Notes under the pieces: generated by a model
Told to the model about the DNA's origin: nothing
What the model saw: the letters and a program-made list of their open reading frames with translations, nothing else
Databases searched by the model: none
Part shown: one piece after another, positions 1 through 60,233 of the stretch
Numbering within the stretch: position 1 is the first letter of the stretch
How the letters are laid out: every line of letters starts with the position of its first letter
Position numbers and translations under genes: made by a program
DNA from: Planctomycetota bacterium
GTDB lineage: Bacteria > Planctomycetota > Phycisphaerae > Phycisphaerales > UBA1924
Assembly: GCA_018242645.1 (NCBI GenBank)
Contig: JAFEBN010000225.1
Span: 1-60,233, forward strand
Reading direction: 5' to 3'
DNA: 60,233 nucleotides

Positions 1-38
1 GAGGCTGATTCGGCGGGTTGGGGAGTTTCTTCGGCCAT
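1..38 (-). CDS. Possible 5' end of a gene cut by the window edge
   Basis: An ATG on the minus strand at 38-36 opens a frame reading MAEETPQPAESA up to the window edge. A purine-rich stretch (GAGGCCAGG on the minus strand) sits just before it and could serve as a ribosome binding site. Only 12 codons are visible, so nothing can be said about function. It would lie downstream of, and on the same strand as, the lipoprotein gene ending at 194. It could equally be chance. Confidence 0.3.
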   Translation of the reverse strand, partial: MAEETPQPAESA

Positions 39-193
39 CCTGGCCTCGCTTGAAGTCCAAAGGTGAACAAACAGCAGCGGCGCATCCTGCGCCGCGGGGT
101 TGCATCGGCGACCTGAGAGGTCGCTCAAGAGTTTTCACCTGCGGGAACTGCGCGGGAGGCGCGGGGTTGGCGCACTTCGCGCAGGCCTTGCGC

Positions 194-1111
194 TCAGGGG
201 GCGCCGACGGGCTGCTGGGCTGCGGCGTGGGAAGTGACCGAGAGCGAGCCGTTGGAAGTGACGGCCGAGGATGATCCGCCGCCGGTACCGAAGCGGAGTG
301 TGGCGCTGCGTCCGGATTCGAAATCGCGCACTTCCACGGGCGAATCGAAGCGGAGGCGGCCGTTTGACGTGGCGAGGCGCAGATCGCCGGAGAAATTGCG
401 GCCCAGCGCCAGGTCGATGCTGCCGTTTGAGGTGCGGATCTGCACCGGGCCCGGCGATGAATCGGTGAGGTGCACGGTGGCGGATGCGTTGGAAGTTGTC
501 GCGAAGGCGCGGCCCCCGATGTTGATCAGATCGATCGAGCCGTTGCTGGTGTTGGCATCGGCGGCGCCGGCGATATCGCGGAGCTCGATGCGGCCGTTGG
601 AGGTTGTTGCGTTGACATCGCCGTTGAAGTTCACGACACGGATGGACGCGTTGGACGTATCGATCTCGGCGTGACCGGAGGCGTCGCGGACGGAGACGCG
701 CCCGTTGGAGGTTTCGACGTGGATGTTGCCGGGCGAGGGCGTATCGATGCGGAAGCTGCAACCTTCACCGGACTGAGCGCGGTTGTCGGGCCATTCCACC
801 CGGATGTCGAGCCGGCCGGTGCCGGCGTCGGCCACGATGCGGGTCTCGTCGAGCCTCTCCTGCGTGCGGGCGCTGATGACGGCGGTGATGATCGCTTCGG
901 AACCGGCGACGGAAGAAATATCGACGCCCCCGTTGCGGGAGCGGACATCGACCGGCGTGCCGCTGCTGACGGGCACGCGGACGGTGCGGGTTTCGGTGTA
1001 CCTGGCGCTGTCGCTGGAGCCGTTGGTCACGATGATGCACCCGGGGAGCAGGAGCGCCGCGGCGCTGGTGAGTGTGAGAACCGCGAATCGGAAAGTCGCC
1101 CGGCTATTCAT
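194..1111 (-). CDS. DUF4097-type lipoprotein with TSNG beta-helix repeats
   Basis: Probable cell-envelope lipoprotein of 305 residues with a repetitive beta-helical body, of the DUF4097 (putative adhesin) type. The start at 1111 is chosen because an AGGAGG lies about 6 bases upstream; the open frame runs further 5' but without such a site. Residues 1-25 form a lipoprotein signal with a lipobox ending LLPGC25. From about residue 120 the protein repeats a unit centred on TSNG followed by a hydrophobic residue (TSNGRV, TSNASI, TSNGRI, TSNGSI, TSNASA, TSNGSI, TSNGRL), one per strand turn, as expected of a right-handed beta-helix. Function is not known for most of this family. It faces the GH31 gene across a 164-base gap that must hold both promoters; no link in function is implied. 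Confidence 0.8.
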   Translation of the reverse strand: MNSRATFRFAVLTLTSAAALLLPGCIIVTNGSSDSARYTETRTVRVPVSSGTPVDVRSRNGGVDISSVAGSEAIITAVISARTQERLDETRIVADAGTGRLDIRVEWPDNRAQSGEGCSFRIDTPSPGNIHVETSNGRVSVRDASGHAEIDTSNASIRVVNFNGDVNATTSNGRIELRDIAGAADANTSNGSIDLINIGGRAFATTSNASATVHLTDSSPGPVQIRTSNGSIDLALGRNFSGDLRLATSNGRLRFDSPVEVRDFESGRSATLRFGTGGGSSSAVTSNGSLSVTSHAAAQQPVGAP

Positions 1112-1275
1112 GAATCCTCCTGAGAATCGGGTGGGATGCCGGTTGTTGGGAGAAGGGAAGCGACGGTTGCGGGGCGGCGGCGTGATTCTGTCGGCTCCTA
1201 CCCTCGACCGGTTTCGATGGCGGCGTCGGACCCACCGCAACCCCCTGCCGCCGGCCTCTTTGCTGGTTTTTCACG

Positions 1276-3456
1276 ATGAATCGCCCGCCTCAAGATTACG
1301 TCTTCTGCCGCGCCCCCAGAGTTGAACAGGTTCGAGGCTGGCGCCCCGGCGTAGCCCGGGCGCTTTCGGACGGCAGCGAGCGCTTCCGCGACCCGGACTT
1401 TGCGCACATCCCGCCCGCCACGTTCCCGGCGTACACCCAGCAGCCCAGGGAGCGACCGGAGCGATCGCAACGGCGCTCGCGCGTGCGGGTGCGGTTCGCC
1501 CAGTCGGGCGGGTGGAACACGGCGTGGATCGACATCGAGCCGGGAACGAGTCTTTACGGGACGGGCGAGCAGCCGGGCCGGCTCAATCGCGCCGGCATCC
1601 GGCGCGACATCTGGACGACCGACTGCTTCGGCTACGAAGAGCACATGCCGTCGCTCTACCAGGCTCACCCCTGGGTTCTCGGGGTGCGGCGGGACGGGAG
1701 CGCGTTCGGCGTCATCTACGAGACGACGCACCGGGCCGTAGTGGATCTTCGGAACGGGATTTTCTTTGCGGCGCGGCACACGACGCGCGACACGCAGAGC
1801 CCGGGGGTGGTGATCATCGAGGGCACGCATCCGGGGGAGGTGCTGCAGAAACTGATGCACCTGGTGGGCCGGATGCCGATGCCGCCGCGCTGGGCGCTGC
1901 AGTATCAGCAGTGCCGCTGGAGCTACGAGACCGATGCGAAGGTGCGGGCGGTTGCGGAGGGATTCCGCAGCCGGAAGATGCCGTGCGGCGTGATTTGGAT
2001 GGACATCGACTACATGTTCGGCTTCCGGTGCTTCACGTTTGACACGGCGAAGTTCCCTGATCCGCGCGGGCTGAACGATTACATGCACTCGATCGGGTTC
2101 CACACCGTGTGGATGATCGATCCGGGGCTGATGACCGACGAGCACTATCCGGCGTATCGAACCGGGAAGCAGGGCGACCACTTCGTCAAGAACCGCTGGC
2201 ACCACGACTTTGTGGGCAAGGTGTGGCCGGGCCCGTGCTCGTTCCCCGACTTCACGCGCCGGCGCACGCGCGAGTGGTGGGCGGCGCTGTACCGCGATTA
2301 CATGGCGACCGGCATCGACGGCGTGTGGAACGACATGAACGAACCGGCGGTGTTCGACGTTCCCAACAAGCAGATGCCCGAGAGCAACCTGCACGACGCC
2401 GATGCGGAACTGGGCGGGCCGGGCGTGCATCTGCGCTACCGGAACATCTACGGGATGCAGATGGTGCGCGCGAGCCGCGACGGCATCCAGAAAGCCAATC
2501 CGGAGAAGCGGCCGTTCATCCTCACGCGTTCGAACTTCCTGGGCGGGCATCGCTACGCGGCGACCTGGACCGGGGACAACAAGAGCAACTGGCGGCACCT
2601 GCGCTGGTCGATCCCGATGGTGCTCAACCTGGGCCTGAGCGGGCAGCCGTTCGTCGGGCCCGACATCGGCGGGTTTGCGGACAACGCGGACGCGACGCTG
2701 TTTGCGCGCTGGATGGGCATCGGCGCGCTGCTGCCCTTTGCACGCGGCCACAGCGTGAAGGACAGCGTGGATCACGAGCCGTGGAGTTTCGGCCCTGCGT
2801 GCGAACGGACCTGCCGCCTGGCGCTCGAGCGCCGGAGCAGGCTGCTGCCCCACATTTACTCGGTGTTCCGCGAGGCGCATCTGTCCGGATTGCCGGTGGC
2901 GCGTCCGCTGTTCTTTGCGGATCCGCGGGATCCGGCGCTGCGGAGCGTGGACGAGGCGTTCCTAATCGGGAGCGATGTGCTGGTGCGGTGCAATGTCTGG
3001 GAACCGGGCACGGGCGCGGGGAAAGCGCCGCTCCCGGGGGGCGAGGCGAAGTGGCTGGGGTTCGAGCCGCTGGACATGGGAGCCGCGGCGTCGAAGTCGG
3101 GACCTGTCAAGGACGAGAACCTGCCGGAGGTTTTCCTGCGCGCTGGCGCGATCCTTCCGTTGGGACCGGTGATGCAATACGACGGCGAGCGCCCGCTCGA
3201 TCCGCTGACGCTGGTGGTGGCACTCGACGAGCGCGGGCACGCGGCGGGTCACCTCTATGAAGATGCGGGCGACGGCTACGGCTTTGAGAAGGGGGACTTT
3301 GCGTTCTGGCGGTTCGAAGCCCGCCAGGAAGGGAACGAGGTGGTCGTGACCGGTCGCCAGGTCGAGGGGGTGTATCCGGTGTCGCCTCGAAAGGTGGAAG
3401 TCGTTGTTCTGAGGCCGGGGTCGGCTCCGGCGGCGGGGAAGTACCGGGCCGGGTAA
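1276..3456 (+). CDS. Glycoside hydrolase family 31 alpha-glucosidase
   Basis: Predicted retaining alpha-glucosidase or related alpha-glycosidase, 726 residues, a normal length for GH31. The family signature WNDMNEPAVF is present, with Asp353 as the expected nucleophile; the expected acid/base is Asp434 in TWTGDN. The substrate-pocket motifs WMDIDYM and HSVKDS are also in place, and a C-terminal beta domain follows from about residue 600. There is no signal peptide, so it probably acts in the cytoplasm on imported or stored oligosaccharides. The ATG at 1276 has no clear ribosome binding site, so the true start may differ by a few codons. Family assignment is firm; the exact sugar preference cannot be read from the sequence. 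Confidence 0.93.
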   Translation: MNRPPQDYVFCRAPRVEQVRGWRPGVARALSDGSERFRDPDFAHIPPATFPAYTQQPRERPERSQRRSRVRVRFAQSGGWNTAWIDIEPGTSLYGTGEQPGRLNRAGIRRDIWTTDCFGYEEHMPSLYQAHPWVLGVRRDGSAFGVIYETTHRAVVDLRNGIFFAARHTTRDTQSPGVVIIEGTHPGEVLQKLMHLVGRMPMPPRWALQYQQCRWSYETDAKVRAVAEGFRSRKMPCGVIWMDIDYMFGFRCFTFDTAKFPDPRGLNDYMHSIGFHTVWMIDPGLMTDEHYPAYRTGKQGDHFVKNRWHHDFVGKVWPGPCSFPDFTRRRTREWWAALYRDYMATGIDGVWNDMNEPAVFDVPNKQMPESNLHDADAELGGPGVHLRYRNIYGMQMVRASRDGIQKANPEKRPFILTRSNFLGGHRYAATWTGDNKSNWRHLRWSIPMVLNLGLSGQPFVGPDIGGFADNADATLFARWMGIGALLPFARGHSVKDSVDHEPWSFGPACERTCRLALERRSRLLPHIYSVFREAHLSGLPVARPLFFADPRDPALRSVDEAFLIGSDVLVRCNVWEPGTGAGKAPLPGGEAKWLGFEPLDMGAAASKSGPVKDENLPEVFLRAGAILPLGPVMQYDGERPLDPLTLVVALDERGHAAGHLYEDAGDGYGFEKGDFAFWRFEARQEGNEVVVTGRQVEGVYPVSPRKVEVVVLRPGSAPAAGKYRAG

Positions 3457-3552
3457 AGCGGCAAGGTCCGAAAGCGCGGGAGTCGCTGAAGCCACCCCCG
3501 ACCAAGGCCCGATAGAGCAGAAGTTGCCGATTCTGATACCGCGGGTGCGACG

Positions 3553-6042
3553 ATGCACCCGTGCATCTATTGGATACGCCGCTTGGCAGACGAGCCCAAC
3601 AACCCCGCACCTGTTGAGAACCCCGGTCCCGCGCCCACGTGGCGCGATGCGTGGCAGTTGCCGGTGCTGGCGGTGTCCGGGCTGCTGCTGACGGTGGGCC
3701 TTGTGCTCGTGGTGCTGGCGCGTCCGACGGTGGATGTCGTTCCCAGGATCGACGAAGCGGCCAAGCTGGTGGAAGCCGAGAAGTTCGAGGACGCGCTGAA
3801 GCTCCTCAACGAGGATGTTTGGCCGCAGATCGAGCAGGGGAAACTCGGCGCCGCCGACGAGCGGCGGTACTACCTGCTGGCGGCGCGATCGATCTACGAA
3901 GCGGCGATGGAGCGGAAGCTCTCGCGCGCGGAGAACTTCGAGCACGTGATCCGCAGTTATGTGCGCGCGGAAGAACTCAAGCAGCGGCTGGATGCCAACG
4001 ACGTTGAGCGGTTTGCGCTCAGCCTCATGGCGCTGGACCGGCTGGAGGAGGCCAAGCGGCGGATCGACTCGCTCCCGAGCGGGGAGCAGTCGCGACGCAT
4101 CGCGCTCTATCGCAAGCTCACGACGAAGCTGCTGAACAAGCCGGTGCCGGATCAGCAGGCGGCGACCGACCTGGTCGCGTGGATGCTCTCGGAGCCGACG
4201 CTCAGCGATGCAGATCGCGTGTGGGCGATGACGCGGCAGGCTGAGCTGCGGCTCATCGGGGGCTATCGCGAAGAAGCGATCCGCGGCATGCTGCAGCAGT
4301 TGCCTCGCCTCGAAGAGGGGAATGCCGAAGAGAAGGCCGAGCTGCTGGCGCTGCTGGGCTGGGGCTACATCGAGGACGGCAAGTTCGCCGAGGCGGAGAA
4401 GTGGCTCACCCGCGCGGAGGAACTGGCGGAGGAGCGTGAGCCGCTCACCAGCCGGATCCGCCTGAACCGGGCGCGGGTGGCGGAAAGCCGCAGCGATTTC
4501 CAGGCGGCGAAAGAACAGTACCAGAAGGTGCTCGATGCGCCGGGGAGCCGCCGGTTCCGGCGCGAGGCGCTGCTGGGGCTGGCCGAATCGCAGTTTGCGC
4601 TGGACGAGATCGAGCCGTCGCTCGACGCGTATGCACGGCTGATCGATACGTTCCGTGACGAAGGCATGCAGAGCCCGATCGATCGGGAGCGTGTGGCGAC
4701 CAGCGCGATGGCGCGGTTCCGCACGCGGCTCGAAGCGGGCGATGCGCGGATGGCGCTGCGGTTTGCATCGATCGGCGAATCGCTTTTCCCGCAGGGTCGC
4801 GCGCCGGCGGATGTGATGCTCGGGCTCGGCGAGGCCAACCGGCGCCTGGCGGAGGATGCGGTCGCGGAAGCGACGGGCGGGCGCCCCACCACCGCGATCG
4901 GGGATCTCGATCCGACGACGCGGAAGCGTGCACGCGAGCACTTCCTCGCGGCGGGCAACGCGCTGCGCACGCATGCGAGCATGACGGCGGGGCAGAACGG
5001 GGCGGGATATTCGGATTCGCTGTGGAACGCGGCGGACAGCTTCGACCGTGCGGGCGACCAGGACAAGGCGATCGCGCTGTTCAAGCAGTTTGCGGATGAG
5101 TTCCCGACCGATCCGCGCATGGCCGAGGCGCGTTTCCGACTGGGCAGGTGCTATCAGTCGCGCGGGGATCTGGAACTGGCGGCACGCACCTACGAAGACC
5201 TGATTGCGACGCGTGACGGCGCTCCGGGCCAGCCGGGCAGCGGCCCGTTTGCGGACGCGAGCTATGTGCCCCTGGCGCAGACGTATCTCGCGACCGGGAC
5301 GCCGGAGAATATTTCTCGCGCGACGCAGATGCTGAAGGCGGTGGTCAACGGAACCGTGGTGGGCGTCGATTCGCCCGGGTTCCGGGATGCGCTGGCGGAA
5401 CTGGGCACGATGTTCTATCGCAACGGCGAGCCGGAGCGGGCGATCGAGAACATCGATGAGCTTCTGCGCCGATACCCGAACGAACCCGGCATGGAACTGG
5501 CGAAGTTCCGCCTGTCGGACAGCTACCGGTTGTCTGCCGCGAAGATTGAAAAGTCGATGGCCGAAGGGATGCCCGAGGAAGAACGGCGCAGCCTTGAGAA
5601 GACGCGGAACGAGCGGCTGCAGCTGGCGGCGGCGGGATTCGACCAGGTGCGTCGGGCGCTCGACGCGAAACCCAAGGACAAGCGAAACGCGGTTGAGGAA
5701 ACCTACCTCCGCAACGCGTTTTTCTACCTGGGCGACTGTGCGTACGCCCTGGGTGACTTCGACGGGGCGATCCGGGCGTACACGGCGGCACGGGACCGCT
5801 ATCCGAACGATGCGGCCTCGCTGGTGGCCATGATCCAGATCGTCAATGCCAACCTGGCCCGGGGCGACGTCAAGGCGGCGCTGACGGCCAACGAGCGGGC
5901 CAAGCGGTTCTACCGAAGCCTGCCCGCGGAAGTGTGGAATGACCCCAACCTTCCGATGACCAAGGAAGACTGGGAACGGTGGCTCGACGCCACCGACCGC
6001 CTGGCGCACGGCGAGACTTTGGACCACGAACGCCCCGAGTGA
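3553..6042 (+). CDS. Membrane-anchored tetratricopeptide-repeat protein
   Basis: A protein of up to 829 residues with one membrane segment near the N-terminus (about residues 35-57, LPVLAVSGLLLTVGLVLVVL) followed by a long alpha-helical region rich in TPR-like repeats, for example FDRAGDQDKAIALFKQFADE and FRLGRCYQSRGDLELAARTY. The topology suggests a short cytoplasmic tail and a large periplasmic repeat domain that binds partners. An in-frame TTG at 3583 would give a start (MADEPNN...) that looks more natural than the ATG at 3553; neither has a good ribosome binding site. It ends 27 bases before the FlgN-like gene and may be co-transcribed with the flagellar genes, but nothing in it is specifically flagellar. 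No catalytic motif was seen. Confidence 0.85.
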   Translation: MHPCIYWIRRLADEPNNPAPVENPGPAPTWRDAWQLPVLAVSGLLLTVGLVLVVLARPTVDVVPRIDEAAKLVEAEKFEDALKLLNEDVWPQIEQGKLGAADERRYYLLAARSIYEAAMERKLSRAENFEHVIRSYVRAEELKQRLDANDVERFALSLMALDRLEEAKRRIDSLPSGEQSRRIALYRKLTTKLLNKPVPDQQAATDLVAWMLSEPTLSDADRVWAMTRQAELRLIGGYREEAIRGMLQQLPRLEEGNAEEKAELLALLGWGYIEDGKFAEAEKWLTRAEELAEEREPLTSRIRLNRARVAESRSDFQAAKEQYQKVLDAPGSRRFRREALLGLAESQFALDEIEPSLDAYARLIDTFRDEGMQSPIDRERVATSAMARFRTRLEAGDARMALRFASIGESLFPQGRAPADVMLGLGEANRRLAEDAVAEATGGRPTTAIGDLDPTTRKRAREHFLAAGNALRTHASMTAGQNGAGYSDSLWNAADSFDRAGDQDKAIALFKQFADEFPTDPRMAEARFRLGRCYQSRGDLELAARTYEDLIATRDGAPGQPGSGPFADASYVPLAQTYLATGTPENISRATQMLKAVVNGTVVGVDSPGFRDALAELGTMFYRNGEPERAIENIDELLRRYPNEPGMELAKFRLSDSYRLSAAKIEKSMAEGMPEEERRSLEKTRNERLQLAAAGFDQVRRALDAKPKDKRNAVEETYLRNAFFYLGDCAYALGDFDGAIRAYTAARDRYPNDAASLVAMIQIVNANLARGDVKAALTANERAKRFYRSLPAEVWNDPNLPMTKEDWERWLDATDRLAHGETLDHERPE

Positions 6043-6069
6043 CGACAAAAGGACCGAGCGGAGGTCCTC

Positions 6070-6510
6070 ATGACGCGTCCCGATGCCGGCGGCCGAATCC
6101 TGACCAAGCTCTCGGAACAGCACGACCTGCTCGCCAAGGTCGGCGAGTTGTGCCTTGCGCAGGCCCGCGTGATCGAGGAAGACGAACCGGAACAACTCGT
6201 CGCGGTGCTGGAGCAGCGTTCCAAGGTGCTGGCCAGGGCGACCGAGCTGAGCAAGGAGATCGAGTCGGACCTTACGTGCATACCGGAAAACGATGCCCAG
6301 ATGCCGCTGATCCGTCAGCGCCGCCGGGCGGTGTCGGACCTGGCGCACGCGATCGCAGAAACCGACCGGCAGCACGGCGTGATCCTTGCCCGCAAGCGGG
6401 ACGAGCTGGCCCGCACGCTGGCCGGGATGAACTCGGGGCGGGCGGCGGCGCACGCGTACGGCGCCGAACCGGCGCACATCAGCCCCGGCTACCAGGATCG
6501 TCACGCCTGA
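6070..6510 (+). CDS. flgN: FlgN-like flagellar export chaperone
   Basis: A 146-residue, mostly helical protein whose first 75 residues match the FlgN pattern: LTKLSEQHDLLAKVGELC followed by LVAVLEQRSKVLARATEL. FlgN family proteins are cytoplasmic chaperones that hold the hook-associated proteins FlgK and FlgL before export. The start at 6070 follows GGAGG by 5 bases. It is the first clearly flagellar gene of the cluster and ends on the base before the next reading frame, so the two genes are likely coupled. FlgN proteins are poorly conserved, so the call rests on helical pattern, length and position. Another small helical regulator cannot be ruled out. Confidence 0.65.
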   Translation: MTRPDAGGRILTKLSEQHDLLAKVGELCLAQARVIEEDEPEQLVAVLEQRSKVLARATELSKEIESDLTCIPENDAQMPLIRQRRRAVSDLAHAIAETDRQHGVILARKRDELARTLAGMNSGRAAAHAYGAEPAHISPGYQDRHA

Positions 6511-7587
6511 ATGTCTGTTTCTTTCACCTCGGCGGAGCTCGAGGCCCCCATGCAGCAGAACAACACGATGTCACAAACCGCCGCGGAGGCGATCCGTCCC
6601 AACCTCTCGGCGGGTGATCTCGCCGAGCTGATGGCGGCGTTCAACACCGTCACGACACGGCTACAGCAGACGCACGATCAGCTCCGGGCGGAGGTGTCGC
6701 GTCTGACGCGGGAGCTCACCGAGGCGAACGAGCAGTTGAACCGAAGCAAGCGGCTGGCGGCGCTGGGCGAGATGGCGGCGGGCATCGCCCACGAGGTGCG
6801 GAACCCGCTTGGATCGATCTCGCTGTTTGCGCGGATGCTCAAGGACGACCTGGTCGAGAAGCCGGCGCAGCAGAAACTGGCGGAGAAAATCATCGCTTCG
6901 GCCAAGGGGCTCAACGCGGTGGTGGGCGATGTGCTCTCGTTTTCCCGCGAGTTTCGCCTGCGCGCCGAGCCGACGACGGCGGCGGAGCTGGTCGACCGGG
7001 CGCTCGAGGCGTGCCAGCACGACGGGCTCGAGGGCTGGGACCGCATCGAGATTGTCCGGAAGGATCGGAAGCCGAGCGCGGCGGCGCTCGAAATCGACCC
7101 CTCCCTGGTGCAGCAGGCGCTCGCCAACATCCTTCGCAACGCGATGGAGGCCATGCTGGAGGCCGATTCGGAGCGGAAGATTCTCACGATCGAGCCGGCG
7201 AAGCAGTCCGCGGCCGACGCGGCGGGCAAGCGTCAGTCGCTGGCGGGGATCCGCGTCACCGATACGGGGCCGGGCCTGAGCGACGAGGTGCTTCGGCGGA
7301 TGTTCAACCCGTTCTTTACGACGCGCAAAGCCGGTACCGGGCTCGGCCTAGCGATTGTGCACCGGATCATGGATGCGCACGGGGGTCGTGTTGTCGCCTC
7401 GAACAACCGGGCGGGGGGCACGACCATCGAGCTGCTCTTTCCCGCCCCCACTCCGGTCCGGAATGCAGAACGCGCAGAAAGTTCTCGTGCCGAACCGCGC
7501 CGAGAGCCGATTGGAGTTCCCGAGCAGAATTTGCCGCTCGTCGCCATCGCGGTCGACTCGGATCGGAGGTTATCCGGGGCCGCGTGA
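6511..7587 (+). CDS. Soluble sensor histidine kinase, FlrB/NtrB-like, flagellar
   Basis: A 358-residue cytoplasmic histidine kinase. It has no membrane segment. Residues about 45-85 form a coiled coil, then comes the phospho-acceptor motif HEVRNP with His94, and an ATPase domain with N box (LANILRNAMEAM), G1 (DTGPGL), F box (FNPFFTTR) and G2 (GTGLGLAI). The HExRNPL motif is of the NtrB/FlrB/AtoS class that pairs with sigma-54 activators, and such an activator is the next gene. In Vibrio and Campylobacter, FlrB- and FlgS-type kinases sense assembly of the export apparatus and switch on rod and hook genes; that role here is inferred from position. ATG 6550 is a possible alternative start. The last 40 residues past the ATPase look unstructured. 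Confidence 0.88.
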   Translation: MSVSFTSAELEAPMQQNNTMSQTAAEAIRPNLSAGDLAELMAAFNTVTTRLQQTHDQLRAEVSRLTRELTEANEQLNRSKRLAALGEMAAGIAHEVRNPLGSISLFARMLKDDLVEKPAQQKLAEKIIASAKGLNAVVGDVLSFSREFRLRAEPTTAAELVDRALEACQHDGLEGWDRIEIVRKDRKPSAAALEIDPSLVQQALANILRNAMEAMLEADSERKILTIEPAKQSAADAAGKRQSLAGIRVTDTGPGLSDEVLRRMFNPFFTTRKAGTGLGLAIVHRIMDAHGGRVVASNNRAGGTTIELLFPAPTPVRNAERAESSRAEPRREPIGVPEQNLPLVAIAVDSDRRLSGAA

Positions 7588-7620
7588 AAGAAGGGGCGCG
7601 AGTACGACGGAGTCGTGCGC

Positions 7621-9147
7621 ATGCGCAGTGTGCTCGTAGTTGACGACAAGGAACTCATGCGGGACAGCGTCGCCGGGACGCTCGAGCGAGCCGGCTTTGC
7701 CGTCGCGACCGCCCAGGATGGCCCCGGCGCCATCAACCAGATCGCGGCCAAGCGCCCCGATGTGGTGGTGTCGGATCTCAAGATGCCCGGCATGACCGGG
7801 ATCGAGCTGCTGGAGCGCATCCGCCAGATCGACGACGACCTCCCGGTGGTGCTCATGACCGCCTTCGGGACGATCGAGACCGCGGTGTCGGCGATCAAGC
7901 AGGGCGCGTTCGACTACCTGACCAAGCCGTTCGAAGGTGATGAACTGGTGATCACCGTGAAGCGGGCGGCCGAGCACGGCCGGGTGCTGCGGGAGAACAA
8001 GCTCCTGCGTGCCGCGGCGGGCCTCAGCGAGACCGCGCCGGCCATGGAGGGCGGGGAGAAGTCATCGCCGGCGGGCCTGCACGGCGTCTCGCGGCTGGTC
8101 GGCGACTCCGAGCCGATGCGCAAGCTTCGCGATCAGATCCGCGCCATCGCCGTCTCGCAGGGAACGATCCTCATCTGCGGGCCTTCGGGCGCCGGCAAGG
8201 AAGTGGTCGCCCGGGCGATCCACGAGATGTCGCCCCGCAAGAACGGGCCGTTCCTTGCCGTGAACTGTGCCGCGTTGTCCGAGAGCCTGCTGGAAAGCGA
8301 GCTTTTCGGGCACGAGAAGGGCGCCTTCACCGGGGCGGACAAGCTGCGCAAGGGCCGCTTCGAGCTCTCTGATGGCGGCACGCTGCTGCTCGACGAGGTT
8401 TCGGAGGTTTCGCCCCGCATCCAGGCCAAGCTGCTGCGCGTCCTGCAGGAGCGCACGTTCGAACGCGTTGGCAGCAGCCTCTCGATCGGCGTGGATGTCC
8501 GGGTGATCGCGACCAGCAACCGGGATATGACGGCGGCGGTCGCGGCGGGCGAGTTCCGGCAGGACCTGTTCTTCCGTCTCAACGTGCTTCCCGTGCACGT
8601 GCCGGCGCTGTCGGAGCGTCTGCCCGACGTGGGCGCCCTGGCCAATCACTTCCTGTCCATCGTGTCGAAGCGCGAGGGGCGCGCCGGCCTCAAGCTGAGC
8701 CCCGAGGCCGTCCGCTTGCTCCAGGGCTATTCGTGGCCCGGCAACGTGCGTGAGCTTCAGAACATCTGTGAGCGTGCGGTCGTCTTGCTTGGACGCAGCG
8801 ACACGAGCGAACCCGTCACCGTCGGGCCGGAGTCGCTGCACTCGTGGCTCAACGCCACGCCGGTGCGAGCGACGCCTTTGTCGTCGCTCAACGGGACGGC
8901 ACCCGCCCTCAACGGAACGCATCCGACTCCTTCCGCCCAGGTGGAAGGCAAGCCCACGGGTTCGAGCGGGCTTTCCTCGGTCATCCGCACACTCGAGGAA
9001 CTCGAGCGTGAAGCGATCATCGAAGCCCTCCACAAGTTCAACGGCCATCGCCAGCGAACCGCGAGCGCCCTGGGAATCGGTGTCCGCACGCTGGGCCTGA
9101 AACTGAAGAAGTGGAAGGAATTGCGCCTGGTCGAGGCTTCGCTGTAA
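7621..9147 (+). CDS. Sigma-54-dependent flagellar response regulator, FlrC-like
   Basis: A 508-residue NtrC-family activator. Receiver domain at 1-120 with phospho-acceptor Asp52 in VVSDLKMPG; AAA+ domain at about 165-400 with Walker A CGPSGAGKE and the sigma-54 contact loop GAFTGA at 234-239; Fis-type helix-turn-helix at the C-terminus (RQRTASALGIGVRTLGLKLK). The ATG at 7621 is preferred because GGAG lies 8 bases upstream. The preceding kinase is its obvious partner. Activators of this type (FlrC, FlgR, FlbD) turn on class-3 rod and hook genes. Four sites fitting the sigma-54 spacing rule lie in front of downstream genes, the nearest only 18 bases past this stop codon, which supports the same role here. 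Confidence 0.93.
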   Translation: MRSVLVVDDKELMRDSVAGTLERAGFAVATAQDGPGAINQIAAKRPDVVVSDLKMPGMTGIELLERIRQIDDDLPVVLMTAFGTIETAVSAIKQGAFDYLTKPFEGDELVITVKRAAEHGRVLRENKLLRAAAGLSETAPAMEGGEKSSPAGLHGVSRLVGDSEPMRKLRDQIRAIAVSQGTILICGPSGAGKEVVARAIHEMSPRKNGPFLAVNCAALSESLLESELFGHEKGAFTGADKLRKGRFELSDGGTLLLDEVSEVSPRIQAKLLRVLQERTFERVGSSLSIGVDVRVIATSNRDMTAAVAAGEFRQDLFFRLNVLPVHVPALSERLPDVGALANHFLSIVSKREGRAGLKLSPEAVRLLQGYSWPGNVRELQNICERAVVLLGRSDTSEPVTVGPESLHSWLNATPVRATPLSSLNGTAPALNGTHPTPSAQVEGKPTGSSGLSSVIRTLEELEREAIIEALHKFNGHRQRTASALGIGVRTLGLKLKKWKELRLVEASL

Positions 9148-9164
9148 GGCCCGCCCGACCGCTC

Positions 9165-9180
9165 TGGCTCGGGGTTTGCG
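9165..9180 (+). promoter_or_regulatory. Candidate sigma-54 promoter for flgB
   Basis: TGGCTCGGGGTTTGCG. The invariant GG (9166-9167) and GC (9178-9179) are separated by exactly 10 bases, and TGGC, CG and TTGC all match the consensus TGGCACG-N4-TTGC with one change. The start of transcription would fall near 9191, only about 5 bases before the flgB ATG, so the message would be almost leaderless. A sigma-54 activator is encoded immediately upstream. Confidence 0.6.
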
Positions 9181-9183
9181 ACC

Positions 9184-9195
9184 GGACGATCGTCC
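9184..9195. repeat. Perfect 12-base palindrome abutting the flgB start codon
   Basis: GGACGATCGTCC is its own reverse complement and ends on the base before ATG 9196. It overlaps the predicted transcription start of the sigma-54 site. It could be an operator, a small RNA structure, or a weak ribosome binding site (GGA) in a palindromic setting. Confidence 0.5.
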
Positions 9196-9645
9196 ATGTT
9201 CAACGACCTGACCAACTCGGGTGCGATCCCCACGCTCGCGGCGGCGCTGCGGTTTGCTTCCGAGCGTCAGCAGCTCATCGCCCACAACATCGCCAACATC
9301 GAGACGCCGAACTTCACGCAGCGGAACGTCTCGGTCTCGGACTTTCAGCAGACCCTGTCGCGGGCCGTCGAAGAACGCCGGCGCGAGACGGGCGGCGAGC
9401 ACGGTGAACTGCACTTTGGAAACTCGTCCACCATCCAGGTCGCGTGCGACGGGCGCGTGATCCTCCAGCCCGCCAGGGGCCAGGAAGCTTCGCAGGGCGG
9501 CATCATGTTTCACGATCGAAACAATCGCGACCTGGAGCGGCTGATGCAGGATTCGGTTGAAAACGCGGCGTTTTATCGCATGAACGTGGACCTGCTCCGC
9601 ACCCGCTTCGATCTGCTCCGGTCTGCGATCGCCCAGCGTCCGTAA
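9196..9645 (+). CDS. flgB: Flagellar proximal rod protein FlgB
   Basis: 149 residues, the usual length for FlgB. The N-terminal rod/hook signature is clear (RQQLIAHNIANIETPNFTQR) and so is the C-terminal helix (FYRMNVDLLRTRFDLLRSAI). FlgB forms the base of the periplasmic rod after export through the flagellar type III gate. It opens the rod gene set flgB-flgC-fliE, in the order found in many bacteria. There is no strong Shine-Dalgarno sequence; a sigma-54-type promoter and a palindrome sit directly before the start. Confidence 0.95.
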   Translation: MFNDLTNSGAIPTLAAALRFASERQQLIAHNIANIETPNFTQRNVSVSDFQQTLSRAVEERRRETGGEHGELHFGNSSTIQVACDGRVILQPARGQEASQGGIMFHDRNNRDLERLMQDSVENAAFYRMNVDLLRTRFDLLRSAIAQRP

Positions 9646-9662
9646 GCCCGAGGGAGTGACTC

Positions 9663-10091
9663 ATGTACGGCGCGCTCGACATTTCAACCAGCGGCATGAT
9701 GGCTCAGCGGGCCCGGATGGCGGCCATCGCGGCCAACATCGCCAACCGCTCAACGATTCTCGACGACAAGGGCAACGTGAACCCCTATCGCGCCCGGCAC
9801 GTGATGTTCGCTCCGGGCGACCCGCAGGCCGCCACCCCGGAAGGGCGCCGGCTCGGCGTCCATGTCGCCGCGATCGAGCTCGACAAGGGTGAGTTCAACT
9901 ACCGGTGGGACCCGACGAGCCCCTACGCCATCCAGAAGGGCGAGAAGCGTGGTTACGTGCCCGAGCCCAACATCAACCCGGCGATCGAGCAGATCAACGC
10001 GATGGAGGCGTCCCGTGCGTACGAGGCCAACGTGGTGGCGGCTGAGACCACCAAGCAAATGATGAATCAGGTTCTTCGGCTGCTGGCCTGA
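9663..10091 (+). CDS. flgC: Flagellar proximal rod protein FlgC
   Basis: 142 residues, the normal FlgC length. The N-terminus has the rod signature GMMAQRARMAAIAANIANR, and the C-terminus has the EQINAMEASRAYEANVVA helix that packs in the rod core. Mid-protein PEPNINPAIE is typical of FlgC. A GGGAG lies 10 bases before the ATG. It is 17 bases downstream of flgB and belongs with it. The protein is exported and polymerises in the periplasm between the MS ring and the distal rod. Confidence 0.95.
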   Translation: MYGALDISTSGMMAQRARMAAIAANIANRSTILDDKGNVNPYRARHVMFAPGDPQAATPEGRRLGVHVAAIELDKGEFNYRWDPTSPYAIQKGEKRGYVPEPNINPAIEQINAMEASRAYEANVVAAETTKQMMNQVLRLLA

Positions 10092-10111
10092 ATCACGATT
10101 TCTGGCCGGTC

Positions 10112-10127
10112 CGGCGCGCCGCTTGCG
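10112..10127 (+). promoter_or_regulatory. Candidate sigma-54 promoter for fliE
   Basis: CGGCGCGCCGCTTGCG. GG at 10113-10114 and GC at 10125-10126 are 10 bases apart, with GGC, CG and a complete TTGC matching the sigma-54 consensus. Transcription would begin near 10138, giving a leader of about 77 bases before the fliE ATG at 10215. Confidence 0.45.
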
Positions 10128-10214
10128 TGAGAATCCCCGAGACGACGGAGTTGTCGGAATCGCAGTACGCTTCGCCCGGGAAGGAGTCCGGTCCGAAGGC
10201 AACGAGGCAGAACG

Positions 10215-10520
10215 ATGGCCGATCCGCTTGGTTTCATCTCCGGTTGTCAGCCCATCAGGCCGCAGGCGGCGCAAAGCACCCCTGCGCAGGCGAATTCGGG
10301 CCCGTCCTTTAAGGACGCCCTGATTGACAACATCAAGCGTGTGGACGAGCTCCAGCAGCAGGCCAACCGGGCGATGGAAGACATCGCGACGGGCAAGCGT
10401 GATGACCTGGAGGGCGTCATTCTCGCGACGCAGCAGGCCGATTCGGCCTTTCGCATGCTCCAGGCGGTCCGCAATCGCGTGATGGAAGCCTACGACGAAC
10501 TGAAGCAGACGCGCGTCTGA
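10215..10520 (+). CDS. fliE: Flagellar hook-basal body complex protein FliE
   Basis: 101 residues, typical for FliE, which joins the MS ring to the rod. The conserved C-terminal half is evident: FKDALIDNIKRVDELQQQA, then TQQADSAFRMLQAVRNRVMEAYDEL. The first 35 residues are low-complexity, as is common. The ATG at 10215 is chosen because the upstream frame has no other good start; the preceding AGG is a weak ribosome binding site. It lies between flgC and fliF, the usual place, with unusually long gaps on both sides (123 and 185 bases) that carry promoter-like sites. Confidence 0.92.
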   Translation: MADPLGFISGCQPIRPQAAQSTPAQANSGPSFKDALIDNIKRVDELQQQANRAMEDIATGKRDDLEGVILATQQADSAFRMLQAVRNRVMEAYDELKQTRV

Positions 10521-10562
10521 TTCCACGGTCGCGCAGTTTCGGCGCGGGCCAGCGCAAATTCA

Positions 10563-10578
10563 TGGCGCGGAGAGTGCG
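10563..10578 (+). promoter_or_regulatory. Possible sigma-54 promoter for fliF
   Basis: TGGCGCGGAGAGTGCG. GG (10564-10565) and GC (10576-10577) have the required 10-base spacing, and TGGC.CG matches well, but the -12 element reads GTGC instead of TTGC. It would leave a leader of roughly 115 bases before the fliF start. It is the weakest of the four sites of this type in the cluster. Confidence 0.3.
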
Positions 10579-10662
10579 CCCGCTTTTCAAGAGCTCTTTT
10601 GCCGCGGGCCGAAGGTAGTGTCGCAGGCCCTTGTGCCGCGGCGGATACCGCGCGCGGGGCCC

Positions 10663-10681
10663 CCGATGCAGGATGCATCGG
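10663..10681 (+). promoter_or_regulatory. fliF leader hairpin with GGA loop (CsrA-like site)
   Basis: A perfect 8-base stem, CCGATGCA and TGCATCGG, closes a three-base GGA loop at 10671-10673. The fliF ribosome binding site AGGAGG begins 10 bases after the stem, so two GGA motifs lie about 20 bases apart. CsrA/RsmA proteins bind one GGA in a hairpin loop and a second in the ribosome binding site. A hairpin of the same design precedes flgE. Confidence 0.5.
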
Positions 10682-10705
10682 CGAATCGGCAGGAGGCCCC
10701 GAGTC

Positions 10706-12451
10706 GTGGATCAGCTGCGCAAGACATGGGCGACGATCCAGAAGTACCTGGGGCAACTCACCCTTACGCACAAGCTGCTGGTGGCGCTGGTCGCGGTCAT
10801 CGCCGGCCTTTCGCTCATGCTGGTCTGGAGCTGGTCCGCCAAGCAGGAATACACGGAGTTTCTGCCGAAGGCCGCGGACGCGGAACAGACCAAAGCCGCC
10901 GAGTGGCTGCGCAACCGGGACGTGACGATTCAGATGAAGGGCACGCATCCGTGGGTGCCGGCGGCGCGGCAGCACGAACTGTTCTCGCTCTACGCCGAGT
11001 CGGGCAATCTGCCGCAGGACACGACGATGCTGTTCCAGGGGATGCTTGAGAAGCAGACCTGGTATTCGACCCGGCAGCAGAACGACCAGACGTACAACCT
11101 CGCGCTGCAGAACGAGCTCGCCTCGGTGATTTCGAAGTTCAACGGGATCTCCAAGGCGATGGTGATCATCGATGCGCCGGACCGGCAGGGCCTGGGCGCC
11201 GGCAGCCGCAGGCCGACGGCGTCGGCCACTGTCTTTGCGGCGGGCAAGGGCGGGCTCGACCAGGCGACGGTGGATGCGGTCGCCGGTCTGATCGCGAGCA
11301 GCAAGGCCGGCCTGACGATCGAAAATGTGCGGGTGATCGACGGCAATCTTCGGCGCCAGCGCCGCGCGACGGCGCAGGAAGATCTTGCGGCGTCGACCTA
11401 TCTCGAAGATGTCACGAAGTGGGAGAACACGACACGCGAAAAGCTTGTCGGGTTCCTGGGGTACATCCCGGACGTGATGGTGGCGGTCACGGCGCAGATC
11501 GATAACTCCCGGCTCAATCGCACGCGGGAGGAATATCTGCCAAAGGACAGCGGCACGATCTCGCTCATCAAGCGCGAACGCGGCAACTCGCAGACGCAGT
11601 CGAGTCCGTCGCAGGGCGGGGAGGTCGGCATCCGCTCGAACGTGGGCATGGATGTCAACAGCGGCCCCGCTGCCGCGGCGGGCAGCGCGACGAAGGAAGA
11701 AGAAAGCGAGTTCATGAACTTCCCGGGCCGGGTGCTCGATCAGATCGTGGACAACAAGGGGCGGCCGTCGATGGTCGCGGTGTCGGTGAACGTGCCGCGG
11801 GCGTTTGTTGCATCGCAGATCGCACCGCCGCCGGGTGCCGACAAGGCGCCGGACGCGGCGAAAGGGCCGAGCGACGATCAGGTCAATGCCAAGTTTGAAA
11901 AGGACATTCGTCCCAAGATCGTCGAGAGCATCGTGCCGCACATCAAGGCGATGATCGCGAGCGCCAACCCCGGTCTGAGCTCGGAAGAACTCAACAAGCT
12001 GCTGGCGGCGCAGGTGAGCGTGTCCATGATCCCGCTCGACATTGTCGCCACGGCGATGGGCGGGGGCGGATCTGGCGGGGGTGTCGCGGGCTCCGGGGGC
12101 GGAGGATCGTCTTCGCTGCCGTTTGGCGTGAGCACGGCGCTTGTTGAAAACGCCGTGCTGGGCGGGATGGCGCTGCTCGCGATGGGCATGATGGTGATCA
12201 TGGTGCGTCGCGCCGGAAGCCGTTCGGAACTTCCGTCGCCCGAAGAGATCGTGGGCCTTCCGCCGGCGCTTGCGACCAAGACGGATCTGATCGGCGAGGC
12301 CGACGAGAGCGATGCGCCGATGATGGGCATCGAGGTCGACGACACGGAAGTCCGCACCGGCAAGATGCTCGAACAGGTCACCGACTGGGTGAAGGGAAGC
12401 CCGGACGGCGCCGCCAAACTCCTGAACCGCTGGATCGCCACCGAGCCCTGA
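10706..12451 (+). CDS. fliF: Flagellar MS-ring protein FliF
   Basis: 581 residues from the GTG at 10706, which has AGGAGG nine bases upstream; the open frame extends to 10631 but the extra residues (CRGGYRARG...) do not look like FliF. Membrane segment 1 is at about residues 20-42 (LLVALVAVIAGLSLMLVW); the ring-building domains follow, with the YscJ/FliF-like motif SATVFAAGKGGLDQATVDAV; the second membrane segment lies near residue 490 (AVLGGMALLAMGMMVIMV), and the acidic C-terminal tail (KMLEQVTDWVKGSPDGAAKL) binds FliG. FliF builds the inner-membrane ring that nucleates the basal body. A glycine-rich stretch precedes the second membrane segment. fliG starts 16 bases after the stop. Confidence 0.95.
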   Translation: MDQLRKTWATIQKYLGQLTLTHKLLVALVAVIAGLSLMLVWSWSAKQEYTEFLPKAADAEQTKAAEWLRNRDVTIQMKGTHPWVPAARQHELFSLYAESGNLPQDTTMLFQGMLEKQTWYSTRQQNDQTYNLALQNELASVISKFNGISKAMVIIDAPDRQGLGAGSRRPTASATVFAAGKGGLDQATVDAVAGLIASSKAGLTIENVRVIDGNLRRQRRATAQEDLAASTYLEDVTKWENTTREKLVGFLGYIPDVMVAVTAQIDNSRLNRTREEYLPKDSGTISLIKRERGNSQTQSSPSQGGEVGIRSNVGMDVNSGPAAAAGSATKEEESEFMNFPGRVLDQIVDNKGRPSMVAVSVNVPRAFVASQIAPPPGADKAPDAAKGPSDDQVNAKFEKDIRPKIVESIVPHIKAMIASANPGLSSEELNKLLAAQVSVSMIPLDIVATAMGGGGSGGGVAGSGGGGSSSLPFGVSTALVENAVLGGMALLAMGMMVIMVRRAGSRSELPSPEEIVGLPPALATKTDLIGEADESDAPMMGIEVDDTEVRTGKMLEQVTDWVKGSPDGAAKLLNRWIATEP

Positions 12452-12466
12452 TTGACAGGACCGCGC

Positions 12467-13507
12467 ATGCCCCGCAAGCCCCACGAAAAGCTGCCGGACA
12501 GTATCGAGGACGTCGAGGGCGTGACGAAAGCCGCGATCCTTTTGCTTGCGCTCGGACCGGATCAGGCGGCGGCGGTGCTGAAGGCGATGCCGTCCGAGAC
12601 CGTGGAGGAAGTGACGCGCGAGCTGGCCAGCCTGGGGCGCGTGCCCAAGCGTCTGCAGAACCAGGTGATCGAAGAGTTTTACAACGTCTCGATCGCGAGC
12701 CAGTACGCGAACGAAGGCAACCTCGACTACGCGAAGGCCGTGCTGCAGAACTCGCTGGATCCGAAGCAGGCCGAGCGCGTGCTTGCGCAGATCCAGACGC
12801 AGGTGCAGAAGACGCCCTTCAGCTTCCTGCAGCGGGCGGAGAGCGAGAACCTGCTGACGTTCATCCAGGACGAGCACCCGCAGACGATCGCGCTGATCGT
12901 GTGCCACCTTGCGCACCACAAGGCGGCGGAAATCCTGGGTGGGCTGCCGCTCCAGAAGCAGATCGAGGTCATCAAGCGCATCGCCAACATGGAGCAGACC
13001 AACCCGGAGGTGATCCGGGAAGTGGAGAAGGGCCTTGAGAGCCGCCTCGCGAACATGCTTGTCCAGAGCATGGAAAAGGCGGGCGGCGTGCCGACGGTCT
13101 CGGAGATTTTGAACCTGGCGGATCGCGCGACGGAGAAGGCGATCCTCGAAGGGCTGGAGGCGGAGGACCCGGACCTGGTGGAGCAGATCCGTCGCCTGAT
13201 GTTCGTCTTCGAGGACATCAAGATGGTCAATGACAAGGGCATCCAGGCCGTGCTCAAGGAAGTGGAGAACGACGAGCTGGCTCTCGCGCTCAAGACCGCG
13301 AGCCAGGATCTGCAGGAGAAGATCTTCAAGAACATGTCGGAGCGTGCTGCCCAGCTTGTGCGCGAGGACATCCAGTTCATGGGGCCGGTCAAAGTCTCCG
13401 ATGTGGAGGCGGCGCAGCAGCGCATCGTCGACGTGGTGCGCAGGCTCGAGGAGGCCGGCGAAGTCGTCATCCAGGGCCGCGGCGGGGACGCCGAGCTGGT
13501 TGTGTAA
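12467..13507 (+). CDS. fliG: Flagellar motor switch protein FliG
   Basis: 346 residues from the ATG at 12467 (AGGA 7 bases upstream). A TTG at 12452 would add five residues. All three FliG regions are present: the N-terminal FliF-binding part (KAAILLLALGPDQAAAVLKA), the middle domain with EHPQTIALIVCHL, and the C-terminal torque domain (FEDIKMVNDKGIQAVLKEV and MSERAAQLVREDIQFMGPVK). It sits at the cytoplasmic face of the MS ring and interacts with the stator. FliM and FliN, its usual partners, are not encoded in the window. Confidence 0.97.
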   Translation: MPRKPHEKLPDSIEDVEGVTKAAILLLALGPDQAAAVLKAMPSETVEEVTRELASLGRVPKRLQNQVIEEFYNVSIASQYANEGNLDYAKAVLQNSLDPKQAERVLAQIQTQVQKTPFSFLQRAESENLLTFIQDEHPQTIALIVCHLAHHKAAEILGGLPLQKQIEVIKRIANMEQTNPEVIREVEKGLESRLANMLVQSMEKAGGVPTVSEILNLADRATEKAILEGLEAEDPDLVEQIRRLMFVFEDIKMVNDKGIQAVLKEVENDELALALKTASQDLQEKIFKNMSERAAQLVREDIQFMGPVKVSDVEAAQQRIVDVVRRLEEAGEVVIQGRGGDAELVV

Positions 13508-13531
13508 CCCTTCGGATCCGCCGGACTCGTC

Positions 13532-14323
13532 ATGGCACTCATCCGTCAGTCAGACAAGTCCACCCCGCTCGCCGACGCGATCGTCTATCGGCTGGGTGAC
13601 CTCGTGCGCGAGGGGACGGCGCTGCGCGAGCAGACGACGCGCCAGGTCGAGACGATGGTGGCGGAGGCGCGCGCGGAGCGCGACCGGCTCATCAGCGGCG
13701 CCCGCGAAGAAGGGCTTGCGCTCGGACGCGAAGAGGGTTACAAGGCCGGGTTCGCCAAGGGGATCGAAGAAGGGCGGGCGCAGTCGCTCGCGCAGTTCAG
13801 CGAGCAACTCACTTCGCTGCTCGCCGGATGGACACGTTCGCTGGAGAACTTTGAAAAGGACCGGGATTCCCTGCTGCTCGAAGCACGCACCGAGGTGCTT
13901 CGGCTTGCCGTGGAGATCGGGCGGGCGGTGGTAAAGCGGGAGATCGCGCTGCACCCAGGCGCTGTGGTGGATCAGGCCGACGCGGCCCTGAAAATGGTCG
14001 TGCGTCCCTCGCGCATCCGCCTGGCGGTCCACCCCGACGACCGGCCGATCATCGAGGCTGCGCTTCCGGGTCTGCTCGCGCGCTGTTTCAACGCAACCCA
14101 CATCGAGTGCGGGGACGACAGCTCGCTCGATCGGGGCTCGTGCGTCGTTCGAACGGCGGGAGGAGAAATCGACGCGGGGGTTCGTGTGCAGCTTGAGCGG
14201 ATCGCTGAAGCGATTGTGCCGGCCGCATCTCCGGGAGCAGCCATCGCTGCGGAAGACAACACCGCGATTATGCCTCGACCGACGTCGCCTGGTTCTGGCG
14301 ATTCCCCGGAGTCGCCGGCATGA
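13532..14323 (+). CDS. fliH: Flagellar export stator protein FliH
   Basis: 263 residues. The N-terminal third is a charged coiled coil (REQTTRQVETMVAEARAERD) with a glycine-repeat helix, GAREEGLALGREEGYKAGF, the GxxxG pattern typical of FliH. The C-terminal domain resembles FliH/V-ATPase subunit E (LRLAVEIGRAVVKREIALHP, RLAVHPDD). FliH holds the export ATPase FliI in an inactive complex and tethers it to the export gate. Its stop overlaps the fliI start by four bases (ATGA), so the two are translationally coupled. Confidence 0.92.
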   Translation: MALIRQSDKSTPLADAIVYRLGDLVREGTALREQTTRQVETMVAEARAERDRLISGAREEGLALGREEGYKAGFAKGIEEGRAQSLAQFSEQLTSLLAGWTRSLENFEKDRDSLLLEARTEVLRLAVEIGRAVVKREIALHPGAVVDQADAALKMVVRPSRIRLAVHPDDRPIIEAALPGLLARCFNATHIECGDDSSLDRGSCVVRTAGGEIDAGVRVQLERIAEAIVPAASPGAAIAAEDNTAIMPRPTSPGSGDSPESPA

Positions 14324-15684
14324 GCACGCTTTCTTCGGCCATCAGCACGGTCCATCGGACGCAGCCGCTGCTCGTGAAAGGCAGTGTCGTTGCGGTCAAG
14401 GGCATGTCGGTGCTGGTCGAGGACTTCCCGGTGCCGGTGGGTGCGATGGTGATGATCCGCTCGGCCGCGGGCGTCCGTGCCGAACCGATCCCGGGCGAAG
14501 TGGTCGGGTTCACCAAGGAACACGCGATCGTGATGCTGCTTGGGCAAACCGGGGGCATTCGCGTCGGCGACATCGTGCACGCGGAGCAATCTTCGCCCAC
14601 CGTGCAGGTCAGCCGCTTCATGCTCGGGCGCGTGATCGACGGACTCGCGCGGCCGATTGATGGCCTGGGGCCCATTCGCGACCCGCACCCGGTGCCTCTG
14701 AGCCCGGACCCGGTATCGCCGATGCACCGCAAGCGGATCAACCGCGCCTTGCCCACGGGCGTCCGCGCGATCGACGTGATGACCACGCTGGGCCGCGGCC
14801 AGCGCCTGGGCATCTTCGCCGGTCCGGGCGTGGGCAAGAGCACGCTGCTTGGCACCATCGCGCGGCGCACCGCGGCGGATATCAACGTGATCGCCCTGAT
14901 CGGCGAGCGCGGCCGCGAGGTGAAGGACTTCATTGAGCACGCGCTGGGTCCGGAAGGTCTGCGCCGCAGCGTCGTGATCGTTGCCACGGGTGACGAATCT
15001 CCGCTGCTGCGGCTGCGCGCGGCACGTCTTGCCTGCTCGGTCGCGGAGTTTTATCGCGACCTTGGCAAGGACGTGCTGCTGATGATGGATTCCATCACGC
15101 GCTTTGCTCACTCGCAGCGGCAGATCGGACTATCCGTGGGTGAGCCTCCGGCCACCAAGGGCTACACACCCAGTGTTTTCGCTGCAATGGCGTCGCTTCT
15201 TGAGCGCGCCGGGTCGCTCCAGTCCGGTGGTTCGATCACCGGGCTGTACACGATCCTGGTGGAAGGCGACGACATGACCGAGCCGGTTTCCGATGCGGCG
15301 CGAGGCATCCTGGATGGCCACGTCATCCTCTCCCGCAAGCTCGCGCAGAAGGCGCACTTCCCCGCGATCGATGTGCTGGACTCCGTCAGCCGCGTCGCGG
15401 ACGACGTGACGGACTCTCCGCACCAGGCAGCGCGACGACAACTCCTGCGCCTGATGGCCGTGTACCGCGACGTTGAAGACCTGGTGCAGATCGGCGCCTA
15501 TGCGCGCGGCTCCAACCCCGAGGCCGACGTCGCGATCGAGCTTCAGCCTGCGATCAACGATCTGCTGCGGCAGGCCGGTTCCGATGCACCGACCTTCGAT
15601 CAATGCCGCAATTCGCTCCTCAAGCTCACCGAGCAGGCGAACGCGCTGCTCGCGCGGCTCCAGCGCACCAAGAGGGCGGCCTGA
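14320..15684 (+). CDS. fliI: Flagellar export ATPase FliI
   Basis: 454 residues, the normal length. The Walker A loop is AGPGVGKST with Lys173; the Walker B region is VLLMMDSITRFA; the FliI/F1-beta motif GEPPATKGYTPSVFA follows. FliI powers early steps of flagellar protein export, working with FliH and FliJ, both of which flank it here. The start ATG overlaps the fliH stop. The C-terminal helical domain is complete. Strong conservation makes this one of the safest calls in the window. Confidence 0.97.
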   Translation: MSTLSSAISTVHRTQPLLVKGSVVAVKGMSVLVEDFPVPVGAMVMIRSAAGVRAEPIPGEVVGFTKEHAIVMLLGQTGGIRVGDIVHAEQSSPTVQVSRFMLGRVIDGLARPIDGLGPIRDPHPVPLSPDPVSPMHRKRINRALPTGVRAIDVMTTLGRGQRLGIFAGPGVGKSTLLGTIARRTAADINVIALIGERGREVKDFIEHALGPEGLRRSVVIVATGDESPLLRLRAARLACSVAEFYRDLGKDVLLMMDSITRFAHSQRQIGLSVGEPPATKGYTPSVFAAMASLLERAGSLQSGGSITGLYTILVEGDDMTEPVSDAARGILDGHVILSRKLAQKAHFPAIDVLDSVSRVADDVTDSPHQAARRQLLRLMAVYRDVEDLVQIGAYARGSNPEADVAIELQPAINDLLRQAGSDAPTFDQCRNSLLKLTEQANALLARLQRTKRAA

Positions 15685-15691
15685 CTAGCCC

Positions 15692-16150
15692 ATGGCCAAG
15701 TTCCGATTCGAACTCGAAGCCGTCCTCAAGCAGCGCCTCGCTGTCGAGCGGCAGAAGCAACTGGCGCTCGCGGACCTGGAGCGCCAGCGTCTGCAGATCG
15801 AAGACAGGATCCGGGGCTACCAGGCGTCGATCACCGCCGAGAAGCAGGACCTCCGCCAGGCTCTTTCGCCGGGCTCCGGCGTCGATCCCGGCCATGTCCG
15901 CATGCAGGCCAACATGTCCCTGCACTTTGTGGGCCGGGCCCAGCAGGCGGTCTTCCAACTCGCCGCCCTGCACCGCCGGTTGGAAGCGGCCCGACGCGAC
16001 CTGCTGGCGGCCACCACCAGCCGCAAAGCGGTCGAAAAACTCAAAGAGCGCCGATATGAAGCGTGGCGTGCCGCGGAAGCTGCCAAGCAAGCCGCGGCGT
16101 TGGATGAGATCGGTGTGATGGGCTTTGCCGCAAGGCAGGAGCAATCGTGA
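15692..16150 (+). CDS. fliJ: Flagellar export chaperone FliJ
   Basis: 152 residues, almost entirely coiled coil, beginning MAKFRFELEAVLKQRLAVER, which is the usual FliJ opening. FliJ sits in the FliI hexamer like the gamma subunit of F1 ATPase and couples ATPase and proton-driven export. It lies 7 bases after fliI, and its stop overlaps the GTG start of the next gene. FliJ proteins diverge greatly in sequence, so length, coil pattern and position carry the assignment. Confidence 0.88.
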   Translation: MAKFRFELEAVLKQRLAVERQKQLALADLERQRLQIEDRIRGYQASITAEKQDLRQALSPGSGVDPGHVRMQANMSLHFVGRAQQAVFQLAALHRRLEAARRDLLAATTSRKAVEKLKERRYEAWRAAEAAKQAAALDEIGVMGFAARQEQS

Positions 16151-16878
16151 AGCGTGTCTGGACGGTCATCTCGGTGCTCGCGCTCGCCAACGTGCTGGCG
16201 CTTGCGGGCCTGGTCGGCTGGCTGCAAATCAGCGGCAGGCTGAACCGCGACCGCATGATCCGCCTTCGCGAGCTCTTCGCCCCCACCATCGCCCAAGAGC
16301 AAAAGACGACCGAAGAGACGCAGAGCAAGCAGGCAGAAGAGGTCAAAAAGGCCGCGGAGGACGCCAAGTCGCAGCGGCCGCCCATCAACGCCGCGGACAG
16401 GTTGGAACTCAGCGCCCAGGGTGAGGAAGTCCGGCGCCAGCAGCTGGCCAGCCTGGAGAAGCAGGTCGATTTGCTCCGCGCGTCGCTCGCGCGCGATAAC
16501 GCCGAGGTGACCAGGGCGCGAGATCAGCTCACGCAGGATCAGGCCGCGTTTGAGGCGATGCGCAAGCGTGTGCTCGACCAGGAAGGCTCCGCCCAGTTCA
16601 AGAAGACTTTGAACACGCTCCAGGACCTCAAAGCCGATCAGGCGAAAAAAGCACTGAAAGAAATGCTGGCTATGAAGCCCGCTCCCACAGGGGCTTCCTC
16701 GACGATGCAGACGGGTACGGACCTGGTTGTTAGCTATCTGAACGCCATGGACAGCCGATCCCGCGGCAAGATCATGAACGAGTTCATCCAGGACGATCCC
16801 AAGCTGGCAGCAGACTTGCTGGAACGACTCCGGACGCGCGGCCTTGCTTTCCGCGCTCCGGAGGTTTCCGCGAAATGA
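16147..16878 (+). CDS. MotE-like membrane protein of the flagellar cluster
   Basis: 243 residues. One N-terminal membrane segment (about 8-26, VLALANVLALAGLVGWLQ) is followed by a long coiled coil (about 60-165) and a small C-terminal domain, ALKEMLAMKPAPTG then SYLNAMDSRSRGKIMNEFIQ, which resembles the MgtE N-terminal helical domain of MotE/YlxF proteins. In other bacteria MotE-type proteins are periplasmic chaperones or stabilisers of the stator and basal body. The GTG start overlaps the fliJ stop, and the stop overlaps the fliK ATG, so it is tightly embedded in the operon. The call is by architecture and position; the exact role here is unknown. Confidence 0.75.
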   Translation: MKRVWTVISVLALANVLALAGLVGWLQISGRLNRDRMIRLRELFAPTIAQEQKTTEETQSKQAEEVKKAAEDAKSQRPPINAADRLELSAQGEEVRRQQLASLEKQVDLLRASLARDNAEVTRARDQLTQDQAAFEAMRKRVLDQEGSAQFKKTLNTLQDLKADQAKKALKEMLAMKPAPTGASSTMQTGTDLVVSYLNAMDSRSRGKIMNEFIQDDPKLAADLLERLRTRGLAFRAPEVSAK

Positions 16879-18371
16879 CCACCAACAACACGGTGCTTTC
16901 CACCCAGTCCACGGGCGCAATTCAGGCGCGGGCGAACAGCCAGAGCGCAGTCATCGCGCTGATGGGCGCAGGTTCCGCCGCGGCGGGCGGCTCCTTTGCC
17001 GACTCGCTCGATGCCGAGGCCAAGCGCCAAACCAGCCCGCAGGGCCTGTTCAGTGAGTCAAAGGAGGCTTCGAGCCCGCGCGAGAGCAAGAAGCCCGATC
17101 GCGCGCGAAAGCCCCGGGAAGATGATGACACCCAGCCTGTCGAGCCACGAACGGAGGGAACCCGCACCGAGCCGGACGCGGCCGGCGCGCCGGCACCAGA
17201 GGATCGTTTCACACTTGTTCCCACATCCGAACCACCCGCTCCTTCGCGGGCGCAGGTGACGAACGACGCGCCCGCCCAGCCGGGCGAAGTGACCGCTGCG
17301 GCGCAGCAAACGCAGCCCGAAACACGCACGGAACCGACAAACGAACGGGGCGCCGCTCGCGCTGATGAATCTGCGGTTCGCGGCCCCACCGACCCGCTCA
17401 GGCTGATCGTGCAAAGGAGCGAATCTTCCGAGGACGCGCCTGCGCAGCCGGGCGCGGTTCAGGGCAACGCCGCCGATGCGAAGGACGAAACCGCGACCAA
17501 GAACGCCACACACAGCGGCTCTCACCAGCAACCGCAGCATGGAAGCAGCGGAAACAGCTCCACGGCCAGCAACTCGGGCTTCGGGCTTGCCGGCGCCGTT
17601 GCGACCGGTCGGGCAGTGAATGCGGGAGCAGAAACAGGCCAAGATTCCGCGGCGGTGACGAGCGTGGGAGGTGCTGCGGGCACCGGCGGCGGCACGCGCG
17701 TGGGAGCGCCGCTCGATCAGGTCGCGCCGCCGCGCACCGGTCCGAATCGGCCGCTGGAGCAGCCCGTCACGCTCAAGCTGAAACTCTCGGGCCCGGCCTC
17801 GGCGCCGCAGAACTCGCTTTCCCAGGAGGAAGTGTCTGCCGCGGAAGCTCAGATCGCGCGCGGGTTGACCGCGGCGTTCCGCCAGAACACGCCCCAGGTC
17901 ACGATGTGGATGTCGCCGGAAACACTCGGCAAAGTCCGCATCCACCTGACCTTTGATCAGGGCACCATCTCCGCGCGGTTCGAGGCTACCAGCGAGGCGA
18001 CGAAGGACCTGCTTGCCTCCAACATGGATTCGCTCCGCAGTGCGCTGCAATCACGCGGGCTCACCGCCGATCACATCGAGGTAGTGTCCATTCCGGATTG
18101 GTCTGCCCAGGGCAGCGCCGCGGGCAGCGACAACCGCGTGGTCTCCGGCGGATCGACCTCGACTTCGGGTGAGGCCTCTCAGGGCAACAGCCAGCATTCC
18201 AACCAGGGCAAGCAGGAACACTCGGGCACCTGGAACACCATGCTGAGCAATTTCGGCACGCAGGTGGACAGCGCTAAAAACGACTCTTCGGCCGAACCGA
18301 TCCCGTCCATTAATGTCAGCAAGACGCTTCTGAAGCTCCAGGCACGCCTTGAGCTCGATGCCGTCGCCTGA
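16875..18371 (+). CDS. fliK: Flagellar hook-length control protein FliK
   Basis: 498 residues. The first 300 are low-complexity, rich in Pro, Thr, Ala, Glu and Gln, as in the ruler part of FliK. The C-terminal conserved domain (about 310-410) contains VTMWMSPETLGKVRIHLTFD and LLASNMDSLRSALQSRGL, the classic switch domain that contacts FlhB to change export specificity when the hook is long enough. A Gly/Ser/Asn/Gln-rich linker and a short tail follow. FliK is exported while the hook grows. The start overlaps the stop of the MotE-like gene by four bases. Confidence 0.93.
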   Translation: MTTNNTVLSTQSTGAIQARANSQSAVIALMGAGSAAAGGSFADSLDAEAKRQTSPQGLFSESKEASSPRESKKPDRARKPREDDDTQPVEPRTEGTRTEPDAAGAPAPEDRFTLVPTSEPPAPSRAQVTNDAPAQPGEVTAAAQQTQPETRTEPTNERGAARADESAVRGPTDPLRLIVQRSESSEDAPAQPGAVQGNAADAKDETATKNATHSGSHQQPQHGSSGNSSTASNSGFGLAGAVATGRAVNAGAETGQDSAAVTSVGGAAGTGGGTRVGAPLDQVAPPRTGPNRPLEQPVTLKLKLSGPASAPQNSLSQEEVSAAEAQIARGLTAAFRQNTPQVTMWMSPETLGKVRIHLTFDQGTISARFEATSEATKDLLASNMDSLRSALQSRGLTADHIEVVSIPDWSAQGSAAGSDNRVVSGGSTSTSGEASQGNSQHSNQGKQEHSGTWNTMLSNFGTQVDSAKNDSSAEPIPSINVSKTLLKLQARLELDAVA

Positions 18372-18378
18372 TCCCGAT

Positions 18379-18394
18379 CGGCACACGTCTTGCT
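18379..18394 (+). promoter_or_regulatory. Candidate sigma-54 promoter for flgD
   Basis: CGGCACACGTCTTGCT. GG (18380-18381) and GC (18392-18393) are 10 bases apart, and GGCAC plus a full TTGCT match the consensus. The start would fall near 18405, placing GGAG (18407-18410) and the flgD ATG at 18417 in a leader of about 12 bases. It lies in the 45-base gap after fliK and could let flgD and flgE be induced separately from the basal-body genes. Confidence 0.6.
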
Positions 18395-18416
18395 TGCTCT
18401 CCCCACGGAGAACCCC

Positions 18417-18869
18417 ATGCCCACGACGTCCAGCATCCAGAGCAACACCCCCACCGGCAGCTCCAAGGCCAGCGGCTTCAGCGCCCTGACCAGCGAGCAG
18501 TTCACCAAGGTGATCCTCACCGAACTCGCGAATCAGGATCCGATGTCGCCCAGCGACACCAACGCGCTGCTCCAGCAGCTTTCCTCGATCCGCAACATCC
18601 AGTCGAGCATGGACCTCTCTGAAAAGTTGGGCACGCTCGTTTCGGACAATCAGTTCGCTTCCGCCTCGAACATGATCGGCCGAGTCGTGGGCGGTGTTTC
18701 GACCGACAACACCCGCACCGCCGGCAAGGTGACTTCCATCTCGAAGACCAACGACGGCGTCTTCCTCAACCTCTCGTCGGGCAAGAGCGTCGCCATCAAG
18801 AACATGGACGGGATCATCGATCCCGCTTCGCTCACCGCCGAAGAGAAGAAGCTTCTGGGGCTTGAGTAA
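18417..18869 (+). CDS. flgD: Flagellar hook-capping protein FlgD (short form)
   Basis: 150 residues from the ATG at 18417 with GGAG 7 bases upstream. The conserved core is present: LTSEQFTKVILTELANQDPM followed by SDTNALLQQLSSIRNIQS. FlgD caps the growing hook and guides FlgE assembly. It is shorter than the enteric protein (about 230 residues) and has only a compact C-terminal part (VTSISKTNDGVFLNLSSGKS), similar to the short FlgD of Bacillus. It lies between fliK and the next hook genes, and overlaps the next gene by one base (TAATG). Confidence 0.93.
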   Translation: MPTTSSIQSNTPTGSSKASGFSALTSEQFTKVILTELANQDPMSPSDTNALLQQLSSIRNIQSSMDLSEKLGTLVSDNQFASASNMIGRVVGGVSTDNTRTAGKVTSISKTNDGVFLNLSSGKSVAIKNMDGIIDPASLTAEEKKLLGLE

Positions 18870-19351
18870 TGGCAATCACCGACCTGTTCCGCTCGCTTGC
18901 CTCCGCGATACTACCCCCGGGCGTGGAACGCCGCTCGGGTCAGTCGCCCACCGGCGCGATCGAGGGCCAGAGCTTCGCCGATCTGCTCGCTTCGGAAAAG
19001 AGCGGCAAGCTCTCGTCCGCACGGGGCGTCAACATCCGGCCGGAGGCCGGCGTCAAGCTCAGCCCCGAGCAGCTCGCCCGCATCGGCACCGCGATCGATA
19101 AAGCCGAAGCCGCCGGCGCGCAGAATGCCCTTGTCATGATCGACGGCATGGCGCTCAAGGTGAACGTCGGCGTGCGCCAGGTGGTCGAGCAGGTTGACAT
19201 GCAGAAGTCGGGTGTGATGACCGGCATCGACGCTGTCATTCCTGCGGGCGATCAAACCGGCGCCGACAGCAAGAAGTCGCTCCTCCCTTCCGTCGGATTC
19301 CACCCCAATCTGGCGAAGATCCTGCAGGGCAAAGACCAGGCCGCGGCCTGA
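18869..19351 (+). CDS. Flagellar operon protein, TIGR02530 type
   Basis: 160 residues. The middle section, VKLSPEQLARIGTAIDKAEA then NALVMIDGMALKVNVGVR, matches the pattern of the TIGR02530 flagellar operon family, which lies between flgD and flgE in many non-enteric bacteria. Its function is not established. There is no membrane segment or export signature beyond a flexible N-terminus, so it is probably cytoplasmic. The stop-start overlap with flgD (TAATG) implies coupled translation. Placement between the hook cap and the hook protein suggests a role in hook export or assembly. Confidence 0.75.
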   Translation: MAITDLFRSLASAILPPGVERRSGQSPTGAIEGQSFADLLASEKSGKLSSARGVNIRPEAGVKLSPEQLARIGTAIDKAEAAGAQNALVMIDGMALKVNVGVRQVVEQVDMQKSGVMTGIDAVIPAGDQTGADSKKSLLPSVGFHPNLAKILQGKDQAAA

Positions 19352-19360
19352 ACCAGACCC

Positions 19361-19382
19361 GCCCCGCTCCATGAGGCGGGGC
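19361..19382 (+). promoter_or_regulatory. Hairpin in the flgE upstream gap
   Basis: GCCCCGC and GCGGGGC form a perfect 7-base stem around an 8-base loop, 10 bases after the preceding stop codon. No T-run follows, so it is not a standard intrinsic terminator. It sits right before a second hairpin and may act in message processing or attenuation. Confidence 0.5.
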
Positions 19383-19383
19383 C

Positions 19384-19402
19384 ACGCGGGAGGATCCCGC
19401 GT
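19384..19402 (+). promoter_or_regulatory. flgE leader hairpin with GGA loop (CsrA-like site)
   Basis: ACGCGGGA and TCCCGCGT form a perfect 8-base stem around a GGA loop (19392-19394). The flgE ribosome binding site AAGGAA (19453-19458) gives a second GGA about 60 bases on. The stem length and loop are the same as in the fliF leader, though the stem sequence differs completely, which argues for function over descent. Confidence 0.5.
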
Positions 19403-19465
19403 CCGATTTGCTGATCCGATGGACGAACCGCGCGGAGCCGCGGCAAGGCCTCAAGGAATCCGCCC

Positions 19466-21250
19466 ATGGCCTCCACGACCGCTCTGTTCACCGGCCTGTC
19501 GGGACTCAACGCCAACTCTCGTCTCATTGACGTGATCGGCAACAACATCTCCAACGTCAACACGACCGCCTACAAGTCAAACCGCCTCCAGTTCAGCTCG
19601 ATGTTCAATCGCACGTTCAGCATCGGCAGCGCGCCGGGCGTGAACACGGGCGGCACCAACCCCGGGCAGGTGGGCCTGGGCGTGCAGGCCGCCGGCACCC
19701 AGCGCAACTTCCTGAACGGTGCGATCAACGCCACCGGTGACTCCCGGGATATGGCGATCGAAGGTGAAGGCTTCTTCGTCGTGCAGCGCGCCGGAGGCGA
19801 ACAGGTTTATACCCGGGCGGGTTCCTTCCGCCCCAACAGCTCCAACGAACTGGTCACCATGACCGGCGAGCGCCTGATGGGTTACGGCGTCGATGCGCGA
19901 TTCAACATCGACAAGTCGACGATCAGCCCCGTCTCGATCCCCCTTGGCGCGCTCACCATCGCCGAGCCGACCTCGCTCGCGACGCTCTCGGGCAATCTCA
20001 ACAAGAACGGCTCGCTCCCGACCCACGGCGCTTCGCTCACGCTCCAGGCAAGCTCGACCAACGCCTTCGGCGTTGTGACCGGTGCCAGCCCGGCTCCCGG
20101 CGCCGGCAACGTCGTTGAAACGACCACGCGCCTGGTCGATATCGACGACCCCGCCATCGCCGGCACCACGACCGCCCTGTTCTCCGCGGGCCAGACCATT
20201 CGATTCAGCGGCGCCCAGAAGGGCGTGACCTCGGTCAACGCGAAGAATCTGCCGGACGCATCGCTGCAGATCACCAGCACGACGACGATGCAGGACCTGA
20301 TGAACTTCCTGCAGAACGCCTATGGCATCGTGGGCGGGCAAACGAACCCCGACGGGGCAACGACCGGCATCACGCTCAACCCCGCGACCGGCGTGCTCTC
20401 GATCGTCGGCAACACGGGGACGATGAACGACATCACGTTCAATCCCGCCAATCTCAAGCTCGAGGATGCGAGCGGCAACCAGGTGCAGTCCGCGCTCTTC
20501 AGCGCCACCAAGAACGGCGCGGCCGACGGCGAGAGCGTCCGCACCAGCTTTGTCGCGTACGACTCGCTGGGAACGCCCGTCAACATCAACGTCGGGTTCA
20601 CGCTCGAATCCACGCCCGGCGGGACGGGCTCCAACTGGCGCTGGTACGCCGAATCCGGCAACCCGTACAACGGTTCGATCAACCTCGGATCCGGCGTCGT
20701 GAGCTTCGGCTCGACCGGCGCGCTGCTTACCAACACGCCGCTCTCGATCTCGGTTGATCGCACCGGCACCGGCGCCATCACGCCGCTCACGTTCAACATC
20801 TCGCTCTCGTCGGGCCAGGGCGGCGTGACCGCGTTTGCCAATAACAACGGCACCTCTTCGCTGCAGGCCCAGCAGGTCGACGGCGCCCCGATCGGCACGC
20901 TGCAGAGCTTTGCCGTCGGCGACGACGGAATCATCACCGGCGCATTCACCAACGGCCTCTCCCGCACGATGGGCCAGGTGGTGCTCGCGAAGTTCTCCAA
21001 CCCCGAGGGACTTGTCGACCTCGGGAACAATCTCTATCGCGTTGGTCCCAACAGCGGCACCGCCGGCATCGCCACGCCGCTTGACCTGGGGACCGGCAAG
21101 ATCGTGGGCGGGGCGCTGGAACTCTCCAACGTCGATCTCGGCTCGGAGTTCCTGGGTCTGATTCTGGCGCAGACGGGCTACTCGGCCTCAACCCGCGTGA
21201 TCCGAACGACCGACGACCTGTTCCAGCAGCTGCTGTCGCTGGGCCGCTAA
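19466..21250 (+). CDS. flgE: Flagellar hook protein FlgE
   Basis: 594 residues, longer than the enteric hook protein (about 400). The N-terminal signature is FTGLSGLNANSRLIDVIGNN with ISNVNTTAYKSNR; the C-terminal helix reads LGSEFLGLILAQTGYSASTR. The extra length lies in the central surface-exposed D1-D2 regions, which are rich in Thr, Ser, Gly and Asn (for example TLSGNLNKNGSLPTHGASLT). FlgE is exported and polymerises into the flexible hook. AAGGAA lies 7 bases before the ATG. The 114-base gap in front is rich in hairpins. Confidence 0.96.
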   Translation: MASTTALFTGLSGLNANSRLIDVIGNNISNVNTTAYKSNRLQFSSMFNRTFSIGSAPGVNTGGTNPGQVGLGVQAAGTQRNFLNGAINATGDSRDMAIEGEGFFVVQRAGGEQVYTRAGSFRPNSSNELVTMTGERLMGYGVDARFNIDKSTISPVSIPLGALTIAEPTSLATLSGNLNKNGSLPTHGASLTLQASSTNAFGVVTGASPAPGAGNVVETTTRLVDIDDPAIAGTTTALFSAGQTIRFSGAQKGVTSVNAKNLPDASLQITSTTTMQDLMNFLQNAYGIVGGQTNPDGATTGITLNPATGVLSIVGNTGTMNDITFNPANLKLEDASGNQVQSALFSATKNGAADGESVRTSFVAYDSLGTPVNINVGFTLESTPGGTGSNWRWYAESGNPYNGSINLGSGVVSFGSTGALLTNTPLSISVDRTGTGAITPLTFNISLSSGQGGVTAFANNNGTSSLQAQQVDGAPIGTLQSFAVGDDGIITGAFTNGLSRTMGQVVLAKFSNPEGLVDLGNNLYRVGPNSGTAGIATPLDLGTGKIVGGALELSNVDLGSEFLGLILAQTGYSASTRVIRTTDDLFQQLLSLGR

Positions 21251-21271
21251 GCCCCCTCCGGATTTCTGTCC

Positions 21272-21988
21272 ATGCCGATCTTTGCGATTCCGACCCTGCT
21301 CGCCCAAGTCGCCGAAAGCCCCGCCACGGCCGCCTGGCTTTTCGTGGGCTGTGCCGTTTCGTCGCTCCTCGCGCTCGCGCTGGTTCGCCTGCTCCGCCTC
21401 GACGCGCTCGCACGCGCCGTCCTGGCCCCGCAGCCATCCCGGGCTGAAATCGTGCAGCGCCTCGAGCAGCTCGCGCGTCACTCGGCTCGGCGTGACACCC
21501 GGGCGATCCGTCGCACCGGCGACACGTGCTCCTGGCGCCTCTTCCGCCGCGGCGCGGAGCTCCTGGCTCAGGGTGCGCAGCCCGCCGACATCGCTCACAA
21601 GCTGGAACACATCGCGCAGGTGCTCACGGCCCGAAAGTCGCGCCGGCTGAAGCGCATCAGCGCCTTCAGCTGCGGGCTCGTCGTTTTTCCGCTGTTCGTC
21701 GTGCTGACGCACGCGGCGGGAGCGATCGGCCTCGTACCAGCGACCAGCGAATGGGTCGCGGGCGCCGCGTTTGTCGGGGTCCTGGGCCTCTTGATCACCT
21801 CTTCGGTTGCACGGTGGCTCAGCGAGCGCGCCGAAGACGGGCTTGCGGCACGAACGCTCGAGACCGAGGCGCTCATCTTCGGCCTCTCCGCGATCTGCGG
21901 CGGCGCGGGGCCGGAAGAAGTCGGGTCCATGACTCGCCTTGTGCTGGGGATGGCCCCCGCAGAAACTGCGCTCCGCCGAGCCGCCTGA
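21272..21988 (+). CDS. Reduced MotA-like stator protein
   Basis: 238 residues. Segments align by eye with MotA: a cytoplasmic helix RRGAELLAQGAQPADIAHKLEHI (written here as the RRGAELL and PADIAHKLEHI blocks) like the MotA helix before TM3, then KRISAFSCGLVVFPLFVVL as TM3, AAFVGVLGLLITSSVARWL as TM4, and a tail ERAEDGLAARTLETEALIFG similar to the MotA C-terminus. Only three membrane segments are evident; the short TM2 of MotA seems to be missing, and no motB follows. It lies in the motA slot between flgE and fliL. It may be a divergent stator subunit or a non-torque relative. The homology needs a profile search to confirm. Confidence 0.55.
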   Translation: MPIFAIPTLLAQVAESPATAAWLFVGCAVSSLLALALVRLLRLDALARAVLAPQPSRAEIVQRLEQLARHSARRDTRAIRRTGDTCSWRLFRRGAELLAQGAQPADIAHKLEHIAQVLTARKSRRLKRISAFSCGLVVFPLFVVLTHAAGAIGLVPATSEWVAGAAFVGVLGLLITSSVARWLSERAEDGLAARTLETEALIFGLSAICGGAGPEEVGSMTRLVLGMAPAETALRRAA

Positions 21989-22090
21989 GCGTCCGAAAAC
22001 AACCGGGCGTCCAACTGTTCCAGCCCGAGGTCTCCCGGGTTCTCTCCCGTACACATCGCCGCTTGAGTCCGCGCCCGCTCGGGCCGAAAT

Positions 22091-22127
22091 CACCCTCCGA
22101 AGCCCGAAGGACCGGGCGCGGAGGGTG
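22091..22127 (+). promoter_or_regulatory. fliL leader hairpin hiding the ribosome binding site
   Basis: A two-part hairpin: a 9-base outer stem (CACCCTCCG with CGGAGGGTG), a small internal loop, a 5-base inner stem (GCCCG with CGGGC), and a hexaloop AAGGAC. The outer 3' arm contains the fliL ribosome binding site GGAGG (22120-22124), five bases before ATG 22130, so the fold would block translation. The loop carries ANGGA, the core CsrA-binding motif. Confidence 0.6.
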
Positions 22128-22129
22128 TC

Positions 22130-22666
22130 ATGGCCGACGAAAAGGACTCGAAAGCTCAGGGCGAGGCGGGGGCGCCAGCCAAGGGCGGCTTGCCGATCAA
22201 GACCATCGCGATTGTCGCCGTCCTCATGATCGTTGAGGCCGCGGCGGTGTTCTTCGTCGTGGGTTCCACCATGCGGAAGCCGGCGGAGTCCAAGGCCGGC
22301 GAACTCCATGGGGAAGAAGAAGCCAAGCTCGATGCGCTGGTCGAACTGCCCCTTGTCGAAGACAAGTTTCAGAACATGACCGGCGGGCAGGCATGGATCT
22401 GGGATGCCGCCGTGTATGTCAAGGTCAAGAAGCGCGACGAGGAGAAAGTCCTTGAGGTGCTCCAGGCCCGCTCGGCGGAGATCAAGCAGGGCATCGCGTA
22501 CATCTTCCGGCGCGCCCAGCACAGCCAGTTGAAGGAACCCGGTCTTGAGACGATGAACCGCGAAATCAGCGCGTACATCAACGAGATCGTGGAAAAGGCC
22601 CCGGACGGCACCAGCCGCATTGATCGGGTGCTGATTCCCAAGTGCCGCGGGTTCCCGGCGAGCTGA
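22130..22666 (+). CDS. fliL: Flagellar basal-body-associated protein FliL
   Basis: 178 residues with one membrane segment at about 25-46 (IAIVAVLMIVEAAAVFFVVG) and a periplasmic SPFH-like domain (WIWDAAVYVKVKKRDEEKVL, EIVEKAPDGTSRIDRVLIPK). FliL surrounds the stator units and raises motor output or aids surface sensing. A motA-like gene comes just before it; fliM, which often follows, is absent. The ribosome binding site is buried in a hairpin (22091-22127), so translation may be regulated. This is the last flagellar gene of the cluster. Confidence 0.88.
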   Translation: MADEKDSKAQGEAGAPAKGGLPIKTIAIVAVLMIVEAAAVFFVVGSTMRKPAESKAGELHGEEEAKLDALVELPLVEDKFQNMTGGQAWIWDAAVYVKVKKRDEEKVLEVLQARSAEIKQGIAYIFRRAQHSQLKEPGLETMNREISAYINEIVEKAPDGTSRIDRVLIPKCRGFPAS

Positions 22667-22740
22667 GCCGATTCTCTGAAACCGGACAGGGGTACTCTGG
22701 TATGCCACGCGTGGAGCGGGGCGGGCCGGAGGAGCTGTCT

Positions 22741-24072
22741 TTGAACAAAATCACCTTTGCGTGGCTTTCGATCGCGGCGGTCGTTTCTCTTCTCGGCGGG
22801 GGATGCACCTCCGCGAGCACGGCTCCACCACCGCCTGCGCTGACTGCGCAGCAGACGGCAAAGAACGTGGAATCGTTCGATGTCGTGCACGCTCGCATCA
22901 AGGAACGGAACTTCGATACCGCGAAAGTCGGCCCCGAATGGGACGCCAAGCACGCCGAGCTCCGCCCGAAGGTGGAACAGGCCAGGACGAATGCCGAGGC
23001 CCGGGAGGTCTCGAACCAGTTGATCGCGACTTTGCACCAGTCGCACATGGGCGTCATCCCCGGCGACGCGTACGACGATGCGCCCGATGCCAAGGGAAGT
23101 GAGGACACGTCGGGCGAGCCGGGGTTTGAAGTGCGAGCGATCGAAGGCCGCCCGGTGGTGACTCGCGTCGTCGCGAATTCGCCCGCGGCCGGCGCGGGCG
23201 TCAAGCCCGGCTGGGTCCTGGTCTCGGTCGATGGCAAGCCGCTCCAGCCCACGCTCGACAAGCTCACGCGCGCACTGAAGGGCCGGCGGGAATCGGGGTT
23301 GATGATCTCCAACACGCTCAACCACGCGACGCGCGGCCCCGAGGGCAGCACCGTGACGATGGTTTTCCTGGACGATCAGGACAAGGCGGTCGAGTTGAAG
23401 ATCCAGCTCCGCGAGCCGCCCGGCAAGCCGATCAACTTCGGCAACCTCCCCACCATGTTCATGGAAATCGATCGCACGGCGCGGGTACCCGGCATCGGCT
23501 ACTTCTGGTTTTCCATCTGGTTCGACCCGCCCAGGCTCATGACCGAGTTGCAGGAAGCCGTGCTCGCCTGCAAGGACTGCGAGGGCTTCATCATCGATCT
23601 CCGGGGGAACATCGGCGGCATCGGCGCACTGGCGATGGGTGTCGGCAGCTGGTTTGTTGACAAGCCGAATCAGCAGCTTGGCACGATGATCACCCGTGAC
23701 TCCAAGCTCAACTTTGTGCTCAATCCGCGTCCGAATTCCTTCGGCAAGCCGCTCGCGATCCTCGTCGATGAAATGTCGGCCTCGACCTCGGAGATCTTCG
23801 CGGGCGGAATGCGTGACATCGGGCGTGCCCGCGTGTTCGGGTCGCCCACGCCCGGTGCCGCGCTGCCCTCCACGGTGGAAGTTCTGCCCAACGGCGATCG
23901 CCTGCAATTCGCGTTTGCCAACTACATCAGCGCCAAGGGCGAGGCGCTGGAAGCCAACGGCGTTCCGCTCGATGAGCAGATCAGCCGTACTCGGGCGGAC
24001 CTGCTGGCGGGACGCGATCCGGTGCTCGATGCCGCGGTCGCCTGGATCCGCTCGCAGGCCGCGGCACGCTGA
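22741..24072 (+). CDS. S41-family peptidase lipoprotein with PDZ domain
   Basis: 443 residues from the TTG at 22741, chosen because GGAGGAG lies 7 bases upstream and the protein then begins with a lipoprotein signal ending LGGGC. The open frame extends to 22642, but that part overlaps fliL. A PDZ-like domain spans about 120-220 (VTRVVANSPAAGAGVKPGWV), followed by the S41 core with GFIIDLRGNIGGIG and the serine motif DEMSASTSEIF. The motif LHQSHMG near residue 103 is the Ser-His pair of tricorn-type S41 enzymes, while the catalytic Lys of CtpA/Prc (in GxPTFGKG) is replaced: this protein has GSPTPGAALPS. It is therefore probably a tricorn/IRBP-type protease, exported and membrane-anchored. The next gene also encodes an exported protein. 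Confidence 0.88.
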   Translation: MNKITFAWLSIAAVVSLLGGGCTSASTAPPPPALTAQQTAKNVESFDVVHARIKERNFDTAKVGPEWDAKHAELRPKVEQARTNAEAREVSNQLIATLHQSHMGVIPGDAYDDAPDAKGSEDTSGEPGFEVRAIEGRPVVTRVVANSPAAGAGVKPGWVLVSVDGKPLQPTLDKLTRALKGRRESGLMISNTLNHATRGPEGSTVTMVFLDDQDKAVELKIQLREPPGKPINFGNLPTMFMEIDRTARVPGIGYFWFSIWFDPPRLMTELQEAVLACKDCEGFIIDLRGNIGGIGALAMGVGSWFVDKPNQQLGTMITRDSKLNFVLNPRPNSFGKPLAILVDEMSASTSEIFAGGMRDIGRARVFGSPTPGAALPSTVEVLPNGDRLQFAFANYISAKGEALEANGVPLDEQISRTRADLLAGRDPVLDAAVAWIRSQAAAR

Positions 24073-24125
24073 GAGGCCGCCAAAGATTGTCCGGAATCCC
24101 CCGTACGCCCACTCAAGGAAAGTCC

Positions 24126-25004
24126 ATGAAGCTGCACACTGCGCGTCTTGTTGCTCTGGCCGGTCTCCTGGTTTCGACCAGCGCTTTGGCCGGCGACCCC
24201 GCCCCGGCTCCAACCCCGGCTCCGGCTGCCTCCGCCCCTGCGGCACCCGCGGCGGATCTGCCTTCGGCCAAGTCGCTCATGGAAAAGTACATCACGGCGA
24301 TCGGCGGGCGTGAAAAGCTGCAGGGTGTGAAGTCCCGCCAGATGACACTGAACATGGACATGCCCGCCAACGGCATGAAGGGGACGGTGCAGGTCTATCA
24401 GGCCCCGCCCGCGATGGCTTATTCGGAGACGGAGATCGCCAACATCGGCAAGTTCCTGCAGGGGTCCGACGGCGAGACCGTGTGGGAATCGAACATCATG
24501 ATGGGCACGCGCATTCTCAGCGGGAAAGAGCGCGACAACTTCCTGCGCGGTCTGCGCTTCAACGCCGATTACGACTACGAGGACACCTACAAGGAAATGA
24601 CCACGACCGGTGCGGACAAGGTGAATGACCGCGCGGTGTATGTGGTGGAATTGGTTACCAAGGAGGGTCAGAAGGAGACCCGCCTGTTCGATCAGGAGAC
24701 GGGCCTGCTCCTGGTCTCGCGGGCGACGATGCCTTCGCAGATGGGCGATATCGCCAGTGAGACGTTCTTCTCCGACTATCGCGAAGTCGACGGCATCAAG
24801 ATGCCGTTCAAGCAAACCGTGAAGGTGATGCAGAATGAGATGGTCACCACGGTCGAGAAAGCGGCGCTCAACGTTGAGATCCCCGCGAGTCGCTTCGAAC
24901 TTCCCAAGGAAGTGAAAGACCTCCTCGAAAAGCAGAAGGCCGACGCGACCAAGGCACCCGCGCCGGCGCCCGCCACGCCCGCCCCGGCGGAACAACCGAA
25001 GTAA
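24126..25004 (+). CDS. Exported LolA-like (outer-membrane lipoprotein sorting type) protein
   Basis: 292 residues from ATG 24126 with AAGGAA five bases upstream. Residues 1-23 form a signal peptide (LVALAGLLVSTSALA, cut before GDP). An Ala/Pro linker follows, then a beta-rich domain with ITAIGGREKLQGVKSRQMTL, KETRLFDQETGLLLVSRATM and FFSDYREVDGIKMPFKQTV, the pattern of COG2834-type proteins, often found fused to M16 peptidases or alone. They have a half-open beta barrel that binds lipid or lipoprotein; the ligand here is unknown. The C-terminus is again Ala/Pro-rich. It lies 53 bases after the S41 lipoprotease and 31 before the sigma factor gene. Confidence 0.72.
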   Translation: MKLHTARLVALAGLLVSTSALAGDPAPAPTPAPAASAPAAPAADLPSAKSLMEKYITAIGGREKLQGVKSRQMTLNMDMPANGMKGTVQVYQAPPAMAYSETEIANIGKFLQGSDGETVWESNIMMGTRILSGKERDNFLRGLRFNADYDYEDTYKEMTTTGADKVNDRAVYVVELVTKEGQKETRLFDQETGLLLVSRATMPSQMGDIASETFFSDYREVDGIKMPFKQTVKVMQNEMVTTVEKAALNVEIPASRFELPKEVKDLLEKQKADATKAPAPAPATPAPAEQPK

Positions 25005-25035
25005 GTTTGCGGCAGTCAAAGCGAACGGACACTGC

Positions 25036-25680
25036 GTGACCCAGGCGCCCCACCAACCCCTTTCCCCGGAAGGCGCCCCCAAGGTCGAGCTGCCTGATGA
25101 GTCTGCGCTCATTGCCAAGCTGAAAGCCGGCGATGCCGCGGCGTACGAGCGGGTCGTCCGCGAGATGGGTGGTCGCATGCTGGCGGTGGCGCGGCGCATT
25201 CTCGTGGATGAGAACGAGTCGCAAGACGCCGTTCAGGATGCCTTTGTTTCGGCCTTCCGCAACATCGGGAAGTTCGAAGGCAACTCCCAGCTCGCAACCT
25301 GGCTTCACCGGATCACGGTGAACGCCTGCCTCATGCGGCTGCGGAAAAAACGCCGACAGGATGAAGTGTCGCTGGATGGCCTGCTCCCGTCGTTCGCGGC
25401 GGACGGGCACCCGGCGCACGCGGTTTCGGCGTGGAAGCATGCCCCTTCCGGGGAAGAGCTTGCCGAAACGCGAAACAGCATCCGGGCGGCGATCGAAAAA
25501 CTCCCCGAGCATTACCGAATCGTGCTGGTGCTGCGGGACATCGAAGGTTTGGATACCGCTCAAACCGCGGAGTTGCTGGAGACGACCGAGGCGGCGGTGA
25601 AGATCCGGCTCCACCGGGCGCGGCAGGCTCTCCGCGAGTTGCTGGATCCGTCGTTTCGGGATGAGGGTCACGAAGGCTGA
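25036..25680 (+). CDS. ECF-type RNA polymerase sigma factor
   Basis: 214 residues. Region 2 is at about 35-105 (ILVDENESQDAVQDAFVSAF with RNIGKFEGNSQLATWLHRIT), and region 4 at about 150-200 (LPEHYRIVLVLRDIEGLDTA then VKIRLHRARQALRELL). There is no region 3, as expected for an ECF factor. The gene starts with GTG at 25036 and is followed 18 bases later by a zinc-binding anti-sigma factor, the usual pairing. The upstream genes code for exported proteins, so the pair may answer to envelope or redox stress. Region 4 of the helix-turn-helix carries TAQTAELLETTEAAVK. Confidence 0.93.
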   Translation: MTQAPHQPLSPEGAPKVELPDESALIAKLKAGDAAAYERVVREMGGRMLAVARRILVDENESQDAVQDAFVSAFRNIGKFEGNSQLATWLHRITVNACLMRLRKKRRQDEVSLDGLLPSFAADGHPAHAVSAWKHAPSGEELAETRNSIRAAIEKLPEHYRIVLVLRDIEGLDTAQTAELLETTEAAVKIRLHRARQALRELLDPSFRDEGHEG

Positions 25681-25698
25681 AAGCCAGGAGTGGATTGC

Positions 25699-26022
25699 GT
25701 GTCAGCGGGTGCGCCCAAAGAATTCAGCGATCTGGTCTCCCGGCTGGAGTCGGGCGGGAACATCACCTGCCGCGACTGCAGCGAGTTCCTGATGGCCTAC
25801 CTGGATTCAGAGCTCGGCACCGACATCCGTACGCGGTTCGAACAGCATCTGGACCGCTGTTGTTCCTGCCGGAACTACGTCGAGTCGTACCGACAAACGG
25901 TTCAGCTCGCGAAGGAAGCCTGCTGCCCCAAGGCCAACCCGCACTTGGGCAAGATGCCTCCGGAACTTGTGTCGGCGATTCTGTCGTCGCTGGGTTGCCC
26001 GGGCGGTCCCAAAAAGCCGTGA
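25699..26022 (+). CDS. Cysteine-rich zinc-binding anti-sigma factor (ZAS type)
   Basis: 107 residues from the GTG at 25699, which has AGGAG nine bases upstream; the GTG at 25690 is too close to that site. The zinc motif HxxxCxxC is His50-x3-Cys54-x2-Cys57. An extra CxxC (Cys24, Cys27), a Cys next to the motif (Cys55), a CC pair and one more near the end make eight cysteines in all. There is no membrane segment, so it is a soluble anti-sigma factor like RsrA or ChrR rather than a membrane RseA type. It should bind and silence the ECF factor next door, and its thiols suggest release on oxidation. Confidence 0.85.
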   Translation: MSAGAPKEFSDLVSRLESGGNITCRDCSEFLMAYLDSELGTDIRTRFEQHLDRCCSCRNYVESYRQTVQLAKEACCPKANPHLGKMPPELVSAILSSLGCPGGPKKP

Positions 26023-26163
26023 TCTGCCGCCCCGTTCGCCGCTCGATCGTGGCGTGAAAAACGGGCCGGAAGCTCTTGAAACAACTACAGATGGAAAAAC
26101 GTCAGGGCGACGCCTCCGGCGGCCGATGGTGGTGTTTTCCACCCAGTCCCGCCGGTTTCCCGC

Positions 26164-29100
26164 TTGCCTGAAAACGACCCCATTTCTCGCCGATGCGAGG
26201 CATTGGCCCGCGATCCGTCGCTCTCCGCAGCGGTCGGGTTGCTTGCCGCGGTTTTTGATTGTCCGCTGGCGGGCATTTCCTTCCGGCACGAAGGCAAAAT
26301 CTGGAGCGGCCCGACGGTTGGCTGGCCGGGCGGATGGCGGGTGGCTGACGGAACGCTTTGCGGCACGGTGCTGACAAGTCAGGGCGTGGTGTCGGAGCCC
26401 GCGGTTCTACAGAACGGCGCGGTGCGGGATCCGCATCTCACGCACGAATCGGGTGCGCGGAGTTACCTCGGCGTTCCACTGGATGGCGCGGCGGCCGTTT
26501 TTGTCGCCGATCGCAAGCCCCGTGTCTGGCCGGCGCACGAAGCAGCGCTGCTCTCGCGTCTCTCGGGCCGCATTCTCGAACTTCTTTCGCGGATGCACGC
26601 CCAGGGCGTCTCTTGCGCGCCGAGCATTGAACTCTGCGAGGCGGACCTCACAGCGCGAGCGACACCGATAGGCACCTGGTCGCTCGATGCTCGCACGGGC
26701 GTGCTGTCTTGGTCGCCGGAGGTCCATCAGATTCATGAGGTGCCGCCCGACTTTGAGCCCGGAGGGCTGCACGGCACGGCGGGCTTTTACCCCGGCGAAG
26801 CGGGGCGGCAGATCCTGGAACTGGTCGAACGGGCGCTCACGCTTGGCGAGAGCTACGAAGCCGAACTTCCGTTCGTGACGGCCAAGGGCCGGTCGCGCTG
26901 GGTCCGCACGATCGGCAACTGCGTCTTTGAAGGGGATCGCTGCGTCGGCCTTCGCGGCTTCTTTCAGGACATCACGGACCGAAAGGCGAACGAGGACCGG
27001 TACAAGCTGCTGGCGGAAGCCACGGACGATCTTGTCAAACTGACAGACAAACGGGGGACCACGCTTTACGTCAGCCCCTCGGTGCAGCGAAAACTCGGAT
27101 GGACGTCGGAAGAGTTCGGCTCGATGCCCTGGCAGGACCGCGTGCATCCCGAAGACCAGGGAACGGTCGAGCAGATGCGCCAGCAGGTGCAGAGCGGGAT
27201 CAAAGCGAGCGCTCGGTACCGGGCTATCACGAAGTCGGGCCGGATGATCTGGCTCGACGTGCGCGGCATTCCGGTGCTGAGCCCGGGGGGCGAAGTCGCC
27301 CACATTGTCTGGACCAGCCGCGATGTCACGTCGCAGGTCTTCCTGGAGGACTGGCAGCGTGACCGCATCGGCATGCTCGAGATGATCCTCAGCGGCGCGC
27401 CGCTGCACGAGATCTTCAACAACCTCGCGGCGTTGATCGAAACGCTGCGACCCGGCGCGCGGGCCTCGATTCTCACGACCGAGCAGCGCGGGGAGCTTCT
27501 GGTCCTGCGCGACGCCGCCGGCCCTTCCCTGCCGACAAAGTACCGCCAGGCGGTTGACGGCGTTCCCGTGGGTTCCACGGTCGGAAGCTGCGGCGTTGCG
27601 GTGCACGAGCGTCGCCGCGTGATTTCTCCTGATCTGTGGAATGACCCCAACTGGGCGTCAGTCGGGGAAGCGATCCGGGAACTCAACCTGCGCTCCTGCT
27701 GGTCGGAACCGTTCTTTGCGCCCGACGGCACGCCCCTTGGCACGTTTGCCATGTACGGCGAAACACCGGGGCAGCCGGACAGCACGGAGATCATGCTGAT
27801 TTCGGAGGCCGCCAAGCTGTGTTCCATCGCGCTACAAAAGCAGCGAAGCGACGAGAGCACCCGTCACGCGCTTGCGGATCTGGCATCCGCGAAGGAATCG
27901 CTCGAACGGCAGTCGGAAGAACTTCTCCGGCGCAACAACGAGCTCGCCGCCGCGATCGCGGATTCGGAACGCCTGCGTCGCCAGGCCGAACTCGACGCCG
28001 TTGTGGCGCAGGAACTCCGCAAGCGTGCGGATGATGCGAACCGCGCCAAGTCGGACTTCCTCGCAAACATGAGCCACGAGATCCGGACGCCGATGACGTC
28101 CATCCTCGGCTTTGCGGACCTCCTGACCGACCCCGCCCACCGCGAAGAATCGGGGGAGGAATTCGTGCGTGCGATCCATCGCAACGCCGAGCACCTGCTT
28201 TCGGTCATCAACGACATCCTGGACATCACCAAGATCGAGGCGGGCCGGATCTCGGTCGAACGCATCGAGTGCTCCCCCGCCACGATCGTGCACGACGTCG
28301 CCAGCCTTATGACGGGCCGCGCCGCCGAAAAAGGCATCTCGCTCGAATTCTCGTTCGACGATTCCGTGCCCCCCGTGGTCATCACCGATCCGACGCGGCT
28401 GCGCCAGATCGCGATCAACCTGGTGGGCAACGCCATCAAGTTCACCGAGGACGGACGCGTCCGCGTGCTGCTCGAGTATCAGCCCGAACCCAAGCTGCAC
28501 AATGTGGGCACGCTGCTGCTGCGCGTGCAGGACACCGGTATCGGCCTCTCGCCCGATCAGCTCGCGCGCCTGTTCGAAGCGTTCGCGCAGGCCGACCCTT
28601 CGACCACGCGGAAGTTCGGCGGCTCCGGTCTTGGGCTGGCGATCAGCCGCCGCCTGGCGCGCTTGCTCGGGGGGGATATCTCGGCCACGTCCGAAGTGGG
28701 ACGGGGATCGGAGTTCGTGCTTCGCCTGAATTGCCGCTTGAGCGAGGGCGTGCTCCCCGTTGCTCCGGACGTCCCGGAAACGCCCGCGAACTATCGCATC
28801 TGCGGGCGCATTCTGCTCGCCGAGGACGGACCCGACAACCAGCGGCTGATCGTGCACCTGCTCAGGCAGGCCGGCGCCGAGGTCGTGACGGTCACCAACG
28901 GGAGCCTCGCGCTCGAGCAATGCCTGGACGAATCCCGCGCCGGCCGCGCCTTCGACCTGGTCCTGATGGACATGCAGATGCCCGTGCTCGACGGATACGC
29001 CACGACGCGGGAACTGCGTGCCGCGGGATACACACGCCCGATCGTCGCGCTGACCGCCAACGTGCTCACCGAGCAGCGCCGAAGAGCGATCGAAAGCGGT

Positions 29101-29196
29101 TGCAACGACGTCATCGAGAAACCAATCGAGCGCCAGCGGTTCCTCAGCGTCTGCCGTGAGTGGATCGCGGCGGCAACAACCACCGCAAAGACCTGA
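26164..29196 (+). CDS. Hybrid sensor histidine kinase (GAF-PAS-PAS-GAF-HK-REC)
   Basis: 1010 residues, no membrane segment. Domains in order: a GAF-like domain (about 15-145), PAS 1 (about 165-285, ending GFFQDITDRKA), PAS 2 (about 286-405, ending WTSRDVTSQVF), a second GAF (about 410-565), a coiled coil, the dimer/phospho-acceptor domain with His638 in MSHEIRTPM, an ATPase domain with LVGNAIKF, DTGIGL and GGSGLGLAI, and a C-terminal receiver with Asp936 in LVLMDMQMP. It should sense soluble ligands or light/redox signals and pass phosphate to an unseen partner. No response regulator gene adjoins it. The TTG start lacks a ribosome binding site, so the N-terminus is uncertain by tens of residues. 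Confidence 0.92.
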   Translation: MPENDPISRRCEALARDPSLSAAVGLLAAVFDCPLAGISFRHEGKIWSGPTVGWPGGWRVADGTLCGTVLTSQGVVSEPAVLQNGAVRDPHLTHESGARSYLGVPLDGAAAVFVADRKPRVWPAHEAALLSRLSGRILELLSRMHAQGVSCAPSIELCEADLTARATPIGTWSLDARTGVLSWSPEVHQIHEVPPDFEPGGLHGTAGFYPGEAGRQILELVERALTLGESYEAELPFVTAKGRSRWVRTIGNCVFEGDRCVGLRGFFQDITDRKANEDRYKLLAEATDDLVKLTDKRGTTLYVSPSVQRKLGWTSEEFGSMPWQDRVHPEDQGTVEQMRQQVQSGIKASARYRAITKSGRMIWLDVRGIPVLSPGGEVAHIVWTSRDVTSQVFLEDWQRDRIGMLEMILSGAPLHEIFNNLAALIETLRPGARASILTTEQRGELLVLRDAAGPSLPTKYRQAVDGVPVGSTVGSCGVAVHERRRVISPDLWNDPNWASVGEAIRELNLRSCWSEPFFAPDGTPLGTFAMYGETPGQPDSTEIMLISEAAKLCSIALQKQRSDESTRHALADLASAKESLERQSEELLRRNNELAAAIADSERLRRQAELDAVVAQELRKRADDANRAKSDFLANMSHEIRTPMTSILGFADLLTDPAHREESGEEFVRAIHRNAEHLLSVINDILDITKIEAGRISVERIECSPATIVHDVASLMTGRAAEKGISLEFSFDDSVPPVVITDPTRLRQIAINLVGNAIKFTEDGRVRVLLEYQPEPKLHNVGTLLLRVQDTGIGLSPDQLARLFEAFAQADPSTTRKFGGSGLGLAISRRLARLLGGDISATSEVGRGSEFVLRLNCRLSEGVLPVAPDVPETPANYRICGRILLAEDGPDNQRLIVHLLRQAGAEVVTVTNGSLALEQCLDESRAGRAFDLVLMDMQMPVLDGYATTRELRAAGYTRPIVALTANVLTEQRRRAIESGCNDVIEKPIERQRFLSVCREWIAAATTTAKT

Positions 29197-29202
29197 CACC
29201 GC

Positions 29203-29595
29203 TCAGCGGCGGCAATCGACTTCGAACGCCCTGGAATCCGTACCGCCCTCGCCCACTCGAAACCGGACCGGCTTGCCGCACTTGGGGCAGCGGGCTTCAT
29301 ACGCGTCGCCCGCACGATTGCGGTACACACGCACGTACGTCGGGCCACACAGAAAAATGACCTGCAGAAACGGTCGACGCTCCGGCGATGGCGGCGCGGC
29401 GTCAGACTCTCGAATATCCAGGTATCGCGGCTCCACGCACTGCGTGTATCGGCACAGACGACCACCCGAGGCAAGCGCCGGCTTGCCCGCCCGGAACCCG
29501 AACAGAAACGCCCCTGAGTGGATTTTCACCACTGCCGGTTGTACAGTGCCCGGTAACTTACGTCCGGCGACAGGCCGGCCACAGCCCCGATTCAC
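29203..29595 (-). CDS. Small zinc-ribbon-like conserved hypothetical protein
   Basis: Up to 130 residues, converging on the hybrid kinase with only 6 bases between the stops. The last 45 residues are compact and look conserved: VRVYRNRAGDAYEARCPKCG, then KPVRFRVGEGG and a terminal VDC. CPKCG plus further cysteines upstream (FLCGP, LCRYTQC) suggests a small zinc-binding fold. The start is doubtful: GTG 29595 and GTG 29529 are both possible, and the first 40 residues may not be coding. I do not recognise a function. Confidence 0.55.
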   Translation of the reverse strand: MNRGCGRPVAGRKLPGTVQPAVVKIHSGAFLFGFRAGKPALASGGRLCRYTQCVEPRYLDIRESDAAPPSPERRPFLQVIFLCGPTYVRVYRNRAGDAYEARCPKCGKPVRFRVGEGGTDSRAFEVDCRR

Positions 29596-29651
29596 GGGCG
29601 GGCGCAGGCTCGGACGAATAGTGTTGTTGGAAAGTTGGTTTCGCGCGTTTC

Positions 29652-30548
29652 ATGTCTTTGGCAGTATCCCCCAGTTCCCTGACGATCCTCCCCGACCCGC
29701 CGTTGCCGCCGACGGGCATTGGCCTCATTGCCGGGGCAGGTCTGCTTCCGATCAAGATTGCCCAGGGGCTTCGTTCCCAGGGCCACCGCGTCCACGGGCT
29801 TGGCCTGGCCAACCAGTACGACCCGCAGCTCCCCCGCCTTTGCGAAACGTTCGCCGAGGTCGGCGTGCTCCGCCTGGGAACGTGGGGCAAGATCCTGCGG
29901 GATTGGGGCGTCCGTCACGCCATCATGGTCGGCCGGGTCGACAAAGCCAAGCTGATGCACGATCCCTGGCGGATCGTCCGCAACCTGCCCGATCTGCGCA
30001 CCCTGCAGATCTGGGTCAACCAGCTCCGCCATGACAAGCGGTCGCACAAGGTGCTCCGGGCGGTCGCCGATGAGCTCCACCGCTTCGGCGTCTCCCTGCT
30101 CGATTCCACGCTTCCCATTCCCGACGAACTCGCACACGTCGGCGTGATGACGCGCACGCAGCCCAGCGCCGAGCAGCGAGCCGATATCGATTTCGTCTGG
30201 CCGATGATGTCCGAACTGCTCCGCTTCGACATCGGTCAGTCCGTCGCCATCCGCGAACGCGACGTCATTGCTGTCGAAGCCGTTGAAGGCACCGACCGGA
30301 TGATCGAGCGCGTCGCCCGCCTTTGCCGCGCCCGCGGCTGGACGCTCTGCAAGGGCGCCCGCGCCGGCCACGATCGCCGGAGCGACGTTCCCACGATCGG
30401 CGCCACCACCATCGAGAAGATGGCCGCGGCTGGCGCCGGCTGCCTGGCCCTTGCTGCCGGCGATGTCATCATGCTCGAAAAAGAGCGCGTCATCGACCTG
30501 GCGGATGAGCTGGGAATATCGATCGTCGGCGTTCCGTCGATCGTCTGA
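29652..30548 (+). CDS. lpxI: UDP-2,3-diacylglucosamine pyrophosphatase LpxI
   Basis: 298 residues, of the LpxI (DUF1009) family. LpxI removes UMP from UDP-2,3-diacylglucosamine to give lipid X in lipid A synthesis, replacing LpxH in many alpha-proteobacteria and planctomycetes. The N-terminal motif TGIGLIAGAGLLPIKIAQGL and VGRVDKAKL are characteristic; the C-terminal half has ERDVIAVEAVEGTDRMIERV and the RRSDVPTIGATTIEKM block with the conserved Asp residues. It is cytoplasmic. A 20-base gap leads into the methyltransferase gene; no other lipid A gene is nearby. The ATG at 29652 has only a weak ribosome binding site. Confidence 0.93.
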   Translation: MSLAVSPSSLTILPDPPLPPTGIGLIAGAGLLPIKIAQGLRSQGHRVHGLGLANQYDPQLPRLCETFAEVGVLRLGTWGKILRDWGVRHAIMVGRVDKAKLMHDPWRIVRNLPDLRTLQIWVNQLRHDKRSHKVLRAVADELHRFGVSLLDSTLPIPDELAHVGVMTRTQPSAEQRADIDFVWPMMSELLRFDIGQSVAIRERDVIAVEAVEGTDRMIERVARLCRARGWTLCKGARAGHDRRSDVPTIGATTIEKMAAAGAGCLALAAGDVIMLEKERVIDLADELGISIVGVPSIV

Positions 30549-30568
30549 ACCCCTGCAAACAATCCGGC

Positions 30569-32240
<1,672 letters not shown>

Positions 32241-32648
32241 TCACGCGGCGCGACGGTAACGACCCGACCCCAGACCGCGCAGCAACCGCTCGCGATCCCC
32301 CAGGCGCGCATAGCCGGTGATCGTCATGGCCATCCTTGCCGGACCCGGCTCCGAATCATCGAGCCAGACTACGTTGCCAAAGACGATGATGTTGCGCTCC
32401 GAGCCCTTGAGGTCGGTGATCGGACCGTCGCCCGCCGGGAGCGTGATCTGCATCGTGACCCGCGTGCCGGGCTTGACCGGGTGGTCGAGCTCGAAGCGCA
32501 CCCCGCCTTCGGAGATGTCGTACGCGTGTCCTTCGAGCGGCTCGCCGCTCACCACGCCGTCGGCCGGCCCGACTTCCCGCACGCAGACGGGCGTGTACAT
32601 GGGCTGGAGCGCAAAGCGTTCGAAGCGGCGGCGGTTGAGGGCGTTCAT
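32241..32648 (-). CDS. PilZ-domain protein (probable c-di-GMP receptor)
   Basis: 135 residues. Both parts of the c-di-GMP site are present: the arginine-rich RRRFER near residue 6 and DISEGGVRFEL at about 45. The rest forms the expected beta barrel (GTRVTMQITLP, IIVFGNVVWLDD), ending in an Arg-rich tail. PilZ proteins link cyclic di-GMP to motility, polysaccharide or adhesion. It has GGGAG eight bases before its ATG and lies 48 bases upstream of obgE on the same strand. Which process it controls cannot be read, though the flagellar locus lies 10 kb away. Confidence 0.88.
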   Translation of the reverse strand: MNALNRRRFERFALQPMYTPVCVREVGPADGVVSGEPLEGHAYDISEGGVRFELDHPVKPGTRVTMQITLPAGDGPITDLKGSERNIIVFGNVVWLDDSEPGPARMAMTITGYARLGDRERLLRGLGSGRYRRAA

Positions 32649-32793
32649 GCACAGTCTCCCGAAAAGCGCCGGAGCGCTCGGATCACTTATCGCCCCGACC
32701 GGGCCCGAGCTTGATGCCGAGAACCAGTTCTTCAGGTCTCATAAGTTCCGCCTCAACCGTTCCGCCTTTGCTGCGAATAGCCTGCGGCACGCA

Positions 32794-33699
32794 ATGACGC
32801 GATTCGCCGATCCAGCTCCGTCCCCCGCTGCCCGACCGGCTGCCGTTCCCGTCTTCGCTCGCCCGCCGCGATGCGAGTCCTGCGGATACGAGCTGGGCGC
32901 CACGCTCGATTCCGGCGGACCCGCGGCCCCCTGCCCCGAATGCGGAACGCCGGCCTGGCGCAGCTCCCCGGCTCTGCGCCCCGGAAGCCCGTGGCAGCAG
33001 AAGCCCGGCGTCGGCTCTTTCTTTTCCACGCTGTGGCTCACCGTCGCGAAGCCATTCACGGTTTTCCGTGCCGCCGACGTGTCGGGACGCCGCGCCCGGT
33101 CGCTCCTGATCGCCCAGTGTTCGCTCGCGTCGCTCGCGTTTCTTTCACCCTGGAGCGGCGTATTCGTCGCCGACCCGGTCCGGCAGCTCCGCTTCGCGCG
33201 TTCGTTCACGCGTATCGCCCAGATCCTGGGCGCCGTGGGCGCGGAGTTGCTGCTGCTGACCTGCTTCCTGCTCGCGGCAACCTGGGCTATTGCGTGGACG
33301 CTGCGGGGTTACGCCCGCGCACGAGGATGGAACGCCGATGCCGCGACCATGCGCACGATCGTCGCGCACGCCAGTATCGGCTGGACGGTCGTGGCCGGCG
33401 TGGTGTGGTCGATGCTGACGGCCTGGTTCATCGCGACGCTGATCGTCTCTTCAAGCGGGAGCCCCGCCGCGGCGCGTGTTCTGGGTGACGCTTCCGGCTG
33501 GCTCTCAACTGCGGGAAGCCGGTACGGGTTGCTGCCGCTACCGGTGCTCGTGTTCGGATGCGGGGGCGTGCTGGTCGCGAAGATGACGATGAACGGTCTC
33601 TCCGCATGCCGGTTCGCGAACGCGCCGGCGACCCTGGGTGCGTTCAATGGTGGGGCTGAACAGGCCCTTCCGTCCCCACCGTCGCCCGCTGCTGCGTGA
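32794..33699 (+). CDS. Zinc-ribbon membrane protein, paralogue 1
   Basis: 301 residues from ATG 32794. The open frame extends to 32317 but that part is antisense to the PilZ gene. An N-terminal zinc ribbon, CESCGYEL ... CPECGTP (about residues 27-55), is followed by four to five hydrophobic segments (for example LLLLTCFLLAATWAIAWTL and TIVAHASIGWTVVAGVVWSM). A ribbon of the CxxCGY-x-CPECG type in front of a membrane domain is common in planctomycetes; its function is unknown. The gene after it encodes a protein of the same plan (39 bases apart), so the two are probably a duplicated pair. Confidence 0.75.
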   Translation: MTRFADPAPSPAARPAAVPVFARPPRCESCGYELGATLDSGGPAAPCPECGTPAWRSSPALRPGSPWQQKPGVGSFFSTLWLTVAKPFTVFRAADVSGRRARSLLIAQCSLASLAFLSPWSGVFVADPVRQLRFARSFTRIAQILGAVGAELLLLTCFLLAATWAIAWTLRGYARARGWNADAATMRTIVAHASIGWTVVAGVVWSMLTAWFIATLIVSSSGSPAAARVLGDASGWLSTAGSRYGLLPLPVLVFGCGGVLVAKMTMNGLSACRFANAPATLGAFNGGAEQALPSPPSPAAA

Positions 33700-33738
33700 G
33701 AGAGAATCCTGTCCGAAACCTCCTCCAAATCTGCCGCG

Positions 33739-34503
33739 ATGCAAGCGCTGCTGTGCGAGCGCTGCGGGTATGACCTTTCGGGCTCACCCGCGGGAGGCGT
33801 CTGCCCGGAATGCGAACTGCCTGTCTCGGAATCACTGCCGGAACGCCGAACGGGAACAGCGTGGCAACAGGCATGGATCGGCGCGAAAACCAGGTTGCCT
33901 CAGGCCTGGCTTCTCTCGACCGTTCGAGGGCTTTTCACGCCGGGGGCGCAGCTCAGGCGTGCGACGATCGTCGCACGCGGCGCACGAGGGCTGCTGTGGA
34001 TCAATCTCCTGATCGCTTCAACCGTGCTGACGCTGCAGAGCGCCCCCACGGTCGCGGCTCTGACGGTGAGCTACTGGCCGTCATGGTTGACGTCGCCCGC
34101 GGTCGCGCTCGGACCCACATGGCGGTACGGTGCGGTGTTGCTGACGCTCGCACTGTGGGCCTTGCTGCTTCGTTTTCTGGTGGGGGTCGAACGCTTCGGC
34201 ATTCACTTCTACGCCGCGAGGCGGTTCTGGCGGATCGGCTCGGTCTTGTCGCTTTTGGGAACGTCGCATGCGTCGGGCGCGTGGATCGTCGCCGCACTGG
34301 GCGCCCGGATGCTGCCGATCGCAACGGAAGGACTGGCGAGGATCCTTCCCCCGTCACTGGCGGTCAAAGTCGCGGGCATCCAGGTAATCGCGCCGGCGCT
34401 GGGGTTCATTTCGGGGATGATCTGGTTCGAAATCGCCACGTATTTCGCGTTGCGTGCCTGCCGCTACGGCAACCACCCCGGCGTGCACCGTCCGGATGCA
34501 TAA
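33739..34503 (+). CDS. Zinc-ribbon membrane protein, paralogue 2
   Basis: 254 residues. N-terminal ribbon LLCERCGYDL ... CPECELP (residues 4-32), then WQQAWIGAKTRLPQAWLLST and at least four hydrophobic stretches (YGAVLLTLALWALLLRFLVG, APALGFISGMIWFEIATYFA). It shares with the previous protein the ribbon, the WQQ motif that follows it, and the closing Ala-Cys-Arg (FALRACRYGN here, GLSACRFANA there). I do not recognise a function. Both may be small membrane sensors or assembly factors with a metal-binding head in the cytoplasm. Confidence 0.75.
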   Translation: MQALLCERCGYDLSGSPAGGVCPECELPVSESLPERRTGTAWQQAWIGAKTRLPQAWLLSTVRGLFTPGAQLRRATIVARGARGLLWINLLIASTVLTLQSAPTVAALTVSYWPSWLTSPAVALGPTWRYGAVLLTLALWALLLRFLVGVERFGIHFYAARRFWRIGSVLSLLGTSHASGAWIVAALGARMLPIATEGLARILPPSLAVKVAGIQVIAPALGFISGMIWFEIATYFALRACRYGNHPGVHRPDA

Positions 34504-34553
34504 CATCGCGGGCGTGCGACCGGAAGGGATTCCCGCACGAGCGAGCGGGAAAC

Positions 34554-36233
34554 ATGGACGCTGTTGATTCGAATCTGCTGCGGGCGCCCTCAAAAACCCC
34601 GAAGGCGCCCCTGGACGACTTGGGCACGCCTCAACCGACACCCGACCAGGTGGCGACGGGTGCCGATGTTGATTCCACGCCCAAGGCCCGGGCCGACGAC
34701 GCGGTGGAACTGCCGCTGGAATCCGGCAAGCCGGCGGTCGACGAGCGCAGCATGGTCTATGTGCTGCGCCACCGGCACTTTCGCACCTTCTGGATCGCGG
34801 CGTTCGGCTCGTTTGTCGGCAACTGGTTCGAGTTCATCGGTACGCAGTGGATCGTCGCCGAGAAGACGCGCGACACCACGTGGCTCGCCACGCTCGGCGC
34901 CGCCCAGCTTCTGCCCACGCTCTTCCTGGGTTTGCTCGGCGGCATCGTCGCCGATCGCGTGAACCGAAAGAAGCTGCTCATGGCGACCCAGTTCGCGATG
35001 ATGATCATCGCGCTCGCGTTTTTCGTGGTCGTGCACTGGCACTATCCGATCGCCATGTCGCTCTTCGGGAACCAGGCGGAAGTCGATCAGCTCACGCTGC
35101 GCGCCTTCGCGTACGGAGCAACCGCCCACAATGCAGGCCTTGTGAACACGCTGGCGCAGCTCGCACAATTCCGCGCCGTGGCCGGCACGTTCCTGCTCTA
35201 CTCGTTCCTTACGCTCGCGTTGCTGCAAGGCATCACCGTGGCGTTCAACAACCCCGCCTGGCAGGTGATGATTCCCCGGCTGGTGCCCCGCACCGAACTG
35301 GTCCGTGCCATCACCCTCCAGGGAATCTCGTTCAACACGGCCCGCGCCATCGGACCCGCCATCGCCGGCGTCATTCTGGGCTGGCTAGGCGGGGAGTGGC
35401 TCTTCCTCGTGAATGCGGCAAGCTACATCGGCGTGATGGTCGCGGTCACGACCACGCCCGACGCACCCGCCCCCGCACAGGACGGCAAGCTCACAAGCCT
35501 GTCCGTCATCCTCGCCGACGTGAAGCACGCGTTCGGGTTTGTCTTCCGCAACCGGGGCCCGCGGGCCGCTCTGCTGGCGATCGTTGTCTTTTCTGTCTTC
35601 GGCACGCCCGTGCTGCGGTTCCTGCCGCTTTTCGTGACCGAGGTCTACCACCTGCGCGAAGAGACCTTCGGCGTGCTGACGGGCATCATGGGCGTGGGCG
35701 CTGTCGTCGGCGGGCTGGCGATGCGCTACATCCCCCTCTGGTACCCCAAGCATCACTTCATCCCGATGTCCGTCTTCCTGGGCGGCCTCAGCATCCTGGC
35801 GTACGCGCTGGTCACCAACGTGTGGGTGGCGGGCGTGCTCATGTTCGTCGTCGGCGTCTTCTGGATGTGGTCGTTCAACTCCGCGATGTCCGCGCTCCAG
35901 TTGCTCGTTGATGACTCACTCCGCGGGCGTGTCATGGCGGTCTGCAACATGGTCGCGCTCGGACTGATGCCCGTGGGCCCGTACATCGCGAGCTTCTTTG
36001 GCGACATGGCCTCACGCTCGGTGAAGCACTTTGCTCCCTCCTACTGGCACACCGGGCTGGACACGCAATCCGGCATCGCGCTCACCGCTCTCATCCTCGT
36101 TGCGGCGGGGATTGTCATGGTCATCTGGCGGACGCCGGAAGTCGACGGCCTCAAGCCGGGCGAAACCGGGTTCGACCGTGTCCCGGGGTTCATGCGCGGC
36201 CTGACCGCGTCGGCCCACCGTCCCCGCGCCTGA
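34554..36233 (+). CDS. MFS transporter, DHA3/EntS-like exporter
   Basis: 559 residues from ATG 34554; the frame is open back to 33810, but that part overlaps the zinc-ribbon gene in another frame. A charged, Pro-rich cytoplasmic tail of about 65 residues precedes the membrane domain, which begins LRHRHFRTFWIAAFGSFVGN. The MFS signature between helices 2 and 3 is LLGGIVADRVNRKKLL. ITLQGISFNTARAIGPAIAG is typical of the MFS_3 (DHA3) group that includes the enterobactin exporter EntS and macrolide pumps. About 11-12 helices are visible. The substrate is unknown; no siderophore or antibiotic genes are near. Confidence 0.88.
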   Translation: MDAVDSNLLRAPSKTPKAPLDDLGTPQPTPDQVATGADVDSTPKARADDAVELPLESGKPAVDERSMVYVLRHRHFRTFWIAAFGSFVGNWFEFIGTQWIVAEKTRDTTWLATLGAAQLLPTLFLGLLGGIVADRVNRKKLLMATQFAMMIIALAFFVVVHWHYPIAMSLFGNQAEVDQLTLRAFAYGATAHNAGLVNTLAQLAQFRAVAGTFLLYSFLTLALLQGITVAFNNPAWQVMIPRLVPRTELVRAITLQGISFNTARAIGPAIAGVILGWLGGEWLFLVNAASYIGVMVAVTTTPDAPAPAQDGKLTSLSVILADVKHAFGFVFRNRGPRAALLAIVVFSVFGTPVLRFLPLFVTEVYHLREETFGVLTGIMGVGAVVGGLAMRYIPLWYPKHHFIPMSVFLGGLSILAYALVTNVWVAGVLMFVVGVFWMWSFNSAMSALQLLVDDSLRGRVMAVCNMVALGLMPVGPYIASFFGDMASRSVKHFAPSYWHTGLDTQSGIALTALILVAAGIVMVIWRTPEVDGLKPGETGFDRVPGFMRGLTASAHRPRA

Positions 36234-36246
36234 CCGGAGGCTCGCC

Positions 36247-36774
36247 ATGCTCGTCCGTCCCGCACGAGAAATCGACTTCGAGCCCATCGCGAAGCTCACC
36301 AACTACTTCATTCGCGAGACGACCATCCATTTCGGCACCGTCGAGTTGAGCGCGAGCGAGCTTCGGGAACAGTGGCAGGCGTCGCGCGATCGGTACCCTT
36401 TCCTGGTGGCGGAAGTGGACGGCCGCTTCGCCGGCTATTGCAAGGCGTATCAGTGGCGCAGCCGCGAGGCGTATCAATGGACGCCCGAGTGCGGCGTCTA
36501 CGTCGAGGACTTTGTCCGCCGCCGGGGCGTCGCCCGGGCGCTCTACCTGCGACTGTTCGACGTGCTCGCCCGTCAGGGCTTTCACTCGGTCGTTGCCGGC
36601 ATCGCGCTTCCGAACGAACCGAGCGTGCGTCTGCACGAATCGCTGGGCTTTGCGGCGAGCGGGACCGTCAAGGATGCCGGCTGGAAGCTCGGCCGATGGG
36701 TCGATGTGGGCTTCTGGCAGAAGATTCTCGCTCCCGGCGCGGCTCCGAAGCCGCTCGAAAAGCCCAGAGACTGA
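36247..36774 (+). CDS. GNAT N-acetyltransferase (phosphinothricin acetyltransferase-like)
   Basis: 175 residues. The opening LVRPAREIDFEPIAKLTNYF and ETTIHFGTVELSASELREQW match the Pat/YncA branch, in which the second block lines the substrate site. The acetyl-CoA loop lies in ECGVYVEDFVRRRGVARALY, and NEPSVRLHESLGFAASGTVK is the usual C-terminal signature. Members acetylate phosphinothricin, methionine sulfone or other small amines; the natural substrate is often unknown. It starts 13 bases after the MFS gene, with CGGAGG before the ATG, so the two may form an export/modify pair. That link is only positional. Confidence 0.88.
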   Translation: MLVRPAREIDFEPIAKLTNYFIRETTIHFGTVELSASELREQWQASRDRYPFLVAEVDGRFAGYCKAYQWRSREAYQWTPECGVYVEDFVRRRGVARALYLRLFDVLARQGFHSVVAGIALPNEPSVRLHESLGFAASGTVKDAGWKLGRWVDVGFWQKILAPGAAPKPLEKPRD

Positions 36775-36823
36775 TCTCCGGCACGCGATCTTTTCCCAGT
36801 CGCCAACGTAAACTTCTCCACCC

Positions 36824-38128
36824 ATGCAACCACGCCGCCCTACCCGTCAGATCACCATCGGAGACTCCCGCGTCGGATTCATCAGGATCGGCGGCGGGCT
36901 GCCCAATCGCGACGGCACCCCCACCACGCCCGCGCCCGTCAGCGTCCAGACGATGACCTCCGGCTACACGCACGAGATCGATAAGTGCGTCGCGGAGATC
37001 CAGAAGCTCTCGACCGCCGGCGCTCAGGTCGTCCGCGTTGCCGTGCCGGAAAAGAAGGACACCGAAGCGCTCCGCCACATCATCCCGCAGGTCAACGTGC
37101 CGATTGTCGCCGACGTGCACTTCCATTTCCAGCGTGCGCTCGAGGCGGTCGAATCCGGCGTGCACAAGATCCGCCTGAACCCGGGCAACATCAACGACCG
37201 CAAGCAGGTGATCGACGTCATCCAGGCGTGCAAAGCCCGCAACCTGCCCATCCGCGTCGGCGTCAACGAAGGCTCGATCATCGAGCGCAAGGACAAGCAG
37301 AAGCGCCAGAAGGAACTCGGCGCGGTCTTCAGCGACCACAAACACGGCTATCTGCTCGCGATCATGATCGCCAAGCTCGAGGAGTACCTCGACATCTTCT
37401 ACGAGCAGGACTTCTACGACATCGCCATCAGCGCCAAGTCGATGGACTGCTCACTCGTGATCGACGCGTACACCGAGATCTCCAAGCGGTTCGATCATCC
37501 GCTGCACCTGGGCGTCACGCACGCGGGGCCCAAGGAAACCGGCACCATCCGTTCGGTGGTTGCGCTCGGCGGGCTGCTGCTGAACGGCATCGGTGACACC
37601 ATCCGCATCTCCTACGCCAACGACCCCATCTTCGAAGTGCAGGATGGACTCGAGCTGCTCTACTGCCTGGGCCTCAAAGAGCGCGTGGGCGTCGACCTCA
37701 TCGCGTGCCCCACCTGCGGCCGCATCCAGGTCGATCTCTTCACGCTCATCCAGGATGTCCGTAAGGCTCTGGCCGAGAAAGTGACAGTCCCCATGAAGGT
37801 CGCCGTCATGGGCTGCATCGTCAACGGTCCTGGCGAGGCCGAGGGCGCCGATGTCGCCGTCTTCGCCGGTGATCGACGCGGCATCATCTACGTGCAGGGC
37901 GAACGCGTTGCCAATGTCCCCGAAGAAGAGATCCTCGGCCGGCTCCTGACCGAGTGCCTGCAGTTCCAGGATCGCGTGAAGCGAGGCGAGGCCAAGCTCG
38001 GCGAAAAAAAGGTCGAGATCACGCCCCCGGATCCGCTGGGACAGCTCGGCAGCGGCTGGGAAAAGATGGCTGCTGAAAAGATCCAGACGAAACCGCAAGT
38101 GGCGAAACTCACTGTTAGTCGCTCCTAA
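36824..38128 (+). CDS. ispG: 4-hydroxy-3-methylbut-2-enyl diphosphate synthase IspG (GcpE)
   Basis: 434 residues, a 4Fe-4S enzyme of the MEP isoprenoid pathway that converts MEcPP to HMBPP. Motifs: VSVQTMTSGYT, VPIVADVHFHFQRALEAV, KIRLNPGNIN, and GVTHAGPKETG. The cluster ligands are Cys295 and Cys298 (ACPTCGR), Cys331 and Glu338 (MGCIVNGPGE). It is the short two-domain bacterial type without the plant/chlamydial insert. It follows the acetyltransferase gene by 49 bases and precedes a hydrolase by 9 bases. The call is firm. Confidence 0.97.
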   Translation: MQPRRPTRQITIGDSRVGFIRIGGGLPNRDGTPTTPAPVSVQTMTSGYTHEIDKCVAEIQKLSTAGAQVVRVAVPEKKDTEALRHIIPQVNVPIVADVHFHFQRALEAVESGVHKIRLNPGNINDRKQVIDVIQACKARNLPIRVGVNEGSIIERKDKQKRQKELGAVFSDHKHGYLLAIMIAKLEEYLDIFYEQDFYDIAISAKSMDCSLVIDAYTEISKRFDHPLHLGVTHAGPKETGTIRSVVALGGLLLNGIGDTIRISYANDPIFEVQDGLELLYCLGLKERVGVDLIACPTCGRIQVDLFTLIQDVRKALAEKVTVPMKVAVMGCIVNGPGEAEGADVAVFAGDRRGIIYVQGERVANVPEEEILGRLLTECLQFQDRVKRGEAKLGEKKVEITPPDPLGQLGSGWEKMAAEKIQTKPQVAKLTVSRS

Positions 38129-38137
38129 CAATGGGCC

Positions 38138-39022
38138 ATGGCGGGTTCTTCCCAATCCAAGCCTGCTTCTGGTCGCCCGTGGGCGCCTCTGAGCGGCCCG
38201 TTCCAGGCTTTGCGGATTCGCGCGTGGCACGCGATCGGAACGCCCGTGGAGTGGCTCTGCCGCTTCCGGCTGGGGCCGCAGAACCCTGCCTTCCCGGATG
38301 ATCCGGCGACGGTTGGGGCTGCGGTCGATCGGCTTCGAAGCGATCCACAACCACTCCCCAGGCCGCTGATCGTTTTCTCCGGCTATCGGGTGCCTGGACT
38401 GTTCGGAGGCCATCTCGCCGCCAACCTCGCATCGCTTACCTGCGGCACGCTCCGCGACGTTCGACTCTTCGCGTATCCGCAGGCGGGCGACATCGAGCCG
38501 CTTGTCAATCACCTCGCTCGTCGCATCGGTCAACAGGTCGGGCTTGATGCATCGGGCGACTGCACCCAACCCGTCGACGTGGTCGGCATCAGCATGGGCG
38601 GCATCGTGGGCAGGCTTGCCGCGGCGCGCGCCCGAACAAGGCCGCCGGGCGTGCCCCGCGTGGACATCCGCCGGCTCTTCACGATCGCCACGCCCCATCG
38701 CGGCGCACGGCTCGCGCTCAGGATCCACGTCGACAAGGCGGCCTGCGATATGCAGCCGAACGCGCCATTCCTCGCACGCCTCGATACGTGCCTGCCCATG
38801 GACGATTACGAACTGATTCCCTACGCCACGATCAACGACATCACGGTGGGTTCGGCCAACTGCAGCCCGTGGGGCACAGATCCAATCTGGATCCGCGGCA
38901 CGCGCCGCTTTGCACACACCACCATTTCGATGCACCGGGGCATCATGGCCGATATCGCGCTGCGTCTGCGCCGTCAGACACCGCTGGGCCAGCCCTCGCC
39001 CGTGCCCGAGTCATACAAATAA
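38138..39022 (+). CDS. Lipase-like alpha/beta hydrolase
   Basis: 294 residues. The nucleophile elbow is VVGISMGGIVGRLA with Ser152, and the strand before it (LIVFSGYRVPGLFGGHLAAN) provides the oxyanion region. LFTIATPHRGARLAL is the motif seen after the elbow in LCAT/PGAP1-type lipases and esterases (TPHxG). A catalytic His may lie in FAHTTISMHRG near the C-terminus. There is no signal peptide. It might release fatty acids or act on a membrane lipid, but the substrate is not known. The last 12 bases overlap the convergent small membrane protein gene. Confidence 0.8.
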   Translation: MAGSSQSKPASGRPWAPLSGPFQALRIRAWHAIGTPVEWLCRFRLGPQNPAFPDDPATVGAAVDRLRSDPQPLPRPLIVFSGYRVPGLFGGHLAANLASLTCGTLRDVRLFAYPQAGDIEPLVNHLARRIGQQVGLDASGDCTQPVDVVGISMGGIVGRLAAARARTRPPGVPRVDIRRLFTIATPHRGARLALRIHVDKAACDMQPNAPFLARLDTCLPMDDYELIPYATINDITVGSANCSPWGTDPIWIRGTRRFAHTTISMHRGIMADIALRLRRQTPLGQPSPVPESYK

Positions 39023-39388
39023 CTTCGCAAGCATCGGCGCCGCCTGCACCGTGCGCCCCGCTCGCGCCGCCTCGCGGATAAAGGCGGACGGCACTAGCAT
39101 CAGCGTGACCTCGGAGGGCGCGCCCTCCTGTGCCGCGAGTTCGCGGAGGAGTTTCTTTTCCGCATTCGAGAGCCCGAGTCCTCGCGTGGCGGAAGCAAAC
39201 TCCGAGCCTCGTCCCGCCAGAAGCGCGGGCATCAGTCGCACGCCGATCCAGAGCGCGAGCACGCCGAACACGACGGCCAGCGCGAGCGGACCGAATCTGG
39301 AAACGAGGTCGAGCCATGTTGTCGTCGACGCGGTGGGCAAACCGACCAGGGTGGGCGGGCCTTCGGAGGCGAGCGTGTACGGCATCAT
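39011..39388 (-). CDS. Small membrane protein paired with the HEAT-repeat gene
   Basis: 125 residues with one hydrophobic segment at about 32-52 (LALAVVFGVLALWIGVRLMP) and a soluble C-terminal domain, LGLSNAEKKLLRELAAQEGA then VTLMLVPSAFIREA. The start overlaps the stop of the HEAT-repeat gene by four bases (ATGA), so the two are co-translated and probably act together. The C-terminal segment reads like a short helical winged domain. I do not recognise a family. The tail overlaps the neighbouring hydrolase by 12 bases. Confidence 0.72.
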   Translation of the reverse strand: MMPYTLASEGPPTLVGLPTASTTTWLDLVSRFGPLALAVVFGVLALWIGVRLMPALLAGRGSEFASATRGLGLSNAEKKLLRELAAQEGAPSEVTLMLVPSAFIREAARAGRTVQAAPMLAKLFV

Positions 39389-41541
39389 GCCGCCACCTCC
39401 TCGCGTTCCCCGCCGGGGCCCTTCACAGGCTCTTCGCCCGCTCGCGCCAGCGCCAGCCTCGCCCGCGCGCGAACACGCGTTTCGAGATCGGTCAGCGCCA
39501 GCGAACGCAGCCTTGCGATCAACGCCGGCCAGAGCTTGAGTTCGCGGAGCGAGCGCGTGGGCAGGGTGCGATCCGCGACCCAGGTTCCGGCCAGGCGGTG
39601 CTGCGGCCGCGCATCCTCGAGCATGCTGAGGAGCTGTTCACCCACAACGTTCATGCTCCCGCCGACGCCCGGCGCGGATTGCAGTTGCTCAAGCCCGCGC
39701 ACCGCGCTGCCGCGGACGCGATGCCACGGATCTTCCTTGAATTCCAGCAGCGTCGAAGTCAGCTTTGCCGAGTCGCGATCCAGACCCGAACGCAGTCGGG
39801 AGACCATCGTGTCGATCGCGTTGGACCGCACCCGCTGGTCGCTCGATCGCGCGGATTCCTGCAGCAGTTGCAGGGGCTCGTCACCCTCGATCTGGCGGAG
39901 CGACGCCACGGCCGTCGCGATGCTCCGGGGCGTCCGCTCCGACTGCTCGCGCAGCCACGCCCGCACCGACGAAATCAGGGGCGTCTTCAGTTCGGACACG
40001 ATTCCGAGCCGCCGGCCCATCATCAGCGCGAACGAGCGTTCCTCCTCCCCGATCCCCATGAGTTCCCGCAGGTGCTCGATGACCCATGCCCGGTCCGCGA
40101 CGATCGCACGCTGAAACGCGACACGCCCCACGACGCTCAGAGTCCGCCCGCCGCAGAGTGATTCGAGATCGTCACGCGCCAGGGTGCGCACCGCAAAGTG
40201 AGGCGAGCGGCAGAGCGTTGCAAGCCGCGAACGCTCCTGCGCGACGCGCTCGGCGCCCGGCGACAACCGACCATCCAGAGGCGTCATGGACAGTCGCAAG
40301 GCGGCCGAGCGCGCGACCACCGGTTCCGGGTCGAAGCAGACATCGACGAGCATGCGCGTCGAGCAGCATTGAGCAATCCCGAGGCGCACAAACGGCTCCG
40401 GGTCCACGAGCATGGGCTCGCAGGCGCTGTCTCGCTTCTGCGCATCGATCCTGGCGCTGTCGGCAATCGCCGCCACGCCAAAGCGTCCATCCGCTGAAAG
40501 CCGGGGCGTGATATCCGTGGGGGGCAGAAGCTCCGCCTTGGAGGCTTTGACCGCCTTCTCCAGGCGGGCGAGCCTCGCGGGGTTCCGCACCAGGTGCCAG
40601 GTGCCGAAGAGCGCTTCGTGCTCATCCAGCGTCGACGCGCTGAGCACGCGGTCGGCCGACGCGTTGCTGATGGCCGTCGTGCCAAGCCATTGCCACGCCC
40701 GCAGGCGCGAGAGGGGCGAGTGATCCCGGCGCAGCAAGCCGCGCAGAAACGCGTGCGACGACTGCTCGCGGTCGTGGACCCACTTCGCGAGTGGGCCCCC
40801 CCCCTTGGTCACCCGAGGCTCGAGCAGCAGGAGCGCGCCCCACAGCACACCCTCCCGCCGGTGCGTCGCGAGCGCACGCAGCGCCGACGCGACGTCGTGC
40901 ATCACCCGCTGCCGGTCAGCTTCTTCCCAGCGCGCCCGCACGCGGGACGCTTCTTCGTGCTGGGCGAGGCCGGCATGGTCCGACCAGGCGGCCATCGCCG
41001 GGTCGCTCGCGACCAGTGCCAAAAACACCAGCGCCGACTCCGCCGCAGACGCCACCGATTCATCCTGATCCGTCAGTAACTCCGCAGCGATCGAGGCGAG
41101 CGAGGCATCGCCGGCCCCGCGCGCCAGGTCCGCGACCGCCCGCCGCGTGGACGATTCCTGAGCCGTTGCGAGCGGCCCGAGCACACCCGCCCATCGACCT
41201 TTGCCCGCAGCGGCCGCCAGCACCTGCACCGGCGCCGGCAAGCGGCTCCACGTACGAATCACCGCCTGCAGCGCCGAAGCACGGCTTTCCGAAGACGTCG
41301 CGTGCAGCCGACCGAAAAACCGCCGCAATGCCGCCGCGAAGCGCGAACCGGTGTTCGGCGCCTCCGAATACTCCGTTGCCAATTCGATGAGGGCCAAACC
41401 GAGCGGTTCGGCCTCCGAAGGCTGAGCGACCAGGAGTGCTTCCTCAAGTAACTTGATTTGTGTAGAGACAGGCAGCCGCTGGAGTTGCGCGAGGGTGCGG
41501 GGATTCTGTCCAAAGGTGCTTGACACGACCTGTATGCTCAA
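39385..41541 (-). CDS. HEAT-repeat scaffold protein
   Basis: 718 residues, helical throughout, with repeated pairs of helices: TRRAVADLARGAGDASLASI, AAELLTDQDESVASAAESAL, RLGIAQCCSTRMLVDVCFD, and near the end DPWHRVRGSAVRGLEQLQSA and LTDLETRVRARARLALARAG. This is the alternating A/L/V and R pattern of HEAT-like repeats, a solenoid for binding proteins. There is no signal peptide or membrane segment. The next gene on the strand codes for a small membrane protein that overlaps it by four bases, suggesting a membrane-recruited scaffold. Function is unknown. Confidence 0.75.
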   Translation of the reverse strand: MSIQVVSSTFGQNPRTLAQLQRLPVSTQIKLLEEALLVAQPSEAEPLGLALIELATEYSEAPNTGSRFAAALRRFFGRLHATSSESRASALQAVIRTWSRLPAPVQVLAAAAGKGRWAGVLGPLATAQESSTRRAVADLARGAGDASLASIAAELLTDQDESVASAAESALVFLALVASDPAMAAWSDHAGLAQHEEASRVRARWEEADRQRVMHDVASALRALATHRREGVLWGALLLLEPRVTKGGGPLAKWVHDREQSSHAFLRGLLRRDHSPLSRLRAWQWLGTTAISNASADRVLSASTLDEHEALFGTWHLVRNPARLARLEKAVKASKAELLPPTDITPRLSADGRFGVAAIADSARIDAQKRDSACEPMLVDPEPFVRLGIAQCCSTRMLVDVCFDPEPVVARSAALRLSMTPLDGRLSPGAERVAQERSRLATLCRSPHFAVRTLARDDLESLCGGRTLSVVGRVAFQRAIVADRAWVIEHLRELMGIGEEERSFALMMGRRLGIVSELKTPLISSVRAWLREQSERTPRSIATAVASLRQIEGDEPLQLLQESARSSDQRVRSNAIDTMVSRLRSGLDRDSAKLTSTLLEFKEDPWHRVRGSAVRGLEQLQSAPGVGGSMNVVGEQLLSMLEDARPQHRLAGTWVADRTLPTRSLRELKLWPALIARLRSLALTDLETRVRARARLALARAGEEPVKGPGGEREEVAA

Positions 41542-41598
41542 TAACGTTGCGGGTTTCGTTCGGCAGCGGGATTTTCGGCACCAACATCTAGTTATCGA

Positions 41599-41616
41599 CT
41601 CGCGAAGGGACGCGAG
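41599..41616. promoter_or_regulatory. Short hairpin in the divergent promoter region
   Basis: CTCGCG and CGCGAG form a 6-base stem around AAGGGA, in the 234-base gap between the divergent HEAT-repeat and conserved hypothetical genes. It could be part of a leader or an operator. No run of T follows on either strand. Confidence 0.35.
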
Positions 41617-41672
41617 CTATTGAGTTCAAGGGTGGTTCGTTCAGGTCGGTCTTTGCAGAATCGTAACAATTG

Positions 41673-41695
41673 GATCGTTTTCCCTGAAAATGATC
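41673..41695. promoter_or_regulatory. AT-rich inverted repeat, possible operator
   Basis: GATCGTTTT and AAAATGATC are inverted with one mismatch around a 5-base centre. The surrounding 60 bases are much richer in A and T than the rest of the window, as expected of a promoter in such DNA. It could bind a dimeric regulator of either flanking gene. Confidence 0.4.
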
Positions 41696-41775
41696 GACGC
41701 GTGGGGCCCTTTTCGTGCAAGACCCAACAGGCGACTGAGTATCCGGGATTTCGGCACATGGGGAACGCACAGCAC

Positions 41776-42318
41776 ATGAATCTACCGCCAAAGCTTGGCC
41801 TACAGGCGTATCAGACAACAATTTACGGAAGGGCGCTTCACCCCGAGCTGTTCCAGCTCAAGGGTCGCAAGGTCCACCGGCACGCCGGGCTTGAGCTGGA
41901 AACCTGGCTCCTCCCCGCCGGCCACCTCCTTCGCCTGCAGCACGGCAACAGCTGTCTCAGCGAGCTCCTGACCGACCACGAGAAGACGGTTCCCGACGGC
42001 GGAATCCTCCACTCGTTCATCTGCGTCGGCGAGCACGACTACGAAAAATCGTACGAAGCCGCCGGTGTCGACTACATCCACAGCATCCAAACCGAGACCC
42101 TCTCGGAAATGCTGTACGACGCGACCCTCGACGAGATGCGCCAGCACACCAAGGACATGCAATCCCTCGCCTACGAGTGGATGGACGCCTCCGGCCGCTG
42201 CCTGAGCGCGCTCGATGTCCAGCGCCACGGTCGGGAGCTTCACATCCAGAGCTACCACCTCATCGCCACCGGCGGGGTGGTCGTGCGGACCCAGACCATC
42301 TTCGAAGCCCGTCGCTGA
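41776..42318 (+). CDS. Conserved hypothetical protein
   Basis: 180 residues from ATG 41776 (GGGGAA about 10 bases upstream); ATG 41758 is an alternative, and the open frame back to 41620 runs through palindromic DNA and is probably not coding. The sequence is compact and soluble: LGLQAYQTTIYGRALHPELF, HRHAGLELETWLLPAGHLLR, and CVGEHDYEKSYEAAGVDYIH. It has the look of a single conserved domain with His, Glu and Tyr residues that might form a site. I recall similar proteins only from planctomycetes and cannot name a function. Confidence 0.72.
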   Translation: MNLPPKLGLQAYQTTIYGRALHPELFQLKGRKVHRHAGLELETWLLPAGHLLRLQHGNSCLSELLTDHEKTVPDGGILHSFICVGEHDYEKSYEAAGVDYIHSIQTETLSEMLYDATLDEMRQHTKDMQSLAYEWMDASGRCLSALDVQRHGRELHIQSYHLIATGGVVVRTQTIFEARR

Positions 42319-42561
42319 AGCCCGAAACCCGACCGGCGGGGGGCAAGTTGCTCCCGGCTGCTGCGCGTCCAACAATCTGGCATGGCGCAGCTCTTGAACG
42401 CGATTCGAATTACCCGGCCCCGCTGAGGGCCGTGGTGCGTTCAGGCCCGACTTGCAGTCGGTGCCGCCTGCAAACCATCACACGCTCATCCGGCGGGGCG
42501 CTGCTTCCAGCGGTCGCTGTCCATCCATCTACGATCCGGCCCCCCTTTCGAGCCACAGTCC

Positions 42562-45500
42562 ATGAGCCAGGCAAACCCCACCCCCACCACCCCCGCCCCC
42601 ACTTCTACCCCCACCCCACCCCCTTCCGCTGCGGCCCAAGCTTCCAAAGGGGAGGCGGGCGAGAAGAGCAGGTATCGCGCGACGCTGAACCTGCCGCAGA
42701 CTGGCTTTCCCATGAAGGCCAACCTGGTTCAGAACGAGCCCGCGTCGCTGAAGCGCTGGGACAAGATCAAGCTGTACGACCAGCTCCGCCAGGCCCGTGC
42801 CGGCAGTCCCGTCTACAACTTCCACGACGGTCCCCCCTACGCCAACGGTTCGATCCACTTGGGCCACCTGATGAACAAGGTGCTCAAGGACATGGTGGTC
42901 CGTTCGAAGTCGATGGAGGGCCTCGACTGCCCTTACGTCCCCGGCTGGGACTGCCACGGGCTGCCCATCGAGCACAAGGTGATGAGCGAACTGGTCGAGA
43001 GCAAGAAGATCGACAAGCTGCTCACCCTGACCGACGACCAGCGCCGCATCGCTATCCGGCGCGAATGCCAGAAGTACGCGGAGAAGTTCCACAAGCTCCA
43101 TACCCAGCAGTTCACGCGGCTCCTCACGCTCGCCGATTACGAGCACCCCTACCTCACGATGACGCCCGCGTATGAAGCAGGCGTGTTGGAGGTGCTCGCG
43201 GATCTCCTCGATCGGGGGCTGGTCTATCGAGCGCTGAAGCCGGTGCACTGGTCGATCGCCAACGAAACGGCGCTCGCGGAGGCGGAGCTGGAGTACATGG
43301 ACCGGGAGGACCTCTCGGTGTATGTGGACTTTGAAGCCGCGGATCCGGAGAAGGTCTACGACGCCTTCGGGTTGCCCCCGCACGATCCGGAGGACCAGGA
43401 ATCGACCAAGGCGGAACCAGGCAAGCGACCCGGGCAGCGACCGAGCTTCATGATCTGGACGACGACGCCCTGGACGCTGCCCGCCAACTTGGCGATCGCG
43501 ATCAACCCCGACTTCGAGTACGCCCTTGTTCTGGTGGACGGAAACGTGACGGTCATGGCCAAAGAGGCCGTGGAGAAGGTCACCAAGGCGGCCAAGAGCG
43601 AAGAAGTGGTCGTGCTGGCGACAGCGCCGGGAGAAAAGCTGCTCGGGCTGCGGTACCGGCATCCGTTTGTGGATCTCGGCCGGGCGGAGGGCGTGGCTTC
43701 CAAAGCGTTTGACGGACGGGGCGCCACGAACAAAGCCGTTTATTCGGTGCTGGGAGCGGAATACGTGACGCTGGAGGACGGCACGGGCCTGGTCCACACG
43801 GCACCCGGTCATGGCGCCGAGGACTTCCAGACCGGGCAGCGCGAGGGGCTGCCGGTGTATTGCCCGGTCTCGCACAATGGCAAGTACGACGAGACTGTGC
43901 CGCAGTGGATCCGGGGTCAGTCGATCTGGGATGCGAACCAGAAGATCGCGGACCACCTGCGCGACAGCGGGCACTTGTTCTACAGCCACCGCTTCAGCCA
44001 CAGCTACCCGCACGACTGGCGGAGTAAGACGCCGGTGATTTTCCGTTGCACCGAGCAGTGGTTCGTGGGCGTGGATCGACCGTTCCAGCCCAAGGCTGGC
44101 GCCGGCGAGAAGAGCCTGCGCCAGGCTTCACTCGACACGACATCGCAGGATGTGAAATTTGTCCCGGAGTGGGGCCGCAACCGCATGCGGGGCATGCTCG
44201 AATCGCGTCCCGACTGGTGCATCAGCCGCCAGCGGGCGTGGGGCCTGGGCATCCCGAGTTTCCTGACGCCCGAAGGCAAGAGCGTGATGACGGGTGCGAT
44301 CGTGCGCGCCGTGGCAGGCGTCGTTCGGGCCAAGGGCTCGGACGTCTGGTTCCAGCTTTCGCCCTCGGAGCTGCTGGGGTCGTACGACGAGACCAAGGAC
44401 ACGCAGCTGCCCCCGGAGCTGCGCGGGGCGCTGAGCGCGGCGGGCCGGGAGAAGCTGCGCAAGGGCAACGACATTCTCGACGTGTGGTTCGAATCCGGCT
44501 CGTCGTGGAATGCGGTGCTCCGCGAGCGCACGCTCGGTCATCCGGCCGATTTGTATCTGGAAGGCTCGGACCAGCACCGGGGATGGTTCCAGGTCTCGCT
44601 GCTGACTTCGCTCGGCGCGACGGGGCTGCCGCCTTTCAAGTCGGTGCTGACGCACGGTTTCATGGTGGACAAGGACGGGCGCAAACTCAGCAAGAGCAGC
44701 GGCGACACCGTCGAAGACCTGTTCGAGCAGTTCGGCGTCGATGTGCTGCGCTGGTGGGTGAGTTCGCTTGCCTACGAAAACGACGTGAAGGTGGACAAGG
44801 AGTTCTTCAACGCGGCGGGCGAGAGTTACCGCAAAGTCCGCAACACCCTGCGGTTCCTCTTGAGCAATCTGAGCGACTACGCCCACGATCCCGCGCTGCT
44901 CAAGTCGATCGCGCCGCAGTCGATCAACGCCTGGGTGCTTTCAGAATTCGACTCGCTGGCGCAGCAGGTGCGTTCGTCGTACGAGACGTTCGATTTCCGC
45001 GGCGCCCACCTCAAGCTCTACGACTTCTGCAACGACACGCTTTCCTCGATCTACCTCGCGGCGGTGAAGGACCGCATGTACTGCGACGCCAAGGCGTCCG
45101 CCCGGCGGCGTGAAACGCAGGCCACGATGTTCGCGCTGACGGATGGATTGTGCCGCCTGCTCGCTCCGGTGCTCTGCCACACCGCGGACGAGGCTTACCG
45201 GGCGCTGCACAGCGCCAAGGCCGACGACGTGTGCGTGCACCTGCAGACCAATCCGCCGTCCTCGGGCGTGCGGGCGCACGAGCACTGGTACAAAGTGCTG
45301 GAGGCCCGGAGCGCGGCAACGCTCGCGATGGAGAAAGCCAAGGCCGAGCTGGGGGTTGAGAACCCGCTCGACATGGGCGTGACATTGGCCGACTTGGACG
45401 GTGCGCTCAAGGACTTCGACCCGGCGGACCTCGCGGATCTGCTGGGGGTCAGCCGCGTGCAGATCGATCCGAACCTCAAGTCCCCCACCATCCAGGACCT

Positions 45501-45609
45501 GCGGCAGGAGCCGCGCTGCGAACGGTCCTGGAAGCGGGACGGAACGGTGCGCCAACGGTCGGACGGGGGCATGTTGTCTGATCGCGATGCCGCGGCCGTG
45601 GGCGTGTAA
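42562..45609 (+). CDS. ileS: Isoleucyl-tRNA synthetase IleS
   Basis: 1015 residues. The class I motifs are HLGH at 99-102 (YANGSIHLGH) and KLSKS at 708-712. The editing domain has TTPWTLPANLAIAINPDFEY and GTGLVHTAPGHGAEDF, and CISRQRAWGLGIPSF lies in the catalytic core. The anticodon-binding region is complete, but there is no Cys-rich zinc finger at the C-terminus. The first 35 residues are a Pro/Thr/Ala-rich extension ahead of the usual IleS opening (LNLPQTGFPMKANLVQNEPA). The 243-base gap upstream shows no T-box features. Confidence 0.97.
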   Translation: MSQANPTPTTPAPTSTPTPPPSAAAQASKGEAGEKSRYRATLNLPQTGFPMKANLVQNEPASLKRWDKIKLYDQLRQARAGSPVYNFHDGPPYANGSIHLGHLMNKVLKDMVVRSKSMEGLDCPYVPGWDCHGLPIEHKVMSELVESKKIDKLLTLTDDQRRIAIRRECQKYAEKFHKLHTQQFTRLLTLADYEHPYLTMTPAYEAGVLEVLADLLDRGLVYRALKPVHWSIANETALAEAELEYMDREDLSVYVDFEAADPEKVYDAFGLPPHDPEDQESTKAEPGKRPGQRPSFMIWTTTPWTLPANLAIAINPDFEYALVLVDGNVTVMAKEAVEKVTKAAKSEEVVVLATAPGEKLLGLRYRHPFVDLGRAEGVASKAFDGRGATNKAVYSVLGAEYVTLEDGTGLVHTAPGHGAEDFQTGQREGLPVYCPVSHNGKYDETVPQWIRGQSIWDANQKIADHLRDSGHLFYSHRFSHSYPHDWRSKTPVIFRCTEQWFVGVDRPFQPKAGAGEKSLRQASLDTTSQDVKFVPEWGRNRMRGMLESRPDWCISRQRAWGLGIPSFLTPEGKSVMTGAIVRAVAGVVRAKGSDVWFQLSPSELLGSYDETKDTQLPPELRGALSAAGREKLRKGNDILDVWFESGSSWNAVLRERTLGHPADLYLEGSDQHRGWFQVSLLTSLGATGLPPFKSVLTHGFMVDKDGRKLSKSSGDTVEDLFEQFGVDVLRWWVSSLAYENDVKVDKEFFNAAGESYRKVRNTLRFLLSNLSDYAHDPALLKSIAPQSINAWVLSEFDSLAQQVRSSYETFDFRGAHLKLYDFCNDTLSSIYLAAVKDRMYCDAKASARRRETQATMFALTDGLCRLLAPVLCHTADEAYRALHSAKADDVCVHLQTNPPSSGVRAHEHWYKVLEARSAATLAMEKAKAELGVENPLDMGVTLADLDGALKDFDPADLADLLGVSRVQIDPNLKSPTIQDLRQEPRCERSWKRDGTVRQRSDGGMLSDRDAAAVGV

Positions 45610-45674
45610 CCGTCGCCGGGTCTCAACTGTGGCAAAAACGCAACACGCCCTTGAGTCGTCTTGGGGGCGGTCCG

Positions 45675-46580
45675 ATGTTGCGTTTCATGAACACGCCCGG
45701 CAAGATTCCGCCGTTTCACGAGCAGCCGCACGGAGACCCGCACGACCGGCACGAGCACGGCCTGCCCCGGAGCGTGACGCGTCCGGACAGCGCCAGCAAT
45801 CAGGTTGACCGGCTGTCGGCGCTCGTGCATGAACTGGACAATCTGCTCGACGGCTCGCTGCGATGCCTGGGGCTGGCGGCCCGCACTCTGAACGGGACGG
45901 TGGGCGATGTGGGGCTTGCGGAGATCGAATCGGTCCGCCGCCAGCTCGAAACGGCTTCCAAAGCTCTGGAGCGCATGGCGGGCATCGTGCACGCGGCGAT
46001 GCAAGGGCGTGCGATTCCGATCGGCACGGTGCTTGACGGCAACCTGCCGGCGGTGACGCTCGCGGAAGCGATCGAGCACGCGGCGGACGTCATGCGACAT
46101 GCCGCGGCGACGCACCATTCCCGCATCGAGCTGCGCATCGATGCCCAGGTTGGCGCTGCGCCGTCGGGCCCGATCTATCCGGCGGTGCTCAACGGCATCA
46201 AGAACGCGCTGGAGTCGATCGAAGCGGTGGGCGGACAGGGTGTGGTTCAGATTCATTGTCGCCCGGAGGCCGGACCCAAGCGACGGCCGCGAGCGAACGA
46301 CCCGCGCTGGGTGTGCATTGAAATCCTTGACGACGGCGCCGGGATTCCTCGGGGCGTGACCGGTGCGCGTCTGTTTGATGTCGGCTACAGCACGAAATCC
46401 GAAGGGCGCGGCATCGGGCTGGCGTTGAGCCGGAGTCTCGTGGAGCGGATGGGCGGGCACGCGGAAATCAGCCCGCGCGACGATCGTTCGGACCACCGGC
46501 GGCCCGGCGCGGCGCTGACGCTGCGGTTTCCCGAGCCGGAACACCAGAACGACGTGTCCACGAAGCGCAAGCCCGCCTGA
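45675..46580 (+). CDS. Small soluble histidine kinase
   Basis: 301 residues from ATG 45675. An N-terminal His/Pro-rich tail is followed by a helical domain with the likely phospho-acceptor His52 in LVHELDNLLDGSL, and an ATPase domain with LNGIKNALESI (N box), LDDGAGIPRGV (G1), FDVGYSTKS (F box) and GRGIGLALSRSL (G2). It has no membrane segment and no sensor domain, so it must receive its signal from another protein or a small ligand. Nine bases later comes a sigma-54 activator, its likely partner. The frame is open upstream to 45651. Confidence 0.87.
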   Translation: MLRFMNTPGKIPPFHEQPHGDPHDRHEHGLPRSVTRPDSASNQVDRLSALVHELDNLLDGSLRCLGLAARTLNGTVGDVGLAEIESVRRQLETASKALERMAGIVHAAMQGRAIPIGTVLDGNLPAVTLAEAIEHAADVMRHAAATHHSRIELRIDAQVGAAPSGPIYPAVLNGIKNALESIEAVGGQGVVQIHCRPEAGPKRRPRANDPRWVCIEILDDGAGIPRGVTGARLFDVGYSTKSEGRGIGLALSRSLVERMGGHAEISPRDDRSDHRRPGAALTLRFPEPEHQNDVSTKRKPA

Positions 46581-46588
46581 GCCTCGCC

Positions 46589-48061
46589 ATGCACGAAAAG
46601 CCCAACCTTCAACTCAGCAGCGCAGCGGCCGATACCGGCGAGCGGCCCCGCATCCTGATCGTGGATGACGATCCGATCGTGGCCGAATCGCTCGCGGACT
46701 TTCTCTCGCGCGACGGCTTCGAGACCGCGACGTCGTTTTCGGGTCCGGAGGCGCTGGCGACGCTTGAGAAAGCGGAAGAAGACGCCGCGGGCCATAAGCC
46801 TTTTTCGATCGCGCTGCTCGATGTGTCGCTCCCCGGGATGGGCGGGATGGATCTGCTCCGCGAGATCGTGAAAAAGCGGCTCGGCGCCGTGTGCATCATG
46901 CTGACCGGCTACGGGACGATCGAATCGGCGGTCGAGGCGCTGCGGATCGGCGCCAGCGATTACCTGATCAAGCCGGTGGTCGATTCGGAGCTTCGCATCA
47001 GCATCCAGCGGGCGCTGCGCCAGCGGACGCTGCTGCAGGAGAACCGGACGCTGCGCAAGCAGCTCGACCGGCGCCACGGGCTGGAAGCCATCGTCGGTGC
47101 GGATCACCGGATGCGGAAGATTTTCGAGTTGATCGAGGCGGTGGCGCCCAGCCGCACAACGGTGCTTATGACGGGCGAATCGGGCACGGGCAAGAGCCTG
47201 ATCGCCCATGCGATCCACAAGGCGAGTCCGCGGAGCGCCAAGCCTTTTGTCGAACTTTCGTGCGGGAGCATTCCCGAGACGCTGCTCGAGAGCGAGCTGT
47301 TCGGCCACGTGCGCGGCGCTTTTACGGGTGCGCACGCCGACAAGATCGGCCGTTTCCAGGCGGCCGATGGCGGAACGCTGTTCCTCGACGAAATCAACAG
47401 CGCGAGCCCCGGGATGCAGCTCAAGCTGCTCCGCGTGCTTCAGGAACGCAAGTTCGAGCCGGTCGGATCGACCAAGACCATCGAGGTCGATGCGCGGGTG
47501 ATCCTCGCGAGCAACCAGCCTCTGGAGCAGCTCGTGGCGGACGGCCGGTTCCGGCAGGACCTGTACTACCGCATCAACGTGGTGAAGATCGAGCTGCCGC
47601 CGCTGCGCGACCGCGTGAGCGATATCCCGCAGCTGGCGGAACACTTCCTTCGCAAGCACGCCTCGGAACTGGGCAAGCAGATTGTGGGCTTTTCGCCCGA
47701 GGCGATCGCGGCGCTGCAGCGGTACTCGTTTCCGGGCAACGTGCGTGAGCTCGCCAATATCGTCGAGCGCGCGGCGGTGCTCTGCCGCAAGGGCACGATT
47801 GCGGAGGACGACCTCCCGGCGAACGTCAGCGGGCACGAGGCGCCCAGGCCGGTGTTGGCGAGCGACGGGGATGCGCCGTGGGTGCCCATGACCCTGGAAG
47901 AGGCGCTCAAGGAGCCGGAGCGCCAGATCCTGCTCCGCGCGCTCAAGGCCAACAACTGGAACCGTCAGCGGACGGCGGAGCAGCTCGGCGTGAACCGCAC
48001 GACGCTGTACAAGCGGCTCAAGGTGCTCGGCCTGCAGCCGGAGGACGAGCGGGCGGCGTGA
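46589..48061 (+). CDS. Sigma-54-dependent response regulator (NtrC family)
   Basis: 490 residues: a receiver domain at about 18-135 (ILIVDDDPIVAESLADF; phospho-acceptor Asp78 in LLDVSLPG), an AAA+ domain with Walker A TGESGTGKS and sigma-54 loop GAFTGA at 243-248, and a Fis-type helix-turn-helix at the end (RQRTAEQLGVNRTTLYKRLK). The receiver and ATPase are complete, so it should activate sigma-54 promoters when phosphorylated by the kinase encoded just before it. Targets are not evident; there is no good sigma-54 site directly downstream. Two separate pairs of this kind within one window is notable. Confidence 0.94.
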   Translation: MHEKPNLQLSSAAADTGERPRILIVDDDPIVAESLADFLSRDGFETATSFSGPEALATLEKAEEDAAGHKPFSIALLDVSLPGMGGMDLLREIVKKRLGAVCIMLTGYGTIESAVEALRIGASDYLIKPVVDSELRISIQRALRQRTLLQENRTLRKQLDRRHGLEAIVGADHRMRKIFELIEAVAPSRTTVLMTGESGTGKSLIAHAIHKASPRSAKPFVELSCGSIPETLLESELFGHVRGAFTGAHADKIGRFQAADGGTLFLDEINSASPGMQLKLLRVLQERKFEPVGSTKTIEVDARVILASNQPLEQLVADGRFRQDLYYRINVVKIELPPLRDRVSDIPQLAEHFLRKHASELGKQIVGFSPEAIAALQRYSFPGNVRELANIVERAAVLCRKGTIAEDDLPANVSGHEAPRPVLASDGDAPWVPMTLEEALKEPERQILLRALKANNWNRQRTAEQLGVNRTTLYKRLKVLGLQPEDERAA

Positions 48062-48081
48062 ACCGCATCCGGCGGTCTCGA

Positions 48082-48519
48082 TCAATCAAAGTCGGCGCGG
48101 CGATTCTTCTTGATTTCGCCCCGGCGTTTCTTGCCCTCGATGCGGCGCTCCTTGGAGCCCCGGCTGGGTTTGGTGGCGCGCCGGATCTTTGGACGCTTCA
48201 CCGCGAGCACGAGCAGTTCGCGGAGCTTGCGGAAGCACTCGTCCTTGTTGCGTTCCTGCGACCGCTCGCGGTCGCTCTCGATAAGCAGGTCGCCCGCGTC
48301 GGTCACGAGGTGCGAGGCCATGTGGCGCAAACGCCCCACCGCTTCGGGATGAATCGGCAGGTTGTGCAGCGCGATCCGGAGCTGGCAGCGTGTGGCCCGC
48401 TTGTTGACGTTCTGCCCACCCGGACCGGAACTCGATGTGAATGACAACTCCACCACCGACGGGTCGACACGCACGCCGGGAGCGATCTCGAGGCCGGGTT
48501 GTGATATCTCCGAGGGCAC
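48082..48519 (-). CDS. arfB: Ribosome rescue peptidyl-tRNA hydrolase ArfB (YaeJ)
   Basis: 145 residues. It carries the release-factor motif SSSGPGGQNVNKRATR with GGQ at 34-36, and a basic C-terminal tail (KRPKIRRATKPSRGSKERR, then IEGKKRRGEIKKN) that enters the mRNA channel of stalled ribosomes. It has no codon-recognition domain, as expected for ArfB, which frees ribosomes stalled without a stop codon. It starts with GTG at 48519 and converges on the sigma-54 activator gene. The GTG lacks a clear ribosome binding site. Confidence 0.93.
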   Translation of the reverse strand: MPSEISQPGLEIAPGVRVDPSVVELSFTSSSGPGGQNVNKRATRCQLRIALHNLPIHPEAVGRLRHMASHLVTDAGDLLIESDRERSQERNKDECFRKLRELLVLAVKRPKIRRATKPSRGSKERRIEGKKRRGEIKKNRRADFD

Positions 48520-48561
48520 GGCACATTGTTCGCGGCACCCGTGATCAACGCGCAGACGCGT

Positions 48562-50289
48562 TCAGCGATACCGCCAGCTCTGCAGGTCCGCTCCCGTGGG
48601 CGCGGTCTGCTCCATGCGTTTCACCATCCGGTCCACATACAGCTGGTGATAACGCAAACGGCTGACGGCGATGGGATTTTCGTGGTCCCCGTTCCAGCAG
48701 TGCTCGGCGTTGCACCCGTAATCGACGACGCCCTCGTACGGGGGGTTCGTGGTCTGCAGAAAATCCTCCATCAGCACAACGGCGTTGTTGAGAAAGTAGT
48801 TGTCCATCGTGCCGGCGAAGATGTGGATCTTGCCCCGGAGCTTGGGCGCGAGCAAGGGCCAGTCGCGCTCGAGAATCGCCCGCAGATCGAAATTCTCTTT
48901 CCAGTACGCAGCGACCTTCTGATCGATCACGCCGGTGCGCTTGTCCCAGATGCGGGCCGGGTAGCCGTCCGGTCCGACGGGGCTGAAGACCGCTTCCCAG
49001 ATGTCCCACTGATCGCCGGAGCGGCCCCGGGTACCCAGCACGAGTTCGCGCCGGTTTGTTTCTTCGAGGCTGCAGGTCGCGATGCCGTTGCCGTCGCGGG
49101 TTGCGGGTCGGGGCACGCGCAGCCAGGGACCTTGCGTGTAGTAGGCGTTGCGATCGCTGTAAATGTTGACAGCGCCGTACGCGCGGAAGTCGATCGGGTC
49201 GGGACACGCGGCGAAGCAACCGTTGAAGTCGTCGGGGTAGAACATCTGAACCGCCAGGGCCTCCCAGCCGCCGGTGCTGCCTCCGTAGGTGAAGCGCGCC
49301 CAGCCCGAGCCGATGCAGCGGAACTGCTTCTCGATCGCGGGGAGGAGCTCGGTCATGATGGCGTCGCCGTAGGGGCCGAGGTTGGCGGAGTTCACGGCGT
49401 AGGAATCGTCGTAGAACGGGTTGGCGTGCTGGATCTTGATGATGACGAAGCGAGGAAAGTCCGGCCCGGTCCAGTCTAGAAAAAACTGGTGGGCGATCTG
49501 CTGCTGAATGCGGTTGTAGCCCTGGAGCTTGAATCGCTCGCTGTACTCGGGCTTCAGGCTCGGATCGGGCGGCTCCTCCCGAAACTCGCTGAAGGTCGGT
49601 TCGAAGTGACCGTGATTGATCACCACCGGGTAGCGGGCATCGGGGTGTTCATCAAAGCCCTTGGGGAGCAGCACGACCGCTCCCAGTTCCATGGGTCGGC
49701 CCCAGAAATCGGAGAGCAATCTGCTCTGGAGGCGGATGTGCTTGATGTACTTGGTGTCCTTGGGCCGCGGGATGGGCGGGATTTGCTGGTCGAGCGTGAG
49801 GCGGATCGGGTCTGCGGACGCCGGATCGATGTGCACCTTGATGGGCGTGCAATAGAGGTTGCCGGGTGCGCGGTTCCAGTGCTGTCCCTCACCCCGGTCC
49901 ATCGGCAGCTTGACGGTGTGGCCGTCGGAGCGCTTGAACGTCTCGTATTTATGCAACAGCGCCTGCACGAAGTAGTCTCCGGCGGGTATTGCGCCGAGCG
50001 ATTCGACCGGATACCCGAGGACATCGCCCTCGATGCGCACGGGCTTTGCAGGGCCGAACGCTTCCGCATCGACGCCGAACATCTGCTGCGATTTCACGCC
50101 TTCGACAATCTGAAAGCGTGGCTCGGGATCGGCGGTGGTCGAGATCAGCACCAGGAGGCGCCCGTCGAGCGGCGCGGGCGCGACCTGCGGAGCGACCGCG
50201 ACCTCGAAGCTGGGGGCGGCATGTGCGCGGGCCGACACCAGGGAGATAACGAGCAGCCAGAATGGAAGCGGATGAAATTCGCGGAACAC
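48562..50289 (-). CDS. Secreted esterase-like protein
   Basis: 575 residues from a GTG with AGGAG seven bases upstream. A signal peptide of about 24 residues (FWLLVISLVSARAHA) is present. The C-terminal half looks like the esterase D/enterochelin esterase fold, with PVVINHGHF, the nucleophile elbow TYGGSTGGWEAL (Ser338), GCFAACPDPIDF and, near the end, HIFAGTMDNYFLNN and AEHCWNGDHEN, which can supply the Asp and His. The N-terminal 200 residues have a beta-rich domain. The substrate is unknown. It follows the desaturase gene by 59 bases on the same strand. Confidence 0.8.
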   Translation of the reverse strand: MFREFHPLPFWLLVISLVSARAHAAPSFEVAVAPQVAPAPLDGRLLVLISTTADPEPRFQIVEGVKSQQMFGVDAEAFGPAKPVRIEGDVLGYPVESLGAIPAGDYFVQALLHKYETFKRSDGHTVKLPMDRGEGQHWNRAPGNLYCTPIKVHIDPASADPIRLTLDQQIPPIPRPKDTKYIKHIRLQSRLLSDFWGRPMELGAVVLLPKGFDEHPDARYPVVINHGHFEPTFSEFREEPPDPSLKPEYSERFKLQGYNRIQQQIAHQFFLDWTGPDFPRFVIIKIQHANPFYDDSYAVNSANLGPYGDAIMTELLPAIEKQFRCIGSGWARFTYGGSTGGWEALAVQMFYPDDFNGCFAACPDPIDFRAYGAVNIYSDRNAYYTQGPWLRVPRPATRDGNGIATCSLEETNRRELVLGTRGRSGDQWDIWEAVFSPVGPDGYPARIWDKRTGVIDQKVAAYWKENFDLRAILERDWPLLAPKLRGKIHIFAGTMDNYFLNNAVVLMEDFLQTTNPPYEGVVDYGCNAEHCWNGDHENPIAVSRLRYHQLYVDRMVKRMEQTAPTGADLQSWRYR

Positions 50290-50348
50290 GGAAGACTCCT
50301 TTCGGACGGAGCCTTCAGGCTACCACGATGTGCCGGAAGCAGCGAGGG

Positions 50349-51203
50349 TCAGCGATGCAGGCGCTTGGCCTCGAGGCTCGCGGGGGAGGGGAGGCGGACG
50401 TCCTTCACGATGCCAAGGAGGGCCATTGTGCGGATGACGATGTAGTTGATGTCGAGCTTCCACCATGCCAGCCCGTGACGCGCCGATGTCGGGAACGCAT
50501 GGTGAGCGTTGTGCCAGCCTTCGCCGAACGCGAGGATCCCAAAGATGGGATTATCGCGGCTGTGGTCGCTGGTGCGGAACGGGCGCGTGCCCCAAAGGTG
50601 ACAAACCGAGTTGATGCACCAGGTGATGTGGTGAACAACGAGCGTGCGGATGGGCCCGCCCCAGAGGAAGCCAAGCAGAGCGCCCGTCCAGGACCATGTG
50701 ATGAGGCCGCCCAGCGCGGTCGGGATCAGCAGGCCGATACCAACCCACATCCAATACGTGCGACTGACGAAGTTGGTGACCGGGTCTTCAAGCAGATCCG
50801 GCACGTAGCGTTCGAGTTCGGTCGGCGAGTTGTGAAAAAGCCACCCGACATGGGCGTAATAGAAGCTGTAGAAGACGCCCCACACCGTGCCGTCGTACTC
50901 GGGGTGGTGCGCGTGGGGTGAGTGCGGGTCGCCGGGGGCGTCGGAGTGCTGATGGTGCTTGCGATGCTCGGCGACCCAGGTGGTCAAGGCCCCTTCGATC
51001 GCCATCGAGCCGAGCGCGGCCCAGAAGAACCGAACATAGGGGCCTGCGGTGAACGACTTGTGGGTGAACAGCCGGTGGAAGCCTGTGCCGATTCCGATCC
51101 CGGTGGAGACGTACATCCCCACCATGATGGCGAGGTAGAGACCCTGGTTGGGCACACGCCAGAGCATGGCAATGGCGATGGCCAACGCCACGAACGGGAA
51201 CAC
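50349..51203 (-). CDS. Acyl-CoA/fatty-acid desaturase
   Basis: 284 residues as drawn from the GTG at 51203. It is a membrane di-iron desaturase of the delta-9 type: the three histidine boxes are HRLFTH, EHRKHHQH and WHNAHH, with further conserved SHDR-like residues (RTSDHSRDN). Four membrane segments are visible. The drawn start lies inside the first segment: reading the same frame upstream gives IITLITVVFPFVALAIAI and about 50 more plausible residues with no ATG, GTG or TTG before a stop at 51392. A CTG at 51353 has GGGAG seven bases upstream. So the true protein is probably about 50 residues longer. Confidence 0.88.
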   Translation of the reverse strand: MFPFVALAIAIAMLWRVPNQGLYLAIMVGMYVSTGIGIGTGFHRLFTHKSFTAGPYVRFFWAALGSMAIEGALTTWVAEHRKHHQHSDAPGDPHSPHAHHPEYDGTVWGVFYSFYYAHVGWLFHNSPTELERYVPDLLEDPVTNFVSRTYWMWVGIGLLIPTALGGLITWSWTGALLGFLWGGPIRTLVVHHITWCINSVCHLWGTRPFRTSDHSRDNPIFGILAFGEGWHNAHHAFPTSARHGLAWWKLDINYIVIRTMALLGIVKDVRLPSPASLEAKRLHR

Positions 51204-51563
51204 GACGGTGATGAGCGTGATGATGCGGACGCGGGGCGGGCAGCCGCCGTGGAGGCGGACGTGCTCGGCGGCGGCCTGATCGTGATCGGACTCGAGAACA
51301 CCTTCCGGGGCCTCGATGACCCCGGTGGAACCGAAGTGGCGTTGCTGTTTCAGCGCACTGCTCCCGCGCTCGCGGCGCCTGGGACGAAATCACGGGGCGC
51401 GACATCGCATCCCTGACCGCCCGACTGCCCCGGCAACCTGGCGGGCCGCGGCGTTCCTTCGCCCCGGCACCGATGATACGGTCGGCGGAGGCCTTCAGGT
51501 GCCGCGGGAGCGAGGGAAGACCCCAAAACGCAAACACCCGCGATTGCTCGCGGGCGGTTGCAA

Positions 51564-51646
51564 TGGGCGAAGAGGGATTCGAACCCCCGTAGGCTTTCGC
51601 CAACAGATTTACAGTCTGCCCCGTTTGGCCACTCCGGCATTCGCCC
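51564..51646 (-). tRNA. tRNA-Tyr (GTA)
   Basis: On the minus strand a full class II tRNA folds: acceptor arms GGGCGAA and TTCGCCC with discriminator A, anticodon GTA in ACTGTAAAT, a long variable arm, and the T loop GGTTCGAATCC. CCA is not encoded. It is 118 bases downstream of tRNA-Thr on the same strand. Confidence 0.95.
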
Positions 51647-51764
51647 GGGGAAGGGGAGAAGATTAGGACGCGAGCCTGCAATCGGCAAACGCGGCGAAGA
51701 TCTTCAGGACAAAGTGCCCCGCTGCCCGCCCGGGAGAAGACCCGAGAACGGGCTCGCGCTCAAA

Positions 51765-51837
51765 AGCCGCTGACAGGACTTGAACCTGCGACCCGTGCTT
51801 TACAAAAGCACTGCTCTACCAGCTGAGCTACAGCGGC
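51765..51837 (-). tRNA. tRNA-Thr (TGT)
   Basis: A standard 73-base tRNA on the minus strand: acceptor arms GCCGCTG and CAGCGGC, D arm TAGCTCAGCTGGTAGAGCA, anticodon TGT in the loop TTTGTAA, and T loop GGTTCAAGTCC. CCA is not encoded. It lies between the terminator of the tricorn-like gene and tRNA-Tyr. Confidence 0.95.
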
Positions 51838-51874
51838 GGCCGAACGGGCAATTGTACGCGCCGGGCGCAGAAAA

Positions 51875-51900
51875 AAGGCCCGGGGCACTCCCCGGGCCTT
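51875..51900 (-). terminator. Intrinsic terminator after the tricorn-like gene
   Basis: A perfect 11-base stem (AAGGCCCGGGG with CCCCGGGCCTT) and a 4-base loop, followed on the minus strand by a run of T. It starts 20 bases after the stop at 51921 and ends transcription before the two tRNA genes. Confidence 0.9.
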
Positions 51901-51920
51901 GGGTTTCACCAGAGTCGCGA

Positions 51921-54900
51921 TCAGCGCTCGTTGGGCGGGATGCCCATACCTGCGCGCTGCGGGCTGGGCGGACGCTTGGGCGTGACGTACGCCTTGGTTT
52001 CCAGCTCCTTGAGCAGTTCGGCGATAGCGACGTCGAGCTGCGGGTCGCCCTCGCCGTTCACCATCTTCGAGGGATCGTCGATGACCTCGATATCCGGGTC
52101 CGTGCCGTGGCCCTCGATCGACCAGCGGCCGCTTGCCGGATTCGCGGCATCACGCTCGTAGTAGCCAAAGGATGGGACGGTCACGCCGCCGCCATCGATC
52201 AGCGGACGGAAGCCCTCGATGCCCACCAGCCCGCCCCAGGTGCGCTTGCCGATGACCTTGCCGAGACCCATGCGTTTGAAGTAACCCGGGAAGGCGTCGC
52301 CGCCCGAGCCGGCCAGGCCGTTGGCCAGCATGACCTTGGGTCCGAAGTTGGCATCCGGCGGCCAGGGCCAGTCGTGCCCGTTGCGGCGGGCCCAGTAGTT
52401 GGTGTTCTTGCGGTTGAGCAGTTCGATGAAGCGGGTGGGAATCTGCCCGCCGCCGTTCCAGCGCTCGTCGATGATGAGCGCGTCCATCCCCTTTTGTCCG
52501 ACGAACTGGCGGAACAGATCGCTCTGGCCGTCCTCGCCGGTGTTGGGAACATAGATGTATCCGACGCGGCCCTTGGTCTTGTCGGCCACGTAGGCACGGT
52601 TCTTCTCGATCCACGCTCGGTAGCGCAGGCCCTGGTCGCTGCCGATGGGTTTGACGATGACATCGCGCGTATCGGCGGCGGACGAGGGCGTCTTGCCGAT
52701 GGTGAGCACCGTTGGACGCTCGGCGAGACCCTGGAACGCGGCCCACACATCGCGGGTCACATCAACGGGGACGCCGTTGACGGCGAGCACGTATTCACCT
52801 TCCTTCACATCCACGCCGGGCTGGCTGAGCGGGCCACGGGCATCGGTATCCCAGACGCCGCCGGTGTAGATCTTGGCGATCTTGTACGCCGCGCCCTTGT
52901 CGGTCTTGTCGAGCACGAAGTCGCACCCCAGCAGGCCGACGTTGCTCATCATGGGCATGTCGGTTGGTGCGCCCGGGTTGACGTAGGCGTGACCGATGTT
53001 CAACTCGCTGATCATCTCGCCGATGATGTAGCTGACGTCCTCGCGGCTGACCGCGTCGTCCACCATCTTGCTGTAGTGGTCGTGCACCTTCTGCCAGTCC
53101 ACGCCGTGGAGCCCCTGGTCGTAGAAGTAGTCGCGCTGGTAGCGGTAAACATCGCGGAGGATCTGCTTCCACTGCTCGCGCGGACGCACGGCGACGGTCA
53201 TGCCGCTGGTCGGCACGCTGGACGAGTTTCCGCCACCGGCCGCGGCATCCATGATGGTGAGGCTCGGGCCCCGGCTGACGAGCAGCTTCTTGCCGTCGGC
53301 GGAGAGGTCGTAACCACCCGCGCCGGCGGTGACGAGTTTTTCGTCCTTCTTTTCGTCCTTGGGGTCGAAGATCTTGATGTCGCCGCCGCGTTCGTTGGGA
53401 TTGATGCTCGAGGATCGGACGAAGATCAGCTTGTCATCACCGGAAACCGCGAGAGCGCGGAACCGTCCGGGCGAGATGGGGAGCCGGATCGCGCGCGCCT
53501 CCATGTTCTCGAGGTCGATCTTGACCTCCTTCTCGCTGGATTTGTCGGCGGATTTGGCTTCGCCCTTGCTCTCGGACTTGGCTTCCTTGCCCGCGCCGCC
53601 GTTCCCGGAACGCGTCGCGGAAACTTCGCCCGAGATTTCACCCATCGACCAGGTGCCTTCGAACTTCCCTCCGGTGACGCGGCCCTTGATGGAGCCGTTG
53701 CCGGAACCGGTCGAGATGGTGAGGTTGAGTTCGCCGGTCGCCTTGTCGTAGCGGCCGCTCGAGATGGCGACGTTGCCCATGGGGCCGGTCAGATTGCCCG
53801 TCACCGAGCCATCGGAACCGAGCTTGATGTTGAGCGTGATGGGGATTCCGCCCGGTGGAACCGGTGAGCCGTCGGGCCCCTTCGCCATTCCGCTCCAGGT
53901 GCCGCTGATGCCGTCGTCATCGGCGGGCGCGGCGTCCTTCTTGCCCTCATCTTTCTTGCCTTCGTCCTTCTTGCCCTCGTCTTTCTTGGGCTCTTCTTTC
54001 TTGGCTTCTTCCTTGTAGGTTTCCTCGTCGCTGGTGGGCAGGTACGGGCTCTTCACGTCCTTGCGGAGGGGCAGCATGTGCAGCAGCTGCGTATCGGTGT
54101 AGATGAAGGTGGTGTCGAGATCGGAGTAGTACGGGTTGTTGATCGCGCGGTTGGAGGAGAAGTAGAGGAAGTCGCCCTTGCGATCGAACGCGGGGTCGGA
54201 GCTCGCAAACATGGGGCTGGTGACGCGGGTCTTCTCGCCGGTCTTGATGTTGTAAAGCCAGACGCAGTTGTTGCTGTTGACGTCGTCGGCCCGGTCGTAA
54301 GCGATCCACTTCGAATCCGAGCTGAAGCTCACGGTCGGAGGACCGCCCGCCCACGGATCGGTGTCGATCACGACCAGACGCTCGGGCTCGACTTCCAGCA
54401 GGTAGAGCTTGCCGGTGTTTTCCCAGAACGTGACAAACTTGGAATCGGGCGACCAGCGCAGGCCCATGCGCTGACCTTCGCCGAGCGAGGTCATGCGGTG
54501 CGGCTTGGATTTGCGGTCCGCTTCGGCCTTCTTGGCGTCGTCTGGCTTCGCTTCTGCCGCGGGCTGGTCCGCCTTGGGTTCCTCGCTCTTCTTCTCGTCG
54601 GCCTTCTTGTCGTCGGCTTTGGCGTCGCCCTTCTTGTCGTCCTTCTTCTCCGGCGCTTTGGCGTCGGAAGGACGGAGCCAGACTTCGTACTCGCCGGATT
54701 CATCGGAGATATAGGCCATCCAGCGCCCGTCGGGGCTCCAGCTGACCTCGCGCTCGTTGATCGAATCGGTGCGGGTCAGGTTGCGCGGAGCGCCTTCTTT
54801 GGCGGGCGCGGTCCAGATATCGCCACGCGCGATGATCGCCACGCGCTTGGCGCCGGGCGAGATCACGCCGTCGGTGATGTTCTTGGCCGCATCAAAGTTC

Positions 54901-55853
54901 TTTGTGCGCACCGCCTGGCGATCGCCCGGGATGGTGACGGTGACCTTGCGCGTCTGCCCCGTGCCGAGGTCGAGCACGGAGAGGCCGGAGCCGAGCTGAA
55001 AGATGATTTCGCCCTTGCCGTTCGGGCCCGGTCCGATCGAGGGGAAGCGGACGTCGTCATCCGTGAACTTGGTGATCTGCGTGCGCTTGCCGCTGGCGAT
55101 GTCGTAGGACCAGACGTTCAGGCGGTGTTCCGGGCCTTCATCCGAGGTGTAATACACCACGTCGCCCTTGCCGGCGGGATTGAACATGGGGAACGTGTCG
55201 GTGCCTTCCCACTCGGTGATGAGCTTGGCGGAGTTGTCTTTGAGATTGAAGAGCCAGATGTCGGTGGCCATGCCGCCGCGATAGCGCTTCCAAGTGCGGA
55301 AGTCGGTGGTGTGCGGGATGTAGGCGATCTGGGAGCCGTCGGGGCTCATGGAGGCGAAGGTGCCGTAGGGCATGGGGAGCACGCTGGGCATGCCGCCTTC
55401 GGGGGAGACGCGGTAGAGCTTGCTCTGGCGCCCGAGGCCCTGAAGGTTGCCGGCGTAGAAGAGCAGTTCGTTCTGGTTGGTCCAGCTCACCGGCATGGGC
55501 GAGCTACCGAAGTAGGTGACGCGGTTGGCGGCGCCCCCCGCAACGGGCAGGGTGTACAGGCTCTGCACGCCGTCGTAGTTGGCGCTGAACGCGATCTGCG
55601 AGCCGTCGGGACTGAACTTGGGGAAGACTTCGGTGCCGACGGGGGTGGCCAGGGGCGTCGCGACGCCGCCATCTCGGGGCGCGATCCAAATGTCGTTGGC
55701 GTAGACGAAGGCGATCTTGTCCTTGCTGATCGCCGGGAATCGCATCATGGCGCCACTGGGGGTGACATCGGCGTGGGCACTCATGGCGCAGCCGGCGCAG
55801 ACCATCAGCATGCCGATCGAACGAGCGGACACGAAGCGGGAAATCGAGTTCAA
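51921..55853 (-). CDS. Tricorn-like S41 protease with inserted beta-barrel domain
   Basis: 1310 residues from the TTG at 55853 (GGAGG about 8 bases upstream); archaeal tricorn has about 1070. A signal-like start (IGMLMVCAGCAMSAHA) implies export. Two beta-propellers follow (DIWIAPRDGG, FSPDGSQIAFSANYDG). Two Lys/Glu-rich inserts lie near 400-450 and 610-640, the latter with KKDEG repeats, and a small extra barrel (GISGTWSG ... GNLTGPMG ... GKFEGTWSMGEISG) near 640-740. A C1 domain, a PDZ domain and the catalytic C2 domain end the protein, with NIGHAYV (His955), LAGSGGDAF (Ser1183) and SIEGHGTDPD (Glu1247). The Ser that precedes the catalytic His in tricorn is Gly here. It should degrade peptides in the periplasm. 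Confidence 0.9.
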   Translation of the reverse strand: MNSISRFVSARSIGMLMVCAGCAMSAHADVTPSGAMMRFPAISKDKIAFVYANDIWIAPRDGGVATPLATPVGTEVFPKFSPDGSQIAFSANYDGVQSLYTLPVAGGAANRVTYFGSSPMPVSWTNQNELLFYAGNLQGLGRQSKLYRVSPEGGMPSVLPMPYGTFASMSPDGSQIAYIPHTTDFRTWKRYRGGMATDIWLFNLKDNSAKLITEWEGTDTFPMFNPAGKGDVVYYTSDEGPEHRLNVWSYDIASGKRTQITKFTDDDVRFPSIGPGPNGKGEIIFQLGSGLSVLDLGTGQTRKVTVTIPGDRQAVRTKNFDAAKNITDGVISPGAKRVAIIARGDIWTAPAKEGAPRNLTRTDSINEREVSWSPDGRWMAYISDESGEYEVWLRPSDAKAPEKKDDKKGDAKADDKKADEKKSEEPKADQPAAEAKPDDAKKAEADRKSKPHRMTSLGEGQRMGLRWSPDSKFVTFWENTGKLYLLEVEPERLVVIDTDPWAGGPPTVSFSSDSKWIAYDRADDVNSNNCVWLYNIKTGEKTRVTSPMFASSDPAFDRKGDFLYFSSNRAINNPYYSDLDTTFIYTDTQLLHMLPLRKDVKSPYLPTSDEETYKEEAKKEEPKKDEGKKDEGKKDEGKKDAAPADDDGISGTWSGMAKGPDGSPVPPGGIPITLNIKLGSDGSVTGNLTGPMGNVAISSGRYDKATGELNLTISTGSGNGSIKGRVTGGKFEGTWSMGEISGEVSATRSGNGGAGKEAKSESKGEAKSADKSSEKEVKIDLENMEARAIRLPISPGRFRALAVSGDDKLIFVRSSSINPNERGGDIKIFDPKDEKKDEKLVTAGAGGYDLSADGKKLLVSRGPSLTIMDAAAGGGNSSSVPTSGMTVAVRPREQWKQILRDVYRYQRDYFYDQGLHGVDWQKVHDHYSKMVDDAVSREDVSYIIGEMISELNIGHAYVNPGAPTDMPMMSNVGLLGCDFVLDKTDKGAAYKIAKIYTGGVWDTDARGPLSQPGVDVKEGEYVLAVNGVPVDVTRDVWAAFQGLAERPTVLTIGKTPSSAADTRDVIVKPIGSDQGLRYRAWIEKNRAYVADKTKGRVGYIYVPNTGEDGQSDLFRQFVGQKGMDALIIDERWNGGGQIPTRFIELLNRKNTNYWARRNGHDWPWPPDANFGPKVMLANGLAGSGGDAFPGYFKRMGLGKVIGKRTWGGLVGIEGFRPLIDGGGVTVPSFGYYERDAANPASGRWSIEGHGTDPDIEVIDDPSKMVNGEGDPQLDVAIAELLKELETKAYVTPKRPPSPQRAGMGIPPNER

Positions 55854-56072
55854 GCGAGAAGCCTCCGGAGGGAAAATTCGATGCTCAGCGGATCGAGCCG
55901 GAAGTCTACTGATTGGCGACAGGGGCGGTGAAATTGCACGTCCCGCGTCCAGACAGCCACGACCGGCCCCACTCCTACCGGATTGGTGCGCCGGAGTGGC
56001 AAATCCGACGAAAAATCGGCGCCGGGCCCCCAAATTGGCCGAAGGCCGGCCGGGCCAGGGGCAAAAAGCAAA

Positions 56073-56094
56073 CGACCCCGGAAAACCGGGGTCG
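56073..56094 (-). terminator. Intrinsic terminator after tRNA-Val
   Basis: A perfect 9-base stem, CGACCCCGG with CCGGGGTCG, around a 4-base loop. On the minus strand it is followed by TTTGCTTTTT. It lies 5 bases past the tRNA-Val 3' end. Confidence 0.85.
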
Positions 56095-56099
56095 CTCAA

Positions 56100-56173
56100 T
56101 GGGCGATACTGGGCTCGAACCAGTGACCTCCACAGTGTCATTGTGGCGCGCTAGCCAACTGCGCCAATCGCCC
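56100..56173 (-). tRNA. tRNA-Val (GAC)
   Basis: 74 bases on the minus strand: acceptor arms GGGCGAT and ATCGCCC with discriminator A, D arm GGCGCAGTTGGCTAGCGC, anticodon GAC in the loop ATGACAC closed by CCACA/TGTGG, and T loop GGTTCGAGCCC. CCA is not encoded. A strong terminator follows. Confidence 0.95.
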
Positions 56174-56250
56174 GCTGTGAGGCCGTGACTGTAGGCACCT
56201 TGGCTCTGCCCTGGAAGCCGCCGCTCGGCTGGACTTGACCGCGGGATCGC

Positions 56251-56973
56251 TCATGCGGCCGCGGTTCTGCGGCGACGGCTCCACCACGCTCCGCAGATAC
56301 CCAGGGCCGCGAGAGGCGCGGGGGCCGGCACATCGACTAACCCCAGCCGCTCATCGGGGCCGTTGGGCTGGTTGTAGCTCGCACCCCCCGCGACCGAATA
56401 GCCGAAGGACTGGCTGAGATTCCAGCGAACGTGGGTTGTCGCGACGGCGAACCCCATGCCCAGTGGGTCTGCGGTGAAGAAACTGATCGGAATCGCAACT
56501 TCGATCACCCCGGCGAGCGAATTACTCACCCAGGTGGAATATCCGGCGGCCGAGTAATAGCCGTCATTGTTCGGGCCGCCGGTGTTGACGCCGCCGCGGA
56601 AGAAACGGTTGTTCGTCACCTCCATGGCGATGCTGCTATTGCTTGGAGCGACAGTGCTGAAGTACAAATTCGCGAACTGGGGGAACGACCCGGCGTTCTC
56701 GGGGATCGGGTTGGCGGCGACCGCGGCATACACAAAGGAGTTGTCCGCCCGGAAGTACGTCGTGTAGGCCACGAGATGGTTGGTTGTGCCCGGGCTGCCG
56801 AAATTGCTGGTCGGAGCTCCGGCGTCGTAGGACACGGTCCGGACGGTCACGCCGGGTCCGGACCATTCCGCGCCGATGGAGCCGTCAACGCCCACCTGGG
56901 CCCTTGCGGCGCTGCCGAAAGAGACGACAAGACCGGCAAAGGACAGAACACGAAACGAAGTGGAAAGGAACAT
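56251..56973 (-). CDS. Secreted protein with PEP-CTERM-like tag (1)
   Basis: 240 residues from ATG 56973 with GGAG about 7 bases upstream. It has an N-terminal signal peptide (FAGLVVSFGSAARA) and the C-terminal tag VDVPAPAPLAALGICGAWWSRRRR, here given in parts: VPAPAP, a hydrophobic helix, and RRRR. The body is beta-rich with many Asn, Ser and Thr residues (GGVNTGGPNNDGYYSAAGYS, SLAGVIEVAIPISFF) and looks like a surface or appendage subunit. The tag is shorter than in the standard family. Sorting by an exosortase is inferred; no exosortase gene lies in the window. Confidence 0.78.
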   Translation of the reverse strand: MFLSTSFRVLSFAGLVVSFGSAARAQVGVDGSIGAEWSGPGVTVRTVSYDAGAPTSNFGSPGTTNHLVAYTTYFRADNSFVYAAVAANPIPENAGSFPQFANLYFSTVAPSNSSIAMEVTNNRFFRGGVNTGGPNNDGYYSAAGYSTWVSNSLAGVIEVAIPISFFTADPLGMGFAVATTHVRWNLSQSFGYSVAGGASYNQPNGPDERLGLVDVPAPAPLAALGICGAWWSRRRRTAAA

Positions 56974-57004
56974 TCGCGGACTCCATCGGGCGGTGGGATG
57001 AGCT

Positions 57005-57030
57005 CGGCCCCGTCCCGCCATGCGGGGCCG
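57005..57030 (-). promoter_or_regulatory. Leader hairpin upstream of PEP-CTERM gene 1
   Basis: CGGCCCCG and CGGGGCCG form a perfect 8-base stem around a 10-base loop, 31 bases before the start codon at 56973 on the minus strand. It has no T-run, so it is more likely a leader structure than a terminator. Confidence 0.4.
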
Positions 57031-57086
57031 ATTTCCTTGTTGCAGTGCGCCGCCCGAGAGGTCGGCGCCGAAACTCGATTCGAATT

Positions 57087-57115
57087 CCCGGCACGACGCT
57101 TTCGCACCGGCCGGG
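57087..57115 (-). repeat. Intergenic hairpin repeat, copy 1
   Basis: On the minus strand CCCGGC-CGGTGC-GAAA-GCGTCG-T-GCCGGG folds into a long hairpin with a GAAA tetraloop. Two of its pairs are G-U on this strand but A-C mismatches on the other, so the minus-strand RNA is the stable form. It lies about 77 bases after the stop of PEP-CTERM gene 2. It shares 24 near-identical bases with copy 2. Confidence 0.6.
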
Positions 57116-57191
57116 GTTCCCCCCGCATGTGCGCGGTCGATGCGAGCAGCAAACGCTGAGGCATCGCACGCGAAGAGAAACGACCGCGTGA

Positions 57192-57977
57192 TCAGCGTCG
57201 ACGGCGTAGAGCGACCAGTCCCGCGGCTGCGGTGAGCGCAAGCGTTCCGGGCGAAGGAACGACATCGAGCTGAGCCGCGTCGACGGCGTAGTTCCCGTCC
57301 GCGAAGGTGAACCAGCCGTATCGGTTGCCGGCGACCGGGGCACCGATACCGTCGGAAGCGTCGGAAAGGGTCTTGCTCCAGAGCGTGGAGAGCCCGGCGT
57401 CGAGGAGGTTCAGGTTGACTGAAAGCACGCCTGAACCGTTGTCGCGGAACTGGTGCTGGAGCACGTACCAGCCTGCGGTCAAGATCTGAAAACTGTTGTT
57501 CGCGTCCAGATCCATGCGCGTCGAGAAGCTCGAGTTGTTGGAGGCGCCGACGCGCACCGACCCGTCGGCCATCTTTCCGAAGTGGAAGATAAAGTCGCGG
57601 ACGTGCGTGTTCGACACGCTGTTGGCGGCGCTGCTGAAATCGAATCCCTGGCCCACATTGATGGCGTTGGGATCGAGGTAGACGGCGATCGACGTGTTGT
57701 AACCACCGGCGGGGAAAGTCGTGCTGTACGCGCCCCATCGCGTGTATGGAGCGGATCCGTTCTGGGTGCCCGAAACCACGGCGTACGCATTTCCCTGATA
57801 CGCGGTGAGCGGACCCGTTTGCCGTGTAATCGACCCGTATCCGGACCCGTCAAACCAGCCCGAAGTGTCACTTTCAAAGCCCTGGTACCACGGGGCGGGA
57901 ATGGCGGCCAGGGCCGTCGCGGCCGTTGCGGAGCCGAGAAGAACAACCGTGCCGAACGAGCGCGAAAGAATTCCCAT
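57192..57977 (-). CDS. Secreted protein with PEP-CTERM tag (2)
   Basis: 261 residues. N-terminal signal peptide (FGTVVLLGSATAATALA), then an all-beta domain opening APWYQGFESDTSGWFDGSGY, a carbohydrate-binding or lectin-like start common to planctomycete PEP-CTERM proteins. The tag is VVPSPGTLALTAAAGLVALR followed by RRR. The start at 57977 has GGGAG six bases upstream. Body motifs such as YAVVSGTQNGSAPYTRWGAY fit the jelly-roll fold, but this needs profile confirmation. Probably surface-attached. Confidence 0.82.
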   Translation of the reverse strand: MGILSRSFGTVVLLGSATAATALAAIPAPWYQGFESDTSGWFDGSGYGSITRQTGPLTAYQGNAYAVVSGTQNGSAPYTRWGAYSTTFPAGGYNTSIAVYLDPNAINVGQGFDFSSAANSVSNTHVRDFIFHFGKMADGSVRVGASNNSSFSTRMDLDANNSFQILTAGWYVLQHQFRDNGSGVLSVNLNLLDAGLSTLWSKTLSDASDGIGAPVAGNRYGWFTFADGNYAVDAAQLDVVPSPGTLALTAAAGLVALRRRR

Positions 57978-58099
57978 GATGAACTCCCAAATGGACCCTG
58001 ATTACGAGAGCGGACCGGGTCGCGTCCGTTCCGATCGGCGGCTGTGGCCGACGAGCTGCGCCCCTTCGAACGGAGGAACGCGGATGAGGCTCTTGTGAA

Positions 58100-58135
58100 A
58101 ACCCCGAAGCGGCGCTTTCGCGACCGACCGGGGTT
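58100..58135 (-). terminator. Intergenic hairpin repeat, copy 2, terminator-like
   Basis: AACCCCG and CGGGGTT close a hairpin with inner CGG/CCG and CGC/GCG pairs and a GAAA loop on the minus strand, followed by TTTTC. It is about 67 bases after the stop at 58202 and would end transcription of PEP-CTERM gene 3. It shares the core GGAACCCCGG with copy 1. Confidence 0.65.
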
Positions 58136-58201
58136 CCTCTCGCTCGTGTTCAGTGAAAGGCGAGGAGAATCGCCCCGAGCGGAGAGGAATGAACTTGAGA
58201 A

Positions 58202-58984
58202 TCAGCGCTTGCGACGAACCGCGAGCAGACCGCCGAGCGCCAGCAGGCCGGTCGCCCCGGGTGCCGGCACGGGCTCGAAGTTGAACACGGTGTCGTCGCC
58301 GTCGAAACCGATGGTGAACATGTCCGCTGCACCGTCAAACGATCCGTTCCAGCCGGAGCCGATTCCGATCTCGTAACCGAGCACGCGAGCGTTGGGACCG
58401 ACCTGGTTCGAAACCACGCCGCCGCCGTCGGTCACCGTACCGGGATTCAGCCAGTCCGCAAGCGTCCGGTTGTAGATCTCGACCGTCTGGCCGCCCCCCA
58501 CCGTTTTGAATGCCCGCTGCCAGAAGTTGCCCTGGAGCAGATCGAAGGTGTTCCACTGATCGGTTGGCACCGTGCCGACGCCGTTGTAAACGGGCTCCCA
58601 GATCAGATAGGAGTAGCGATCGGTCGCCTGGCCGTTGTCAACAAACAGACGGACAGCGGGCGCCAGGTGCGCCGGGGCAGTGCTGCTCGAGTTGCGGTAG
58701 AGCTGCACGCTGAGTGAAGTCAGGGTGCTGAGCAGGTTCGCGCCGGTATTGGCACGGACGTAATCCGCCTTGTAGCTCGGAGTCGACGTGCTTCCCGAGA
58801 ACTGCAAACTACCGTCCCCGTTGTTGGGGTACGTCGTGGTGATCGCGGCCGAGCCGTCACCCCGCAGATTGGCGGCGGACCACCCCTGCAGATTGCCGGG
58901 TGTCACGACCACCGTCGAAGCCTGGGCCGTCAAAGCGCCGATCGAACCGGCGAACACGACAAGAGCGAGCGAGCGAGTATTCAT
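58202..58984 (-). CDS. Secreted protein with PEP-CTERM tag (3)
   Basis: 260 residues from ATG 58984 with GGAG about 6 bases upstream. Signal peptide ALVVFAGSIGALTAQAS; C-terminal tag VPAPGATGLLALGGLLAVRR then KR. The body begins VVVTPGNLQGWSAANLRGDG and is a beta-sandwich of the kind found in many PEP-CTERM proteins, ending before the tag with YEIGIGSGWNGSFDGAADMF. Typical exosortase substrates have this three-part tag: PxP, a hydrophobic helix and a basic end. The role of the mature protein is unknown. Confidence 0.83.
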   Translation of the reverse strand: MNTRSLALVVFAGSIGALTAQASTVVVTPGNLQGWSAANLRGDGSAAITTTYPNNGDGSLQFSGSTSTPSYKADYVRANTGANLLSTLTSLSVQLYRNSSSTAPAHLAPAVRLFVDNGQATDRYSYLIWEPVYNGVGTVPTDQWNTFDLLQGNFWQRAFKTVGGGQTVEIYNRTLADWLNPGTVTDGGGVVSNQVGPNARVLGYEIGIGSGWNGSFDGAADMFTIGFDGDDTVFNFEPVPAPGATGLLALGGLLAVRRKR

Positions 58985-59073
58985 CACAAACTCCGATGTG
59001 ACCCCGACATCCATCGGCCGGCACGCGGGGTCAACCGTGCGCTGCCGCCCAGATACAAAGACCATTCGAAACC

Positions 59074-59100
59074 CCGGGCCGAAGCTGTCGCGCCGGCCGG
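59074..59100 (-). repeat. Intergenic hairpin repeat, copy 3
   Basis: CCGG-CCGGCG and CGGCCCGG arms close a stem with one bulge after PEP-CTERM gene 4 on the minus strand. It is related to copies 1 and 2 by the shared CCGGCCGG core and the same distance after the stop, but is more diverged, with GACA in place of GAAA in the loop. Confidence 0.5.
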
Positions 59101-59178
59101 AGCTCTCCTCGCTCGTCACTTGTGAGAGCGAGAGAGGCGCCCGTTGCCGCGATTGCGGCAGAGCGAGGAGAAATGAGA

Positions 59179-59871
59179 TCAGCGACGGCGGCGGGCGATC
59201 ACGAGACCGCCCAATGCGCCGAGTGACATCGCGCCCGGTGCGGGCACAATCTGATCCTGAGGACCGTTCACGGAGTCGCTCGTGAGGGCGTACAACCCGC
59301 CCATACGCGGGCCGCTGCCGTCAACCGCGGCGAGAAACGCCTGAGCGTTGGCGCCAGCACCCAGATTCCCCTGCACCGCGAACGTCGCGCTATCGAAACG
59401 GTCGCCGCCGGAAAAAGCCAGCACGCCGTTGCCGTAGATGATTGTCCAAACGGCGATCTGGAAGCCGCCGAACTGCTCGTTGGTCGACAGACCTCCGCGA
59501 AAACGACCGAAGAGCTCGGAAATCTTGTCGGCCTTCGCGACCCCCATCGGATTGAACGGTGCCGAGCTCGGTGTCGGGGCGTCTTCGAGGTTCGATCGAT
59601 TCCAGTCGTACGTTCCGCCGAAACCGATGTGCTTCGGAATGTCGCAGCAGAATGCACCGTAGGAGTTGGCCAGGTCAGGCCCGCCCGAGTTCTTGGTGAA
59701 GTTCATCAGGCCGGCGGACGTACCGAGCCAGTTCGCTCCGGAATCGATCGAGACGCTCACGCCAACCCCCGGTCCGACCGAATTGAACGTGGCATTGACA
59801 TAGGCCGCGGACGACATTGAGGCACATGCACCGGCGACGGACAGAGCAAACATGCAGCGAGTGAGAGACAT
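59179..59871 (-). CDS. Secreted protein with PEP-CTERM tag (4)
   Basis: 230 residues from ATG 59871; the open frame extends to 60177 through the GA repeat, but that part is not coding. Signal peptide CMFALSVAGACASMSSA; tag VPAPGAMSLGALGGLVIARR then RR. The body contains SYGAFCCDIPKHIGFGGTYD and FGGFQIAVWTIIYGNGVLAF, matching the pattern of planctomycete PEP-CTERM proteins that keep two cysteines. The start has GGTGG about eight bases upstream. The mature function is unknown. Confidence 0.82.
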   Translation of the reverse strand: MSLTRCMFALSVAGACASMSSAAYVNATFNSVGPGVGVSVSIDSGANWLGTSAGLMNFTKNSGGPDLANSYGAFCCDIPKHIGFGGTYDWNRSNLEDAPTPSSAPFNPMGVAKADKISELFGRFRGGLSTNEQFGGFQIAVWTIIYGNGVLAFSGGDRFDSATFAVQGNLGAGANAQAFLAAVDGSGPRMGGLYALTSDSVNGPQDQIVPAPGAMSLGALGGLVIARRRR

Positions 59872-60045
59872 GAGGTTTCCACCCCTTTTCATGCGGCATC
59901 GACAGTTCGATCTCCTCCTGCAGCCGCGGCAGGACGAGATCCCAACAGAAATCAAGAGCACCGGACGTACCCGGTGACCCGTGCGGATCCGCCGCGCGCC
60001 CACCTGGTCAACCGACCTGGAAACGAGCTCGGGCCCCCGCAAGCT

Positions 60046-60065
60046 CGTCGAGCGCGTGTCCGCGG
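60046..60065. repeat. Direct repeat, copy A
   Basis: CGTCGAGCGCGTGTCCGCGG occurs here and again, unchanged, at 60181-60200, 135 bases later. In both copies a GA tract and then AGTTCTTGCC follow, so a larger unit has been duplicated. Confidence 0.8.
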
Positions 60066-60071
60066 TCGCAC

Positions 60072-60114
<43 letters not shown>

Positions 60115-60180
60115 GCCGTCAATCCCGCCCGGAGAACCGCCGTCTTCCGAGCGAGCAGAGAAGAGTGCCGTGTGCAATCC

Positions 60181-60233
60181 CGTCGAGCGCGTGTCCGCGG
60201 CTCGACGAGCGGAGGAGAGAGAGAGTTCTTGCC
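60181..60233. repeat. Direct repeat, copy B, with short GA tract
   Basis: The 20-base repeat (60181-60200) is followed by a shorter GA tract and AGTTCTTGCC at the very edge of the window. The unit is the same as copy A but with far fewer GA units, so tract length varies between copies. More copies may lie beyond the edge. Confidence 0.75.

Follow-up and report, generated by a model that had tools for sequence, protein, structure and literature searches.

Comparison of fliL leaders within an uncultured genus of Phycisphaerales points to a CsrA-binding hairpin in the fliL leader, through which CsrA probably represses fliL until FliW strips CsrA away. From these sequence comparisons we infer the binding of CsrA, repression as its direction, and the control by FliW. 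The hairpin and its surroundings lie in the window, the 60,233-nt stretch of DNA analyzed here, and comprise the following features.

22063..22089, + strand: promoter-like block TTGAGT-N15-CCGAAA, its spacing fixed in a six-species clade of the genus; a possible promoter (leader comparison)
22091..22127, + strand: whole fliL leader hairpin, made up of outer stem, inner stem, and hexaloop (sequence, folding)
22091..22099, + strand: outer stem 5' arm, CACCCTCCG, the anti-Shine-Dalgarno (anti-SD) strand; perfect in this species only (folding, shuffles)
22102..22106, + strand: inner stem 5' arm, GCCCG, kept across the clade (leader comparison)
22107..22112, + strand: hexaloop AAGGAC, class ANGGAN, the proposed CsrA site; A1, G3, G4, and A5 invariant in all six species
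22113..22117, + strand: inner stem 3' arm, CGGGC (leader comparison)
22120..22124, + strand: SD sequence GGAGG within the outer stem 3' arm (sequence, folding)
22130..22666, + strand: fliL, encoding a divergent FliL-like protein of 178 aa (open reading frame and family searches)

FliL was the best match of the protein in both Pfam (E = 0.0025) and NCBIfam (E = 1.3e-4), with both matches below the cut-offs, and 6 of 13 homologues matched Pfam FliL; the identification is thus subthreshold but consistent. The gene lies 3' of a fliE-fliF-fliG-fliH-fliI-fliJ-fliK-flgD-flgE cluster, for which gene order and partial matches supplied some of the names. An open reading frame 5' of fliL (21272 to 21988) showed weak MotA-like similarity and had no Pfam match. 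Directly after its stop codon lies a GTCCGAAAAC-like block (21991 to 22000) that most congeners and one further genus share in recognizable form.

Sequence inspection and folding confirmed the hairpin as the sequence-only reading had described it: a 9-base stem, in which CACCCTCCG (22091 to 22099) pairs with CGGAGGGTG (22119 to 22127), buries a GGAGG that is separated from the fliL ATG (22130) by a 5-nt spacer, and the hairpin is capped by the AAGGAC hexaloop. A small AA/G internal loop separates the outer and inner stems. The distance given for the two GGA motifs was also correct, as the loop GGA (22109) and the SD GGA (22120) are 11 nt apart from start to start, leaving 8 nt between them (9 in one relative). 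A 56-nt piece of the leader had a minimum free energy of -28.6 kcal/mol (z = -3.25), which was equaled by 1 of 200 shuffles, and ranked second by this measure among 80 gene starts taken from the window and one congener. The fliL SD is paired with P ~1.0 in this species; however, approximately 14% of the same 80 gene starts have an SD with a pairing probability above 0.95, so that burial of the SD is by itself not unusual. An Rfam search of positions 19300 to 22700 returned no match.

The genus was sampled through eight genomes, those of this species and seven congeners, of which six species form one clade and two congeners are outgroups. Throughout the six-species clade, the leader directly 5' of fliL is GAAGCCCGATGGACCGGGCGCGGAGGGTGTC with small changes. 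The inner hairpin and SD block had a mean pairwise identity of 0.87 to 0.95 in the six species, compared with 0.13 to 0.68 for the remainder of the leader and 0.50 for the four-fold sites of fliL, indicating that the block is under selection. Around its invariant positions the loop reads A[T/A]GGAN in every species, with its bases unpaired at P >= 0.94 in all six, and the three changes observed are all at N2 (T to A, in this window) or N6 (C to A and C to T). RsmE-RNA structures leave exactly these positions of the ANGGAN loop free (PMC7652899). Covariation is nearly absent from the inner stem, where one G-C to G-U change was the only one seen over the clade; its conservation could therefore be partly at the DNA level. 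Two observations count against a CsrA-hairpin model: one clade member (G003) has lost a stem base, which leaves 4 bp in the stem and 7 nt in the loop, and the two more distant outgroup congeners lack the hairpin. By eye, no obvious common hairpin was found in fliL leaders of the family outside the genus; in these, another gene often ends directly upstream.

The outer stem behaved differently from the inner hairpin. In this species its 5' strand beat 99.8% of its own shuffles (2 of 1,000 as good), whereas in the five relatives the fractions of shuffles as good were 0.65, 0.18, 0.14, 0.15, and 0.07, and the outer stem was rejected as a clade-wide lock on the SD because none of the five was better than its shuffles. 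The expectation that relatives would share the stem and the GGA loop therefore held for the inner hairpin within the six-species clade and failed for the outer stem. On these comparisons, the inner ANGGAN hairpin is the part clearly beyond chance.

A second hairpin of the same loop class precedes fliE in the window.

10176..10191, + strand: ANGGAN hairpin of the fliE leader, CCGGG-AAGGAG-TCCGG; its stem covaries over six species
10215..10520, + strand: fliE-like gene 3' of this hairpin, named on the basis of its sequence and of its place between flgC and fliF

The hairpin ends 23 nt 5' of the fliE start codon. Its loop class is kept in all six clade members while its stem sequence has been rewritten, with five of the seven pairs in the six-species alignment changed on both sides. 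In that alignment 78.6% of cells were paired, compared with 64.6% after shuffling, and none of 500 shuffles reached the observed value; the structure was picked by eye on a MAFFT alignment, which somewhat favors it, and slid controls were far lower. As far as sequence can tell, the structural case is stronger for the fliE site than for the fliL site. This covarying hairpin, together with flagellin hairpins in relatives, takes the analysis beyond the sequence-only reading and provides the stronger evidence.

To place these loops among others, the 256 hexaloop classes were compared over 18 orthologous flagellar leaders, for which starts were placed automatically and all six species were present in 12 of the 18. 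ANGGAN alone recurred in at least four species, and this recurrence was confined to two of the 18 leaders, those of fliE and fliL. Over the whole cluster around fliL, coding sequence included, ANGGAN hairpins occurred at only about two-fold over the mean rate; a cluster-wide enrichment was discarded, as at about two-fold the class was not top-ranked and the signal was confined to leaders. The 256-class comparison could be reused for predicting CsrA regulons from genomes alone.

Across the genus, csrA was found in all eight genomes and fliW in seven, in an adjacent fliW-csrA-fliC order. In each of the seven congeners, canonical csrA occurs with fliW and adjoins tandem flagellin genes, and a CsrA-type hairpin lies over the fliC1 SD, an arrangement that would constitute a FliW-CsrA-flagellin circuit. 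The fliC1 hairpin, GCAATC-ACGGAG-GATTGC, is invariant in all seven, and hairpins like it were found outside the genus as well, in one further genus of the same family and one further family of the same order. The fliC3 leader forms, in five of the species, an ACGGAT hairpin in which the loop is invariant and the stem, as long as 10 bp, shows a C-G to U-A exchange; its shuffle control was suggestive (40 of 500). The flagellin clusters support CsrA independently of fliL: of the 256 classes, ANGGAN hairpins were the most numerous on the gene strand and came second there by rate, whereas the count put the class 70th on the opposite strand and 126th in background sequence; the counts are not independent events, since related species were pooled. 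Four tandem flagellin genes follow fliW-csrA in the congener clusters, several with ANGGAN hairpins, and three congeners have further ANGGAN hairpins between fliW and csrA.

The draft genome of this species (83% complete) contains a divergent csrA of 72 aa, so the gene on which a CsrA reading depends is present, and the canonical csrA and fliW of all seven congeners probably correspond here to a gap in the assembly. A search of the draft did not find fliW, and the 14-kb fliW-csrA-flagellin cluster of the congeners had no real DNA match in it. The flanks of that cluster map to contigs C192, where the match runs through the last base (19322), and C89, where it begins at base 149, and because these contigs end near the block, it most likely lies in the gap. 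Such a gap is expected for four tandem flagellin paralogues. The absence of fliW was accordingly rejected as a refutation of the CsrA reading, both flanks reaching or nearing contig ends. The divergent csrA (positions 1501 to 1719 of the extract, contig C247) is a second copy, kept by each of the eight genomes, and here lies 3' of an open reading frame judged by eye to be NifU-like (iron-sulfur scaffold).

In the mechanism we propose, a short GC stem would present the ANGGAN hexaloop approximately 18 to 23 nt before the fliL start codon, directly 5' of the SD, where a CsrA dimer would grip it with one RNA-binding face. The bulk of CsrA and the adjoining SD/anti-SD pairing would keep 30S subunits off fliL. 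The loop site falls inside the region that a 30S subunit is expected to cover during initiation, and CsrA on the loop should therefore compete with ribosome entry. Export of flagellin would free FliW, which would remove CsrA and end the repression of fliL. In this species, the extra and perfect 9-bp SD/anti-SD stem would give a closed state resembling that of the Pseudomonas psl leader. Within the genus, fliL would be one of several flagellar CsrA targets, alongside fliE and the flagellins.

The sequence-only reading had also invoked bridging of a loop GGA and an SD GGA by a CsrA dimer. In Escherichia coli glgC, an example of this type, a hairpin-loop site likewise lies just 5' of a GGA-containing SD (PMC7652899). 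For fliL bridging is disfavored: bridged sites are reported to be 10 to 63 nt apart (reviewed in PMC7652899), whereas only 8 nt lie between the GGAs of fliL, under the 10-nt minimum, and the SD GGA lies in a stem in this species, paired with P ~1. With so narrow a gap and the SD GGA paired, the closer model is psl of Pseudomonas aeruginosa, in which binding at a single site is combined with an SD/anti-SD stem. In the psl leader, RsmA bound in the loop stabilizes a hairpin that sequesters the SD (PMC7652899), and binding at fliL would similarly hold the SD closed; however, the psl hairpin is unstable without RsmA (PMC7652899), whereas that of fliL is very stable alone in this species and SD pairing is variable in relatives. 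Most SELEX-derived CsrA ligands have four or fewer contiguous base pairs (PMC7652899), and the combined inner and outer stems of fliL are much longer, a further point against a CsrA-hairpin model. The flaA leader of Campylobacter jejuni (PMC4894983) is also similar in having ANGGA hexaloop hairpins, one of which covers the ribosome binding site (as at fliC1 here), stems with compensatory changes, and FliW as a partner. It differs in phylum and in target genes, and its sites are 21 nt apart (PMC4894983), whereas at fliL there is a single loop site, and the SD GGA follows after 8 nt.

The promoter-like block just 5' of the hairpin bears on how much of the structure would be transcribed. As a promoter, it would make transcription begin close to the outer stem's 5' arm, and a start inside that arm would strip part of the outer stem from the mRNA; thus, the inner hairpin would stay in the message while part of the outer stem might not. 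As a general motif, TTGAGT-N15-YCGAAA was rejected, since away from fliL it was seen at roughly one copy per genome or fewer, a frequency close to that of the reversed-pattern control; it is thus either specific to fliL or due to chance elsewhere.

CsrA could instead act positively, with loop binding remodeling or protecting the leader and so raising fliL expression. There are precedents in ymdA, whose SD-sequestering hairpin is opened by CsrA, and flhDC, for which CsrA gives protection close to the 5' end (PMC7652899), and the fliL site may itself be near a 5' end if the upstream block is a promoter. We consider this unlikely, as binding in the loop is expected to stabilize the fliL hairpin and not to open it. 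Slightly less probable is that the conserved block is a DNA element whose RNA fold is incidental, either a promoter -10 region, given that GCCCGATGG resembles a sigma-28 -10 box, or a palindromic operator, GCCCG-N6-CGGGC. Conservation of the fliL block as primary sequence more than through covariation, and the promoter-like block at fixed spacing just 5' of it, would fit such an element. However, the CGAT core is broken in this species (CGAA) and in G003 (ATGG, after the deletion) although ANGGA is retained in both, the fliE and flagellin hairpins have loop class and pairing in common but not stem sequence, and the upstream block is already a better-placed promoter candidate. Least probable is a CsrA-independent switch in cis, in which the 9-bp SD/anti-SD stem alone serves this species as an RNA thermometer or constitutive damper, as its stability, its fully paired SD, and a 5' strand far above shuffles might suggest; the loop hairpin is conserved and the outer stem is not, -28.6 kcal/mol is probably too stable for melting at growth temperature, and SDs are buried in about 14% of genes anyway. 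The sequence-only reading had left fliL under either CsrA or a structural switch, and comparative evidence favors CsrA, while its emphasis on the buried SD was not sustained, given that the outer stem is not conserved.

The distribution of the putative target sites suggests that they were gained by lineage, as the fliC1 site was present in the seven congeners checked and the fliE and fliL sites in the six-species clade only. On balance, and by a small margin of confidence, we favor an extension of the FliW-CsrA circuit from late flagellins to fliE and fliL through lineage-specific gain of ANGGAN hairpins. As fliE encodes the rod adaptor and fliL a stator partner, flagellin export would, if this is true, feed back on the synthesis of basal body and stator partner besides that of the filament. 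The system appears to extend a known kind of regulation to a lineage new for it, fliL and fliE being candidate CsrA targets. What is established about CsrA-FliW control comes from Bacillus and Campylobacter. A literature search, mostly at the level of abstracts, found no study of a CsrA-FliW flagellar switch in this bacterial group and no report of fliL or fliE as CsrA targets; for Planctomycetes, the literature searched gave only a suggestion based on gene presence (PMC4682653). The sequence comparisons name the leaders of fliE, fliL, and several flagellins as concrete candidates in an uncultured genus and provide RNAs that are directly testable.
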